Assembly: GCA_947561585.1 (NCBI GenBank)
Contig: CANNZV010002510.1
Span: 1 to 64,000, forward strand
Source: Caprella mutica
Taxonomy: Eukaryota; Arthropoda; Malacostraca; Amphipoda; Caprellidae
DNA length: 64,000 bases
Reading direction: 5' to 3'
Of this stretch, positions 1 to 64,000 are shown one piece after another (positions within the stretch are counted from its first letter, which is position 1; every line of letters begins with the position of its first letter). The position numbers were made by a program, and so were the translations under genes. Under the pieces are notes generated by a model. That model did no database searches. It had not been told where the DNA came from and was given only the letters and a program-made list of their open reading frames with translations.

Positions 1-639
1 AAGCTAACTTTTTATAAAAAGCTAACTTTTAGAGCAGCGGAACGTTTGGTGTTTGGCGTGAACTGTGATCAACAAAATAACCGAACATGTTCAATTTATA
101 GATAAATGAATTATATGAGATTATATATGAATATATTGAAACAATGAAGGAATATGAATAATTACCATCACAAAAATATAATTTTCGTATTAGGAGATAC
201 CTTAAAATGTACCTAATAATAACATCCGAAATAATACAATAGCGAGATGTAGTAAGAATGATTGATACCACGTTATTTAACGTACCAACAGTCGCTAGAT
301 ATTTAAAACCAGTGTACTTTCCCCGTTATAAATAACGGAGTTTCAATAGAAATTGAATGTTGATTCAAAATTAATGGGGAATTAATAGTAAAAGAAAAAA
401 ACATATAAAATTTAAAAAGTTATGTAAAAAAAATGTAGCTATACAAAAAATAGGTATCTAAATAAAAATTTATGTAAATAAATATGTATGTATATAGAAA
501 ATTATGTAAATAAAAATTTATGTTAAGAATTATATATAGAAAAGATATAGCTACATATTCTTTTAAATATTAGCTGTATTGGGATATCTTCTACTTTAAA
601 CTGGTCTGTGTATGTGCTTATACTTTGACTGCCGCGGTG

Positions 640-870
640 AAACTGCTCAGTACACTTTGCAAGCGGTGCTTCTGCGGCGGTGGTAACGCGTCCAGATGCG
701 GTGCCACCGCCTAGCGCCGTAGCAACGCAGATTACCAAGGCGGTAGCACCGCCAGTATACTTTGCAACTTTGCTTTTCGATTAATTTAAACGTGATTAAT
801 TGAAGATGCGTAAACAGGGCAGTAGCACCGCGGCAGTGGCACCGCCAGTGTAGTATGGGCCTTAATGCGA
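640..870. repeat. GC-rich patch of degenerate GCGGTAGCACCGCC repeats
   Basis: An island of high GC in otherwise AT-rich sequence. Related words such as GCGGTAGCACCGCCAGTATA and GGCAGTGGCACCGCCAGTGT recur about every 30-100 bp, each with a short internal inverted repeat (GCGGT...ACCGC). It looks like a decayed repeat. Open frames on the minus strand across it are compositional and are not called as genes. Confidence 0.5.
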
Positions 871-903
871 AAAAATTAAGAGGAACTTTATAACTTATTT
901 GAA

Positions 904-941
904 TTGGTATCCATGATACCTGCACGTATCATGGATACCAA
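904..941. repeat. 38-bp palindrome, shared MITE core
   Basis: TTGGTATCCATGATACC is followed by its inverted copy around a TGCACG centre. The same palindrome, with few changes, forms the middle of the foldback elements at 3248-3513, 46565-46830 and 38936-39055, and occurs alone at 15018-15051. Here no outer arms of either MITE family are recognisable. Confidence 0.8.
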
Positions 942-1470
942 ATTGAAAATAATATATGCCTTACATTAATAAATTATTTTTTATTGTTGTTACTATATTT
1001 ATCATGTTTTAATTGTAGAATTTTTTCCACATCATTAATATATAAATTGATTGTACTATTTGTGCTCATCGTCTGTTTGTTACAGACTAACGTCTCGTAT
1101 AACACATATTTTACTTGCCCCTACTTAAAAAACTCGAACCTACATTAAAAATGAAAATTAACTTAACTATAATCAGATTTGCGGAACAAGAGGCTAAATA
1201 AAATTTCTGTAATAGTTTTTTTTAAGTAGAATTATCTTAATCTCTAGTAGAAGTAGCTTAACAATGTTATTTCCTTATAGGTGTTGCACAAAGAAAATGT
1301 ACATTAAGAAAATTTATATAATGAGAGATTCAAATACATTTTATTAAACCACTTAAAAAGGAACAGTGGAATGAATATCACAAAAGCTCATTTAATATGC
1401 AGATGAAAATTTCTAAAGTATTTTTTTTAGAAAATAAGCAGTACAAAAAAAATATATAGATTTATTTATA

Positions 1471-1590
1471 TCCAGTGGAATTTTCCTCAGTGGAATTTTC
1501 CCAGTGGAACTTTCCGCAGTGGAATTATCCTCAGTGGAATTTTCCTAGTGGAATCTTCCGCGGTAGAACTTTCCTCAGTGGAATTTTCCT
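1471..1590. repeat. Minisatellite, about 15-bp unit (CAGTGGAATTTTCCT)
   Basis: About eight imperfect units of CAGTGGAATTTTCCT in tandem. The apparent open frame through it is a by-product of the repeat. A looser relative of the word (GTGGAATTTTCC) occurs at 11068-11160. Confidence 0.85.
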
Positions 1591-1645
1591 AGAACATATC
1601 AAACAGGTATATGTAATTTTAGTTACTCGGTACTTCTATTCATGT

Positions 1646-1649
1646 GTAT

Positions 1650-1689
<40 letters not shown>

Positions 1690-1690
1690 T
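1646..1690. repeat. TA dinucleotide microsatellite
   Basis: A nearly pure run of alternating T and A in the presumed intron, about 90 bp upstream of the splice acceptor. Confidence 0.9.
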
Positions 1691-1781
1691 TCAAAAATAA
1701 CAAAATTGAAAAAGTCAATAAGTCGTAATTTATGTAGAGTCGAATACCTTAGTAATCATTAATGTATTTCCCTATTTTCAG

Positions 1782-2916
1782 ATTGGTTAGCACATTAAAA
1801 AAATACATACAAGTTGACATCTACGGTTTAGGTGGGGATGGGAAAAGATGTAACTTTAAATGTACGGAAGAGATGTACAAAAAATACAAGTTTTACCTAT
1901 CCTTCGAAAATGAATTGTGTGTTGATTACATAACAGAGAAATTGTTCAGAGCTTATACGTAAGTATTGATATATTTTAGATGAAAACTATTGTATGCAAG
2001 ATACTTTAATAAATGTTAAGAACTCAAATGCCACCACTACCTATTTGAAATTATTTATTCATAGTAAATATACAATAATTGTTTTAAAGTTGAAAATATA
2101 ACATTGTATGCCTGTTTTGGTAGTTTCATTCACTTTAATTAAATCATAACTAAAACTTTCACAGGAATAATATGATCCCAGTGGTTTACGGATTAGGCTA
2201 CGAGAATTACAACCTGCCTCCGCATTCTTACATCGATGTTCTGGACTTTCCAAACGTGAAAAAACTCGCAGATTATTTGGATTACCTCGATAAGAATGAT
2301 ACGGCGTACAACGAGTACTTCGAGTGAGTATCTGGTATCTAGGTGCAAATGATACAATATTTGAAGTGAGTATCATGTGTTTTTTGGGCAATGTTACAGT
2401 ATTTTATGTCTGTAATGTTTAGAATTTAATAGAAGTGTTGCAGTCCTCGTCCTTTTCTTTTTGATATGTAATAGGATAACTGAGATTGTATTTTAATTTT
2501 TTTTGGAAAATATATGTATCATCTTTTTCATCAATGTGGACTGCTTGAATATTAAAAAAATATTTGTTTCTCAATCATAAAAAATATATTTTTTTTACAG
2601 GTGGAAGTATAATTATAGAGTGAATTTTGAAACAACATCGAGAGTTTGTGAAATATGTGAATTTCTTCATAAAGCGAACGATTTCAACTCTGACCCAAAT
2701 GCAAAAGGAAACATGAAGGAGAAGAACAGACCTTTCATACCTCCTAAAGAGGGAGCCCTTAAAATCAAAATGCCTAAAGAGGAAGATGTTCTGCAGTATA
2801 TACAAATCAATGGAAGTAACTTTAGAATAGTAGACTTCAAGAAATGGCATGCTGCTGTCTGTGTTACTCCATCTAGTGACAGGAATCTTTATGACTTTAT
2901 AACTGGGAATTTGTGA
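1782..2916 (+). CDS. Alpha-1,3-fucosyltransferase (GT10), last three exons
   Basis: Golgi-type enzyme that transfers fucose from GDP-fucose to N-glycans. Three exons are visible: 1782-1958, 2165-2323 and 2601-2916 (stop TGA). Each is bounded by good sites (cag/gtaag, cacag/gtgagt, tacag) and all junctions are phase 2, so they join in frame to about 216 codons. The first exon carries the GT10 signature: VDIYG, then YKFYLSFENELCVDYITEKL. The second holds PVVYGLGYENYNLPPHSYID and a DYLDYLDKN stretch. The third starts WKYNYRV and has a CxxC (VCEICEFLH), typical of the C-terminal tail of core-type insect enzymes. The N-terminal cytoplasmic tail, membrane anchor and stem are not in the window. The tail resembles the FucTA branch, but the A/B/C paralogue cannot be fixed from this part. 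No frameshift or stop is seen, so the gene looks intact here. Confidence 0.93.
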
Positions 2917-3247
2917 TTATATTCACATGCGTTACATTGATTACAGAAAAAATATAGAGTTTATTAAGATTTACTTTTCAAACTTTACTTTCACTAAGTA
3001 TTGCTCTGTATCCATTGTTTCTTTTATTTATGATAGCACTCAGATTCGTTGAATTTGTTTCGTTGAGTCCAATGAAAAATAATCATAAATCATCATAATG
3101 ATTAAGAGGGAAGATTTCTATATCCTGCATATTTTTTTTTGCTAGAATGGGCGTTAAATGTCCGCTTCAGTAAATCGAGCCTCTCAATAACTAAGGTTTT
3201 ATCATAACTGAATCAATTCCTGAGTAATATACACCTCTCCAGTTTAA
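2917..3247 (+). other. Fucosyltransferase 3' UTR / downstream sequence
   Basis: AT-rich sequence after the stop codon. No canonical AATAAA is evident before the MITE that begins at 3248; the first clear one I see is at 3623-3628. The transcript may therefore read through the foldback element, or use a variant signal. Confidence 0.4.
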
Positions 3248-3513
3248 AGGGCCGTACACACGTAGGGTTTTTTAAGTCTTTCCACCAGACTTTTTGCTAA
3301 GCTCCTCCTACTTTTTCTACGAGAATATAAGAAAATACGACATAATAATAATTTATTTCAGTTGGTATCCATGATACCTGCAGATATCATGGATACCAAT
3401 TAAATTAAATAACAATTATAATATTTTTTCGTATATTCTCGTAGAAAAAGTAGGAGGAGCTTAGCAAAAAGTATAGTGGACAGACTTAAAAAACCCTACG
3501 TGTGTACGGCCCT
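3248..3513. mobile_element. Foldback MITE, family 1 (complete)
   Basis: Starts AGGGCCGTACACACGTAG and ends with its inverted copy. The arms, each roughly 110 bp, continue through a CTCCTCCTACTTTTTC block to a central GGTATCCATGATACCTGC palindrome, so the whole element is one long hairpin. Other copies are at 46565-46830, 49767-49977 and 55462-55687, with a half copy at about 7600-7779. No coding capacity. The 55462 copy has a 3-bp TTA target duplication, which would fit a PIF/Harbinger-derived element (inference). Confidence 0.9.
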
Positions 3514-4130
3514 TTATATTAATTTCAGTTTGGTGCTTAGTGACATTTTTCAGAAATTGAATGGGTAAATGTGTTAGTTAGATATAGTCGATATCAATAT
3601 TTTTTTGAAAATGTAGTCTAAAAATAAAAAGGTACTATCTTCCATTGTTCTTCATTTAATTATGTAGTCAGAATATATTTGTCACTCTAAGTTTAACACT
3701 ACAACAACTGTATATTATTATTTTATCTAACTTTTGTATCTAATCAAATTATTTGTTGATGGTTGGAATTAATTGACTTATAAAAATAAATGAGACACAA
3801 AATGATGGCGTGAAATATCAATTGGAATTGATTTCATAGTTTTAGAGAAGTAGTATTTAGCAACAGCGTTTTTTAATTCTTGGTCATGTGTGTAAAACGG
3901 TCTCTCACTGATGAAAAATATTAAAAGCTCTATAGTAGTGTGGTATTTTTGTTACAGTTATAGTTCACCTTTCTGTGAGATCTGTTTATACTTGCTTTGA
4001 TTTAAACATGAGGAACTGATTATTGTTAAAGAAAGCTGTTGTAGATAAACAATTAATGAGTCATTATAGAAATAACAAAGCAAGAAACTTAGTCTAAGTA
4101 ACTGACGTCCTTTTTATGGTTCTAGGTACA
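3514..4130. other. Intergenic AT-rich sequence, no gene seen
   Basis: An AATAAA lies at 3623-3628. Otherwise there is nothing recognisable: no repeat, no splice-bounded open frame. Confidence 0.5.
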
Positions 4131-4370
4131 TTGCTCGAAAACAACTGCTCGAATAACAATTACTCGAATAACAATTGCTCGAAAACAATTGCACGAAAAC
4201 AATTGCTCGAAAACAATTACTTGAATTAACAATTGCTCCAAAACAATTGCTCCAAAAACAATTGCTCGAATGAACAATTGCTCCAAAAACAATTGCTCGA
4301 ATGAACAATTACTCCAAAAAACAATTGCTCAAATGAACAATTGCTAGAAACACAATCAATTGCTCGAAAA
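4131..4370. repeat. Minisatellite, ACAATTGCTCGAA-type unit
   Basis: About 16 degenerate units of 13-17 bp built on ACAATTGCTCGAA or ACAATTGCTCCAAA. The words resemble those in the terminal arrays of the foldback element at 24302-24915 (ACAATTG, GCTCGGGCAATTG), so it may be a remnant of a similar element. Confidence 0.85.
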
Positions 4371-5516
4371 ATAATACAGCAATAATTTTTAATGCTTTTT
4401 CCTATTTCATATAACAGCTTCTCGTTTTACATCAGTTGGGGGAAGAAAATGGTTTTCTTTAATTTGGACGAAGATAAAAAACTACAATAAATCGTATACC
4501 AAAGAGGTAATACAGTTTATTATGGTAGTTATTAATTATCAAGTTTTAGGTATCTAAAATAATGTACCATATATGAAATATCAATTATAATATTATAGTT
4601 TCAATTTCGATAATAGAGTTTCAATTTCGTTACATTAATTATTCTTATCATATTTAATTTGCCCAGTACAAATACGAAATATATTTAAAAAAAGTAATAA
4701 AATATATGAAATACAACTATATCTATTACAAAACATTGTTATTGTAGATTAATATGCATTTTTAGTGATTCTATGGCTCCTATTTCATTCTGCTCTATTT
4801 ATATTTAGATTTTCAGTTATACTTAAATTCAGATTCAATAATTGTCACACAAAATTCACTTTCACTTCAAATTATTTTATTTTATTTAACAACATGAATT
4901 CAAAGTATCTATGTGCAGGTAATTTTTATCTGTGGAATAAACAAGTCACAATGTGTATTAAATTATTAAAAAGATTATAGGTGTACCTAGGCAGATATAT
5001 AAAGTATGCAAAACTAAACGATGTATAAACTAAAATCAAAACTGATAAATGGTAATTGAATAATCGTGCATTGTACTCAAAAAGTTGAATAATATTAATA
5101 GAAAATATCAGAAGCATATAAATTAATTTCGGGTATAATGACGAATGAATGGACATTGAACAAAACCTAAATTACCTAGTACAAAAACAGGGAACAAACT
5201 AGTTACCTGCTGATCAGAAATGCAGTGAATTTATTCTAATTAATTAAATGCTATAGAACTCAAGAAAGAAATCAGCTATCGAGGTATACTTGGAGAGACT
5301 AAATAAAAAGTTAATCAGTTCTTGTAACGAAGCTGAGCAGTGCTAGCAAGTATCATTCCATCTAATTGACAAAATGATCTACCGCAGTTATTTTTAGGTG
5401 TTAATATTAATAAGGTGTAGATAATTGGCTCGTTGCTTGGCCGCTCTGCACCCAGCAACGGTTAGGTTACAAGCCTCTGTTGACTCGTTGTATGGGGCAA
5501 GCCTGACCCGGTGTCC
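4371..5516. other. AT-rich sequence, no gene seen
   Basis: No feature is recognised over most of this stretch. At 5410-5516 base composition rises in GC just outside the inverted minisatellite that begins the next element. Confidence 0.5.
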
Positions 5517-6812
5517 GGAAAACTACCAGGCGGAAAACTGCCAGTCACTTAATGAGAATTTATGTATTTATTTTACTTTTAAGAAATATTAGTTAGTTAT
5601 AAATGCATTCAAAGAACATTTTTCTATTCGTTAAGGAGTTCAGGAGATATTCATTTTTACAGTAATAACAATGTAGATATTGGATAACTTAATATTCAAA
5701 GGAAAATGATACTTCTACAAAGCTACCTTATTAAACACACAGTAAACCAAACTTCAGTACACATAAGGAAGTTATAATTACCATATTTTACTTATTTGCT
5801 ATGTCACGTACATTTTAAAAACATGTTAAGTTACGTATATAGTCCCTTGTTTTTAATTTATTATATTGATGTCAGCAATATAACCTTTGGTTCAAAAACA
5901 AACGTTAAACCCCGTGTACTGATTTGTGATTAATAGCTAATTAGATATTTTCATATAATTACATAATTTAAATTATACAATAAATTAAAAGCGTATGTTA
6001 AATCAACTTATATGTATGTTAAATATTTTTTATATTTACATATTTATTATCCATGTCGATATCACAACTCCTTCATTTTTACAATATTCATTTATATGTA
6101 ACAAGTAATATTATTTAACATGCAATCCAATTCGATCGAGTGAAATTGTCAGAGAATTAGGTACTATAGTTAGGTAATAGCAGTTTAATAATAATAGATG
6201 ATGGGTTGCAAATTCTAAATATTTCCAAATATCGATTGAAGTTGTTTTATAATGAGTACAAGTTATATTAAGCTTGAAGACTTGTTCAATTCTCAAATTA
6301 TAAAAAATTAGACAGTAAGAGCGCTATGAACTGATAATGTAAAGATGCGTTGTGTAAACAAAGAAATTGTACTCTGTCCCTAATACAATTATTTCTTTGT
6401 TTCTTCTCTTAGTATTTTAAACCTTTTCTAAGAAAGATTTTAGTTTTTAATTTATATATTGTATTTCATTTATATCTTTAATATTTTTATAATAATGTAT
6501 TTTACATATTTTTCTATTAAATTGTCTGCATTTAACTATTATTTTTGTTTTGTATACTAAGTAAAAATGAATGTCTTTAACTCCTTAACGATGGGTGAAC
6601 GACATTTTTATAAATTAATATGTTATTATTGACTAAAGTCATTAAATTGCCAGTAAGTGACTGGCAGTTTTCCGTCTGGTAGTTTTCCGCCTGGCAGTTT
6701 TCCGCTTTGGCAGTTTTCCGTCTGGTAGTTTTCCGCCTGGCAGTTTTCCGCTTTGGCAGTTTTCCGTCTGGTAGTTTTCCGCCTGGCAGTTTTCCGTCTG
6801 GTAGTTTTCTGT
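5517..6812. mobile_element. Element bounded by inverted minisatellite ends
   Basis: At 5517-5551 a short GGAAAACTACCAGGCGG / GGAAAACTGCCAG array occurs; at 6654-6688 the same 35 bp occurs in inverted orientation with one difference. The right copy then expands into a longer array of GGCAGTTTTCCGC / GGTAGTTTTCCGTC units up to 6812. The 1.1 kb between the arms is AT-rich and non-coding. The design suggests a non-autonomous transposon whose terminal repeats contain a minisatellite; target duplications were not identified. Confidence 0.6.
6658..6812. repeat. Minisatellite, 14-16 bp units (TGGCAGTTTTCCGC)
   Basis: About ten units that alternate in three types (GTCTGGTAG, GCCTGGCAG and GCTTTGGCAG before TTTTCC), giving a higher-order period of about 46 bp. 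It lies in the right end of the element at 5517-6812. Minus-strand open frames are by-products. Confidence 0.88.
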
Positions 6813-7069
6813 GTACCGCTTGACCCAATGGTTGGATATTTGCTGGGATTATTCATTCCAATTTCATGAAATGTGTAGTATCGAAAATGAGGTGACGAAT
6901 TCGTCAACCTCGTCCGGTTAGGGTTAAGGTTGATGTGGTGAATTTATTTGTTATTTTAGATTTCCTTTGGGAAATTTAAATGCACTCAACAAGCTAAAAC
7001 AAACAGGAAGTATATAAGAAATTAACAATATTAATTTCAATGCAAAGAGTTAAAAATTATCAGTGTTTG

Positions 7070-7560
7070 TTGGCAGAATTAGTTGATGTCCTCTGATTAA
7101 AGTTCAAAGTAGTGAATGCATTACAACTTTTAAAACAATTTTTTAAATTCTTTTAATCAATAAGGATTATGTTTCTAATCATTTGCTGTAAACTGCAGGA
7201 AATTTGATGGCATATATTTAATTTTATATGCCATTAATAATATTTTAATCCAAACTTCGCAACAGCTGTTATATTTTCAGCTAATTTTCAGTCATAAGAA
7301 AATTAATGTACACCATTTGCTCGAATGTCAGCTAGGTAGGTATAGTCAATCTAATATTAAATATTAATGTAAAGATATAAAATAGAATCAACTTATTATA
7401 TATACGTTCAAGATACTTCAGGAAATAATATATACTGCGTAAATGAAGAATAAAATAGAATAATATAGAATTCAAATGAAAATTAAATCAAAAGAGTATA
7501 CAATCTTTATATTCAGTGTCATATTAGTATTTTGGACAAAATTGTTGTCGAAAAACTTCA
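7070..7560. mobile_element. Decayed copy of the TTAA-flanked element
   Basis: Blocks such as ATTTGCTGTAAACTGCAGG, ATTTGATGGCATATATTTAA and AATGTACACCATTTGCTCG match, with many changes, the internal sequence of the element at 59055-59647. Terminal AAGGTCC sequence is not clear, so this is a partial or strongly diverged copy. Confidence 0.5.
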
Positions 7561-7599
7561 GAATCAAACATAAATATGTGTATATCATAAACCAAAAAG

Positions 7600-7779
7600 A
7601 AAGATATAATTATTATTTATTTTAGTTGGTATCCACGATACCTGCAGGTATCATGGATACCAACTGAAATAAATAACAGTTATATCGTTTTTTATTATAT
7701 TCAAGTGGAAAAAGTAGGAGGAGCTTAGCAAAAAGTCTGGTGGAAAGACTTAAAAAAACATACGTGTGTACGGGCCTTA
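7600..7779. mobile_element. Foldback MITE, family 1, right half
   Basis: The central palindrome (TTGGTATCCACGATACCTGC and inverse) is followed by the right arm with GTAGGAGGAGCTTAGC and ends near ACGTGTGTACGGGCCTT. The outer left arm is missing or unrecognisable. Confidence 0.8.
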
Positions 7780-8127
7780 AGAAGGGAAAACACATAAAGA
7801 CCAAAATTATAGTTCAAAGAAGAGAAAATATTCTCTTGAGCAGAAGATAGAAAAAATAGACCGTGTTTAATGTGATGAATCTCCGAATGAATTTGATTGT
7901 AACCTGGTATGGATAATATATATTCACTGTTAAAATGACTAATTTCAGAACCAATTGCTTCTAATAACCTCATATGATTAATATTATTGATGTTTATTGT
8001 AGTTACCGTAAAATAGGCACCTCAAAATTGTCTCCATTTTCTATGTCTACGAACTGTAATAACATAGACATTTCTTGCAATTATTACAGCTTTTATAAAA
8101 GCGGGGCCTGTTTGTCGAAGTTATACT

Positions 8128-8212
8128 CAGAGAGAAAGTTATGGTGGGGCCATAGAAAAATAAAAGGAACCCGCACTTCATCTTCTAAGTCCCCTCCATA
8201 ACTTTCTCTCTG
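8128..8212. repeat. Hairpin with 22-bp arms (AGAGAGAAAGTTATGG)
   Basis: CAGAGAGAAAGTTATGGTGG at 8128-8147 is mirrored by an inverted copy at 8191-8212. The words ATGGCCCCACCATAAC in the minisatellite at 47325-47565 are closely related, so the two loci probably share an ancestral element. Confidence 0.6.
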
Positions 8213-8380
8213 TTCTGGGTTGTTACTTTGAAAGGTTGAAGCAACAAGTGATAACAATAAATATATGTATACTTTATATAAATTTAATCAATATATAAAC
8301 TCCAATAATCGATAGGTTTAAGAAAGCAAATAAATTTCTATTATCAATATATACAGTTGCATACAGTTATTCTCAATGTA

Positions 8381-9677
8381 CAGGGTGGGGCGTAAGTTTG
8401 GAAGCAAATGGAAAGTGCATATTATAATCCAACGAAAAATATATTTAATAATTTACAGTTATGTATTATTACATAAGGGTTTTAAGAATTCAAAAATCAT
8501 AAATTTATTCAAAATGTCCCCCCTTGTTTTTAATAACAGCCTCAAATCTCCTTCGAACTCTTCCTACTGCGGCACGCAACTGTTCTTGTGAAATTTCCTT
8601 CCAAGATCTCTGGAGCGAACGCTTTAAATCATCCACACTGCGATGGAATATACCACAGGCCTTTGATTCAAGAATGGACCAAACCGAAAAGTCCATAGGA
8701 TTAACATCTGGGGAGCAGGGAGGCCACATTTCTTTGGACCAAAACCGTGGAAGATGGTCATGGCACCAGTTTTGAGTGACATTTGCAGTATGTGAAGTCG
8801 CGCCGTCTTGCTGAAATGTCCATAGAGTGTCATTACCGAAGTGATCCTTAGCTGACTCCAAAATTGGCGTCAAAATATTCTCAATATAACATTTAGCATT
8901 GATTTTGGCGCCTTGTTCCACAAAAATTAAAGGAGATCTCCAAGTTTCTGAAACGGCGGCCCAGACCATTACTGAAGCAGGTTTCATGGTTCTGTGGACA
9001 GTTTTTTGGTTGTATGGGATGTCTTTTGCACTTTTACCAATTATTCTGTCATTCCTCCGGTTGTGAGCCATTTCCACTGTGAAATTTTTTTCGTCAGACC
9101 AAACAATTTCACCAGCCGTGCCAGACTTCAATTCTCTCAGAAGTGCTTTGCTTCTCTCCAATCTCTTTTTCTTTACAGCTTCTGACAGAGTTTGTCTCTT
9201 TTGGAGGGTGAAAGAGGACATCTTTAGGTCTTCTTTGACAACTGTTCTCATTGTTCTGGGACTCACATTAGCTGTTTTGGCTAACAATCGTATTGACCTT
9301 TTCGGGTTCCTCCTGATCTTCTATCGGGCACATTTTATCAGTTGTTTGGTGCGTTGTGAGCGTGGTCTACCACTTCTTGGACGATCAGTCAAGTCTCCTC
9401 TCTCATTAAAACGCTTCACACACTTCCAAACAGTCGATCTCGCTATTGAGAGAGTCTTTGAAATGACGGAATCTGACTTCCCGGCACGGTGTAGAGCAAT
9501 AATGGCTTCTCTTTTGTCTGACATTTTTGAATTGACTAAATTTTTGTAAAAAATAACACAGCCACGTCATAATGTAGTGTCTCTACTTTAGTTCAAACCC
9601 TATCACCTACTTAGGAACTTATTTTTAAGAATTATATTAATGTTTGAAAAATTGCTTCCAAACTTACGCCCCACCTG
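8381..9677 (-). mobile_element. Tc1/mariner-superfamily transposon, 1.3 kb, nearly complete
   Basis: Terminal inverted repeats of about 27 bp start GGTGGGGCGTAAGTTTGGAA. The ends are flanked by TA on both sides (8379-8380 and 9678-9679), the expected target duplication. The length (1297 bp) and the single transposase frame on the minus strand fit a full mariner-type element. An 18-bp minisatellite begins about 55 bp beyond its right end. The coding region has one in-frame TAG, so this copy is probably not active by itself. Confidence 0.93.
8505..9524 (-). pseudogene. Mariner-type transposase, DD37D-like, one in-frame stop
   Basis: The frame starts at ATG (9524) and reads to a stop at 8505, about 339 codons, with a single TAG at 9321-9323 after QLIKCAR; the frame is otherwise open and unshifted. 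The N-terminal part has helix-turn-helix character (KSDSVISKTLSIARSTVWKC) and the RPRSGRPR linker. The catalytic part shows VWSDEKNFTV (first Asp), TFQQDGATSHTA (second Asp) and PPCSPDVNPMDFSVW (third Asp). I count 37 residues between the second and third Asp, which matches the maT-type DD37D group of the Tc1/mariner superfamily rather than classic DD34D mariner or DD34E Tc1. All three acidic residues are kept, so the stop is the only obvious lesion. Confidence 0.9.
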
Positions 9678-9733
9678 TACAATTGCATACAATTTCATGC
9701 AGTTTTTCTCTGTATACAGTCTCATTAAGTATA

Positions 9734-10175
9734 TAGTCACTCATCTCCCATTAGTCACTCATCTCCCATTAGTCACTCCTCTCCCATTAGTCACTCATCT
9801 CCCATTAGTCACTCATCTCCCATTAGTCACTCATCTCCCATTAGTCACTCATCTCCCATTAGTCACTCATCTCCCATTAGTCACTCATCTCCCATTAGTC
9901 ACTCATCTCCCATTAGTCACTCCTCTCCCATTAGTCACTCCTCTCCCATTAGTCACTCATCTCCCATTAGTCACTCATCTCCCATTAGTCACTCATCTCC
10001 GATTAGTCACTCATCTCCCATTAGTCACTCATCTCCCATTAGTCACTCATCTCCCATTAGTCACTCATCTCCCATTAGTCACTCATCTCCCATTAGTCAC
10101 TCATCTCCCATTAGTCACTCATCTCCCATTAGTCACTCATCTCCCATTAGTCACTCATCTCCCATTAGTCACTCA
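9734..10175. repeat. Minisatellite, 18-bp unit (TAGTCACTCATCTCCCAT)
   Basis: About 24 nearly identical units; variants have CTCCTCTCC or CTCCGATT. It ends in a run of about 13 C at 10176-10188. The 18-bp period keeps a frame open by chance (THLPLV repeats) and does not mean coding. Confidence 0.95.
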
Positions 10176-10259
10176 CCCCCCCCCCCCCTAATTATTTCTC
10201 CATGTTACACCTATGGCCTAGAAATCTCACCTCCACTTTTATTGTGAGAAGAAACCACT

Positions 10260-10636
10260 AAATGAAGTGAGGGGAGGGGGGAGGAGCCCCTGGGGGTGAA
10301 ATGGGGGCACAGCAGATCGATTAAGGGGGAGGGGGCAGAGAATATAAAGCCTCCAGGCTGCCTCCCTTTACCAGACATTGGCGTTCTGACTGTCAGTGAG
10401 TCACCAGGTCCCACCAGAGTCTCCTCTGACTGATTATTCAAACTAATTACTTAACTGTGAATAATAAAAAGATACTAACATTTAATATCAGCTTCAAGTT
10501 TTTCCTTCAGAACTGTTTACCGTAAAGTGTTTCTTTTGTTTTGGAGCACCGCGAAGTGTTCTTATTTAGAGCGTCACACCTGTTGCTTATGTTTGAAATT
10601 GGCCGAGAGAATTGAGCTGTCAAGCCACACTCCAAT
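10260..10636 (+). promoter_or_regulatory. Candidate promoter and 5' non-coding exon
   Basis: GC-richer block with G-rich tracts (10268-10340), then TATAAA at 10343-10348. A start about 30 bp downstream (CCAGACATTGG, near 10373) would give a leader of about 264 nt ending at the strong donor CCAAT/GTAAGTA (10637). The sequence between has no long frame. The prohormone-like gene at 48430 has a splice acceptor just before its ATG and needs an upstream leader exon; this is the best candidate I can see on the plus strand. The link is inference: it would imply an intron of 37.7 kb. It could instead belong to another transcript or be a chance match. Confidence 0.4.
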
Positions 10637-11317
10637 GTAAGTACTCACACCAAACTGCTATAATTATAATCAAACATTACCTATTCACTAATGAATATGA
10701 CCTATTAGATTGGCATGGTTACTCTGGAATAGTTATTACAAATGGGGTATAAATTACTGTAATTATTACTGTTATAGGGTATAAAAGAAAATGGGTAAAT
10801 TGTATGTCCGATTTTGCTATAATAACTAAAACTTTCTCCTACTATACAGTTATTTTTTAGAACTTTTAGACCTATTTTTTAAAAATATTTCAGCTACCTT
10901 AGATAGAACTATACAAACCGGACTCTGTTTATAGTCTATATTTATAATTTCTTAACCATTTAACTAAGAGAATTTTTTTCGTTACCACTAAAATCACTTA
11001 TATTTTAAAATCAATTTTAAATATTAATGTTATATGTGTATAATCTGATTAAAATCCATTATTAAGCGGTGGAATTTTCCAGCTGTGGAACTTTCCTGTT
11101 GGAACTTTATGAGCTGGAATTGTCCGTGGTGGAATTTTGTGCAGAAGAATTTCCCTAAAATTAAATTTTGATTTCATCTTAGTTATTTGCTTTTAATGAT
11201 ATTAAAATTCTTTGCATAAATAAATCACATAACTTTATACAAAACTTTATCGTCTACACTTTACATGATGTTTAAATTGTAGGTACAACTGATGTACTAA
11301 TGATGTACCCTGTATAA
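10637..11317. other. AT-rich sequence with a short degenerate GTGGAATTTTCC array
   Basis: At 11068-11160 are five to six loose units of GGTGGAATTTTCC/GTGGAACTTTCC, related to the array at 1471-1590. Nothing else is recognised. Confidence 0.5.
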
Positions 11318-11740
11318 TGTTGATACTCTCTTTGTACCAATGTTATGCCCTTTGTACCAATGCTACTCTCTTTGTACCAATGCTACTCTCTTTGTACCAA
11401 TGCTACTCTCTTTGTACCAATGCTACTCTCTTTGTACCAATGCTACTCTCTTTGTACCAATGTTATGCCCTTTGTACCAATGCTACTCTCTTTGTACCAA
11501 TGCTTCTCTCTTTGTACCAATGCTACTCTCTTTGTACCAATGCTACTCTCTTTGTACCAATGCTACTCTCTTTGTACCAATGCTACTCCCTTTGTACCAA
11601 TGCTACTCTCTTTGTACCAATGCTACTCTCTTTGTACCAATGCTACTCTCTTTGTACCAATGCTACTCTCTTTGTACCAATGCTACTCTCTTTGTACCAA
11701 TGCTACTCTCTTTGTACCAATGCTACTCTCTTTGTACCAA
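11318..11740. repeat. Minisatellite, 20-bp unit (CTCTTTGTACCAATGCTACT)
   Basis: About 21 units in perfect register. Two positions, 120 bp apart (11341 and 11461), carry the same TTATGCCC variant, a hint of block duplication. Because 20 is not a multiple of 3, all three plus frames are open and read the same peptide repeat; none is a gene. Confidence 0.95.
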
Positions 11741-12586
11741 AAGTGCACTTCATTCTCCTCAGTCTAAAATGCAATAAAATACAAACGAATTTTATTTCGC
11801 CCCTAACAATATCGTTCGCATTTTTCGGAGAATAAAAGGAACGAATAATTCCAGTCTCTCTAATTCCAGTCCCTCTAATTCCATTTTTTAGGAATGTTTT
11901 TAAGGGTTCCTGGAATGTTCTTTAGAAACATAAACATCGTTGAATGTCTCTTAAAAGAAAATTAAAATGAGTGAATGTTTTCCTTTGATTTTACGGTACT
12001 GTGAATAGAATGTTTGAAGTACTTCGCCCTGGCAAACTGATTGGTGATTGTATTCATTTTAATTAACTAAAAAAACACATGAATTATGTTTTACCGAAAA
12101 ATTACAATCTTACACCAATTCCATATTTATTTTTCTACAAATTTCTTCGTCATTCAAAAGTGAATTTTTTCTAGTAATTCCAAGTGTTCCCACTTACATT
12201 CCCAAACTCCTTCTCTAATTCCAAGTATTCCCACCACGTTACTGCAATAGCTTTCTTTCCGTCACAAGAAAATTCTCCGGTTAAATGATTTCTATATTTC
12301 AACTGCGATCGACTGATACCATTCCAGTTATTTGAAGCCATTCCCGAAATAGACTGGAATGACGCCAATGATCTAATTTGTGAAGTCTTTTTTACTTTTC
12401 ATTGGGAAATCAAATGAATTTAAAGGAAAAATGTTATAATTTAACTTGTTTTGAGTATTAGATGATTACGTAATGAAATGATGATATATTCTTTTAATTT
12501 TCTCATAATTACTAATTATAAATATATAATTATGATATTTATCAGTCAGTGCTGTAACAGGTAATATTAAAAATAAGATAGAATTA
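11741..12586. other. Unique AT-rich sequence, no gene seen
   Basis: Around 11850-11880 the phrase CTCTAATTCCAGTC recurs two to three times. Otherwise nothing is recognised. Confidence 0.5.
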
Positions 12587-12675
12587 AATTTATGATAATT
12601 ATTTAAAATATGATAATTATTTAAAATATGATAATTATTTAAAATATGATAACAATTTAAGATATGATAATTATT
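12587..12675. repeat. Short array, 18-bp unit (ATAATTATTTAAAATATG)
   Basis: About four to five AT-only units. Confidence 0.8.
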
Positions 12676-12696
12676 AAGTAATTTATATGTAATTAA

Positions 12697-13292
12697 ATTA
12701 CGTGCACTCGGTAGAGTGCATACCTTCGCCACTGTTTTGATCCGTTCTCTCTCAAAATCTAATAAACTAGTAACAGGATAGTGAACAATCGTCCCACCAA
12801 GTTTCATACAATATGGTTCAAAACTTTTTGAGTTATTGAGTTATGAATGACCTTGACCTTGACCTTTGACTAGATCTCTCCAAAAATTCTACCAGATAGT
12901 TTCTGGACAATGACGTTCCATCAAATTTCAGACAATTTGGTTGAATACTTTTTGAGCTATAAATGGCATTGACCTTGATCTTTGACCTTTGACCTGATCA
13001 CTCCTAAAATCTGACAAAATGATTCCTGTATATTGACCAATCGTCCCACCAAGTTTCATGCAATATGGTTCAAAACTTTTTGAATTATGATTGACCATGA
13101 CCTTGACCTTTAACCAGGTCGGTCCCAAAATTCTACCAACAGGTCACTGGACATTGACAAATCATTTCACCGAATTACAAGCAATTTGGTGGAAAACTTT
13201 TTCAGTTACGCGAATAACAAGATGATAAATAAATAAATAAATGAATAAATGCCGGGTAAAATATGACCATACGCATATTTGCGAAGGTAATT
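12697..13292. repeat. Interspersed repeat with TGACCTTGACCTTTGACC motifs
   Basis: Three to four tandem sub-units of about 100-120 bp, each with a TGACCTTGACCTTTGACC-like run and AATCGTCCCACCAAGTTTCA or similar. The outer parts hold GCACTCGGTAGAGTGCAT and ACCTTCGC, with TTGCGAAGGTAATTA inverted at the right end. Diverged relatives lie at 43985-44160 and 58715-59050. It looks like an old non-autonomous element; no coding frame. Confidence 0.65.
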
Positions 13293-13307
13293 ATAAAAAA
13301 ATATAAA

Positions 13308-13355
13308 ATAAGGTAAGTTCCGAATTATGGTACGGTTTCATATGACAAAAACACT
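13308..13355. mobile_element. MITE family 2, left-end fragment
   Basis: AAGGTAAGTTCCGAATTATGG followed by a diverged GGTTTCATATGA matches the left arm of the family-2 elements (complete copy at 55038-55234). The right arm is absent. Confidence 0.6.
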
Positions 13356-13424
13356 ACATATTTATAACTCGATATTTTAATTATCATCTATTTTCTCTTA
13401 CATGAATGAAAATGTTTAACCATC

Positions 13425-14235
13425 CGTTCACTCACTGGTTCACTCACTTGTTCTCTCACTTGTTCACTCACTTGTTCACTCACTTTTTCTCTCACTTGTT
13501 CACTCACTTGTTCTCTCACTTGTTCACTCACATGTTCACTCACTTTTTCTCTCACTTGTTCACTCACTGGTTCACTCACTTGTTCTCTCACTTGTTCACT
13601 CACTTGTTCACTCACTGGTTCACTCACTTGTTCTCTCACTTGTTCACTCACATGTTCAATCACTTTTTCTCTCACTTGTTCACTCACTTGTTCTCTCACT
13701 TGTTCACTCACTTGTCCACTCACTTGTTCTCTCACTTGTTCACTCACTTGTTCACTCACTTTTTCTCTCACTTGTTCACTCACTTGTTCACTCACTTGTT
13801 CTCTCACTTGTTTTCTCACTTGTTCACTCACTTGTTCACTCACTTTTTCTCTCACTTGTTCACTCACTTGTTCTCTCACTTGTTCACTCACTTGTTCACT
13901 CACTTGTTCACTTACTTGTTCACTCACTTGTTCACTCACTTGTTCTCTCACTTGTTCTCTCACTTGTTCACTCACTTGTTCTCTCACTTGTTCACTCACT
14001 TGTTCACTCACTTGTTCACTCACTTGTTCACTCACTTGTTCACTCACATGTTCTCTCACTTGTTCACTCACTTGTTCACTCACTTGTTCACTCACATGTT
14101 CACTCACATGTTCACTCACTTGTTCACTCACTTGTTCTCTCACTTGTTCACTCACTTGTTCACTTACTTGTTCACTCACTTGTTCACTCACTTGTTCACT
14201 CACTTGTTCACTCACTTGTTCACTCATTTGTTCAC
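13425..14235. repeat. Minisatellite, 12-bp unit (CACTTGTTCACT)
   Basis: About 68 units of CACTTGTTCACT and its variant CACTTGTTCTCT, interspersed with ACTTTTTC, ACTGG and ACATG variants. Both strands are open over about 295 codons (FTHL and SEQV repeats), which follows from a 12-bp unit without stop codons. No start context, splice site or signal suggests a real protein. Confidence 0.95.
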
Positions 14236-14459
14236 AGCCCTGTGCACAATTCTCCCAATCTGTTTTCGAGTGTTTTGTTTTCATACTTAAATCAGTGCGA
14301 ATTGTGGTCCTTTTTTCTCAGTCACAGAGTTGGTTGTCCCTGTTGTTGTTGTTAATTAAAAGAGTGAAATTTTAAAATTATCTAATTAGTGTTTGGATTA
14401 GCCAATAGACTGATACAGTCTAGACTGATCCCAATAGTCTAATGACGTTTGAGGATAGT

Positions 14460-14625
14460 TTAGACTGGTTGGAATAGTCTGTACAGTATTAGGAATAGTC
14501 TGTACAGTATTAGGAATAGTCTGTACAGTATTAGGAATAGTCTGTACAGTATTAGGAATAGTCTGTACAGTATTAGGAATAGTCTGTACAGTATTAGGAA
14601 TAGTCTGTACAGTATTAAGAATAGT
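14460..14625. repeat. Minisatellite, 21-bp unit (core TCTGTACAGTATTAGG)
   Basis: About eight units, each with the palindrome CTGTACAG. Confidence 0.93.
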
Positions 14626-15534
14626 CAAACATTAATAAAGAATACTTGGAATAAAAACTGTTAAGAATAATCTGAAGTCTTGCTGTAAATACAAACTTTT
14701 AATCGAACATTATTTATCCAATGTTAGTTCCTATTAGACAAAAAGTTTAATGCTTTCAATAAACGTCATAACTTTCTCTCAATGCAAAGAAAGTAAAATG
14801 TTATCAACTAATATTAACTAACATTAAACAAAAAGGAACTAGTAACTAATATGCACAGATTCTGGTAATGTACGTAAGGGGGTAAGTGACTTTAAAAATT
14901 ACATTTTTTTCATGTTAACATTCTACCACCGTCATTGCTTAAGATTGTATGTGTAAAATATTTATATTCATTCAAACTTGGGTATCCTTTTTTGAGGGTC
15001 ACCTTGTATAATTTTATCGTATCCATGATACCTGTAGGTATCATGGATACGAATTAATATTAAATGTTAATTTAGATTTGATACATGAAAGTCCTCCCCA
15101 CTCTAAATTTTTCTATTACTGTATTCATTAGATCTAAGGTTGCTCGTTATAAATAATTACAAATGTTTTTTGAAACATTTTTACCAACTATTATATGTAT
15201 TAATTTTTCTATTATCTTATAATCTACTTTTCGTAGTGTATATTTTTCAAGCAAAATCATGTTTTTCAAAAATAAAATATAAGATATAATTTAAATGATA
15301 AATATTTTTTGTGAATGTATTAGCAATGTGGGCGGGATTGCAATCATCATTCCCAATCTCCATTGGAATATTCCAAATGCAGCAAAATACTCGATATTTT
15401 TTTTTTGCGGGGAAATTAACCCCCTGAAAATCATTTCCCCGCCAAGGGGGGGGGGGCTTAATCCCATTGGAATCATCTGAACTAATCCCAAATGTGTCTC
15501 AGACCTTAAATGATTGGAAAAAGTGAGAGAATGA
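14626..15534. other. AT-rich sequence with a lone MITE-core palindrome
   Basis: At 15018-15051 CGTATCCATGATACCTGT and its inverted copy form the same palindrome as the MITE cores, without recognisable outer arms. At 15412-15475 there is a GC-rich patch with a G run. No gene is seen. Confidence 0.6.
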
Positions 15535-16998
15535 AAACAAGGAATGGAAGGGAAAACAAGGAATGGAAGGGAAAAAAAGGAATGGAAGGGAAAACAAGGA
15601 ATGGAAGGGAAAACAAGGAATGGAAAACTGAAAAAAAGGAATGGAAGGGAAAACAAGGAATGGAAGGGAAAACAAGGAATGGAAGGGAAAAAAAAGGAAT
15701 GGAAGGGAAAACAAGGAATGGAAGGGAAAAAAAGGAATGGAAGGGAAAAAAAAGGAATGGAAGGGAAAACAAGGAATGGAAGGGAAAACAAGGAATGGAA
15801 AACTGAAAAAAAGGAATGGAAGGGAAAAAAAGGAATGGAAGGGAAAACAAGGAATGGAAAGGAAAAAGAGGAATGGAAGGGAAAACAAGGAATGGAAGGG
15901 AAAAAAGGGAATGGAAGGGAAAACAGGGAATGGAAGGGAAAACAAGGAATGGAAGGGAAAAAAAGGAATGGAAGGGAAAACAAGGAATGGAAAGGAAAAA
16001 GAGGAATGGAAGGGAAAACAAGGAATGGAAAACTGAAAAAAAGGAATGGAAGGGAAAACAAGGAATGGAAGGGAAAACAAGGAATGGAAAGGAAAAAAAG
16101 GAATGGAAGGAAAAAAAGGAATGGAAGGGAAAACAAGGAATGGAAGGGAAAAAAAGGAATGGAAGGGAAAACAAGGAATGGAAGGGAAAAAAAGGAATGG
16201 AAGGGAAAACAAGGAATGGAAGGGAAAACAAGGAATGGAAGGGAAAAAAAGGAATGGAAGGGAAAACAAGGAATGGAAGGAAAAACAAGGAATGGAAAAC
16301 TGAAAAAAAGGAATGGAAGGGAAAACAAGGAATAGAAGGGAAAACAAGGAATGAAAGGGAAAACAAGGAATGGAAGGGAAAACAAGGAATGGAAAGGAAA
16401 AAAAGGAATGGAAGGGAAAAAAAGGAATGGAAGGGAAAACAAGGAATGGAAAGGAAAAAAAGGAATGGAAGGGAAAAAAAGGAACGGAAGGGAAAACAAG
16501 GAATGGAAGGGAAAACAAGGAATGGAAGGGATAACAAGGAATGGAAAGGAAAAAAAGGAATGGAAGGAAAAAAAAAGGAATGGAAGGGAAAACAAGGAAT
16601 GGAAGGGAAAAAAAGGAATGGAAGGGAAAACAAGGAATGGAAGGGAAAAAAAGGAATGGAAGGGAAAACAAGGAATGGAAGGGAAAAAAAGGAATGGAAG
16701 GGAAAAAAAGGAATGGAAGGGAAAAAAATGAATGGAAGGGAAAACAAGGAATGGAAAACTGAAAAAAAGGAATGGAAGGGAAAAAAAGGAATGGAAGGGA
16801 AAAAAAGGAATGGAAGGGAAAACAGGGAATGGAAGGAAAATCAAGGAATGGAAAACTGAAAAAAAGGAATGGAAGGGAAAAAAAGGAATGGAAGGGAAAA
16901 CAAGGAATGGAAGGAAAATCAAGGAATGGAAAACTGAAAAAAAGGAATGGAAGGGAAAAAAAGGAATGGAAGGGAAAACAAGGAATGGAAAACTGAAA
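15535..16998. repeat. Minisatellite, about 19-bp purine-rich unit
   Basis: About 77 units of GGAATGGAAGGGAAAACAA or ...AAAAAAA. Every few units a variant GGAATGGAAAACTGAAAAAA occurs, giving a longer super-period, and the last 250 bp repeat a block of about 110 bp. The plus strand is almost all A and G. Long open frames on both strands are by-products. Confidence 0.95.
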
Positions 16999-17149
16999 AC
17001 AAGTAAACAGTTTAACAAAGAAGATAACAAAGAAGCTAAGTAACAAAGTAGAGTTAACATACAAGCTAGCAAGTTACCTAACAGTACAAACCTAAAAACA
17101 AGCTACCAAGCTAACTAACTAGTAAGCTACCTAGCCATAGCTTCCACTC

Positions 17150-17360
17150 ATGACGTCACTCTCAATCATCTGCCAATGTCTGTTGATGGCAAACTGTTTC
17201 CAATGGCGCCTGTTTAAACAGTGCGAGCCTGAACCAACAGTAAACTAATGCTGCAAACAGAAACAGATTGGCTAGGCCTGAGCCTGGTGAGATGTGAATT
17301 AACTCTCCAGTGCATAGAGAGTTATAACTCTCTAATGAGTTACAAGTAACTCTTTTGTGC
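17150..17360. other. Unique, GC-richer segment with a CRE palindrome
   Basis: Starts with TGACGTCA at 17151-17158. The sequence is not repetitive, in contrast to its surroundings, and holds a possible donor (GCCTG/GTGAGA at about 17285). It could be a regulatory or non-coding exon segment; no protein is recognised. Confidence 0.25.
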
Positions 17361-17589
17361 AAATTCAGCCTAACTAATATACATATAAATGCACGTTTTT
17401 TTACCTTATTTCTTTACCTTTATGGTTTTTTTACCTGTTTTTAAATCATCCTCCTTTCTCAATAGCAGCCAATGTGCCTCTGTCACTAAAATGACTGTTG
17501 TTTCTATTGAAGTACAAAAGAAACAAAAACTTTGAACTCATTGGACAAACAGCTGGGAAATATAGGGAAAAAGGAAAACATGCTGTGTT

Positions 17590-18232
17590 GTATTGTAACT
17601 ATATTTTACACTATAAGTATAAGCTACATTATAACTATAAGCTACACTGTAACTGTAAGCTACACTATAATTATATTTTACACTATAACTATAAGCTACA
17701 CTATAACTATAAGCTACACTATAACTATAAGCTACACTATAACTATAAGCTACACTATAACTATAAGCTACACTATAACTATAAGCTACACTGTAACTAT
17801 AAGCTACACTATAACTATAAGCTACACTATAACTATAAGCTACACTATAATTATATTTTACACTATAACTATAAGCTACACTATAACTATAAGCTACACT
17901 ATAACTATAAGCTACACTATAACTATAAGCTACACTATAACTATAAGCTACACTATAACTATAAGCTACACTATAACTATAAGCTACACTATAACTATAA
18001 GCTACACTATAACTATAAGCTACACTATAACTATAAGCTACACTATAACTATAAGCTACACTATAACTATAAGTTACACTATAACTATAAGCTACACTAT
18101 AACTATAAGCTACACTATAACTATAAGCTACACTATAACTATAAGCTACACTATAACTATAAGCTACACTATAACTATAAGCTACACTATAACTATAAGC
18201 TACACTATAACTATAAGCTACACTATAAGCTA
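17590..18232. repeat. Minisatellite, 18-bp unit (CTATAAGCTACACTATAA)
   Basis: About 35 units, very homogeneous, with a few ATTATATTTTACAC variants near the left end. Three frames are open; none is a gene. Confidence 0.95.
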
Positions 18233-18387
18233 TATTCATTCCAATATCTGTTTCCAGTCTCATGAAAGGAAATGTAATCGTCTTATTTTCTTTTCAAGTG
18301 TAAATAGTTTATAAATAACATAGGAATAAAATAAACCTAAACATAGGCAACTCAATTCCACTTTGATCTCTTCGTATTTCGATTATT

Positions 18388-18453
18388 ATTTACTAAATTT
18401 ATTATACACAATGAATAATTATTTACTAAATTTATTATACACAATGAATAATT
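18388..18453. repeat. 33-bp direct duplication
   Basis: Two identical adjacent copies starting ATTTACTAAATTTATTATAC. Confidence 0.9.
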
Positions 18454-18506
18454 CATTGGGTATTCGAATGTATTTAAACTTTAAACATGCTTTATATTAA
18501 TACAAG

Positions 18507-18703
18507 TAGGGCAAGTTTCGAGTTATCGAACAGTTTCATGTTTTCGATAATACGAAGAAACCGACTAATTGTTATCATTTAACTTTCAAATTATTTGGCA
18601 TCCATGACATCAATTAGAATTAAAATTGGATAATAATTATAATAGATTCATTTCCCATATGATCGAAAATGTGGAACTGTTCTATAACTCGGAACTTATC
18701 CTA
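18507..18703. mobile_element. MITE family 2, complete
   Basis: Left end TAGGGCAAGTTTCGAGTTAT, right end its diverged inverse ending AACTTATCCTA; a TA lies at each side. Inside the arms are the usual TTTTCGATAATACGAAG and CATATGATCGAAAATGTGG blocks, with a worn core (GGCATCCATGACATC). Confidence 0.8.
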
Positions 18704-19454
18704 TAGCAATTCATAATGAATTCGAATTATCGCAGTTTATTCGAATAAAATAGTCTATTTTTTCCATTCCCTCCACACAAAGTTTGATTGGTTGAATTTC
18801 TTTTATTTCAATAGAATTGAATCCCTGCCTTCAATTATTTCAATAGCAACTTTTCACTTCGATGAATAATTACTGAAGTTGTGGCGTTGAAACCCGTAGA
18901 GTTTCGGTGAAAGAACAAAGCCCAGTCAGAAATGATTGTGTGCTCAATGAAAGACGTTTGTAGGAACTTCAGTTCATTTTTTAAAAATATGTTATTCATA
19001 TAGTTAGCTATCATTATAAGGTTTACAATTATAAATAGTTATTATTGCGTTATATAAATAAAATAAAATATTTATATTATTGCGTTAAATTATATTGACT
19101 TAAATCAGACAACATGCAATATGAATTCATTAATTTAGAAATACGAATACATATTACTAACATTTTCTATATAACTTAATCCATTCTCTTTAAGTTCTTG
19201 GAATCAGTTCCCATTCTTTGCATTCCCAAATTTCCAGGAATTCTCATCTTCCATTCCAGTTTTAAGAACAAAAAAAAAAATAGTGAAGTTGAAATTTCTT
19301 CTCCTAAAATTTCTACAGTTGAATTAATTCATAAAATATAACATTCATTATTATCATTCACTTAATTTGTTTTCATGTTAATATATTTTGAATGGAATTG
19401 ATTGATTGAATATCTTGTATATTTAATTTGATTTTATATATATTGATGTTATTA
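18704..19454. other. AT-rich sequence, no gene seen
   Basis: Nothing recognised apart from AT-rich runs. Confidence 0.5.
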
Positions 19455-22212
19455 TGTAAATCTTTACTATCACCCTGTACATCTTTACTATCATCCTGTA
19501 CATCTTTACTATCACCCTGTACATCTTTACTATCACCCTGTACATCTTTACTATCACCCTGTACATCTTTACTATCACCCTGTACATCTGTACTATCACC
19601 CTGTACATCTTTACTATCACCCTGTACATCTTTACTATCATCCTCTACATCTTTACTATCATCCTCTACATCTTTACTATCATCCTCTACATCTTTACTA
19701 TCACCCTGTACATCTGTACTATCACCCTGTACATCTGTACTATGACCCTGTACATCTTTACTATCACCCTGTACATCTTTAGTATCACCCTGTACATCTG
19801 TACTATCACCCTGTACATCTGTACTATCACCCTGTATATCTTTAGTATCACCCTGTACATCTTTAGTATCACCCTGTACATCTTTAGTATCACCCTGTAC
19901 ATCTTTAGTATCACCCTGTACATCTGTACTATCACCCTGTATATCTTTAGTATCACCCTGTACATCTTTAGTATCACCCTGTACATCTTTAGTATCATCC
20001 TGTACATCTTTAGTATCACCCTGTACATCTGTACTATCACCCTGTATATCTTTACTATGACCCTGTACATCTTTAGTATCACCCTGTACATCTGTACTAT
20101 CACCCTGTACATCTCTACTATCACCCTGTATATCTTTAGTATCACCCTGTACATCTTTAGTATCACCCTGTACATCTTTAGTATCACCCTGTACATCTTT
20201 AGTATCACCCTGTACATCTGTACTATCACCCTGTATATCTTTAGTATCACCCTGTACATCTTTACTATGACCCTGTACATCTTTAGTATCACCCTGTACA
20301 TCTTTACTATCACCCTGTACATCTGTACTATCACCCTGTATATCTTTACTATGACCCTGTACATCTTTAGTATCACCCTGTACATCTTTACTATCACCCT
20401 GTACATCTGTACTATCACCCTGTACATCTGTACTATCACCCTGTACATCTTTACTATCACCCTGTACATCTGTACTATCACCCTGTATATCTTTAGTATC
20501 ACCCTGTACATCTTTACTATCACCCTGTACATCTTTACTATCACCCTGTACATCTTTACTATCATCCTCTACATCTTTACTATCATCCTCTACATCTTTA
20601 CTATCATCCTCTACATCTTTACTATCACCCTGTACATCTGTACTATCACCCTGTACATCTGTACTATGACCCTGTACATCTTTACTATCACCCTGTACAT
20701 CTTTAGTATCACCCTGTACATCTGTACTATCACCCTGTACATCTGTACTATCACCCTGTATATCTTTAGTATCACCCTGTACATCTTTAGTATCACCCTG
20801 TACATCTTTAGTATCACCCTGTACATCTTTAGTATCACCCTGTACATCTGTACTATCACCCTGTATATCTTTAGTATCACCCTGTACATCTTTAGTATCA
20901 CCCTGTACATCTTTAGTATCATCCTGTACATCTTTAGTATCACCCTGTACATCTGTACTATCACCCTGTATATCTTTACTATGACCCTGTACATCTTTAG
21001 TATCACCCTGTACACCTGTACTATCACCCTGTACATCTGTACTATCACCCTGTATATCTTTAGTATCACCCTGTACATCTTTAGTATCACCCTGTACATC
21101 TTTAGTATCACCCTGTACATCTTTAGTATCACCCTGTACATCTGTACTATCACCCTGTATATCTTTAGTATCACCCTGTACATCTTTACTATGACCCTGT
21201 ACATCTTTAGTATCACCCTGTACATCTTTACTATCACCCTGTACATCTGTACTATCACCCTGTATATCTTTACTATGACCCTGTACATCTTTAGTATCAC
21301 CCTGTACATCTTTACTATCACCCTGTACATCTGTACTATCACCCTGTACATCTGTACTATCACCATGTACATCTTTACTATCACCCTGTACATCTGTACT
21401 ATCACCCTGTACATCTTTACTATCACCCTGTACATCTGTACTATCACCCTGTATATCTTTAGTATCACCCTGTACATCTTTACTATCACCCTGTACATCT
21501 TTACTATCACCCTGTACATCTTTACTATCACCCTGTACATCTGTACTATCACCCTGTACATCTTTACTATCACCCTGTACATCTTTACTATCACCCTGTA
21601 CATCTTTACTATCACCCTGTACATCTTTACTATCACCCTGTACATCTGTACTATCACCCTGTACATCTTTACTATCACCCTGTACATCTGTACTATCACC
21701 CTGTACATCTGTACTATCACCCTGTACATCTTTACTATCACCCTGTACATCTGTACTATCACCCTGTACATCTTTACTATCACCCTGTACATCTGTACTA
21801 TCACCCTGTACATCTGTACTATCACCCTGTATATCTTTACTATCACCCTGTACATCTGTACTATCACCCTGTACATCTGTACTATCACCCTGTATATCTT
21901 TAGTATCACCCTGTACATCTTTACTATCACTCTGTAAATCTGTACTATCACCCTGTACATCTGTACTATCACCCTGTACATCTGCACTATCACTCTGAAA
22001 ATATTTACTATGACCCTGTACATCTGTACTATCACCCTGTACATCTTTACTATCACCCTGTACATCTTAACTATCACCGTGTACATCTGTACTATCACCC
22101 TGTACATCTTTACTATCACCCTGTACATCTTAACTATCACCGTGTACATCTGTACTATCACCCTGTACATCTTAACTATCACCCTGTACATCTTTACTAT
22201 CACCCTGTATAT
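19455..22212. repeat. Large minisatellite, 21-bp unit (CACCCTGTACATCTTTA core), with higher-order repeat
   Basis: About 130 units. Single-base variants (TTTACTAT, TTTAGTAT, TGTACTAT, ATGACCCTG, ATCATCCTC, TATATC) mark unit types. The order of types from about 19630 repeats from about 20554 with an offset of 924 bp (44 units) and only a few differences, so the array has a higher-order period. Open frames of up to 731 codons on both strands (ITLYIF / RVIVKMY repeats) follow from a 21-bp unit lacking stops and are not called as genes. Confidence 0.95.
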
Positions 22213-22463
22213 TTTAATTCATTCTACCATAGGTCACCATTATTTCCGCTTTTATTTCTTATCTACATTTCTTATCTGTACCCCTTATCTCTTACCTTTA
22301 TCTTTTATCGCTTGCAGATCAATACACTGAGTACACACATTCATGTTTACTCATTTTAGTACTAATGTACTTCTTAACATGAAGAAACATGCACCTATTT
22401 TAATCTCAAACATGCACGTAGTAATATCACGTACATTTTTATTTCAATATTACTTCCTTTTTC

Positions 22464-22512
22464 TTATGTGATCGGAAATGTCGAACCGTTCAATGACTCG
22501 GAACTTACCCTA
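22464..22512. mobile_element. MITE family 2, right-end fragment (copy A)
   Basis: TTATGTGATCGGAAATGTCG ... ACTCGGAACTTACCCTA matches the right arm of family 2. The left arm is not seen. The duplicate lies at 28962-29010. Confidence 0.7.
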
Positions 22513-23187
22513 TTACTTATTGTAATGCACCATGATTATTATCATAACTTTTGCTAATATATATAATATATTAATCCCTCATATATAATATCAGTGTTGT
22601 CATCTATACGTATTGGAGAGATACTTGTTATCTTGTACGTTGTAAGAACATTAGTGTGCAAAAGTTATAAGTAATTACATACACAAATACTGGTAAAGGA
22701 TATATATTAAACTAATGAATGTATATAAAAATGATCTACTATATTTTTGATTGGAAAATATAGATTAAAAATCAAACAAGTACAAAATTATTTCCATTCG
22801 TAAATTGAAAGCTTTATGTAAAATAATTAATGAATAAAATATTTGTTTTCTAATTAAAACAAAAAAAAAAATAGCAAAATATACTAGAGTAATACTTTAC
22901 TCGGTAAAAATTAAATATGCATATGACATTTTACTAAGTCTTTTATTTTCTAATATGTAAATACTCATTGGGGAAAAAACGTATATAAATTTACCGCAAT
23001 AATCTCACTATTATTTATAAAGGCTGTATTGTATTTATTTAAATAGTTAATATGTTTCCTCTTACGATAGAAAATAAAATGTGGTTTTTAGAAGCTGTAT
23101 TTTTAAATAAGATAAAAGGCTCATATCCGCTGCTTCTCATGTATAATAAAAATAAAAACAACTTTTTATTGTAATGAAATACATGTA
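22513..23187. other. AT-rich sequence, no gene seen
   Basis: No repeat or exon is recognised; an almost identical copy lies at 29011-29685. Confidence 0.5.
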
Positions 23188-24300
23188 TTTAGCATTAGTT
23201 ACCTTTAGCATTAGTTACCTTTAGCATTAGTTACCATTAGCATTAGTTACCATTAGCATTAGTTACCTTTAGTATTAGTTACCATTAGCATTAGTTACCA
23301 TTAGTATTAGTTACCATTAGTATTAGTTACCTTTAGCATTAGTTACCATTAGCATTAGTTACCATTAGTATTAGTTACCTTTAGCATTAGTTACCATTAG
23401 CATTAGTTACCATTAGCATTAGTTACCTTTAGCATTAGTTACCTTTAGCATTAGTTACCTTTAGCATTAGTTACCTTTAGCATTAGTTACCATTAGCATT
23501 AGTTACCATCAGCATTAGTTACCTTTAGCATTAGTTACCATTAGCATTAGTTACCATTAGCATTAGTTACCATTAGCATTAGTTACCATTAGCATTAGTT
23601 ACCATTAGCATTAGTTACCATTAGTATTAGTTACCATTAGCATTAGTTACCTTTAGCATTAGTTACCTTTAGCATTAGTTACCATTAGCATTAGTTACCT
23701 TTAGCATTAGTTACCTTTAGCATTAGTTACCTTTAGCATTAGTTACCTTTAGCATTAGTTACCATTATCATTAGTTACCATTAGCATTAGTTACCTTTAG
23801 CATTAGTTACCTTTAGCATTAGTTACCTTTAGCATTAGTTACCTTTAGCATTAGTTACCATTAGCATTAGTTACCATTAGCATTAGTTACCTTTAGCATT
23901 AGTTACCATTAGTATTAGTTACCATTAGCATTAGTTACCATTAGCATTAGTTACCTTTAGCATTAGTTACCTTTAGCATTAGTTACCTTTAGCATTAGTT
24001 ACCATTAGCATTAGTTACCATTAGCATTAGTTACCTTTAGCATTAGTTACCTTTAGCATTAGTAACCTTTAGCATTAGTTACCATTAGCATTAGTTACCT
24101 TTAGCATTAGTTACCTTTAGTATTAGTTACCTTTAGTATTAGTTATCATTAGTATTAGTTATCTTTAGCATTTGTTATTTTTAGCATTAGTTACCTTTAG
24201 TATTAGTTACCTTTAGTATTAGTTACCTTTAGTATTAGTTACCTTTAGCATTTGTTATTTTTAGCATTAGTTATCTTTAGCATTAGTTTTCTTCAGTATT
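23188..24300. repeat. Minisatellite, 16-bp unit (AGCATTAGTTACCTTT), copy A
   Basis: About 69 units, alternating ACCTTTAGC and ACCATTAGC types, decaying toward the right end (TTATTTTTAGC). It abuts the foldback element at 24302. Copy B (29686-30430) has 23 fewer units. Confidence 0.95.
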
Positions 24301-24301
24301 A

Positions 24302-24915
24302 GTCATGGACTGTCAGTTGGGCCCAAAACAATTGGGCTTCGCAACATCGACAATTGACTGGGCCCCAAGATAATTTGGTACTGAACAATTGCATGGGCAC
24401 AAGATAATTGTGCTCGGGCAATTGATCCCAGGATAATTGAGCCCATAAAATATATTGTTACAGCAAATACAATATAGAAGTGATAATTTGTTATTACAGC
24501 AACAATGATCTTCAATTAAGTTGAATAACTTAATTAATAATAAACGGACTCTATTTCTCAAATGGCCTTCCTATTCACGGAATACAACTTCATAAAAGCA
24601 TTGAGTAAAAGTTAAATATTATATATGCATTGTTTTTTTGTACAAAGGCAAAACCATAATTCTCCAAGTTGTAGACGAGTCCGTTTTTATCAGAGTGTAA
24701 GGTATCAACTTACTTGAAGACCATTGCTACTGTAATAACAAAGTAACATTTTTATACTGTGTCTGCTGTCACAATTTATTTTATGGGCTCAATTGTCTTG
24801 GGGCCCAATTATCCTTTCCTAATTGCCCGGGCACAATTGTCTTGGGGCCCAATTATATCTGTCCAATTATCTGGGTCCAATTGTATTGGGCCCAATTGTC
24901 GCTGTTCCAGCGTTA
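24302..24915. mobile_element. Foldback element with inverted CAATTG minisatellite ends, copy A
   Basis: Left arm: GGGCCCAAAACAATTGGGC and related words, then TTGAGCCCATAAAATATATT and TTGTTATTACAGCAACAATG. Right arm: the same words inverted (TATTTTATGGGCTCAATTGT, GGGGCCCAATTATC). The pairing continues inward (AACGGACTC / GAGTCCGTT), so nearly the whole 610 bp can fold on itself. Short open frames on both strands come from the array. Confidence 0.8.
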
Positions 24916-25121
24916 GTCACATTTATCATTTGTTACCATTATCCTTTATTAATATCAATATCAAGTAGTTGGTCTCCAAATCACTCGTTTAATAGCTCAT
25001 ATCTGGTCAGTTACTCCCTTGGCTTTCATTACCTATGGCTAGATACACAATAGGCCAAGTCGTAAATATCAGATGTCTGGGCAATAGTCTCGAATGTTCT
25101 CTGCAGAATAGCGAAAAAGAA

Positions 25122-25885
25122 TTATTGCTAGATATAACTTTAGGAATTATTGCTATAGAAATAACTTTAAGACTTATTGCTGTTGATATAACTTTAAGAC
25201 TTATTGCTGTTGATATAACTTTAAGACTTATTGCTGTAGATATAACTTTAAGACTTATTGCTATAAATATAACTTTAAGACTTATTGCTGTTGATATAAC
25301 TTTAAGACTTATTGCTGTAGAAATAACTTTAAGACTTATTGCTGTTGATATAACTTTAAGACTTATTGCTGTTGATATAACTTTAAGACTTATTGCTGTT
25401 GATATAACTTTAAGACTTATTGCTGTTGATATAACTTTAAGACTTATTGCTGTTGATATAACTTTAAGACTTTTTGCTGTAGATATAACTTTAAGACTTA
25501 TTGCTATAAATATAACTTTAAGACTTATTGCTGTTGATATAACTTTGAGACTTATTGCTGTAGAAATAACTTTAAGACTTATTGCTGTTGATATAACTTT
25601 AAGACTTATTGCTGTTGATATAACTTTAAGACTTTTTGCTGTAGATATAACTTTAAGACTTATTGCTATAAATATAACTTTAAGACTTATTGCTGTTGAT
25701 ATAACTTTAAGACTTATTGCTATAGATATAACTATAAGACTTATTGCTATAGATATAATTTTAAGACTTATTGCTATAGATATAACTATAAGACTTATTG
25801 CTATAGATATAATTTTAAGACTTATTGCTATAGATATAACTATAAGACTTATTGCTATAGATATAACTATAAAAATTATTGCTAG
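25122..25885. repeat. Minisatellite, 27-bp unit (ATAACTTTAAGACTTATTGC core), copy A
   Basis: About 28 units; subtypes differ in CTGTTGAT, CTGTAGAT, CTATAAAT and CTATAGAT. The order CTGTTGAT ... TTTTTGC ... CTATAAAT recurs, a sign of block duplication. The open frame (ITLRLIAVD repeats) starts at a non-repeated ATG but has no other support as a gene. Confidence 0.95.
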
Positions 25886-26323
25886 ATATTATTTTAAGAA
25901 TGCATTTCTAACATGTATTTAAATCTATTTTATAATATTGGAAAATCATATAGTTCATTTTTTATTTACTAAATTCATATTCTTATGCTTTTTAATTTAA
26001 ATTAATTCAACGAACAATTAAAACATCCAAGTTTCCTTTCTCTAATTCACCTATTTGATTTATTTATTTATATTTTCCTTACAACTTTTATTTCTATGAT
26101 ATTTTCATGCTTATACTTCATACATACATTTATATCTTATTATATAATTAATTTATATATATTTTTATACTTTATTCTTTAATTGTCTGTGAGCTTTTGC
26201 TAAGATACTAGAAAATTTGAAACAATAAAAAAACTATTCGTTCTCTTTACATCAGAATGTATTTATTTACACAACAATTTGAACAACCAAACAAAGAGTT
26301 TATGATAATAATAATAAGCTTAA

Positions 26324-26539
26324 ATGGATAAGAACACATCAAATGTATCTTATATAATACTTCTGAATCTCTTACTTTGTTTTAAATTGAGTAATACAAG
26401 CAACGTAAATAGTTCCAGAGAATTGGCTATAAAAGTAAATGAAATACTGGGAGTAATCTCCAAAGACTTTTTAAAAGATTTGCAAATTTTATCATCCAAA
26501 TCGAAAGAGAAAGATGATTATGAGGAATATGTTTATTAA
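26324..26539 (+). CDS. Small hypothetical ORF, copy A (71 codons)
   Basis: ATG to stop, 71 residues, not low complexity: a hydrophobic stretch near residues 9-20 (SYIILLNLLLCFKL) then a charged, lysine- and glutamate-rich tail. It could be read as a small secreted peptide, but the surrounding DNA is AT-rich, no promoter or splice context is visible, and the identity of its duplicate only reflects the segmental duplication. I do not recognise it; a chance frame is at least as likely. Confidence 0.15.
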   Translation: MDKNTSNVSYIILLNLLLCFKLSNTSNVNSSRELAIKVNEILGVISKDFLKDLQILSSKSKEKDDYEEYVY

Positions 26540-27623
26540 TTTTATGCTAACTATTTGTAATTATTTTGGTATTATGTTTCGTAAGCTTTTTATAGTGACA
26601 AATAGGTAGAGTATTTATCAACATCAGCAGTATAGAAAGGCTGTTAAATCTCTCTAATTGTGTGCAGTAAAATGTAGCAGATTAGTTCAGAGGCTCTTCA
26701 TTATTTTCTGACTATTTTTGTGGTGAATTGAATTGAAAGGAAATCCACAGGATTTGAAATCTAATCCGATTTTGTTGTGGCTCTACCGGTGATATTTGGC
26801 ATTTAGTTTGAAATACCTTTGGTATTAGCAATTCTGGGTAAAATACCTTTGGTATTAGTAACACTGGTGAGTACCTTTTAAACCTGTAACATCAAATACT
26901 GAATAAAATAATGAAAACATCAAAGTTTACTGAATGATTATATATAATATTTGCAAGTCATTCCTCGTTTCTCTTATATATTCCTAACTACAAAGTATGT
27001 CATTAAATGCAAGTCATGAAATGCATGTCATAAAATGCAAGTCATAAAATGCATTTCTTCAAGTCTGTATCATAATATAATTGGCTTAATTAGAAAGTGT
27101 AACATGACTCACAGGTATCACATTTAAATACCTGGAGAGCGTCATAAATGCATTAATGTTTTAATTGCCGCAATAACATATGTAATGCTTATTAAATGAG
27201 AACTGCTTGAGAATGTGATACAAATGTGATACGAGACCCAATGCAGGGATTATATTACGCACATATGCTTTAACTGAGAGTTATTGCACATATAAATTAG
27301 CAGGGAATATTATTTGTATAATTTACATTAATATCAATAATGTGTATATGAAACTAACGTATTCGTTTCATCAAAACTAACGGTGTTACATTTCGCTACA
27401 AAATATGCCACAGAGTCATATTATAATAATAGTTGTTAATTTAAACTTAAATTAATGATTTAATCTTAAATTAATAATTTACACTTTAATTAGTAATTAA
27501 AACTTTAATAAGCAATTAAAACTTTAATTGTAATCTGTGCTACATTACTAAGTCACTTCTTCAAAGAATACGAAATAAGATAGATGTAAAAAGTTACAGA
27601 ATATAGTAATAAGAATAATTTTC
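26540..27623. other. AT-rich sequence, no gene seen (copy A)
   Basis: Contains a small direct repeat (AAATACCTTTGGTATTAG at about 26811 and 26851) and AAATGCAAGTCAT words at 27005-27060. No gene is recognised. Confidence 0.5.
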
Positions 27624-28712
27624 GTATCACCCTGTACATCTGTACTATCACCCTGTATATCTTTAGTATCACCCTGTACATCTTTACTATGACCCTGTAC
27701 ATCTTTAGTATCACCCTGTACATCTTTACTATCACCCTGTACATCTGTACTATCACCCTGTATATCTTTACTATGACCCTGTACATCTTTAGTATCACCC
27801 TGTACATCTTTACTATCACCCTGTACATCTGTACTATCACCCTGTACATCTGTACTATCACCATGTACATCTTTACTATCACCCTGTACATCTGTACTAT
27901 CACCCTGTACATCTTTACTATCACCCTGTACATCTGTACTATCACCCTGTATATCTTTAGTATCACCCTGTACATCTTTACTATCACCCTGTACATCTTT
28001 ACTATCACCCTGTACATCTTTACTATCACCCTGTACATCTGTACTATCACCCTGTACATCTTTACTATCACCCTGTACATCTTTACTATCACCCTGTACA
28101 TCTTTACTATCACCCTGTACATCTTTACTATCACCCTGTACATCTGTACTATCACCCTGTACATCTTTACTATCACCCTGTACATCTGTACTATCACCCT
28201 GTACATCTGTACTATCACCCTGTACATCTTTACTATCACCCTGTACATCTGTACTATCACCCTGTACATCTTTACTATCACCCTGTACATCTGTACTATC
28301 ACCCTGTACATCTGTACTATCACCCTGTATATCTTTACTATCACCCTGTACATCTGTACTATCACCCTGTACATCTGTACTATCACCCTGTATATCTTTA
28401 GTATCACCCTGTACATCTTTACTATCACTCTGTAAATCTGTACTATCACCCTGTACATCTGTACTATCACCCTGTACATCTGCACTATCACTCTGAAAAT
28501 ATTTACTATGACCCTGTACATCTGTACTATCACCCTGTACATCTTTACTATCACCCTGTACATCTTAACTATCACCGTGTACATCTGTACTATCACCCTG
28601 TACATCTTTACTATCACCCTGTACATCTTAACTATCACCGTGTACATCTGTACTATCACCCTGTACATCTTAACTATCACCCTGTACATCTTTACTATCA
28701 CCCTGTATATTT
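27624..28712. repeat. Minisatellite, 21-bp unit, copy B
   Basis: About 52 units, equal in unit order to 21126-22212. Open frames over it are by-products. Confidence 0.95.
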
Positions 28713-28961
28713 TAATTCATTCTACCATAGGTCACCATTATTTCCGCTTTTATTTCTTATCTACATTTCTTATCTGTACCCCTTATCTCTTACCTTTATC
28801 TTTTATCGCTTGCAGATCAATACACTGAGTACACACATTCATGTTTACTCATTTTAGTACTAATGTACTTCTTAACATGAAGAAACATGCACCTATTTTA
28901 ATCTCAAACATGCACGTAGTAATATCACGTACATTTTTATTTCAATATTACTTCCTTTTTC

Positions 28962-29010
28962 TTATGTGATCGGAAATGTCGAACCGTTCAATGACTCGGA
29001 ACTTACCCTA
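28962..29010. mobile_element. MITE family 2, right-end fragment (copy B)
   Basis: Duplicate of 22464-22512. Confidence 0.7.
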
Positions 29011-29685
29011 TTACTTATTGTAATGCACCATGATTATTATCATAACTTTTGCTAATATATATAATATATTAATCCCTCATATATAATATCAGTGTTGTCA
29101 TCTATACGTATTGGAGAGATACTTGTTATCTTGTACGTTGTAAGAACATTAGTGTGCAAAAGTTATAAGTAATTACATACACAAATACTGGTAAAGGATA
29201 TATATTAAACTAATGAATGTATATAAAAATGATCTACTATATTTTTGATTGGAAAATATAGATTAAAAATCAAACAAGTACAAAATTATTTCCATTCGTA
29301 AATTGAAAGCTTTATGTAAAATAATTAATGAATAAAATATTTGTTTTCTAATTAAAACAAAAAAAAAAATAGCAAAATATACTAGAGTAATACTTTACTC
29401 GGTAAAAATTAAATATGCATATGACATTTTACTAAGTCTTTTATTTTCTAATATGTAAATACTCATTGGGGAAAAAACGTATATAAATTTACCGCAATAA
29501 TCTCACTATTATTTATAAAGGCTGTATTGTATTTATTTAAATAGTTAATATGTTTCCTCTTACGATAGAAAATAAAATGTTGTTTTTAGAAGCTGTATTT
29601 TTAAATAAGATAAAAGGCTCATATCCGCTGCTTCTCATGTATAATAAAAATAAAAACAACTTTTTATTGTAATGAAATACATGTA

Positions 29686-30430
29686 TTTAGCATTAGTTAC
29701 CATTAGCATTAGTTACCATTAGCATTAGTTACCATTAGCATTAGTTACCATTAGCATTAGTTACCTTTAGTATTAGTTACCATTAGCATTAGTTACCATT
29801 AGTATTAGTTACCATTAGTATTAGTTACCATTAGCATTAGTTACCATTAGCATTAGTTACCATTAGCATTAGTTACCATTAGCATTAGTTACCTTTAGCA
29901 TTAGTTACCATTAGCATTAGTTACCTTTAGCATTAGTTACCTTTAGCATTAGTTACCTTTAGCATTAGTTACCTTTAGCATTAGTTACCATTAGCATTAG
30001 TTACCATTAGCATTAGTTACCTTTAGCATTAGTTACCATTAGTATTAGTTACCATTAGCATTAGTTACCATTAGCATTAGTTACCTTTAGCATTAGTTAC
30101 CTTTAGCATTAGTTACCTTTAGCATTAGTTACCATTAGCATTAGTTACCATTAGCATTAGTTACCTTTAGCATTAGTTACCTTTAGCATTAGTAACCTTT
30201 AGCATTAGTTACCATTAGCATTAGTTACCTTTAGCATTAGTTACCTTTAGTATTAGTTACCTTTAGTATTAGTTATCATTAGTATTAGTTATCTTTAGCA
30301 TTTGTTATTTTTAGCATTAGTTACCTTTAGTATTAGTTACCTTTAGTATTAGTTACCTTTAGTATTAGTTACCTTTAGCATTTGTTATTTTTAGCATTAG
30401 TTATCTTTAGCATTAGTTTTCTTCAGTATT
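29686..30430. repeat. Minisatellite, 16-bp unit, copy B (contracted)
   Basis: About 46 units; 23 units shorter than copy A, with a different order of variants in its left part and the same order in its right part. Confidence 0.95.
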
Positions 30431-30431
30431 A

Positions 30432-31045
30432 GTCATGGACTGTCAGTTGGGCCCAAAACAATTGGGCTTCGCAACATCGACAATTGACTGGGCCCCAAGA
30501 TAATTTGGTACTGAACAATTGCATGGGCACAAGATAATTGTGCTCGGGCAATTGATCCCAGGATAATTGAGCCCATAAAATATATTGTTACAGCAAATAC
30601 AATATAGAAGTGATAATTTGTTATTACAGCAACAATGATCTTCAATTAAGTTGAATAACTTAATTAATAATAAACGGACTCTATTTCTCAAATGGCCTTC
30701 CTATTCACGGAATACAACTTCATAAAAGCATTGAGTAAAAGTTAAATATTATATATGCATTGTTTTTTTGTACAAAGGCAAAACCATAATTCTCCAAGTT
30801 GTAGACGAGTCCGTTTTTATCAGAGTGTAAGGTATCAACTTACTTGAAGACCATTGCTACTGTACTAACAAAGTAACATTTTTATACTGTGTCTGCTGTC
30901 ACAATTTATTTTATGGGCTCAATTGTCTTGGGGCCCAATTATCCTTTCCTAATTGCCCGGGCACAATTGTCTTGGGGCCCAATTATATCTGTCCAATTAT
31001 CTGGGTCCAATTGTATTGGGCCCAATTGTCGCTGTTCCAGCGTTA
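30432..31045. mobile_element. Foldback element with inverted minisatellite ends, copy B
   Basis: Duplicate of 24302-24915 with one visible difference (CTGTACTAAC for CTGTAATAAC). Confidence 0.8.
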
Positions 31046-31251
31046 GTCACATTTATCATTTGTTACCATTATCCTTTATTAATATCAATATCAAGTAGTT
31101 GGTCTCCAAATCACTCGTTTAATAGCTCATATCTGGTCAGTTACTCCCTTGGCTTTCATTACCTATGGCTAGATACACAATAGGCCAAGTCGTAAATATC
31201 AGATGTCTGGGCAATAGTCTCGAATGTTCTCTGCAGAATAGCGAAAAAGAA

Positions 31252-32015
31252 TTATTGCTAGATATAACTTTAGGAATTATTGCTATAGAAATAACTTTAA
31301 GACTTATTGCTGTTGATATAACTTTAAGACTTATTGCTGTTGATATAACTTTAAGACTTATTGCTGTAGATATAACTTTAAGACTTATTGCTATAAATAT
31401 AACTTTAAGACTTATTGCTGTTGATATAACTTTAAGACTTATTGCTGTAGAAATAACTTTAAGACTTATTGCTGTTGATATAACTTTAAGACTTATTGCT
31501 GTTGATATAACTTTAAGACTTATTGCTGTTGATATAACTTTAAGACTTATTGCTGTTGATATAACTTTAAGACTTATTGCTGTTGATATAACTTTAAGAC
31601 TTTTTGCTGTAGATATAACTTTAAGACTTATTGCTATAAATATAACTTTAAGACTTATTGCTGTTGATATAACTTTGAGACTTATTGCTGTAGAAATAAC
31701 TTTAAGACTTATTGCTGTTGATATAACTTTAAGACTTATTGCTGTTGATATAACTTTAAGACTTTTTGCTGTAGATATAACTTTAAGACTTATTGCTATA
31801 AATATAACTTTAAGACTTATTGCTGTTGATATAACTTTAAGACTTATTGCTATAGATATAACTATAAGACTTATTGCTATAGATATAATTTTAAGACTTA
31901 TTGCTATAGATATAACTATAAGACTTATTGCTATAGATATAATTTTAAGACTTATTGCTATAGATATAACTATAAGACTTATTGCTATAGATATAACTAT
32001 AAAAATTATTGCTAG
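31252..32015. repeat. Minisatellite, 27-bp unit, copy B
   Basis: Same length and unit order as 25122-25885. Confidence 0.95.
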
Positions 32016-32453
32016 ATATTATTTTAAGAATGCATTTCTAACATGTATTTAAATCTATTTTATAATATTGGAAAATCATATAGTTCATTTTTTATTTACT
32101 AAATTCATATTCTTATGCTTTTTAATTTAAATTAATTCAACGAACAATTAAAACATCCAAGTTTCCTTTCTCTAATTCACCTATTTGATTTATTTATTTA
32201 TATTTTCCTTACAACTTTTATTTCTATGATATTTTCATGCTTATACTTCATACATACATTTATATCTTATTATATAATTAATTTATATATATTTTTATAC
32301 TTTATTCTTTAATTGTCTGTGAGCTTTTGCTAAGATACTAGAAAATTTGAAACAATAAAAAAACTATTCGTTCTCTTTACATCAGAATGTATTTATTTAC
32401 ACAACAATTTGAACAACCAAACAAAGAGTTTATGATAATAATAATAAGCTTAA

Positions 32454-32669
32454 ATGGATAAGAACACATCAAATGTATCTTATATAATACTTCTGAATCT
32501 CTTACTTTGTTTTAAATTGAGTAATACAAGCAACGTAAATAGTTCCAGAGAATTGGCTATAAAAGTAAATGAAATACTGGGAGTAATCTCCAAAGACTTT
32601 TTAAAAGATTTGCAAATTTTATCATCCAAATCGAAAGAGAAAGATGATTATGAGGAATATGTTTATTAA
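32454..32669 (+). CDS. Small hypothetical ORF, copy B (71 codons)
   Basis: Identical to the frame at 26324-26539, with the same hydrophobic N-terminal stretch and charged tail. No independent support; see that entry for the reservations. Confidence 0.12.
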   Translation: MDKNTSNVSYIILLNLLLCFKLSNTSNVNSSRELAIKVNEILGVISKDFLKDLQILSSKSKEKDDYEEYVY

Positions 32670-33760
32670 TTTTATGCTAACTATTTGTAATTATTTTGGT
32701 ATTATGTTTCGTAAGCTTTTTATAGTGACAAATAGGTAGAGTATTTATCAACATCAGCAGTATAGAAAGGCTGTTAAATCTCTCTAATTGTGTGCAGTAA
32801 AATGTAGCAGATTAGTTCAGAGGCTCTTCATTATTTTCTGACTATTTTTGTGGTGAATTGAATTGAAAGGAAATCCACAGGATTTGAAATCTAATCCGAT
32901 TTTGTTGTGGCTCTACCGGTGATATTTGGCATTTAGTTTGAAATACCTTTGGTATTAGCAATTCTGGGTAAAATACCTTTGGTATTAGTAACACTGGTGA
33001 GTACCTTTTAAACCTGTAACATCAAATACTGAATAAAATAATGAAAACATCAAAGTTTACTGAATGATTATATATAATATTTGCAAGTCATTCCTCGTTT
33101 CTCTTATATATTCCTAACTACAAAGTATGTCATTAAATGCAAGTCATGAAATGCATGTCATAAAATGCAAGTCATAAAATGCATTTCTTCAAGTCTGTAT
33201 CATAATATAATTGGCTTAATTAGAAAGTGTAACATGACTCACAGGTATCACATTTAAATACCTGGAGAGCGTCATAAATGCATTAATATTTTATCTTCTA
33301 ATTACTGCAATAACATATGTAATGCTTATTAAATGAGAACTGCTTGAGAATGTGATACAAATGTGATACGAGACCCAATGCAGGGATTATATTACGCACA
33401 TATGCTTTAACTGAGAGTTATTGCACATATAAATTAGCAGGGAATATTATTTGTATAATTTACATTAATATCAATAATGTGTATATGAAACTAACGTATT
33501 CGTTTCATCAAAACTAACGGTGTTACATTTCGCTACAAAATATGCCACAGAGTCATATTATAATAATAGTTGTTAATTTAAACTTAAATTAATGATTTAA
33601 TCTTAAATTAATAATTTACACTTTAATTAGTAATTAAAACTTTAATAAGCAATTAAAACTTTAATTGTAATCTGTGCTACATTACTAAGTCACTTCTTCA
33701 AAGAATACGAAATAAGATAGATGTAAAAAGTTACAGAATATAGTAATAAGAATAATTTCG

Positions 33761-34689
33761 TACGCTATATTATTTTTTTGCATTCCTTGAAGCACTTTTC
33801 AGTTTCTATTTACTATCTTAACAAAGTCTGTGTTTCAATTTCCAATGAATTATTTCCCTCTAACTCGATATAGTTATCTCAATTCCTATCTTCAAGTCTT
33901 CAATAGGTTGGAATGGTGCCAGACAACAGGAATAGTCTAGAGCACCAATTCCAGCCACCCCAAATAACAAACTTATCCGCTAGGGGTCTCGTGCTGAAGT
34001 TAGAGGTGATTTCGATAGCCATTCGAAATGTCTCAGAGTGCTGGTGAATGGATTCGAATTCTATCAGAAATCCAATTGGAAAACAATGACAGTTTTTAAT
34101 AAATGTTTGCAATTGTAACGTTCCAAAATTTAAAAATGTTTTAGTTATCATTTTTCTTTATTAATTTAAGTCATGCGTGCAATCCACATAGTGAACTTTT
34201 TGGATCGAATTTTTCTTCAAAACAAATTTGAAAAGAGTTCCAAATAAAGAAAAAATTTAAAATTTAGTACACGTATTCAAGAATCTCAATTATCACTTCC
34301 ACCTAATTTTCATATCTGAAGGATCTACTGATTTTCAAACAATGACATACGGTTTTGAATTTGAATTAGGTAACATTGGTTTGTGATAACTACAGTCATT
34401 CACTTAGAGTAGTGCAATAAACTTCAGGTCATGACTGTACAGTAGGAAATTTCATGAATAACTTTGGAATAGAATTCGATATCCGGCCTATATGGAGTGT
34501 GACTGCGGGTTAAAAACAGAATACTGAGTGAGAGGGTAGGGGGTGACATCGGGGGGGGGGGGGGGGGTTGTCTTTCGGGGAGTGTCTAATAATGATAATA
34601 ATAGTATATTAATTAAATAATGATAATAATATATCAATTACTTTTACCCTAAAGCTCTTATTTTATCAAAAGCTTTATACACAAAGATT
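33761..34689. other. Unique sequence with a G homopolymer
   Basis: No gene is recognised. A run of about 17 G lies at 34551-34567. A minus-strand frame at 33900-34151 has no family resemblance that I can see. Confidence 0.5.
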
Positions 34690-36957
34690 GGGGGTTGTTT
34701 TAACTGCACTGCACTTTATTTATAACTATTGGTGGTTGTTTTAACTCTTCACTGTGCACTTTATTTACAACTATTGGTGGTTGTTTTAACTCTTCACTGT
34801 GCACTTTATTTACAACTATTGGTGGTTGTTTTAACTCTTCACTGTGCACTTTATTTACAACTATTGGTGGTTGTTTTAACTCTTCACTGTGCACTTTATT
34901 TACAACTATTGGTGGTTGTTTTAACTCTTCACTGTGCACTTTATTTACAACTATTGGTGGTTGTTTTAACTCTTCACTGTGCAATTTATTTATAACTATT
35001 GGTGGTTGTTTTAACTCTTCACTGTGCACTTTATTTACAACTATTGGTGGTTGTTTTAACTCTTCACTGTGCACTTTATTTACAACTATTGGTGGTTGTT
35101 TTAACTCTTCACTGTGCAATTTATTTACAACTATTGGTGGTTGTTTTAACTCTTCACTGTGCACTTTATTTACAACTATTGGTGGTTGTTTTAACTCTTC
35201 ACTGTGCACTTTATTTACAACTATTGGTGGTTGTTTTAACTCTTCACTGTGCACTTCATTTACAACTATTGGTGGTTGTTTTAACTCTTCACTGTGCACT
35301 TTATTTACAACTATTGGTGGTTGTTTTAACTCTTCACTGTGCACTTTATTTACAACTATTGGTGGTTGTTTTAACTCTTCACTGTGCACTTTATTTACAA
35401 CTATTGGTGGTTGTTTTAACTCTTCACTGTGCACTTTATTTACAACTATTGGTGGTTGTTTTAACTCTTCACTGTGCAATTTATTTACAACTATTGGTGG
35501 TTGTTTTAACTCTTCACTGTGCACTTTATTTACAACTATTGGTGGTTGTTTTAACTCTTCACTGTGCACTTTATTTACAACTATTGGTGGTTGTTTTAAC
35601 TCTTCACTGTGCAATTTATTTACAACTATTGGTGGTTGTTTTAACTCTTCACTGTGCACTTTATTTACAACTATTGGTGGTTGTTTTAACTCTTCACTGT
35701 GCACTTTATTTACAACTATTGGTGGTTGTTTTAACTCTTCACTGTGCAATTTATTTATAACTATTGGTGGTTGTTTTAACTCTTCACTGTGCACTTTATT
35801 TACAACTATTGGAGGTTGTTTTAACTCTTCACTGTGCAATTTATTTACAACTATTGGTGGTTGTTTTAACTCTTCACTATGCACTTTCTTACAACTATTG
35901 GTGATTGTTTTAACTCTTCACTGTGCACTTTATTTACAACTATTGGTGATTGTTTTAACTCTTCAATGTGCACTTTATTTACAACTATTGGTGGTTGTTT
36001 TAACTCTTCACTGTGCATTTTATTTACAACTATTAGTGGATGTTTTAACTCTTCACTGTGCACTTTATTTACAACTATTGGTGGTTGTTTTAACTCTTCA
36101 CTATGCACTTTATTTACAATTATTGGTGGTTGTTTTAACTCTTCACTGAGCACTTTATTTACAACTGTTGGTAGTTGTTTTAACTCTTCACTGTGCACTT
36201 TATTTACAACTATTGGTGGTTGTTTTAACTCTTCACTGTGCACTTTATTTACAACTATTGGTGGTTGTTTTAACCCTTCACTGTGCACTTTATTTACAAC
36301 TATTGGTGGTTGTTTCACCCCTTCACTGTGCACTTTATTTACAACTATTGGTGGTTGTTTCACTCCTTCACTGTGCACTTTATTTACAACTATTGGTGGT
36401 TGTTTCACCCCTTCACTGTGCACTTTATTTACAACTATTGGTGGTTGTTTCACTCCTTCACTGTGCACTTTAATTACAACTATTGGTGGTTGTTTCACTC
36501 CTTCACTGTGCACTTTATTTACAACTATTGGTGGTTGTTTCACTCCTTCACTGTGCACTTTAATTACAACTATTGGTGGTTGTTTCACTCCTTCACTGTG
36601 CACTTTATTTACAACTATCGGTGATTGTTTCACCCCTTCACTGTGCACTTTATTTACAACTATTGGTGGTTGTTTTAACTCTTCACTGTGCACTTTATTT
36701 ACAACTATTGGTGGTTGTTTTAACTCTTCACTGTGCACTTTATTTACAACTATTGGTGGTTGTTTTAACTCTTCACTGTGCACTTTATTTACAACTATTG
36801 GTGGTTGTTTTAACTCTTCACTGTGCACTTTATTTACAACTATTGGTGGTTGTTTCACCCCTTCACTGTGCACTTTATTTACAACTATTGGTGGTTGTTT
36901 CACCCCTTCACTGTGCACTTTATTTACAACTATTGGTGGTTGTTTCACCCCTTGGTA
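34690..36957. repeat. Minisatellite, 45-bp unit (ACAACTATTGGTGGTTGTTT core)
   Basis: About 50 units, each also with TTCACTGTGCACTTTATTT. Two subfamilies differ at AACTCTTC versus CACCCCTTC/CACTCCTTC; the second is restricted to about 36300-36660 and 36840-36957. The 45-bp period leaves several frames open on both strands for up to 394 codons. The minus-strand peptide (VHSEELKQPPIVVNK) is hydrophilic and regular, but there is no start, splice or promoter support. Confidence 0.95.
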
Positions 36958-37300
36958 ACAATATTTCAGTGTTTAAAAATATTAACCGCAATATTGTTGT
37001 CACCACATCTCGTAAATTTAATTTATCCCAATATAATTCGTAGAGCGTTGATTTGTGGCAGTTTTTAATTATATCGTCCGAATGCAAACTAAATTACGAC
37101 TCAACTAAAGCTCTGGTAAATGTATATACATGTATATGCTATATGTACATATATATATACGCATGTTGAGCAGTTAAATTGAGTTAGTTATTTACTCAGT
37201 GAAAATATTTATAAAACCTGCGATAGAATTTGGTTAGGTAATTATTATATTCAATAAAAACGTGTCTGACGATACACCATTTGGTGAATTGTGAAGATAT
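36958..37300. other. AT-rich spacer, no gene seen
   Basis: Nothing recognised. Confidence 0.5.
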
Positions 37301-38340
37301 TGTACTCTTGGATAGTAACCAAGACTCTTGGATAGTAACTAATCCTTGTGGAGAGTAATTAATACTTGTGGATGGTAACTAATACTTGTGGATAGTAACT
37401 AATACTTGTGGATAGTAACTAATCCTTGTGGAGAGTAATTAATACTTGTGGATGGTAACTAATACTTGTGGATAGTAACTAATACTTGTGGATAGTAACT
37501 AATACTTGTGGATAGTAACTAATACTTGTGGATAGTAACTAATAATTATGGATAGTAACTAATACTTGTGGATAGTAACTTATACTTGTGGATAGTAACT
37601 AATACTTGTGGATAGTAACTAATAATTATGGATAGTAACTAATACCTGTGGATAGTAACTTATACTTGTGGATAGTAACCAAGACTCTTGGATAGTAACT
37701 AATACTTGTGGATAGTAACCAAGACTCTTGGATAGTAACTAATACTTGTGGATAGTAACTAATAGTTGTGGATAGTAACTTATACTTGTGGATAGTAACC
37801 AAGACTCTTGGATAGTAACCAAGACTCTTGGATAGTAACTAATACTTGTGGATAGTAACTAATACTTGTGGATAGTAACCAAGACTCTTGGATAGTAACT
37901 AATACTTGTGGATAGTAACTAATAGTTGTGGATAGTAACTAATACTTGTGGATAGTAACCAAGACTCTTGGATAGTAACTAATACTTGTGGATAGTAACT
38001 AATAGTTGTGGATAGTAACTAATACTTGTGTATAGTAACCAAGACTCTTGGATAGTAACTAATTCTTGTTGATAGTAACTAATATTTGTGGATAGTAACT
38101 AACACTTGTGGCTAGTAACTAATAATTGTGGATAGTCACTAATACTTGTGGAGAGTAATTAATACTTGTGGATAGTAACTAATACTTGTGGAGAGTAATT
38201 AATACTTGTGTATAGTAACTAATACTTGTGGATAGTAATCAAGATTATTGGATAGTAACCAAGATCATTGGATAGTATTCAAGACTCTTGGAAAATATTC
38301 TAGAATCTTGGATATTAACCAAGAATAGTTACTATCCAAA
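37301..38340. repeat. Minisatellite, 20-bp unit (GGATAGTAACTAATACTTGT)
   Basis: About 50 units, with a frequent variant GGATAGTAACCAAGACTCTT. The two types alternate in blocks. The right end decays (GGAAAATATTCTAGAATCTT). Confidence 0.95.
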
Positions 38341-38934
38341 AGTCTTTGTGTAATGTGGATATTAATCAATACTTGTATATAATAACCAAGAGTTGCCCAT
38401 CATTGTTTTTGTCACAGTGGCTCAAGGATACCGTAGAGTCTCACTTAGGGATATTATTCATTGCCATGGATACCAAGTGATACACCAACTGTGACATCAA
38501 GAGGTGGGGATAATTGATTGGATACTCTAAGAGACTTTCAAGAAAGGAAATTGACTTGAAATGAAAACGAACTAATATATTGAAGCTGAGTATTGTGTTT
38601 CCGGGATGAATTTGTGTATTCATATTTAAATATTATTTAAATTGAAGCTTGAGAGATGAAAATTGAGTCCAATTCAATGAATATTTAAGTTAACATTTGG
38701 CAAACGGGAATATTTTTAATGTTCATACATCAAAGTGAATGTGAATAATGAATGAATTCAGTCACTCGAATATTCTGGGGAGAATGTTTAAAATAGCCTT
38801 AATTAGAATATATCTGGTTATTAATTAATTTCTTTTTGTATGAATGAATTAATAATTATTTCACTGATTGAAAGGATGATATTTAATATGATAGTAATAT
38901 GGTATAATAATATTGGGAAATTAGAAACTAGACT
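38341..38934. other. Unique AT-rich sequence, no gene seen
   Basis: A small imperfect inverted repeat (GTCACAGTGG ... CAACTGTGAC) spans 38411-38494. Nothing else is recognised. Confidence 0.4.
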
Positions 38935-39056
38935 AGGGTAAGTTCCGCGTTATCGGACGAATCCACAATTTCGATCGTATAGGAAAAAAGAATATAATAA
39001 TGATTACATAATTCTTGGTATCCATGATGCCTGCAGGTATCGTGGATACCAATTGA
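38935..39056. mobile_element. MITE family 2, left half plus core palindrome
   Basis: TAGGGTAAGTTCCGCGTTAT and TTTCGATCGTATAGG lead into TTGGTATCCATGATGCCTGC and its inverse. The right arm is missing. It shows that family 2 carries the same core palindrome as family 1. Confidence 0.8.
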
Positions 39057-39529
39057 ATAGAGATTCCATCTATTTATTTCAAATCTCACATCTCTAAGAA
39101 TAACCTTATTGATTTAATTTAAAATATCTTGCATCTTTTCAGTCCCGGACATTTTTCAATTGGCGGCTGAGTGAAATTTAAATGTCCATCTAATGGAGGG
39201 ATGCGTCAGGCGGTGACATTTATATTAAATTCCGCAGGACATTCACAGAAGGTTGAAAAAGGTTATCTTCGAATGGTTTTCTCTATATGCAAATAATGTT
39301 TAAATTCATTGCCTGGAAACTAACTTTATTTATTCAAAGTCTTGGCTAAACTTTCGAAAAGTATTCATGCATGCAAAGAATAATTCTTTGTTCTGTATGT
39401 TCCAGTAGTTAGTTACGAGTTACTTCTATACGGAACTCTTGAGTGACTTTTAAGTTCGAATTCTATGTCGAGAAACTTCGCGCATCTCAGTTTGATTACA
39501 ATAATTTAATTAGCCATTGTTGTATCATT
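39057..39529. other. Unique sequence, no gene seen
   Basis: Nothing recognised. Confidence 0.4.
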
Positions 39530-39690
39530 GTTGGGGCAATGTTGAAACAATACTGGAGCAATGTTGAATAATAATAATGCAATGTTGTAACAATATTGAG
39601 GCAATGTTGTCACAATATTGAGGTAATGTTGCAACAATATTTTTGGGGTTATGACGTAACAATATCGGAGCAAGGTTGTCCCTATAAGCA
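39530..39690. repeat. Minisatellite, about 22-bp unit (GCAATGTTGTAACAATATTG)
   Basis: About seven degenerate units. The words AATGTTG and CAATATT are near inverse complements, so each unit can fold. Confidence 0.85.
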
Positions 39691-41494
39691 ATGCTACCTG
39701 GAAATATGTTGACTTTCGTTATCAATTACCAAAATTTGGCTTTTTTTTTGAGATTTATTTTTAGAAAAGGTTTGATTCGATTCCATGCGCAACTCTCTGA
39801 GTTATTTTGATACTTAAACCACGAAGAAAACAAAACACACTCTTTTCTCTGTAATATCATTTGTAATACGGGTAACAGACAAGTTTTTATTTCTCGTTTA
39901 TGAACATTAAGAGATCATCCACAGAAATGAATGTTGTTATTGAGAGAATGATGTTATTGGGAGTATGTTGTTATTAGATGTTGTTGTTGACTGTTATTAT
40001 CCAGTGTCTTCTACTAATGGTAGCAATGTCAACAGCAACTGTAGCTTCTTATTGCCAGATGGAACAGAGAAAAAATAAGATATACTTGTATATAAAAAGA
40101 GATACTAACTAATAAAAAATTTAAATAAATGAAGAATTTCTTGATTGGATAAAAAATGTTTGAATTGAAAATTTTCACAAAAATCTATGGAGTTTACTCC
40201 CAGTATTTAAGTTACGTTTTAGGTATATATTTTCATCATAATTGACACAAGGTTGGCTCTGTGAATATGATACAATGTCTGTATATTCTTCTACTAGTGA
40301 CTCTGACGACAAAATAACACCAATGGTACGCCCATTACATTAAATTACGGTTGTATTTTTTAGTTAAATATCATTTGTTTCATTTAAGAATATAGTCATG
40401 CAATACCGTATTAATTTATAAAAATGATTTTGACATCTTCAATTACACAAATTAGGTTCAATATCCGTCCTTTCGAATTTCGAAAATTGATGACAATCAA
40501 ATCACAATTTTAAGAAGCATTATAATTTTATTCGGAAAGTATTCCAATAGGGTTTGACAAACACTTGAAGCCAAATAGATTCCATGACTTGTTTTGAGAG
40601 ACGTGTTAATTTATTCGAAACACATTTCGGATTCGTTTGAGGGTCTTTGAATTGCAGCAACATGCTTCCAGATTTCAGTCTTGGCAGCTATGTATATTGG
40701 AGTAAAATGACCTCAGAAATAGAAAACCCGTGCAAATAAGTAAATGAAAACAGGATCTTTGAGTTCAAACCTCTGAATTAATAATATTTTAATGTCAAAA
40801 AAAGTTCAAATTAGTTGAGATAATCACAGTAACAAAGGAACAAATCTCAGCCAGTTGGTCATTACGAAAACTTTGTGAATTTATATTAAATATCTCTGGC
40901 CCACTCACGCCAAAACTTACCAAATTAGGATAATTTCTTGAGGAACTTTCGGGCAAACTGCAACCACGAAGCATGTGGACGAACTTGTCCTATAAGATGT
41001 TTGACGACAACTTAATGTTCTCGTTGAGGTGAAATGCAGACTGTTACTCTCGAATGTAATCTTGGGAAGAAGTAATTTCAGCAGGAATGAAATTATTTGG
41101 ATTTGTGAGAATTACTTTGTGTAGTAGTTTCTTAAATAAGGCATATGAAATGTTATATAATAAACTTTTACAACTGAATAACCTTTCTCATATTAAATAC
41201 CAACAAAAAATACGAAAATAACTATATATCTATTTGTATTCATATTACTATGTTCAATTTCATTATTTTTAATTCTTATCTAATTTTAATCTATGTTTTT
41301 TTCCTCATTGTGTCTTACTTTCCAAGTCCAATATAACTATAATTTATTAATATACAAATTACTCTTGAATGAAACGTGTGAAGGAAAATCCTCCTGTAGG
41401 AAATATGACAGTCTTTTCTAAGCTGGTCTTCGCGTGACAGAACTAATGTGATTGAATGAATCAACCCAGCTCTGCTCCTTTGAATGTGGAAAAA
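39691..41494. other. Unique AT-rich sequence, no gene seen
   Basis: The longest stretch (1.8 kb) without a recognised repeat in the central desert. I see no splice-bounded open frame. Confidence 0.5.
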
Positions 41495-42075
41495 GCACGA
41501 TATTAGAGCTAGGTAAGTCTGCAGTATCTTATACACGATATTAGAGCTAGGTAAGTCTGCAGTATCTTATACACGATATTAGAGCTAGGTAAGTCTGCAG
41601 TATCTTCTACACGATATTAGAGCTAGGTAAGTCTGCAGTATCTTATACACGATATTAGATCTAGGTAAGTCTGCAGTATCTTCTACACGATATTAGAGCT
41701 AGGTAAGTCTGCAGTATCTTATACACGATATTAGATCTAGGTAAGTCTGCAGTATCTTCTACACGATATTAGAGCTAGGTAAGTCTGCAGTATCTTATAC
41801 ACGATATTAGAGCTAGGTAAGTCTGCAGTATCTTCCACACGATATTAGAGCTAGGTAAGTCTGCAGTATCTTCTACACGATATTAGAGCTAGGTAAGTCT
41901 GCAGTATCTTATACACGATATTAGATCTAGGTAAGTCTGCAGTATCTTCTACACGATATTAGAGCTAGGTAAGCCTGCAGTATCTTATACACGATATTAG
42001 ATCTAGGTAAGTCTGCAGTATCTTATACACGATATTAGATCTAGGTAAGTCTGCAGTATCTTATACACGATATTA
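41495..42075. repeat. Minisatellite, 38-bp unit (AGAGCTAGGTAAGTCTGCAG core)
   Basis: About 15 units, each also with ACACGATATT and TATCTTAT. Variants are AGATCTAGG and TCTTCTAC, arranged in a roughly alternating order. Every unit holds a consensus-like splice donor (AG/GTAAGT). Confidence 0.95.
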
Positions 42076-42434
42076 GAAGTAGATCTCGATATTCTAAGAT
42101 TAGTATATTCTACGATATATTAAAATAGATATATCTAATATATATCTAAGTATCTATTAGATATTTTCAATAAAACCTTTCTGCTGTATTATAAAGCTCG
42201 AGAGTTCGCATTTTCTTTTCATTCTTATTTCTGACTGAAAACATTTATTGTACCCCCATAGCAATAAAAGTTAAGGAAAATAAATCTTTGCAGTAACGGT
42301 TAAATGGATTCTGAATTTCTATACGAATTGAGTGAGCGATTCAGTGTAGAAGAAAGGGGTACATTTTTGTGTTATTTAAAAAAATTATATTTACAGTCGA
42401 TTTTTTCTAAATATTCTTAATTACAACGCTCCAT

Positions 42435-42800
42435 TCCACAGATACTTTATTCACAGACACTCTATTCACAGACACTCTATTCACAGACACTCTATTCACA
42501 GACACTTTATTCACAGACACTCTATTCACAGACATACTATTCACAGACACTCTATTCACAGACACTCTATTCACAGACACTCCATTCCACAGACACTCTA
42601 TTCACAGACACTCTATTCACAGACACTCCATTCCACAGACACTCTATTCACAGACACTCTATTCACAGACACTCTATTCACAGAAACTCTATTAACAGAC
42701 ACTCTATTAACAGACACTCTATTCACAGACACTCTATTCACAGACACTCTATTCACAGACACTCTATTCACAGACACTCTATTCACAGACACTCTCTTCC
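42435..42800. repeat. Minisatellite, 15-bp unit (CAGACACTCTATTCA)
   Basis: About 24 units. The minus-strand frame (VNRVS repeats) is a by-product. Confidence 0.93.
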
Positions 42801-43014
42801 TCTTTCCAGTCACACAGTCTTTTTCCAATCTCGCAGGTTTATCTCTACAGATGCAATATAAATGTCTCGGTGTGCGTATCTCGGGCCAATACATCCAATG
42901 TTTGTATCAAATCCACCCACGCATGAGAAACATCTCCAAATGAGATTTCTTCGGTCGAAATTTTACCAGAGGAAAGACGGTAAATTCTATGGGAACTATT
43001 CTTTGGAAGCTGAC

Positions 43015-43275
43015 CAATAGGAGAGCGAGTTGATAAGTTGAGTGTGACGTCACAGTCAGTAGTTACCCAATCAGAGAGCGAGTTGATAAGTTGAGTGTGA
43101 CGTCACAGTCAGTAGTTACCCAATCAGAGAGCGAGTTGAAAGTTGATAGTGACGTCACAGTCAGTAGTTACTCAATCAGAGAGCGAGTTAAAAAGTTGAG
43201 AGTGACGTCACAGTCAGTAGTTACTCAATCAGAGAGCGAGTTGAAAAGTTGAGAATGACATCACAGTAATTTCTA
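43015..43275. repeat. Five 50-53 bp repeats, each with a CRE site
   Basis: Unit: GAGCGAGTTGATAAGTTGAG, then TGTGACGTCACAGTCAGTAG, then TTACCCAATCAGA. Perfect TGACGTCA occurs at 43045, 43098, 43150 and 43203; the fifth unit has TGACATCA at 43256. CRE sites bind CREB/ATF-class bZIP factors; a function here is not shown. Confidence 0.9.
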
Positions 43276-43506
43276 TATTTAGATTGCTCGTTAGAATGAT
43301 AATCTGTTCAAATAGACTGGATTATCACACTTAGGAAGATTTGTTAATTTAAATATTGCTTTTACATTTAAATAAAATATTATATGTTCATTAAAAATAA
43401 TTAAAAATAAGTTATAAAATTAATTGATTATGATGATTTGAATTTATCATAAGAATTTACATCAAAGTGATTTACTTATCCATTTCCAAACGTCCTCACA
43501 TAGGAA

Positions 43507-43710
43507 AGGTAAGTTCTGAGTTATCGGACGATTCCACATTTTCGATCATATAAGAAAAAAATATATAATATTTTCATTAACCTCTTTTTTTGCCTAAATA
43601 ATGCCTGCGTGTATCATGGACATAAATATAAATAAGATAATACTCATTATATAGCATTTTTCTTATATGTTCGAAAATGTGGAACCGTCCATTGACTCGT
43701 AACTTACCCC
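43507..43710. mobile_element. MITE family 2, complete
   Basis: Left arm GGTAAGTTCTGAGTTATCGG, right arm ending CTCGTAACTTACCCC; core worn (ATGCCTGCGTGTATCATGG). Confidence 0.85.
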
Positions 43711-43984
43711 AATGAATATCATCACCTGTCATATCTACTAATGACTTGTCATTTAATGCACCTGAACAGAGCAAAGGATGACAACTTTCTGACGTTTCTA
43801 ATCTGAGGGAAGATTTTAAATTGCTTTTTTTTTCTTGTGGGAGAAACGTTAGTGCGACAATCAAATGATGTTATCTCTTGCTGCTACCGCCGCAAAATGG
43901 CAGAAGGTGATGTTTTGATCTGTAATCTTAATTTCCTTCGTAATATTTATTCATTTATATGCTTTATCTTGCTATTCGCTTAAC

Positions 43985-44160
43985 TCAAGAAGTATTCAAC
44001 CAAATTGCCTGAAATTTATTGGGACGATTGGTCATTATCCAATAACTTTTGGTTATATTTTAAGAGCGATCGGGTCAAAGGTCAGGTCAGAAAAAGGTCA
44101 TATTCGATTGGAACTGTGGGGAATGTATGCGCTCTACGAGTGCCCGTTCTAGTTTCTAAT
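43985..44160. repeat. Relative of the TGACC-type interspersed repeat
   Basis: Holds AAGTATTCAACCAAATTGCC, GGGACGATTGGTCATTATCC and GGTCAAAGGTCAGG, then GTATGCGCTCTACGAGTGCC. It is inverted relative to 12697-13292. Confidence 0.6.
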
Positions 44161-44287
44161 AATTCAGTAATGAAAATATTTAATCGATATTTTTAACAAC
44201 TAAAATTAACATTTATTAATAAATATTAAATTATTCCTATAAAATATATTTCCTATAATAATATGTTCCTATGAATATTTACCCCAA

Positions 44288-44407
44288 GGGTAAGTTCCAA
44301 GTTATCGGACAGTTCCACATTTTCAATTAATTGCTATCCATGATATCTAAGTAACTTTCCTTTTATGATCGAAAATTAGGAACCGTCCAATAACTTGTAA
44401 CTTACCC
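44288..44407. mobile_element. MITE family 2, short form
   Basis: GGGTAAGTTCCAAGTTATCG at the left and an inverted copy ending AACTTACCC at the right, about 120 bp with most of the core lost (TGCTATCCATGATATC remains). Confidence 0.85.
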
Positions 44408-44459
44408 AGTTATTAAAGACAATTGTTCAAAAGGAATCAACATTGAATCTACAATTACG

Positions 44460-44752
44460 CTTTACATATTAGTATAGCTTTACATATTAGTATAGCTTTA
44501 CATATTAGTATAGCTTTACATATTAGTATAGCTTTACATATTAGTATAGCTTTACATATTAGTATAGCTTTACATATTAGTATTGCTTTACATATTAGTA
44601 TAGCTTTACATATTAGTATAGCTTTACATATTAGTATAGCTTTACATATTAGTATAGCTTTACATATTAGTATAGCTTTACATATTAGTATAGCTTTACA
44701 TATTAGTATAGCTTTACATATTAGTATAGCTTTACATATTACTATAGCTTTA
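44460..44752. repeat. Minisatellite, 18-bp unit (TATAGCTTTACATATTAG)
   Basis: About 16 nearly identical units. Confidence 0.95.
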
Positions 44753-45095
44753 TGTTATAGAAAATGCACAGACAAATTGTACACTTTCACTCAAACTTCC
44801 TCACGATTTATTCAGACAAACTTTGGAGCTTTGAGCGGAGAAAACAACAGTCAAATTCAGAATTGTTTCGCCACTCGAGGAAAAAGAAGAGCGAGTTTTC
44901 AAGCCAGTCTAATAAAGTGCAAAAGTTTTAATGAATTTTGAACCAAGTTTGCAGTCATTAAAAGGTCCAAAGTTTGGCAAACATTGACTAGAGGTTTAAA
45001 TACATCCACTCAATTGTATTACCAACTTTACTCTTCTAACTGCCAAGCACAGCTCTAATAAGGGGCTTGATTGTCATTGGCAATCCACATTCTCA
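44753..45095. other. Unique sequence, no gene seen
   Basis: Less AT-rich than its surroundings but without a recognised exon. Confidence 0.4.
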
Positions 45096-45097
45096 TT

Positions 45098-45253
45098 TAG
45101 GGTTAGTTACGAGTTATAGGATTTTTCCAAATTTTCGATCATGTAAGAAAGAAATACTGTAATTGTTAAAACAACAAGTTGAATGATAATCATTATTTTA
45201 TACTTTTCTTATGATCGATAATGTGGAATTTTTTGATTAGTCAGAACTTACCC
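45098..45253. mobile_element. MITE family 2, diverged
   Basis: TAGGGTTAGTTACGAGTTAT at the left, GTCAGAACTTACCCC at the right, with TTTTCGATCATGTAAG and TCTTATGATCGATAATGTGG inside. Confidence 0.75.
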
Positions 45254-45999
45254 CAGTGATTTATATATTTTCCTTTACAATTTTTTATTTATCGTGTATG
45301 TAAAATATAAATTATGTACTGCAAATTTTGAATATTTAACTGTATACTGAAAATGTTTATATATATACATATATTTTATACACTAATTTTAGTTGACGTA
45401 CGACATACTATACCAAAAAAAAAAACATTAACAAATATAAAGAATTCAATTTTATTCGCACTATCCTATATTCTTCTCATACTATCTATAATTAAATTTC
45501 ACTTCCTGTTTATTTTCTTTAATATCTCTAAATCTTATTCAACGTTCTCCAGAAGAACAGTGCTGCCAATATCCGACTTGAAATGCCAATCAAAAGATAA
45601 TAGCGAGAGGTTGGTACGCCTCATTTTCTGTGGCACAAAAAGATAGGCAGTTTGATGCCGTATGGCGGATCCACTCCAGGGAAATTAAAAATGTCGGCCG
45701 TGTGGCGATACTCTCGGTATCTTTTCTTGGTTTGATGGTCAGTTCTAATGGGACACTTTAGGGTATTTTATTGAGTATCTTAACGCCTTGTTATCGTGTA
45801 ATTGATGGCACTAATTGATAAGTCTTGAAAGGAAATTGCTAAGTTAAACATTTTAATGTATAATTCAATTAACTTTAGGAAGTTATACTTATTGATGAAT
45901 TTTACAATTATTTAATTTTATTTTAAAATCAATTGATTAAAATTATTTTACGACCTGTTTATTATGATTATTTCAAATGTATATATAAAAGTATTTTAA
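45254..45999. other. AT-rich sequence, no gene seen
   Basis: Nothing recognised. Confidence 0.5.
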
Positions 46000-46390
46000 A
46001 ATCGATATATTAAAAGTATTTTAAAATCGATATATTGAAATTATTTTAAAATCTGTTTTAAATTATTTTAAATTATTTTAAAATCTGTTTTAAATTATTT
46101 TAAAATCTATTTTAAAATCTGTTTTAAATTATTTTAAAATCTGTTTTAAATTATTTTAAAATCTGTTTAAATTATTTTAAAATCTGTTTTAAATTATTTT
46201 AAAATCTGTTTTAAATTATTTTAAAATCTATTTTAAAATCTGTTTTAAATTATTTTAAAATCTGTTTTAAATTATTTTAAAATCTGTTTTAAATTATTTT
46301 AAAATCTGTTTTAAATTATTTTAAAATCTATTTTAAAATCTGTTTTAAATTATTTTAAAACCTGTTTTAAATTATTTTAAAATCTATCTC
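46000..46390. repeat. Minisatellite, about 22-bp unit (TTTTAAATTATTTTAAAATC)
   Basis: About 17 AT-rich units, each self-complementary (ATTTTAAAAT). Confidence 0.9.
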
Positions 46391-46564
46391 AACTAATTTC
46401 CTAAATTATATAGGATATTATTATCATTTCCTTACCATTTTCACTGCATTTTTCAAGCCACATCACCTACTAAGGGCCAATATTCTCCTCTGAGCCACTC
46501 TTCACTCTGACAAATGATGGAAACCTCATCTCCTAGCAACGTCACCCATCATATCCCTTATTTT

Positions 46565-46830
46565 AGGGCCGTACACACGTTGGGTTTTTTAAGTCTTTCC
46601 ACCAGACTTTTTGCTAAGCTCCTCCTACTTTTCCCGCGAGAATATAAGAAAAACGATATAATAACTATTTATTTCAGTTTGTATCCATGATACCTGCAGG
46701 TATCATGGATACAAACTGAAATAAATATCAATTATATCGTTTTTTTCTTATATTCTCGCGGGAAAAGTAGGAGGAGCTTAGCAAAAGTCTGGTGGAAAGA
46801 CTTAAAAAACTTTGCATGTATACTGGCCCT
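46565..46830. mobile_element. Foldback MITE, family 1 (complete)
   Basis: Starts AGGGCCGTACACACGTTG, has the CTCCTCCTACTTTTCCC arms and the GTATCCATGATACCTGC core, and ends with a worn inverse (GTATACTGGCCCT). A family-2 MITE follows two to four bases later. Confidence 0.9.
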
Positions 46831-46832
46831 TA

Positions 46833-46979
46833 TAGGGTAAGTTCCGAGTTATCGAACCAGATACATATTTTCGATCATATAAGAAAAAGTTTAATACTTC
46901 AAATAACGAGTTAAATAATAAGGATTTTCTTATACGATCGCAAACGTGTAACTGTCCTATAACTCGGAGTTTGTCCTAC
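46833..46979. mobile_element. MITE family 2, next to a family-1 MITE
   Basis: TAGGGTAAGTTCCGAGTTAT at the left; right arm ends CTCGGAGTTTGTCCTA. TA at both ends. Confidence 0.85.
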
Positions 46980-47324
46980 TTTACATTGGAAAAGCTAAGC
47001 CTCAATTTGTCACACGAAAGATAAATTCAATATTTTGTGTCTCACAAATTGTTCGTAAGGTAACAATTTATTGTTAGAAATATACAGCAGAAAATGTTTA
47101 GAGTTTTTATATATCTATATATTTATTTGAGAAATATTTAACTGATTGTATATAAATGTTTGTGTATGTGTATCCTTTTATTTTTTCCATAAATGATAAT
47201 GCTTTTTTGTAAGATTTTATTTTAGGAAATTCAACATTTTTTCTTTTTTTTTCAATTGAAAAATTTATGTCTAAACCCAAAAAGAAATGTTGATGGGTTA
47301 TCTAAATAATAAAATGGTTTCCCC

Positions 47325-47565
47325 TCTCAATCTTCTATGGCCCCACCATAACTTCCCCTCTCAATCTTCCACGGCCCACCATAACTTCCCCTCTCAATCT
47401 TCCACGGCCCCACCATAACCTTACCCTCTCAATCTTCCCCGGCCCCACCATAATTTCCCCTCTAAATCTTTTATGGCCCTACCATAATTTACCCTCATAA
47501 TCTTCCACGGCCCCACCATAACTTAATGTCAATCTTCTATGGCCCACCATAACTTTCTCAGTGGG
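47325..47565. repeat. Minisatellite, about 33-bp unit (GGCCCCACCATAACTTCCCC)
   Basis: About seven degenerate units with TCTCAATCTTCCAC. Related to the hairpin arms at 8128-8212. Confidence 0.85.
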
Positions 47566-47961
47566 TTAAAAGTTGAGTAGCTGAAGAATTTAATGGATAT
47601 AAAAATAAGAAGAAACGCCGTGAGTAGAACAGAGTCGCTGAGAAGTTGGTCAGTTCCGCCCCGAACTTCTGGCTTCTAAACAGCTTTTTCTCGTCTTACT
47701 CCAAGAAAAAGGCATAAAAAGATTTGAGTTTAGTGGGCAAAAAGCCAGACTTTGTGGGAGAATTTGAACGAATTGAGGAATATTCGTAGGAAGAATATGA
47801 GATACAGTCAGAAAATTTACTAATTCTAACATTATTATTAGTTATTAATTCAGTATGTGATTAAAATGTAATTTTATTATTTATATATTTTCACCAATTT
47901 TTTACATTATTTTTATTTTCACAAAGAGCTAAATAACAAGAATAGACAGTATCTGCGTTTC
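47566..47961. other. Unique sequence, no gene seen
   Basis: Nothing recognised. Confidence 0.4.
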
Positions 47962-48110
47962 TAGGGTAAGTTTCGAGTTATCGGACGGTTTCATATTCTC
48001 GATAATGTGAGATAAAAGTAATTAATAAGCATTATTTAACTTGTATTTAGTTATTTTTATCTTAAATGATCGAAAATGTGGAACTGTTCGATAATTTGGA
48101 ACTTACCATA
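47962..48110. mobile_element. MITE family 2, 270 bp upstream of a coding exon
   Basis: TAGGGTAAGTTTCGAGTTAT at the left, GGAACTTACCATA at the right, with TTTTTATCTTAAATGATCG inside. TA at both ends. It lies in the intron just before the prohormone-like gene's first coding exon. Confidence 0.85.
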
Positions 48111-48381
48111 GAGCCTTATAGAAAATTTTGCTATGTTCTAAATTTTTGTGGATATAATCAAAAAGTTTTTACGTTTGAATTATTCACGAATAATCATCGA
48201 CTTAGTTACTCTTTTGAAATAATTACGTACCTAACATTTATTTACTTTGATAGTTTAAATGGTCTTACAGTTTGGACCGTGTTATTAATGTTAGTTAAAA
48301 TGAAGAAAGAATGGCGGCTGTGCATCGGAATAATAGTCCTACTCTTCTACAATTAAAGCTTTATTTCTATTTGATCCTCAG

Positions 48382-48429
48382 AGAGAAATAATTGGTGGAA
48401 ACTGTTACCCCCACTCCCTCTCCACCACC
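48382..48429 (+). other. 5' UTR part of the prohormone first coding exon
   Basis: A pyrimidine-rich acceptor (TTTCTATTTGATCCTCAG, ending at 48381) precedes 48 nt of leader and then ACCATGACG. The acceptor means that at least one non-coding exon lies upstream. Confidence 0.6.
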
Positions 48430-51400
48430 ATGACGTCACTGACTCTCCTTCTGGTGGTTAGTTTAAGCTTTCAGTTCTCCTATGCGTCGCCTAAGCCCCC
48501 GTCAGTACCGGACATAACGGCAGCAATACGCTTCAACATGGATGACAGCCTTTATTCTGATGAAGAGGATCTGCAGACCGGGGTAGCGTCCCACATGGGG
48601 GAGGGAGGTGATATGAGAGGAGATTCTTTGAAGGAGAAGAGAGTACTGAGGACTAGGAGGAGCCCCGTGCTAGTGGAAGCGGCATCCATACCTTATTCCT
48701 CTGGAAGAATGAGGTCCTTTCCGTCTAGCAGGTGAATAGAAGTTAATATATCTCTTCAATTAGACAAATAATACTTAATTCGTTTTCTTTAATAAATCTT
48801 TATTTGTATACTTTACAGGTACCGATATCCAATTAACCGAAAGCGTAGCTCAAGGATTCCAGCTTACAAGCAGTCCGATGAACCAATGATTGGACTGTAC
48901 CAGGATTATCCTGAAGAGCGTTTGGCTGCTGAGTCGTACGCAATGATGAGGCCATCTCTATTCAGGGAGAGAACTGTCCACAATGGCCCCGAGGAGAAGG
49001 AGAGCTTTTTCGATGAGCCATTCCCTTCAAAAGATCTCCATGCTGGTACTGTGGACAGTGAAGATTACCCTGAAGAGCCAACATACGGTTTCTTAAATGA
49101 GGATGAGTCAGAGCCGTTCTTTGATGATAGTGCAATGAAGCCGAAACTCATGAGTTACTACAGGAGCTTGTTACAAGGTTTGAGAGACGCCAGACAACGA
49201 CAGATGATCAGAAATGAAAAATTGGAAGCTGAAGAAATGCAGTTGTTGAAGGAGTTGATGGAAAGAACGACAGCGAAGTTAGGAATTAACGATGGGGATG
49301 ATAATGATGCTTACACAATCGTGGGAGCAAAGTTTGAAGGTATCAATCCACTGATTCGAAGCAAGAGAGAATCTAATAATAATCAACATGAAGAACAATG
49401 GGTTAGAATGATGGGGAATTCAAGCGACCCCCGTTCTATGGCTATGAGGAATTCATTAGCCACATTATTGAAGAATCGCACGAAGAGAGCCAACAAATCG
49501 CCAGTGGAAAACCGAGTACAAGAATTGAAGAGACGCAAGAAGAGCTACCTACCTTACCAAAATGAGAAAGATGTGCTTGATGACCTCCTTGCAAGAGAGT
49601 ATTTCAAAACTATCGCTCAGAATGTCGGGGATAAGAAGAAGCGTTCTAGGTATGCTGGAGAGCTGTCGAAACGAGCACCCCTGGAAAACATATTGAATGA
49701 TCCTAGGGTATTGGATATGATGGAGCAGAAACTGAAAGGTAAAACATGTGTAAAATGCTTTACTTAAAGGCCGTACACACGTAGGGATTTTTAAGTCTTT
49801 CCACCAGACTTTTTGCTAAGCTCCTCCTACTTTTTCCACGAGAATATAAGAAAAAACGATATAAATGTTATTTATTTTATCATATCATTTTTTTATATTC
49901 TTGTGGAAAAAGTAGGAGGAGCTTAGCAAAAAGTCTGATGGAAAAACTTAAAAAAAAACCTACGTGTTTACGGCCCTTTAGCTATAAGATGCACCGTAAA
50001 ATTTACATGTTGATTGAAAGAGAAATTAATCCAAATTTCTGTATTCTACTGAAAAATCTTTCTACATACACAATATTCAATTTGGTTAGTGAACCTATTA
50101 TAGAAAAAAGTATTCGCAAAGGTAAGAAAGCGAATTATTTAATTCTAGAGAACATTATGAAAAAAGGTTTACAAATGAGATTAAATACATAATAATAAGG
50201 AAAACACTCAAATAGTATTGACAATATAAATAAATTCTATTTCCCCAGTGGCATTTGTCTCCAAGAAATAACAAACCATTGAGAGACTTCTTGTTAATTT
50301 TAGAGAATTCATTTGTGTTTCAGAAGCAGAGAGGGACCTGATGGTGGAGACGGAGGAGACAATCTTCAAAGAGCATCCCAAGCACCTGAAGACAGACAAA
50401 GGGGAATTGGACCACTTCTTCCGAAACTCACTGACGAGACTTGAAGCCATTCATAGGATGTTGGGGGCTGTGGAGGAGTTGCGGATGTTGCAAGAAGCGG
50501 AGGTGAGGGGAGGGGGATGGTGAGGATGTATAGGAGGAGGGGAGAAGGAGAGAGAGGTGAGGATGTTATAGGAGGAGGGAAAAGGTGGGAGGAGGTGAAG
50601 ATGTTACAGAGAGAGATGAGAAGGAGGAAGGAGGTGAGGATGTTACAGGTGGAGGTGAGAAGGAGGAAGGAGGTGAGGATGTTACAGGTGGAGGTGAGAG
50701 GGAGAGGAGAAGGTGTGAGTGTTATAGGCGGAGGTGAGAAGGAGAGGAGGAGGTGTGAATGTTATAGGAGGAGGTGATGTAGTAGATTAGAGGTGAGAAA
50801 GTAATTCACAAATGAAGATGATGAATATAAATTTAAAATTTATAATTTCCAACCGAATGACCTTAATAAAACTGCACATTATTTTTGGTAAAGTAAGAGC
50901 TTTGTTTGTTTGAGAAATATGAACTCTAAGTTTTATAAGAGTTTTCTTAAGCAGGCAACAAAATTTTATTATTTATTATAAGCACTATATTTTTTAGCCC
51001 TTCTTACAACACATTATTTTCCCTTAGAAACTCCATTACAGCTGAAGTGTTTTGTTTTCAGGCGAAGGAAAATAGCGACAAGAATACCCATCCTCGCAGC
51101 ATGCATCTTCACTCAAATGAGGAGCGAAAGAAGAAAGACTTTCGAGGCAATCCTCTCTATCCTCTTCTGGAGAAAATAAGTCAGGCTTCCTATGCGGGTG
51201 AGGACCCCCTTCCCCCCACCCCACCCCTATTTTCAAGGGGAGGGGGGCTGAGGAGGGCAGAGGGGGGTATAAGGTGCTTGTAGCTCTGATGGGGTTATAC
51301 ATAAATTATAAAGTATATAGAGTAGTAAGTTACAAATTATCAGTCATTTCTACATCTTCGGCTAATTAAGAAAAGACGATATAATAATATATTTTAATTG

Positions 51401-53866
51401 GTATTATGTGGATCTAATCGATAATTCGTAACTTACCCTATGTATAATGGTGACAAAAAAAACTCCCAGTGAGAATATTAACGTTTTTTTTAATTAATTA
51501 TTAATGGCAGCTCAAACTCATTGTAGAAGTGACATAAAAAAACAATTTGATTGACATCAATATTTAATTGCTCAAACACAATTTGAAATGCTATTCTAGA
51601 AAAAGAAAACTGTTATAAGTAAGACTTTCTCTCTGTTTTAATTGGTGTACGTATAATTAATTACCTTGTTGTTAAAAAAAATCGATGTTCCGCATATTAG
51701 TTTTTTATCCCGCGTGTTGCACCCAGAATGTCCAGCACTGGAACAAATGACTCTGAACTGCGAGGAACTTTCCGAAATTGTTGGCGATTCCGGCAACCTT
51801 TTCGTGCCTGCTTGCCTCACGCACGAAGTCTGCTATATGTGTGTAAGTAGTAATGGTAAATTTGTGCTATAGGTCCGCCTTCGATTTTCAATATTTCGAC
51901 ACTTCAATCATGAAGTGTGTAGTACGAGAAACTACCGGATACAACGAACTTCATTAACTGTTTCATATCAAAAAACGATTTCTACAAAAAAATCTAAATG
52001 GCGGAAAACTCCAGATAAAGAGCACTTGAGTTACCTGTCTAATGTTATTCCTACCGCCGGAAACTTAATTGCGCTATATCTCGAAAACGATGCGTTTCCA
52101 CAAAAAAAGGTATAAATGAAAAACGTCTTAAAATGGCTCATTTTGCCTATATAGAGTGTCCAAATTACGAAAATAGGAGGCGGAACAAAAACTCAAAAAC
52201 ACCGTAATTATTTTTAACGAAACTAATGAAGTTTTAAACGTAATGCATGTACAGTACTAAACAATTAGGTATAGTTTTAAGTAATCTAACGGCTTCACAT
52301 TTTCGATCTTTACAGAAAAAAATTGAGGTTTATCTATATGATCGAATTTTGAAACCGTTCGAACTTATCCTACAATGTAATATTTAAAAAAATATCGTGA
52401 AAAGAGAACGATAACAACAATCAAGTGGGTGCTACATCATTCACAGATTAGGTGTTAAAACAGTACCAATCTTCCACAGGGTTCCGAGGTTGGTGCTGAC
52501 GCTTCTAACTGCGACACCATGTTGGTTGCGTCCCTCATGGGGGCCTGCGATGACACCTCGGCTTGCATATCCAGCGCCACGGAGATGAAGAGCGTCTTGG
52601 TGTCCAATAACAGGTCAGCCAAAAAAATTGACAATATATATAAAAAAATGAAATAAAATAAAATGATATAAAATTAAATAAAATGAAAAAAATAAATAAA
52701 TAAAATGATATAAAATAAAATAAAATAAAATAAAATGATATAAAATAAAATAAAATAAAATGATATAAAAGGAAATAGATTGAAAAAAATGAAATAAAAT
52801 TTAATAAAATGAAAAAAAATAAATGAAAGAAATATATAAACAACAGAAATTGAAAAAAAAATTATTAAAATAAATGAATAAATGAAAAATAAATGGAAAA
52901 AATAAAAATATATCATTTAGAACAAAATTCTGATCCTCATAATTTGTAATAAATCGCTCCTCATAATTTGTAATGAATCGCTCCTCATAATTTGTAATGA
53001 ATCGCTCCTCATAATTTGTAATGAATCGCTTCTCATAATTTGTAATGAATCGCTCCTCATAATTTGTAATAAATCGCTCCTCATAATTTGTAATGAATCG
53101 CTCCTCATAATTTGTAATGAATCGCTCCTCATAATTTGTAATGAATCGCTCCTCATAATTTGTAATGAATCGCTCCTCATAATTTGTAATGAATCGCTCC
53201 TCATAATTTGTAATGAATCGCTCCTCATAATTTGTAATGAATCGCTCCTCATAATTTGTAATAAATCGCTCCTCATAATTTGTAATGAATCGCTCCCTTC
53301 ATTTGTTTTTCGTTAATCTTTAACGTGAATTCTTTCGTGACTATCTTTTTTATTTGAAACTCATTCTAAGAAGTTAAAGTATAAAGAATATCAATATTTT
53401 GTAGTTCGTCAACTTTTCTGAAAATGTAACAAATTTTCATGTTCAGGATTAATATTTTAGAAGTAGGAAAATTTGATATAAAAAATAACGTAATAAATTC
53501 GTCAAAGTTCGCTGCTACCGATGTTGAAGTTCAATGACTTTAGAGCATAATAATAATAAAAACACACTATTATTGTTAAGGAAATATAGAAGATTATTCC
53601 AGTACTCTTACAATTAGTTAGACAGACAGTATTCGGGAAGTGGGTGTTAATATAAATCATGTCAGAACAAGGAGAAATTTTTGTAGATTAGATTTGTTCA
53701 TGACTTATGTTAACGCCCATTTACCGAATACTTTGAGTGTCTCTATGTTAACCCTAGATAATTCTTATCGTTTTACGGTGTTTGTCCCATCAGGTTCGAT
53801 CCAAATGGAACGTGTGCCCACGTGCCATGCATAAGGTCTATAATGGAGAGCAGGAAAAAACGGTAA
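48430..53866 (+). CDS. Secreted prohormone-like precursor with C-terminal ten-cysteine domain
   Basis: Seven coding exons: 48430-48731, 48819-49738, 50324-50502, 51062-51197, 51727-51842, 52480-52613 and 53794-53866. All have GT-AG borders and matching phases, and sum to 1860 nt (619 residues plus stop). Residues 1-19 form a signal peptide (LTLLLVVSLSFQFSYA). Residues 20-513 are hydrophilic, lack cysteine and hold many basic sites: KEKR, RTRR, INRKR, IRSKR, NRTKR, RRKK, DKKKR and LSKR. Such sites are typical of neuropeptide or prohormone precursors cut by furin/PC-type proteases. The last 106 residues hold cysteines 514, 524, 542, 548, 551, 562, 574, 580, 603 and 608 (CPALEQM, ACLTHEVCYMC, GACDDTSAC, GTCAHVPC), a disulfide-rich secreted domain. 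The end is SRKKR. I recognise the architecture but not a named family; amidation signals are not obvious. Confidence 0.88.
49767..49977. mobile_element. Foldback MITE, family 1, in intron 2 of the prohormone gene
   Basis: Lies 28 bp after the exon-2 donor. AAGGCCGTACACACGTAGGG at the left and its inverse, ending ACGGCCCT, at the right; the central palindrome is deleted. Flanked by TTA on both sides if the first base is a mutated AGGGCC. Confidence 0.88.
50500..50790. repeat. Purine-rich degenerate repeat in intron 3
   Basis: Units of about 36-45 bp with GGAGGTGAGAAGGAGGAAGG and GAGGATGTTACAG. They begin at the exon-3 donor (GAG/GTGAGG), and nearly every unit repeats a donor-like AGGTGAG. Confidence 0.8.
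51322..51440. mobile_element. MITE family 2, short form, in intron 4
   Basis: TAGTAAGTTACAAATTATCAG at the left, ATTCGTAACTTACCCTA at the right; the core is reduced to TTAATTGGTATTATG. Confidence 0.75.
52262..52376. mobile_element. MITE family 2, diverged, in intron 5
   Basis: TAGGTATAGTTTTAAGTAAT, CTTCACATTTTCGATC, then TATATGATCGAATTTTGAAA and GAACTTATCCTA. Strongly worn. Confidence 0.6.
52620..52918. repeat. A-rich low-complexity tract (AAATAAAATGATAT words) in intron 6
   Basis: Plus strand almost without C; short AAATAAAAT repeats. Confidence 0.8.
52925..53297. repeat. Minisatellite, 24-bp unit (ATCGCTCCTCATAATTTGTA core) in intron 6
   Basis: About 15 nearly identical units, each with AATGAATCGC or AATAAATCGC. 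Confidence 0.95.
53627..53735. repeat. Imperfect hairpin just before the last splice acceptor
   Basis: CAGTATTCGGGAAGTGGGTG at 53627 pairs with CCCATTTACCGAATACTTTG ending at 53735; arms of about 35 bp with several mismatches. It ends about 60 bp before the exon-7 acceptor. Confidence 0.55.
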
Positions 53867-53976
53867 ATGACCCGCAGAAGGCGTTCAGGTGTACACAGTG
53901 GGAAAACTCGCTGCCTACCTTCCTATCAATTGGTTTAGCTGTCCAAAATTAAATAGTTGTTGATTATTGGTACTTT

Positions 53977-53982
53977 AATAAA
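53977..53982 (+). terminator. Poly(A) signal of the prohormone-like gene
   Basis: AATAAA, 111 nt after the stop codon, followed by a TG-rich stretch (ATTGTTGTTG). Confidence 0.7.
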
Positions 53983-54084
53983 TATATTGTTGTTGTAAAG
54001 CGTCAGTAGTTTGTGACTAATCACAGTTCATTGAATGGGTGGAGAGATTAAAAGATAAGATATTGATGAGTGTATTGGGGCTGC

Positions 54085-54375
54085 CATCTTGACGAAGCTA
54101 TTATGATGTCATCACTGCTGAGCCAATGGGGGGCGATAGCTGCATGGAGAATGGGGGTGGAAGGAGGGTTTATATATGACGTCATCACTGCTGAACCAAT
54201 GGGGGGCGATAGCTGCATGGAGAATGGGGGTGGAAGGAGGGTATATATTATGACGTCATAATTGGGAGGCAATAGCTGCATGGAGAATGGGGGTGGAAGG
54301 AGGGTATATATTATGACGTCATAATAGGGAGGCGATAGCTGCTTGGAGAATGGGGGTGGAAGGAGGGTATATAAT
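54085..54375. repeat. Four repeats of 60-86 bp with CRE sites
   Basis: Unit: GGCGATAGCTGCATGGAGAA, TGGGGGTGGAAGGAGGGTAT, then ATATTATGACGTCAT. Perfect TGACGTCA occurs at 54178, 54251 and 54314, with a TGATGTCA variant at 54104. Starts about 100 bp beyond the poly(A) signal of the prohormone-like gene. Confidence 0.88.
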
Positions 54376-55037
54376 TATTCGGAGGCAATGGACTACATTC
54401 TCTCACTTCACAATTAGAATTCAAGATGACGACAGTATTTGGTTTGAAGCCATGGATTGTACGTTACCGTCGTATATCAAAAGGTTGTTTGGCATATTTG
54501 TAATTGGCTTAGATTGTTTTAGAAATACGCCAATTATTGGATTTTCAGTTTTGGAGATGAAATTGGTAGTAATAGAGTGTTCAAAATTAACCAACAATAT
54601 TTTGGTAGGTGTTATGATATTGTTCTATTTTATAATGGTTCTTGCATTAAATGGCATAGTAAGATGGGGTTACTTAGAGGTTTAAATCTTAAATTATTTA
54701 AGTAAGATTAAAAAAACTTAATGATAGATAATTAATGAATTCACATTTGCACAGTGCACTAGATACCATTAAATTAAGTCTTAATTAAATAAAATAAATC
54801 TTTCTAAAGATTCTACAATAGAAAATGTTCTATAATTTACAGGTTTTTGCTTATTTAATTGTCTTTATAATCATTATTATTAATGTATTAGAGAACCTAT
54901 GGAATAAACTCGTCTACTTTGAAAATAATTTATATTATAAATTTAAAATTTCCTATGAACTTACTTAATGTTTAGAAACTAAAAATAATCAAAATTTATT
55001 CTGTTAAACTATACTGCTAAATTTTGAGAAGCATACA
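54376..55037. other. AT-rich sequence, no gene supported
   Basis: A plus-strand frame to 54685 has a hydrophobic stretch (MILFYFIMVLALNGIV), but it begins in the CRE repeat and lacks other support. Nothing else is recognised. Confidence 0.4.
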
Positions 55038-55234
55038 TAGGGTAACTTCCAAGTTATTGGACGATTCCACATTTCCGATCATATAAGAAAAAATAATTAC
55101 TAAAAACTCCTATTGTATACCCCAGCAGGTATCACGGAAACAATTGAAATAATACGTTAAATAGAAATTATTTTATACTCTTTTCTTATGTGATCGAAAA
55201 TGTGAAACTGTTCGATAACTCAGAACTTACCCTA
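55038..55234. mobile_element. MITE family 2, complete
   Basis: TAGGGTAACTTCCAAGTTAT at the left; GATAACTCAGAACTTACCCTA at the right. TA target duplication on both sides. Internal ATTTCCGATCATATAAG and TTATGTGATCGAAAATGTG arms, core worn (CAGCAGGTATCACGG). Confidence 0.9.
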
Positions 55235-55461
55235 TATCCCAATTGATAATTATAATCGGTCATATCGTCTTCAGGTTGATGAACACAATCAGTGATTTAT
55301 CGTTAAATGCATACATGCTATCGTCTTTCGTCGGACATTTCCGATATCAATTCCAATGAACAATCCACAACACTCTACGATCAAATACATACGATGATCT
55401 TTTACTGCAATAGATCTGATCTGTCGATTATATATCTTGGAATATGTACCTACAACTATTA

Positions 55462-55687
55462 AGGGCCGTACACACGTAGGGTTTTTTAAGTCTTTCCACC
55501 AGACTTTTTGCTAAGCTCCTCCTACTTTTTCCACGAGAATATAAGAAAAAATTATGAAATTATTGTTTATTTTAGTTGATATATAACAATTATATCGTTT
55601 TTTCTTATATTCTCATGGAAAAAGTAGGAGGAGCTTAGCAAAAAGTCTGGTGGAAAGACTTAAAAAACCCTACGTGTGTACGGCCCT
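55462..55687. mobile_element. Foldback MITE, family 1, with TTA target duplication
   Basis: AGGGCCGTACACACGTAGGG and its exact inverse at the right end; arms nearly identical; central palindrome mostly deleted (TTTAGTTGATATATAAC). Flanked by TTA at 55459-55461 and 55688-55690. Confidence 0.93.
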
Positions 55688-55690
55688 TTA

Positions 55691-56770
55691 GTTACAGCAA
55701 ATTAATACAGAAATATTAGTCCATTATAATATAGTCTTCCAAACTAGAAAACTTATAACAATTATACAATGGGTATTAAATATCAAAATAGAATATTTAT
55801 TACATTTTAAAAAGTTGTGAGGTTGAAGATTTACTTAATTCAACATAGTCTATTTATAGAGAAAGTTTAGTAGATTATCAATAAGTATCAAAATTATATC
55901 TACCATTAATAAAGAGTTATCGGTATCATGTCTAGATGATCATGTAATAATTAATAATATATCTAGTTCATGTGTCAAGAGTTTTATATTTTTTTAATTT
56001 AAAATTTTAATAAATCCTTTTTTTTATTTGATATTGGGTGTTTTAAAAATGATAACCATTGTTACCTGGGTATGATTGACAATTAAAAAAATATTGATTA
56101 AGTATTGATTGTATTGATTAAATGTATTGATTAAACTATAAATTTAATTATAAAAATGATAAACCTATAAAGCATATCTTTTTATTTTCTATATTTTTTT
56201 ATTATTACATACATATCAAGCAGTGAGTATCAATTAATATTAATTGCACCTTTCAAAAAATCATTTTTTCAAAATAAATAAATAATTTGAAACTTATTTT
56301 TCTGTGTCTAAATTGTTTTTGTATTTCTCATTAAATATACAATATTTTCTTCATGGTTTTATAAAGTAAGATATATGTTACATTATGTGTAGAAATAATT
56401 TCATATTCAACACTTTTCAGTGACTGCGAAGAAATGACGAAGTATATAAATTAAAACTATGATAATGATTCCTAACTTCATTTGAAAGTATGATAAAAAA
56501 TATATATCATGAATGTGCTAATTAATGATTAAGTAAATTTATTGTGAAGAAAAATTGACAGTAAATCTATTAATATATGGCTTGAATTAATACAATGTAC
56601 CATCTTTCATTATCCTTATATGTTATTTTAGTGTTTTTGTTTAGATTGATGTAATTTATTTTTAGCTCATAGAGAAAGAATGTACCTACGCCGTTTGTTT
56701 TGATTGGAGAAACTTATTATAGAAACTCTTATTTAAAGAAATATATCTTGTTACAAATATAGAAACTCTT
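55691..56770. other. AT-rich sequence, no gene seen
   Basis: Very AT-rich; a few TATTGATTAAGTATTGATTG words at 56090-56130. Nothing else is recognised. Confidence 0.5.
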
Positions 56771-57010
56771 AAAGGTCCTCTCCAGGCTCCGGGAAAAAAA
56801 TGAGTTTATAACATAATATTATAGAACTAAAGTCTACGATCATTATTCTGCAAACTGCATACAATTCGGTTCAGTATATATTTTATAATTAGTTTTTTAA
56901 TACTCTGTGAGCAACAATTGAGCAAGTAACTCAAAAAGTCCCAATGAAATTTCTCTTCAAAATGACTGCTCCAACTTGTGAAGATTGCTCTAATTCAATA
57001 CTCCAATTTA
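56771..57010. mobile_element. Partial copy of the TTAA-flanked element
   Basis: TTAAAGGTCCTCTCCAGGCT at 56769, then GAGTTTATAACATAATATTA and ACAATTCGGTTCAGTATAT. It is the inverted counterpart of 59520-59647 at about 85-90 percent identity by eye. Confidence 0.75.
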
Positions 57011-57130
57011 AATATATTGATGAAGACTAGACAATGCTCTGAAATTCTTAGTGGACCAAGGAATTCTAGCAAATCCTACATGCAATCGTTTTGGAGAAGT
57101 CGCAACTCTGAAAAAAATGAAAGTCAAATG

Positions 57131-57477
57131 GTTTTGGCAAATATATTATAGTACAGTAAAATACACCACTCTCACGAATTTCTGTTTTAAAAAGCGACAT
57201 ATGGATCTGAAAGCGAGAACTAGAGAAACAACAACATTTGGTGTTGATCATCTCTTTTTACTATTTAATTTAGCTGTATCTATTGTACCGATGTAAAGCG
57301 TATTTTACAGTAAAATATTCTTCATTTATGAAGAAATGAAAAACAAGTTGAAATATTATTAAACAAACCAAATGTTGTTGTTTTTCTAGTTCCCGAATTT
57401 AGATATATATGGCGCTTTTTAAAACAGAAATGGTCGAGAGTGGTGTATCTTTCTGTAGTTTAATATCTTTGGTTTTG
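57131..57477. repeat. Long inverted repeat, arms about 110 bp
   Basis: Left arm 57131-57240 (TACACCACTCTCACGAATTT, TCTGTTTTAAAAAGCGACAT, AACAACAACATTTGG) pairs with right arm 57369-57477. About 130 bp lie between. The frame over the left arm is not counted as a gene. Confidence 0.8.
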
Positions 57478-57572
57478 GTGTTGCTACAGGAGAAAAGTTT
57501 AATCTAAACTTATAGGAAAGTTATACTATTATATAAAAGATTGTCATTTACTAGCGAGCTGGTATAGAAGGC

Positions 57573-57622
57573 TGCAATTATCTAGGATGCTGGTAGATTA
57601 CCAGCTTCTTAGATAATTATAG
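57573..57622. repeat. Short perfect-type hairpin
   Basis: ATTATCTAGGATGCTGGTA, a four-base loop (GATT), then ACCAGCTTCTTAGATAAT. Confidence 0.8.
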
Positions 57623-57639
57623 GCGCAACCGGAATATCT

Positions 57640-58700
57640 TTCCATGAAAAATTCGTCCACGGAAAATTCGTCTTCGGAAAATTCTTCTACGGAAAATTCG
57701 TCCATTAAACGCAAAATAATTAATTTAAATGGAACAAAATGTTATGATAAATGTTTTGGTATAAAGTAATTTAGTGTATGTAGGTGATAGTACATAATTA
57801 ATCCACTTTGTTGTATCCATTACAAAGTTTGTTGTACTGCAAAATTCATTATTGTAAAAAACATCATTAAGATTGATAGATATATAATAATTTTATGAAC
57901 TTAAATTAAGATAAAATGTTTGGTGCCTTAGCGTTCTTAACACCTGAAGATGTTTTTGGCGTTAATGATATTTTATGCGATGGATGATGCAAATTGAGTT
58001 TTTTTTAACTCTTTGAAGCTACGTACATTGGATCAAAAAACTGGGAAGACGAAACCAACGTGAAAACCCGTTATATCCAGTTGAATTTTGGAATTTTCAA
58101 GAAAGAGCATCCTTATATTTGGTGGTGTAAGAGTTAACCCTAACTAAAAAAATTCAAACAAAGAGAGATGGCACACAGCGTAAAAGGCCAAAATATCGAG
58201 ACATTGTCGAACAAATATAAAGCTAGTATTGCAATGCACTCCGAATGAAACATAAATTTTTTGACAAATATAGCATTGCTGAAATATCCAGCTATTCAAT
58301 TTCAATATTTGTTTAAGTTATCTTTTCTTTTTCTTTATTAATTATAAATAGCATAATAAATTAGCTACATATAATGAATTTTTTTATCAACAGTTATAAC
58401 TGCTGAATATGTGTGTTATTTTCATCTAACCAGATTTTATGCGACTGCAATTATCTCTTTCATATATTGTTAACACTCAATAATGTCTTTCTTTCTATTC
58501 CAAATTTAAGAGAACTGACGAATTTTCAGTGGACTAATTCTCCGTGGACGAATTTTCCGTGGACGAATTTTCCGATGACGAATTTTCCGTGAACGAATTT
58601 TCCATGGACGAATTTTCCGTGGACGAATTTTCCGATGACGAATTTTCCGTGAACGAATTTTCCATGGACGAATTTTCCGTGGACGAATTTTTTTTCGTTC
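57640..58700. mobile_element. Second element bounded by inverted minisatellite ends
   Basis: Left end: four to five units of GGAAAATTCGTCCAC (57640-57706). Right end: about 12 units of the inverse, GGACGAATTTTCCGT (58515-58700), in a higher-order order of four types. The 800 bp between are AT-rich and non-coding. Same design as 5517-6812 and 24302-24915, with unrelated sequences. Confidence 0.65.
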
Positions 58701-58714
58701 AAAAGTTGTATTCA

Positions 58715-59050
58715 ACCAAATGACTGAATGTGGTGGGTCGATTGGTCCTTATCGAGGAACCATTTGGTAAGATTTTGGGAGTGATCATGATTAAAGGTCA
58801 AGGTAAATGTTAGGTAACTCAAAAATAATTCAACTAAATTGCCTGAATTAATTTTAGTAGGACGATTGGTCAATAGGTATTCAGGAGCGACTTAGTTAGA
58901 TTTTGGGAGCGATCGGATCAAAGTCATTTATAATTTAATAAGTCAAAAAGCATTCAATCAAATTTGTCTGACGTACATTTGGTGGGACGATTGGTCAGTC
59001 TCCAGGGACAATTTCATCAGATTTGGGAAGCGAATGTGTAAAAAGTCTAG
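58715..59050. repeat. TGACC-type interspersed repeat
   Basis: Three sub-units with GGGACGATTGGTC, TTTGGGAGCGATC and AAGTATTCAACC-like words, on the same strand as 43985-44160. Confidence 0.6.
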
Positions 59051-59054
59051 GTCA

Positions 59055-59647
59055 ATTAAAGGTCCCCTCCAAGCAACTTTTTTTATTGCTTGAATCAACG
59101 AGGGTAATGTTTCTTATCATTTTACTGCAAACCCCATAAAATTTGATAGCATATTTTTAATTTTATATGCTTTTACAGATTTTTATAATCTAAACTCTAC
59201 AAAACCTACTTTACTTCCGACTTTCTAATTTTCAGTCTGAAGAAGAAGAATGTACACCATTTGTTTTGATTGTTAACTAGGTATTTGGTTTAATAATTCT
59301 ATTTATTATTAGTTTAAAGGTTCAAATTTGGATAAACTTATTATAGAAACGTTTATATACTATTAGAAACAATTAATATCTTAAATGAAGGCCAAAAACG
59401 CATTGTTAGTTTAAAAATCTAAAATTGAAATCAAAACAAAGAGTGTACAATCTTCTTTCTCAGCGTCAGGTTGGAGATTCGCTCGATTGTTGATCACAGA
59501 GTACTAAAAAACTTTAAAAGCAAATAATAACATATATACTGAACCGAATTGTATGCGGTTTGCGGAATAATGATCGTTGACCTTAGTTCTTTAATATTAT
59601 GTAATAAACTCATCTTTTTCCCGGAGCCTGGAGAGGACCTTTAAGGT
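59055..59647. mobile_element. TTAA-flanked MITE, about 590 bp
   Basis: Left end TTAAAGGTCCCCTCCAAGC, right end GGAGAGGACCTTTAA. The TTAA at both outer edges is the target typical of piggyBac-class elements (inference). A partial inverted relative is at 56771-57010 and a worn copy at 7070-7560. No coding frame. Confidence 0.75.
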
Positions 59648-59702
59648 CATTTAGGTATAACTCAACGCAAATTATTGGGAGGTCAAGGTCACCCTGATAA
59701 CA

Positions 59703-60336
59703 TATTGCACTATCGGCCCAACGTCAGTAAACGTTGGCAAAATAGAGGCACGATCGGGTATTGGCACGCCAGTGCTATTACAAACTGAGTCAATGCAATG
59801 AAAAGGACATTGGGCCAACGGTTGCCAAACAGTATTGGCACAATGAAGGAAAACATTGGTTAACCAGTATATTTATTATACTGATCTACCGGTTCTATTT
59901 TACAGTTATCGCCAGAAAATCAGAGAAGTTTGGTACAAACGATCTCTCCCTGAAAACATTGCACTATCGGGCCAACGTTGGTAAACGTTGGGAAAGTATG
60001 AAGGCACGATCGGGCATTAGCACGACGTCCCTACAAACAACGGTCTGTCGATTCGATGGAACAATCCATCGATTCGATATTCCAGGCAATCGAAAAGAAA
60101 TCGAATCGATATACGTTGTTTATAGGGCCACTGCTATTACACACTGGACCAATGCAATGAAAACGACATTGGGCCATCGGTTGCCAACCAGCACTGGCCC
60201 AATGAAGGAAAACATTGGTTAACCAATCCAGTGATTTTTTGATTTACCAGTATATTTATTATACCGATCTACCGGTTCTATTTGGTAGTTATCGACAAAC
60301 AATTAGAGAGGTTAGGTGTAAACAATCTCTCCCAAC
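59703..60336. repeat. Two direct copies of a GGGCCAACGTTGG-rich repeat
   Basis: Copy 1 (59703-59953) and copy 2 (59958-60336) share TTGCACTATCGGGCCAACGT, ATGCAATGAAAAGGACATTG, AAAACATTGGTTAACCAGTA and GATCTACCGGTTCTATTT. Copy 2 has a 99-bp insertion at 60029-60127. The open frame across both is not a gene. Confidence 0.8.
60029..60127. mobile_element. 99-bp mini-MITE nested in repeat copy 2
   Basis: Absent from copy 1 and thus a datable insertion. Ends CCCTACAAACAACG and its inverse CGTTGTTTATAGGG; inner TCGATTCGAT blocks are also inverted, so it folds over most of its length. Confidence 0.8.
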
Positions 60337-60591
60337 TTCAATCACAACGAATAACCAATTCATTATCCTCAATTAAGTATATATTTGAAATTGTAGACGT
60401 TTCTGGCAATTTAGTATAAATGGGCCTGTTATCCCTTCAATTAATAATTTAACACCATATATACTTCATTCACAAAAATAAGCTTGGCCGCTAGTTAATT
60501 CATATATTTAGTATGAAAAGTTATTTTTCCGTTTGAAATAATTATTCACATTGGAATTATACTTTCTATTCAATTTTACATATAAATATTA

Positions 60592-60801
60592 TTATTTGGT
60601 TAAAATAGCGTAGGTAATATAATATAGATTTGAGTTTAAATCGGCAATTGTTCTATTTTTCCCCTGATTTTGATCTGTGAAATGTATTTGTAGGACAATT
60701 TCTACATTGTTAGAAGTAACGGTGGTCTTCACGTATTCTGCTGAATAGCGTAATCTAATTAGTGCACCTCTTATTTGAAAATAGTGCTGGTCGTAGACAT
60801 G
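60592..60801 (-). CDS. Possible exon fragment cut by the LTR element
   Basis: From the LTR junction at 60801 a minus-strand frame of 69 codons runs to TAA at 60592. It has ordinary composition (HVYDQHYFQIRGALIRLRYS, YVKTTVTSNNVEIVLQIHFT), unlike the AT-noise frames around it. The alternation YVKTTVTSNNVEIVLQIHF could be beta strands, as in SEA-like extracellular domains, but that is a weak guess. If real, its 5' part would lie beyond the LTR element, outside the window. It may equally be a chance frame. Confidence 0.22.
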   Translation of the reverse strand, partial: HVYDQHYFQIRGALIRLRYSAEYVKTTVTSNNVEIVLQIHFTDQNQGKNRTIADLNSNLYYITYAILTK

Positions 60802-61710
60802 TGTGGTGACACTAATCACACTCTTCATTAAATTCTAGTTTACTCTTAGGTTCCAATATTTTCTTAGATTCTTGAATGTTCTAGAATGTTCTCTTTGTCC
60901 CTTTTTATGTTTAAACTAAAAGTAGGTATTTTTCATTTATTATTTGTATAGTTGCCTAGTATATTTATCTATGTTTAGTTTTAGAATAGTTTTATATTTA
61001 TGTTTTCCTTGTCACTTCATCTAATATTATAATTAATTAGGAATATAGAAATGGCCGGCATTGAGCTATGTGCCAAGTGCACGAGGTTACACTCGCAGTA
61101 TATAAAGCGGTGGCGTGCTTTAGCTTCCTCTTCTACTCCTCGAACTCAACAAGTCATGTTGCAGTTTTAGAGCGCTCCTCCACGGCGTCTACCAACCTAC
61201 GCAATGGGAGCTTACTTCTGCCTACAACTACGTACCTGCACTTTAGCAAACGGTAACAACCATAAATCTAGTGCAACTTCAAACCTACAGTAAACTACCT
61301 ACCTACCCATCAAGTCGAGAACTACTTACCTACCTAACTAACAACCTACTGACTTACTACGAATTACCAACTGGTAACTACGCTAACTAAAGATTGCAAC
61401 CTAACTTCTAGAATATTTCCATAATTATACTTTACTTCATACTAATAGTTATTTAATTAATTAATCATTTCTTGACTTAGCAATATTATTTATTGTGTAT
61501 TAAAATAATTATCATTTCTTATATAGGTATAGGTATTATTTCAATAATTAATAACTAAACTAATTTGTGTTTCATTAACCTTGGTTGGTACCTATAAACA
61601 ATAATTAAACTAAAAGCTATCAATCGAATCTCTCAATCTAATTTAACTAAATAATCAAACTAAATCGATCACAATAAATAATTAGCAAAATCCTATTAAA
61701 CTCACCATAA
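60802..61710 (+). repeat. 5' LTR, about 909 bp
   Basis: Starts TGTGGTGACAC. Contains a TATATAAAG box at 61099-61107 within GCAGTATATAAAGCGG, the likely U3 promoter. The 3' boundary is placed by the primer-site-like TGGTGACCC at 61712. A 62-codon frame here (61068-61256) is repeated in the 3' LTR and is not called as a gene. Confidence 0.85.
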
Positions 61711-61835
61711 TTGGTGACCCTCGCTGATCGAATACTCTACTACCAACCAAGTTTGATGAATCAATAATTACCTGCCTATTCATTAATATCTTTAAATTTA
61801 GCTTATTAAATTTCTTCTCAGTTAGTTATTTATTT

Positions 61836-62070
61836 ACCAGTGTTACACCTAGGTACCTAATTTTTTAGCTTAATTCTGCTAGCTACCTAGTGCATGTGTT
61901 ATACCTACCTAGTTTTTTTTTCAACTCATTTCTGCTAGCTAGCTACCTACTTACATTTTTAAACTCATTTCTGCTATAGCTACCTAACGATCAGTGTTAT
62001 ACCTACCTAGTTTTTCAGCCAATTTCTGCTAGCTACCTATTTATTTAACAGTATTATACCCACCTATAAC
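61836..62070. repeat. Degenerate 55-60 bp repeats in the LTR element interior
   Basis: Four units with TTATACCTACCTAGTTTTT and TTTCTGCTAGCTACCTA. Confidence 0.7.
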
Positions 62071-62491
62071 TATAGTTTCTTTAAATATTACGATTATCAG
62101 CTCTCATTTTCGCTACTCATTCATTTTATATTTGTGTCGATTCTTTCTCTTGTTAATTCATAACTGCTTAGTAAATTTAATTGTATTTAATTAAAATCAC
62201 TATTTTTTCATTTTTGCATCGTTCAATTTTTTATTGTTTAGCTAGACTATCTTATGGTATACCTACCTGATACCTCAAATTAGCGTTCTTTCCTAAAACC
62301 TATCTAACTATAGTTACGCTGCGACGTTCATTCTTAAAATTGAAGATTCAATAATTACCTTTTCAAATTGAATTAAATTTTGTTTATGCACTATATAGTT
62401 ATAATTTAATTTCCATTATATTTAATGCTTTTCTCCTTAATTTAAATTAAATATTTTTCTTATAAATTTAGAATAATTTTTTCTTGATAAG

Positions 62492-62755
62492 ATGGCTTCT
62501 ATTTTAATCTCTTCTGAGACTGTTGTTCATGTTCCTCAACCAATCTTGCCTCTCTCTGAATTTCGTTCTCATGTAGAATGGTTAATGCCTTCCACTCTTG
62601 GTTATAGGCTTGCATCTCCACCTATTATGATACCTAAGACTCCTCATAGGTTCAACTTGATGTCGTGTATCGCACATGATATGGACGCCAGGCACAACGT
62701 CCAACTCCTTTTGTTCTGTAATATTCTTCGTTGTGTTTTTTTTTCATTAGATTAA
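62492..62755 (+). CDS. Small ORF inside the LTR element (87 codons)
   Basis: Starts at ATG in GATGGCTTCT and is of ordinary composition until its end (MASILISSETVVHVPQPILP, ASPPIMIPKTPHRFN), then runs into a T-rich tract. It could be a relict of gag, but I see no zinc knuckle or other recognisable motif. Confidence 0.3.
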   Translation: MASILISSETVVHVPQPILPLSEFRSHVEWLMPSTLGYRLASPPIMIPKTPHRFNLMSCIAHDMDARHNVQLLLFCNILRCVFFSLD

Positions 62756-62879
62756 ATTTTTTTCTTTTTTTTTACTATTGCAATGGAAAAATATATTGCG
62801 CTTGTGATGCCCAGGGTCTCTCTCCTATTCTTGTTTGCTGATCGTCGCTGAGTTGATTGATTTTTTTTGTATCTTTTCA

Positions 62880-63125
62880 AAATGGTTGCGAAAACTCCAT
62901 TCGTATACTATTTTTTATCTCATCTCCACAAATTGGTTTCGAAAACTCCATTCGTATTCCATTTTGATCTCATCTCCACAATTTGGTTTCGAAAACTCCA
63001 TTCGTATTCCATTTTTCTCTCATCTCACAATTTGGTTTCGAAAACTCTATTCGTATTCCATTTTGCTCCCATCTCTTTACAAATTGGCTACGATAATTCA
63101 CCTTCGTATTCCAGTTTTCTCTCTT
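62880..63125. repeat. About five 50-60 bp repeats (GGTTTCGAAAACTCCATTCG)
   Basis: Each unit also has TATTCCATTTT and CTCATCTC. It lies near the 3' end of the LTR element's interior. Confidence 0.85.
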
Positions 63126-63342
63126 CTAATAATTGACTTTTAAAACTCATAGGAGTTTTCATGCATCTCCGATAATTAATTTATCGTTTAAACCCCACAG
63201 ATCATGAATATCTTCTCGTTAATTATTAGAAACTCTTACACTTCATAAGATGTTTGATCTAGATCACCGTTTTGTCTCTGATATTATTTTTTTCATATCG
63301 ATTTTTGCGACGACCTCTTCAGGTCTGGGGGCGCGGAGGCAA

Positions 63343-64000
63343 TGTGGTGACACTAATCACACTCTTCATTAAATTCTAGTTTACTCTTAGGTTCCAATAT
63401 TTTCTTAGATTCTTGAATGTTCTAGAATGTTCTCTTTGTCCCTTTTTATGTTTAAACTAAAAGTAGGTATTTTTCATTTATTATTTGTATAGTTGCCTAG
63501 TATATTTATCTATGTTTAGTTTTAGAATAGTTTTATATTTATGTTTTCCTTGTCACTTCATCTAATATTATAATTAATTAGGAATATAGAAATGGCCGGC
63601 ATTGAGCTATGTGCCAAGTGCACGAGGTTACACTCGCAGTATATAAAGCGGTGGCGTGCTTTAGCTTCCTCTTCTACTCCTCGAACTCAACAAGTCATGT
63701 TGCAGTTTTAGAGCGCTCCTCCACGGCGTCTACCAACCTACGCAATGGGAGCTTACTTCTGCCTACAACTACGTACCTGCACTTTAGCAAACGGTAACAA
63801 CCATAAATCTAGTGCAACTTCAAACCTACAGTAAACTACCTACCTACCCATCAAGTCGAGAACTACTTACCTACCTAACTAACAACCTACTGACTTACTA
63901 CGAATTACCAACTGGTAACTACGCTAACTAAAGATTGCAACCTAACTTCTAGAATATTTCCATAATTATACTTTACTTCATACTAATAGTTATTTAATTA
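63343..64000 (+). repeat. 3' LTR, cut by the window edge
   Basis: First 658 bp of the LTR, with the TATATAAAG box at 63640-63648. It appears identical to 60802-61459. Confidence 0.9.

What the first reader, a model, noticed from the sequence alone, without database searches (positions are those of the whole stretch)
48430..53866. A 619-residue prohormone-like precursor with a ten-cysteine C-terminal domain
Seven exons join in frame by clean splice sites. The product has a signal peptide, a cysteine-free region full of basic cleavage sites, and all ten cysteines in the last 106 residues, coded by exons 5-7. A precursor that combines cleavable peptides with a disulfide-rich tail is unusual, and I cannot assign it to a named neuropeptide family. 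The tail may be the conserved functional part.
Basis: partly seen in the sequence, partly recalled or inferred. Interest (0 to 1): 0.75.

Follow-up and report, generated by a model that had tools for sequence, protein, structure and literature searches.

The report
Secreted precursor with phospholipase-like tail
An animal gene appears to encode a secreted precursor whose cysteine-rich end resembles a phospholipase A2 enzyme, but one calcium-holding residue of the active site is changed, so it may bind rather than cut lipids.

Summary
In detail: seven exons join in frame through GT-AG sites into 619 residues, with a hydrophobic leader, ten basic clusters, and all ten cysteines at 514-608, in exons 5-7. 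The tail is probably a phospholipase A2-like (PLA2-like) domain, not an unknown peptide hormone. A profile of five bacterial relatives scores it 30.3 bits; the best of 9,996 cysteine-fixed shuffles scored 22.1. A profile of the same five finds four solved fungal and bacterial PLA2s at E 3e-8 to 4e-5. Eight of ten residues invariant in 22 bacterial domains are kept; one lost is the calcium-holding Asp of the His-Asp motif, here Glu546. A review says this change in PLA2 leaves calcium binding but not catalysis (PMC10150362, passages). My reading: a convertase-processed secreted pro-protein releasing a PLA2-like, probably non-hydrolytic, domain. Limits: the tail alone matches no Pfam, NCBIfam or PDB sequence at E up to 10, the relatives were selected with a motif from the tail, no animal relatives could be searched, and the tail was not folded.

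The parts
48430..48731 (+). Exon 1: start codon, hydrophobic leader (residues 1 to about 20), first basic clusters KR70-71, RR76-77
   Evidence: splice join; hydrophobicity, basic clusters
48819..49738 (+). Exon 2: most of the Cys-free pro-region with clusters RKR108-110, KR283-284, KR323-324, KRRKK338-342, KKKR373-376, KR385-386
   Evidence: 0 of 20,000 shuffles open
50324..50502 (+). Exon 3: Cys-free pro-region
51062..51197 (+). Exon 4: end of pro-region, cluster RKKK489-492
51727..51842 (+). Exon 5: first half of the PLA2-like domain, Cys 514, 524, 542, 548, 551
51822..51827 (+). H545-E546: position of the sPLA2 His48-Asp49 pair, Glu in place of Asp
   Evidence: (CAC GAA), alignment
52480..52613 (+). 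Exon 6: second half of the PLA2-like domain, Cys 562, 574, 580
52513..52515 (+). D563: position of the catalytic-dyad Asp (Asp99 of classical sPLA2)
   Evidence: (GAC)
53794..53866 (+). Exon 7: Cys 603 and 608, terminal RKKR cluster, stop codon

Best explanation
The gene encodes a secreted pro-protein. A signal peptide sends it into the secretory pathway, furin or prohormone convertases cut the long Cys-free pro-region at some of its basic clusters, and a disulfide-rich PLA2-like domain (about residues 513-615) is released. That domain keeps the catalytic His (H545) and its partner Asp (D563), but the calcium-holding Asp is Glu (E546). It therefore most likely binds calcium, lipid or a protein partner without efficient hydrolysis. 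Shown here: the splice model, the Cys positions, and profile similarity to PLA2s that lies partly outside the selecting motif. Inferred: secretion, cleavage, fold of this copy, loss of catalysis, ligand role.
Confidence: 0.52

Rival explanations
1. An active secreted PLA2: Glu at 546 still positions calcium well enough, and the pro-region is an inhibitory or sorting propeptide.
For: H545 and D563 are kept; some PLA2s in print are made as pro-proteins; a carboxylate remains at 546.
Against: 20 of 20 database relatives carry Asp, although the query alignment also held the tail with its Glu; D49E in PLA2 does not catalyse (PMC10150362, passages).
Confidence: 0.18
2. A true prohormone: peptides between the basic sites are the signals, and the PLA2-like tail is a folding, sorting or carrier module.
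For: Ten basic clusters, hydrophobic leader, Cys-free region with balanced acidic and basic residues (86 and 84).
Against: 0 of 10 clusters has a preceding Gly for amidation, and no fragments look alike by eye. No orthologue was available to show conserved peptides.
Confidence: 0.15
3. The tail is an unrelated disulfide-rich signal or structural domain, and the C-x2-H-E-x-C-Y-x-C-G resemblance is chance.
For: No direct database match; short Cys-rich domains give fortuitous similarities; two bacterial hits of the same motif (L009, L015) lie in long open frames that I recognise from memory as P-type ATPases, not PLA2s.
Against: Similarity extends beyond the motif and the cysteines; the spacings C514-x9-C524, C524-x17-C542 and C562-x11-C574 equal or come within two residues of those in relatives (read).
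Confidence: 0.15

Closest known systems
Prokaryotic/fungal secreted PLA2 (PF09056; PDB 4aup, 7ygk, 8k1w, 1faz)
   Same: His and dyad Asp, Cys three residues before the His, C-x5-C after the dyad helix as in 7ygk, by way of a profile that includes the tail
   Different: HE in place of HD; ten Cys; long Cys-free pro-region with basic clusters; no direct Pfam match
Bacterial Cys-rich secreted PLA2-like proteins (P0001-P0020, L012, L024)
   Same: 8 of 10 invariant residues, CYxC, CD, Cys spacing
   Different: 20 of 20 database proteins have HD; a different, shorter N-terminal part (by eye)
Conodipines (group IX sPLA2 of cone snails)
   Same: Small disulfide-rich animal PLA2 cut out of a precursor (PMC3914837, passages); the likeness of the motif is recalled, no conodipine sequence was fetched or compared
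   Different: Conodipine is signal + alpha chain + linker + beta chain with an intact His-Asp; here one domain follows a long pro-region and the Asp is Glu
Mammalian sPLA2-III and sPLA2-X
   Same: PLA2 domain released from a larger processed precursor (PMC7603386, passages)
   Different: Different PLA2 subfamilies, active enzymes
Non-catalytic PLA2-like proteins (Lys49 type)
   Same: PLA2 fold kept, residue 49 changed, effects without catalysis (PMC10150362, passages)
   Different: Glu rather than Lys or, more rarely, Ser, Asn or Gln; different subfamily

Membership tests
Secreted PLA2 superfamily (working enzyme) | Active-site His in C-x2-H | tested here: met
   H545; invariant column in 22 bacterial domains; the motif was the selecting one
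Secreted PLA2 superfamily (working enzyme) | Dyad Asp (Asp99 position) | tested here: met
   D563; invariant column, not part of the selecting motif
Secreted PLA2 superfamily (working enzyme) | Calcium-holding Asp after the His | tested here: not met
   E546; so it is called PLA2-like, not a PLA2 enzyme
Secreted PLA2 superfamily (working enzyme) | PLA2 fold of this domain | not testable with these tools
PF09056 Prokaryotic phospholipase A2 | Match to the curated model | tested here: not met
   No Pfam match of the tail at E up to 10
Conodipine / group IX sPLA2 | Sequence similarity to conodipines | not tested
   No conodipine sequence was fetched
Conodipine / group IX sPLA2 | Alpha and beta chains separated by an excised linker | tested here: inconclusive
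   No basic cluster lies between residues 493 and 615; other cleavage sites were not examined
Neuropeptide prohormone | Signal peptide | tested here: inconclusive
   Hydrophobic leader by Kyte-Doolittle windows only; no signal predictor was available
Neuropeptide prohormone | Basic cleavage sites | tested here: met
   10 clusters of two or more K/R after residue 20
Neuropeptide prohormone | C-terminal amidation Gly before a cleavage site | tested here: not met
   0 of 10 clusters; many prohormones lack it (recalled), so this lowers but does not exclude
Neuropeptide prohormone | Conserved peptides between sites in orthologues | not testable with these tools
   No animal proteomes were searchable

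The most novel reading that the evidence does not exclude
One gene packages cleavable signalling peptides together with a catalytically silenced PLA2-fold domain that has become an extracellular ligand, that is, an enzyme fold recruited as a hormone-like factor inside a prohormone.
Probability: 0.12. Interest if true: 0.7.

Novelty: new variant of a known kind. Interest (0 to 1): 0.38.

Why it matters
If right, an unassigned 'prohormone-like' gene becomes a specific, testable protein: a convertase-processed PLA2-like domain with a Glu at the calcium site. It would add a case of an enzyme fold kept while its chemistry is switched off, and warns that precursors with basic-site arrays are not necessarily peptide-hormone genes.

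Tried and rejected
No direct database match of the tail: Pfam and NCBIfam at E up to 10, PDB sequences at E up to 10, protein database, viral contigs, phages at E up to 10 (one hit at E 2 to a Gordonia phage, treated as chance). Pfam hits of the whole protein to MDFI (E 0.0085, 16.5 bits, cut-off 27) and ParcG (E 0.079) are below their cut-offs and I put them down to composition, without a test.

Motif scans: of 33 genome stretches with the HD motif I kept 5 (L012, L013, L017, L022, L024), judged by eye by an open frame and a CD downstream; 28 were dropped, including L009 and L015, long open frames of another kind. Of 7 viral stretches one, L007, looked PLA2-like (PF09056 E 0.0013, 19.7 bits, below the 29.4 cut-off; no PHROGs family). 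P0001 contains L013's stretch and P0009 is L022, so the 20 proteins are not all new. hhalign gave 93.2 for the tail, at most 9.8 for 200 Cys-fixed shuffles, but up to 94.2 for 200 shuffles with the motif fixed, so I do not use it as evidence (90.8 against A4). Given the motif, a Cys upstream and CD downstream at the allowed spacings occur in 1,888 of 200,000 shuffles, with a further Cys in 92 of 200,000, but these spacings were set after seeing the data. In an alignment of 21 bacterial sequences without the tail, eleven residues were invariant, with a Tyr and a Gly of the last helix among them.

Literature: 'conodipine' with 'neuropeptide precursor', 'phospholipase A2-like' with 'neuropeptide precursor', 'phospholipase A2 domain' with neuropeptide, prohormone and insect, and 'phospholipase A2' with neuropeptide precursors, prohormone and arthropod each gave 0 papers. 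PTHR37687, IPR038875 and AGAP006772 (database names recalled from memory for a conodipine-like family with insect members) and two spellings of conodipine-like gave 0. 'conodipine' gave 46 papers and with 'insect' 20 (listing only); I looked for passages on conodipine in five papers and none of those shown concerned an insect gene. This is an open-licence library, so absence there is weak.

Own genome: a search with the exon 5-6 protein at E up to 10 gave 2 matches, both in this window, and exon 5 DNA gave 1 (exon 7 was not searched, and only the best candidates are scored). PF09056 gave one place, on contig C7053 (E 0.0115, below the cut-off), in a stretch that looks bacterial because it sits beside a gene I recognise as smpB. 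PF05826 (group III PLA2) gave 11 places on 5 contigs, all over the cut-off, 7 with a stop read through; whether those genes are intact was not examined. Searches for PF01395 (to test whether the animal is an insect) and for the exon 3-4 protein did not complete; the phylum is not established here.

Full report
Observation. Exon G+C (44-57%) stands clear of intron G+C (21-40%), and 0 of 20,000 shuffles of exon 2 keep an open frame. The leader holds the most hydrophobic windows, and there are ten basic clusters, the last at the very C terminus; none has the Gly that amidation needs. No transcript evidence was available. The tail's motif crosses the exon 5/6 junction, which supports that join.

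Is the tail one of them? The five-sequence profile gives the tail 30.3 bits; no shuffle reached it in any control (best Cys-fixed 22.1, motif-fixed 26.0, motif and Cys fixed 29.4; 4,997-5,000 each; a first Cys-fixed run gave a best of 19.7 of 4,999). The 22-sequence profile gives 28.5; 8 of 5,000 shuffles with motif and Cys fixed reached it, best 32.2. Because the motif came from the tail, only what lies outside it is independent: the upstream C524, the C562-D563 pair, C574 at the spacing of L012, L022 and L024, and the general fit. hhalign is dominated by the motif and is not counted. Against the reading: adding the tail weakens the PDB matches of the profile, and PF09056 run over the genome did not pick out these exons at E up to 10. 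I put the PLA2-like reading near 0.85, which is the sum of the three explanations that include it.

Active site. In 22 bacterial domains ten residue columns never vary; the tail has eight (C524, C542, H545, C548, Y549, C551, C562, D563). It differs at the Asp after the His, which is Glu546, and at a Gly late in the domain, where the forced alignment puts Asn. All 20 database relatives have Asp. In a PLA2 the Asp-to-Glu change leaves calcium binding but not catalysis, according to a review (PMC10150362, passages read). Transfer to this subfamily is inference.

Mechanism. sPLA2-X is activated by furin-type removal of a propeptide and sPLA2-III is trimmed to its PLA2 domain (PMC7603386, passages); conodipines come from a longer precursor (PMC3914837, passages). 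By analogy the pro-region of about 490 residues would be cut at some of its basic clusters and the PLA2-like domain released. With Glu546 it more likely binds than hydrolyses. The same genome also has group III PLA2 matches at 11 places on 5 contigs, 7 with a stop read through and none examined further; exons 5-6 of this gene were found only here.

Verdict. The gene is real by sequence criteria; the prohormone label is only partly supported; the tail is best read as PLA2-like with an altered calcium site. It fails a defining feature of working PLA2s and has no Pfam match of its own, so it is not filed as a PLA2 enzyme or a PF09056 member. From memory, databases hold a conodipine-like family with insect members, so orthologues may already be listed without a described function.

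Noticed in passing
window 21126-27621 and 27624-33758: A block of about 6 kb is repeated downstream with runs of exact identity (1,957, 966, 2,422 and 452 bases at offsets 6498, 6130, 6130 and 6137): a very recent tandem duplication or an assembly duplication.
   Followed up: partly
window 413-63134: 84 Tandem Repeats Finder rows, many of them minisatellites, the longest array 2.8 kb; several give long open frames made of repeats.
   Followed up: no
window 8508-9320 (-): Transposase fragment, PF13358 DDE_3, E 1.1e-7.
   Followed up: partly
L007:11630-11950 (-): PLA2-like viral-contig stretch with an in-frame TGA at the place of the Cys in the NGCGP-like stretch: selenocysteine, recoding or a pseudogene.
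   Followed up: no
L044 (G000 contig C7053:12421-12567): A bacterial-looking contig inside the animal assembly carries a PF09056-like PLA2 beside a gene recognised from memory as smpB: symbiont or contaminant.
   Followed up: no
L022 / P0009 and P0018: Proteins with RHS-type repeats (recognised in part from memory) ending in a Cys-rich PF09056 PLA2-like domain.
   Followed up: no
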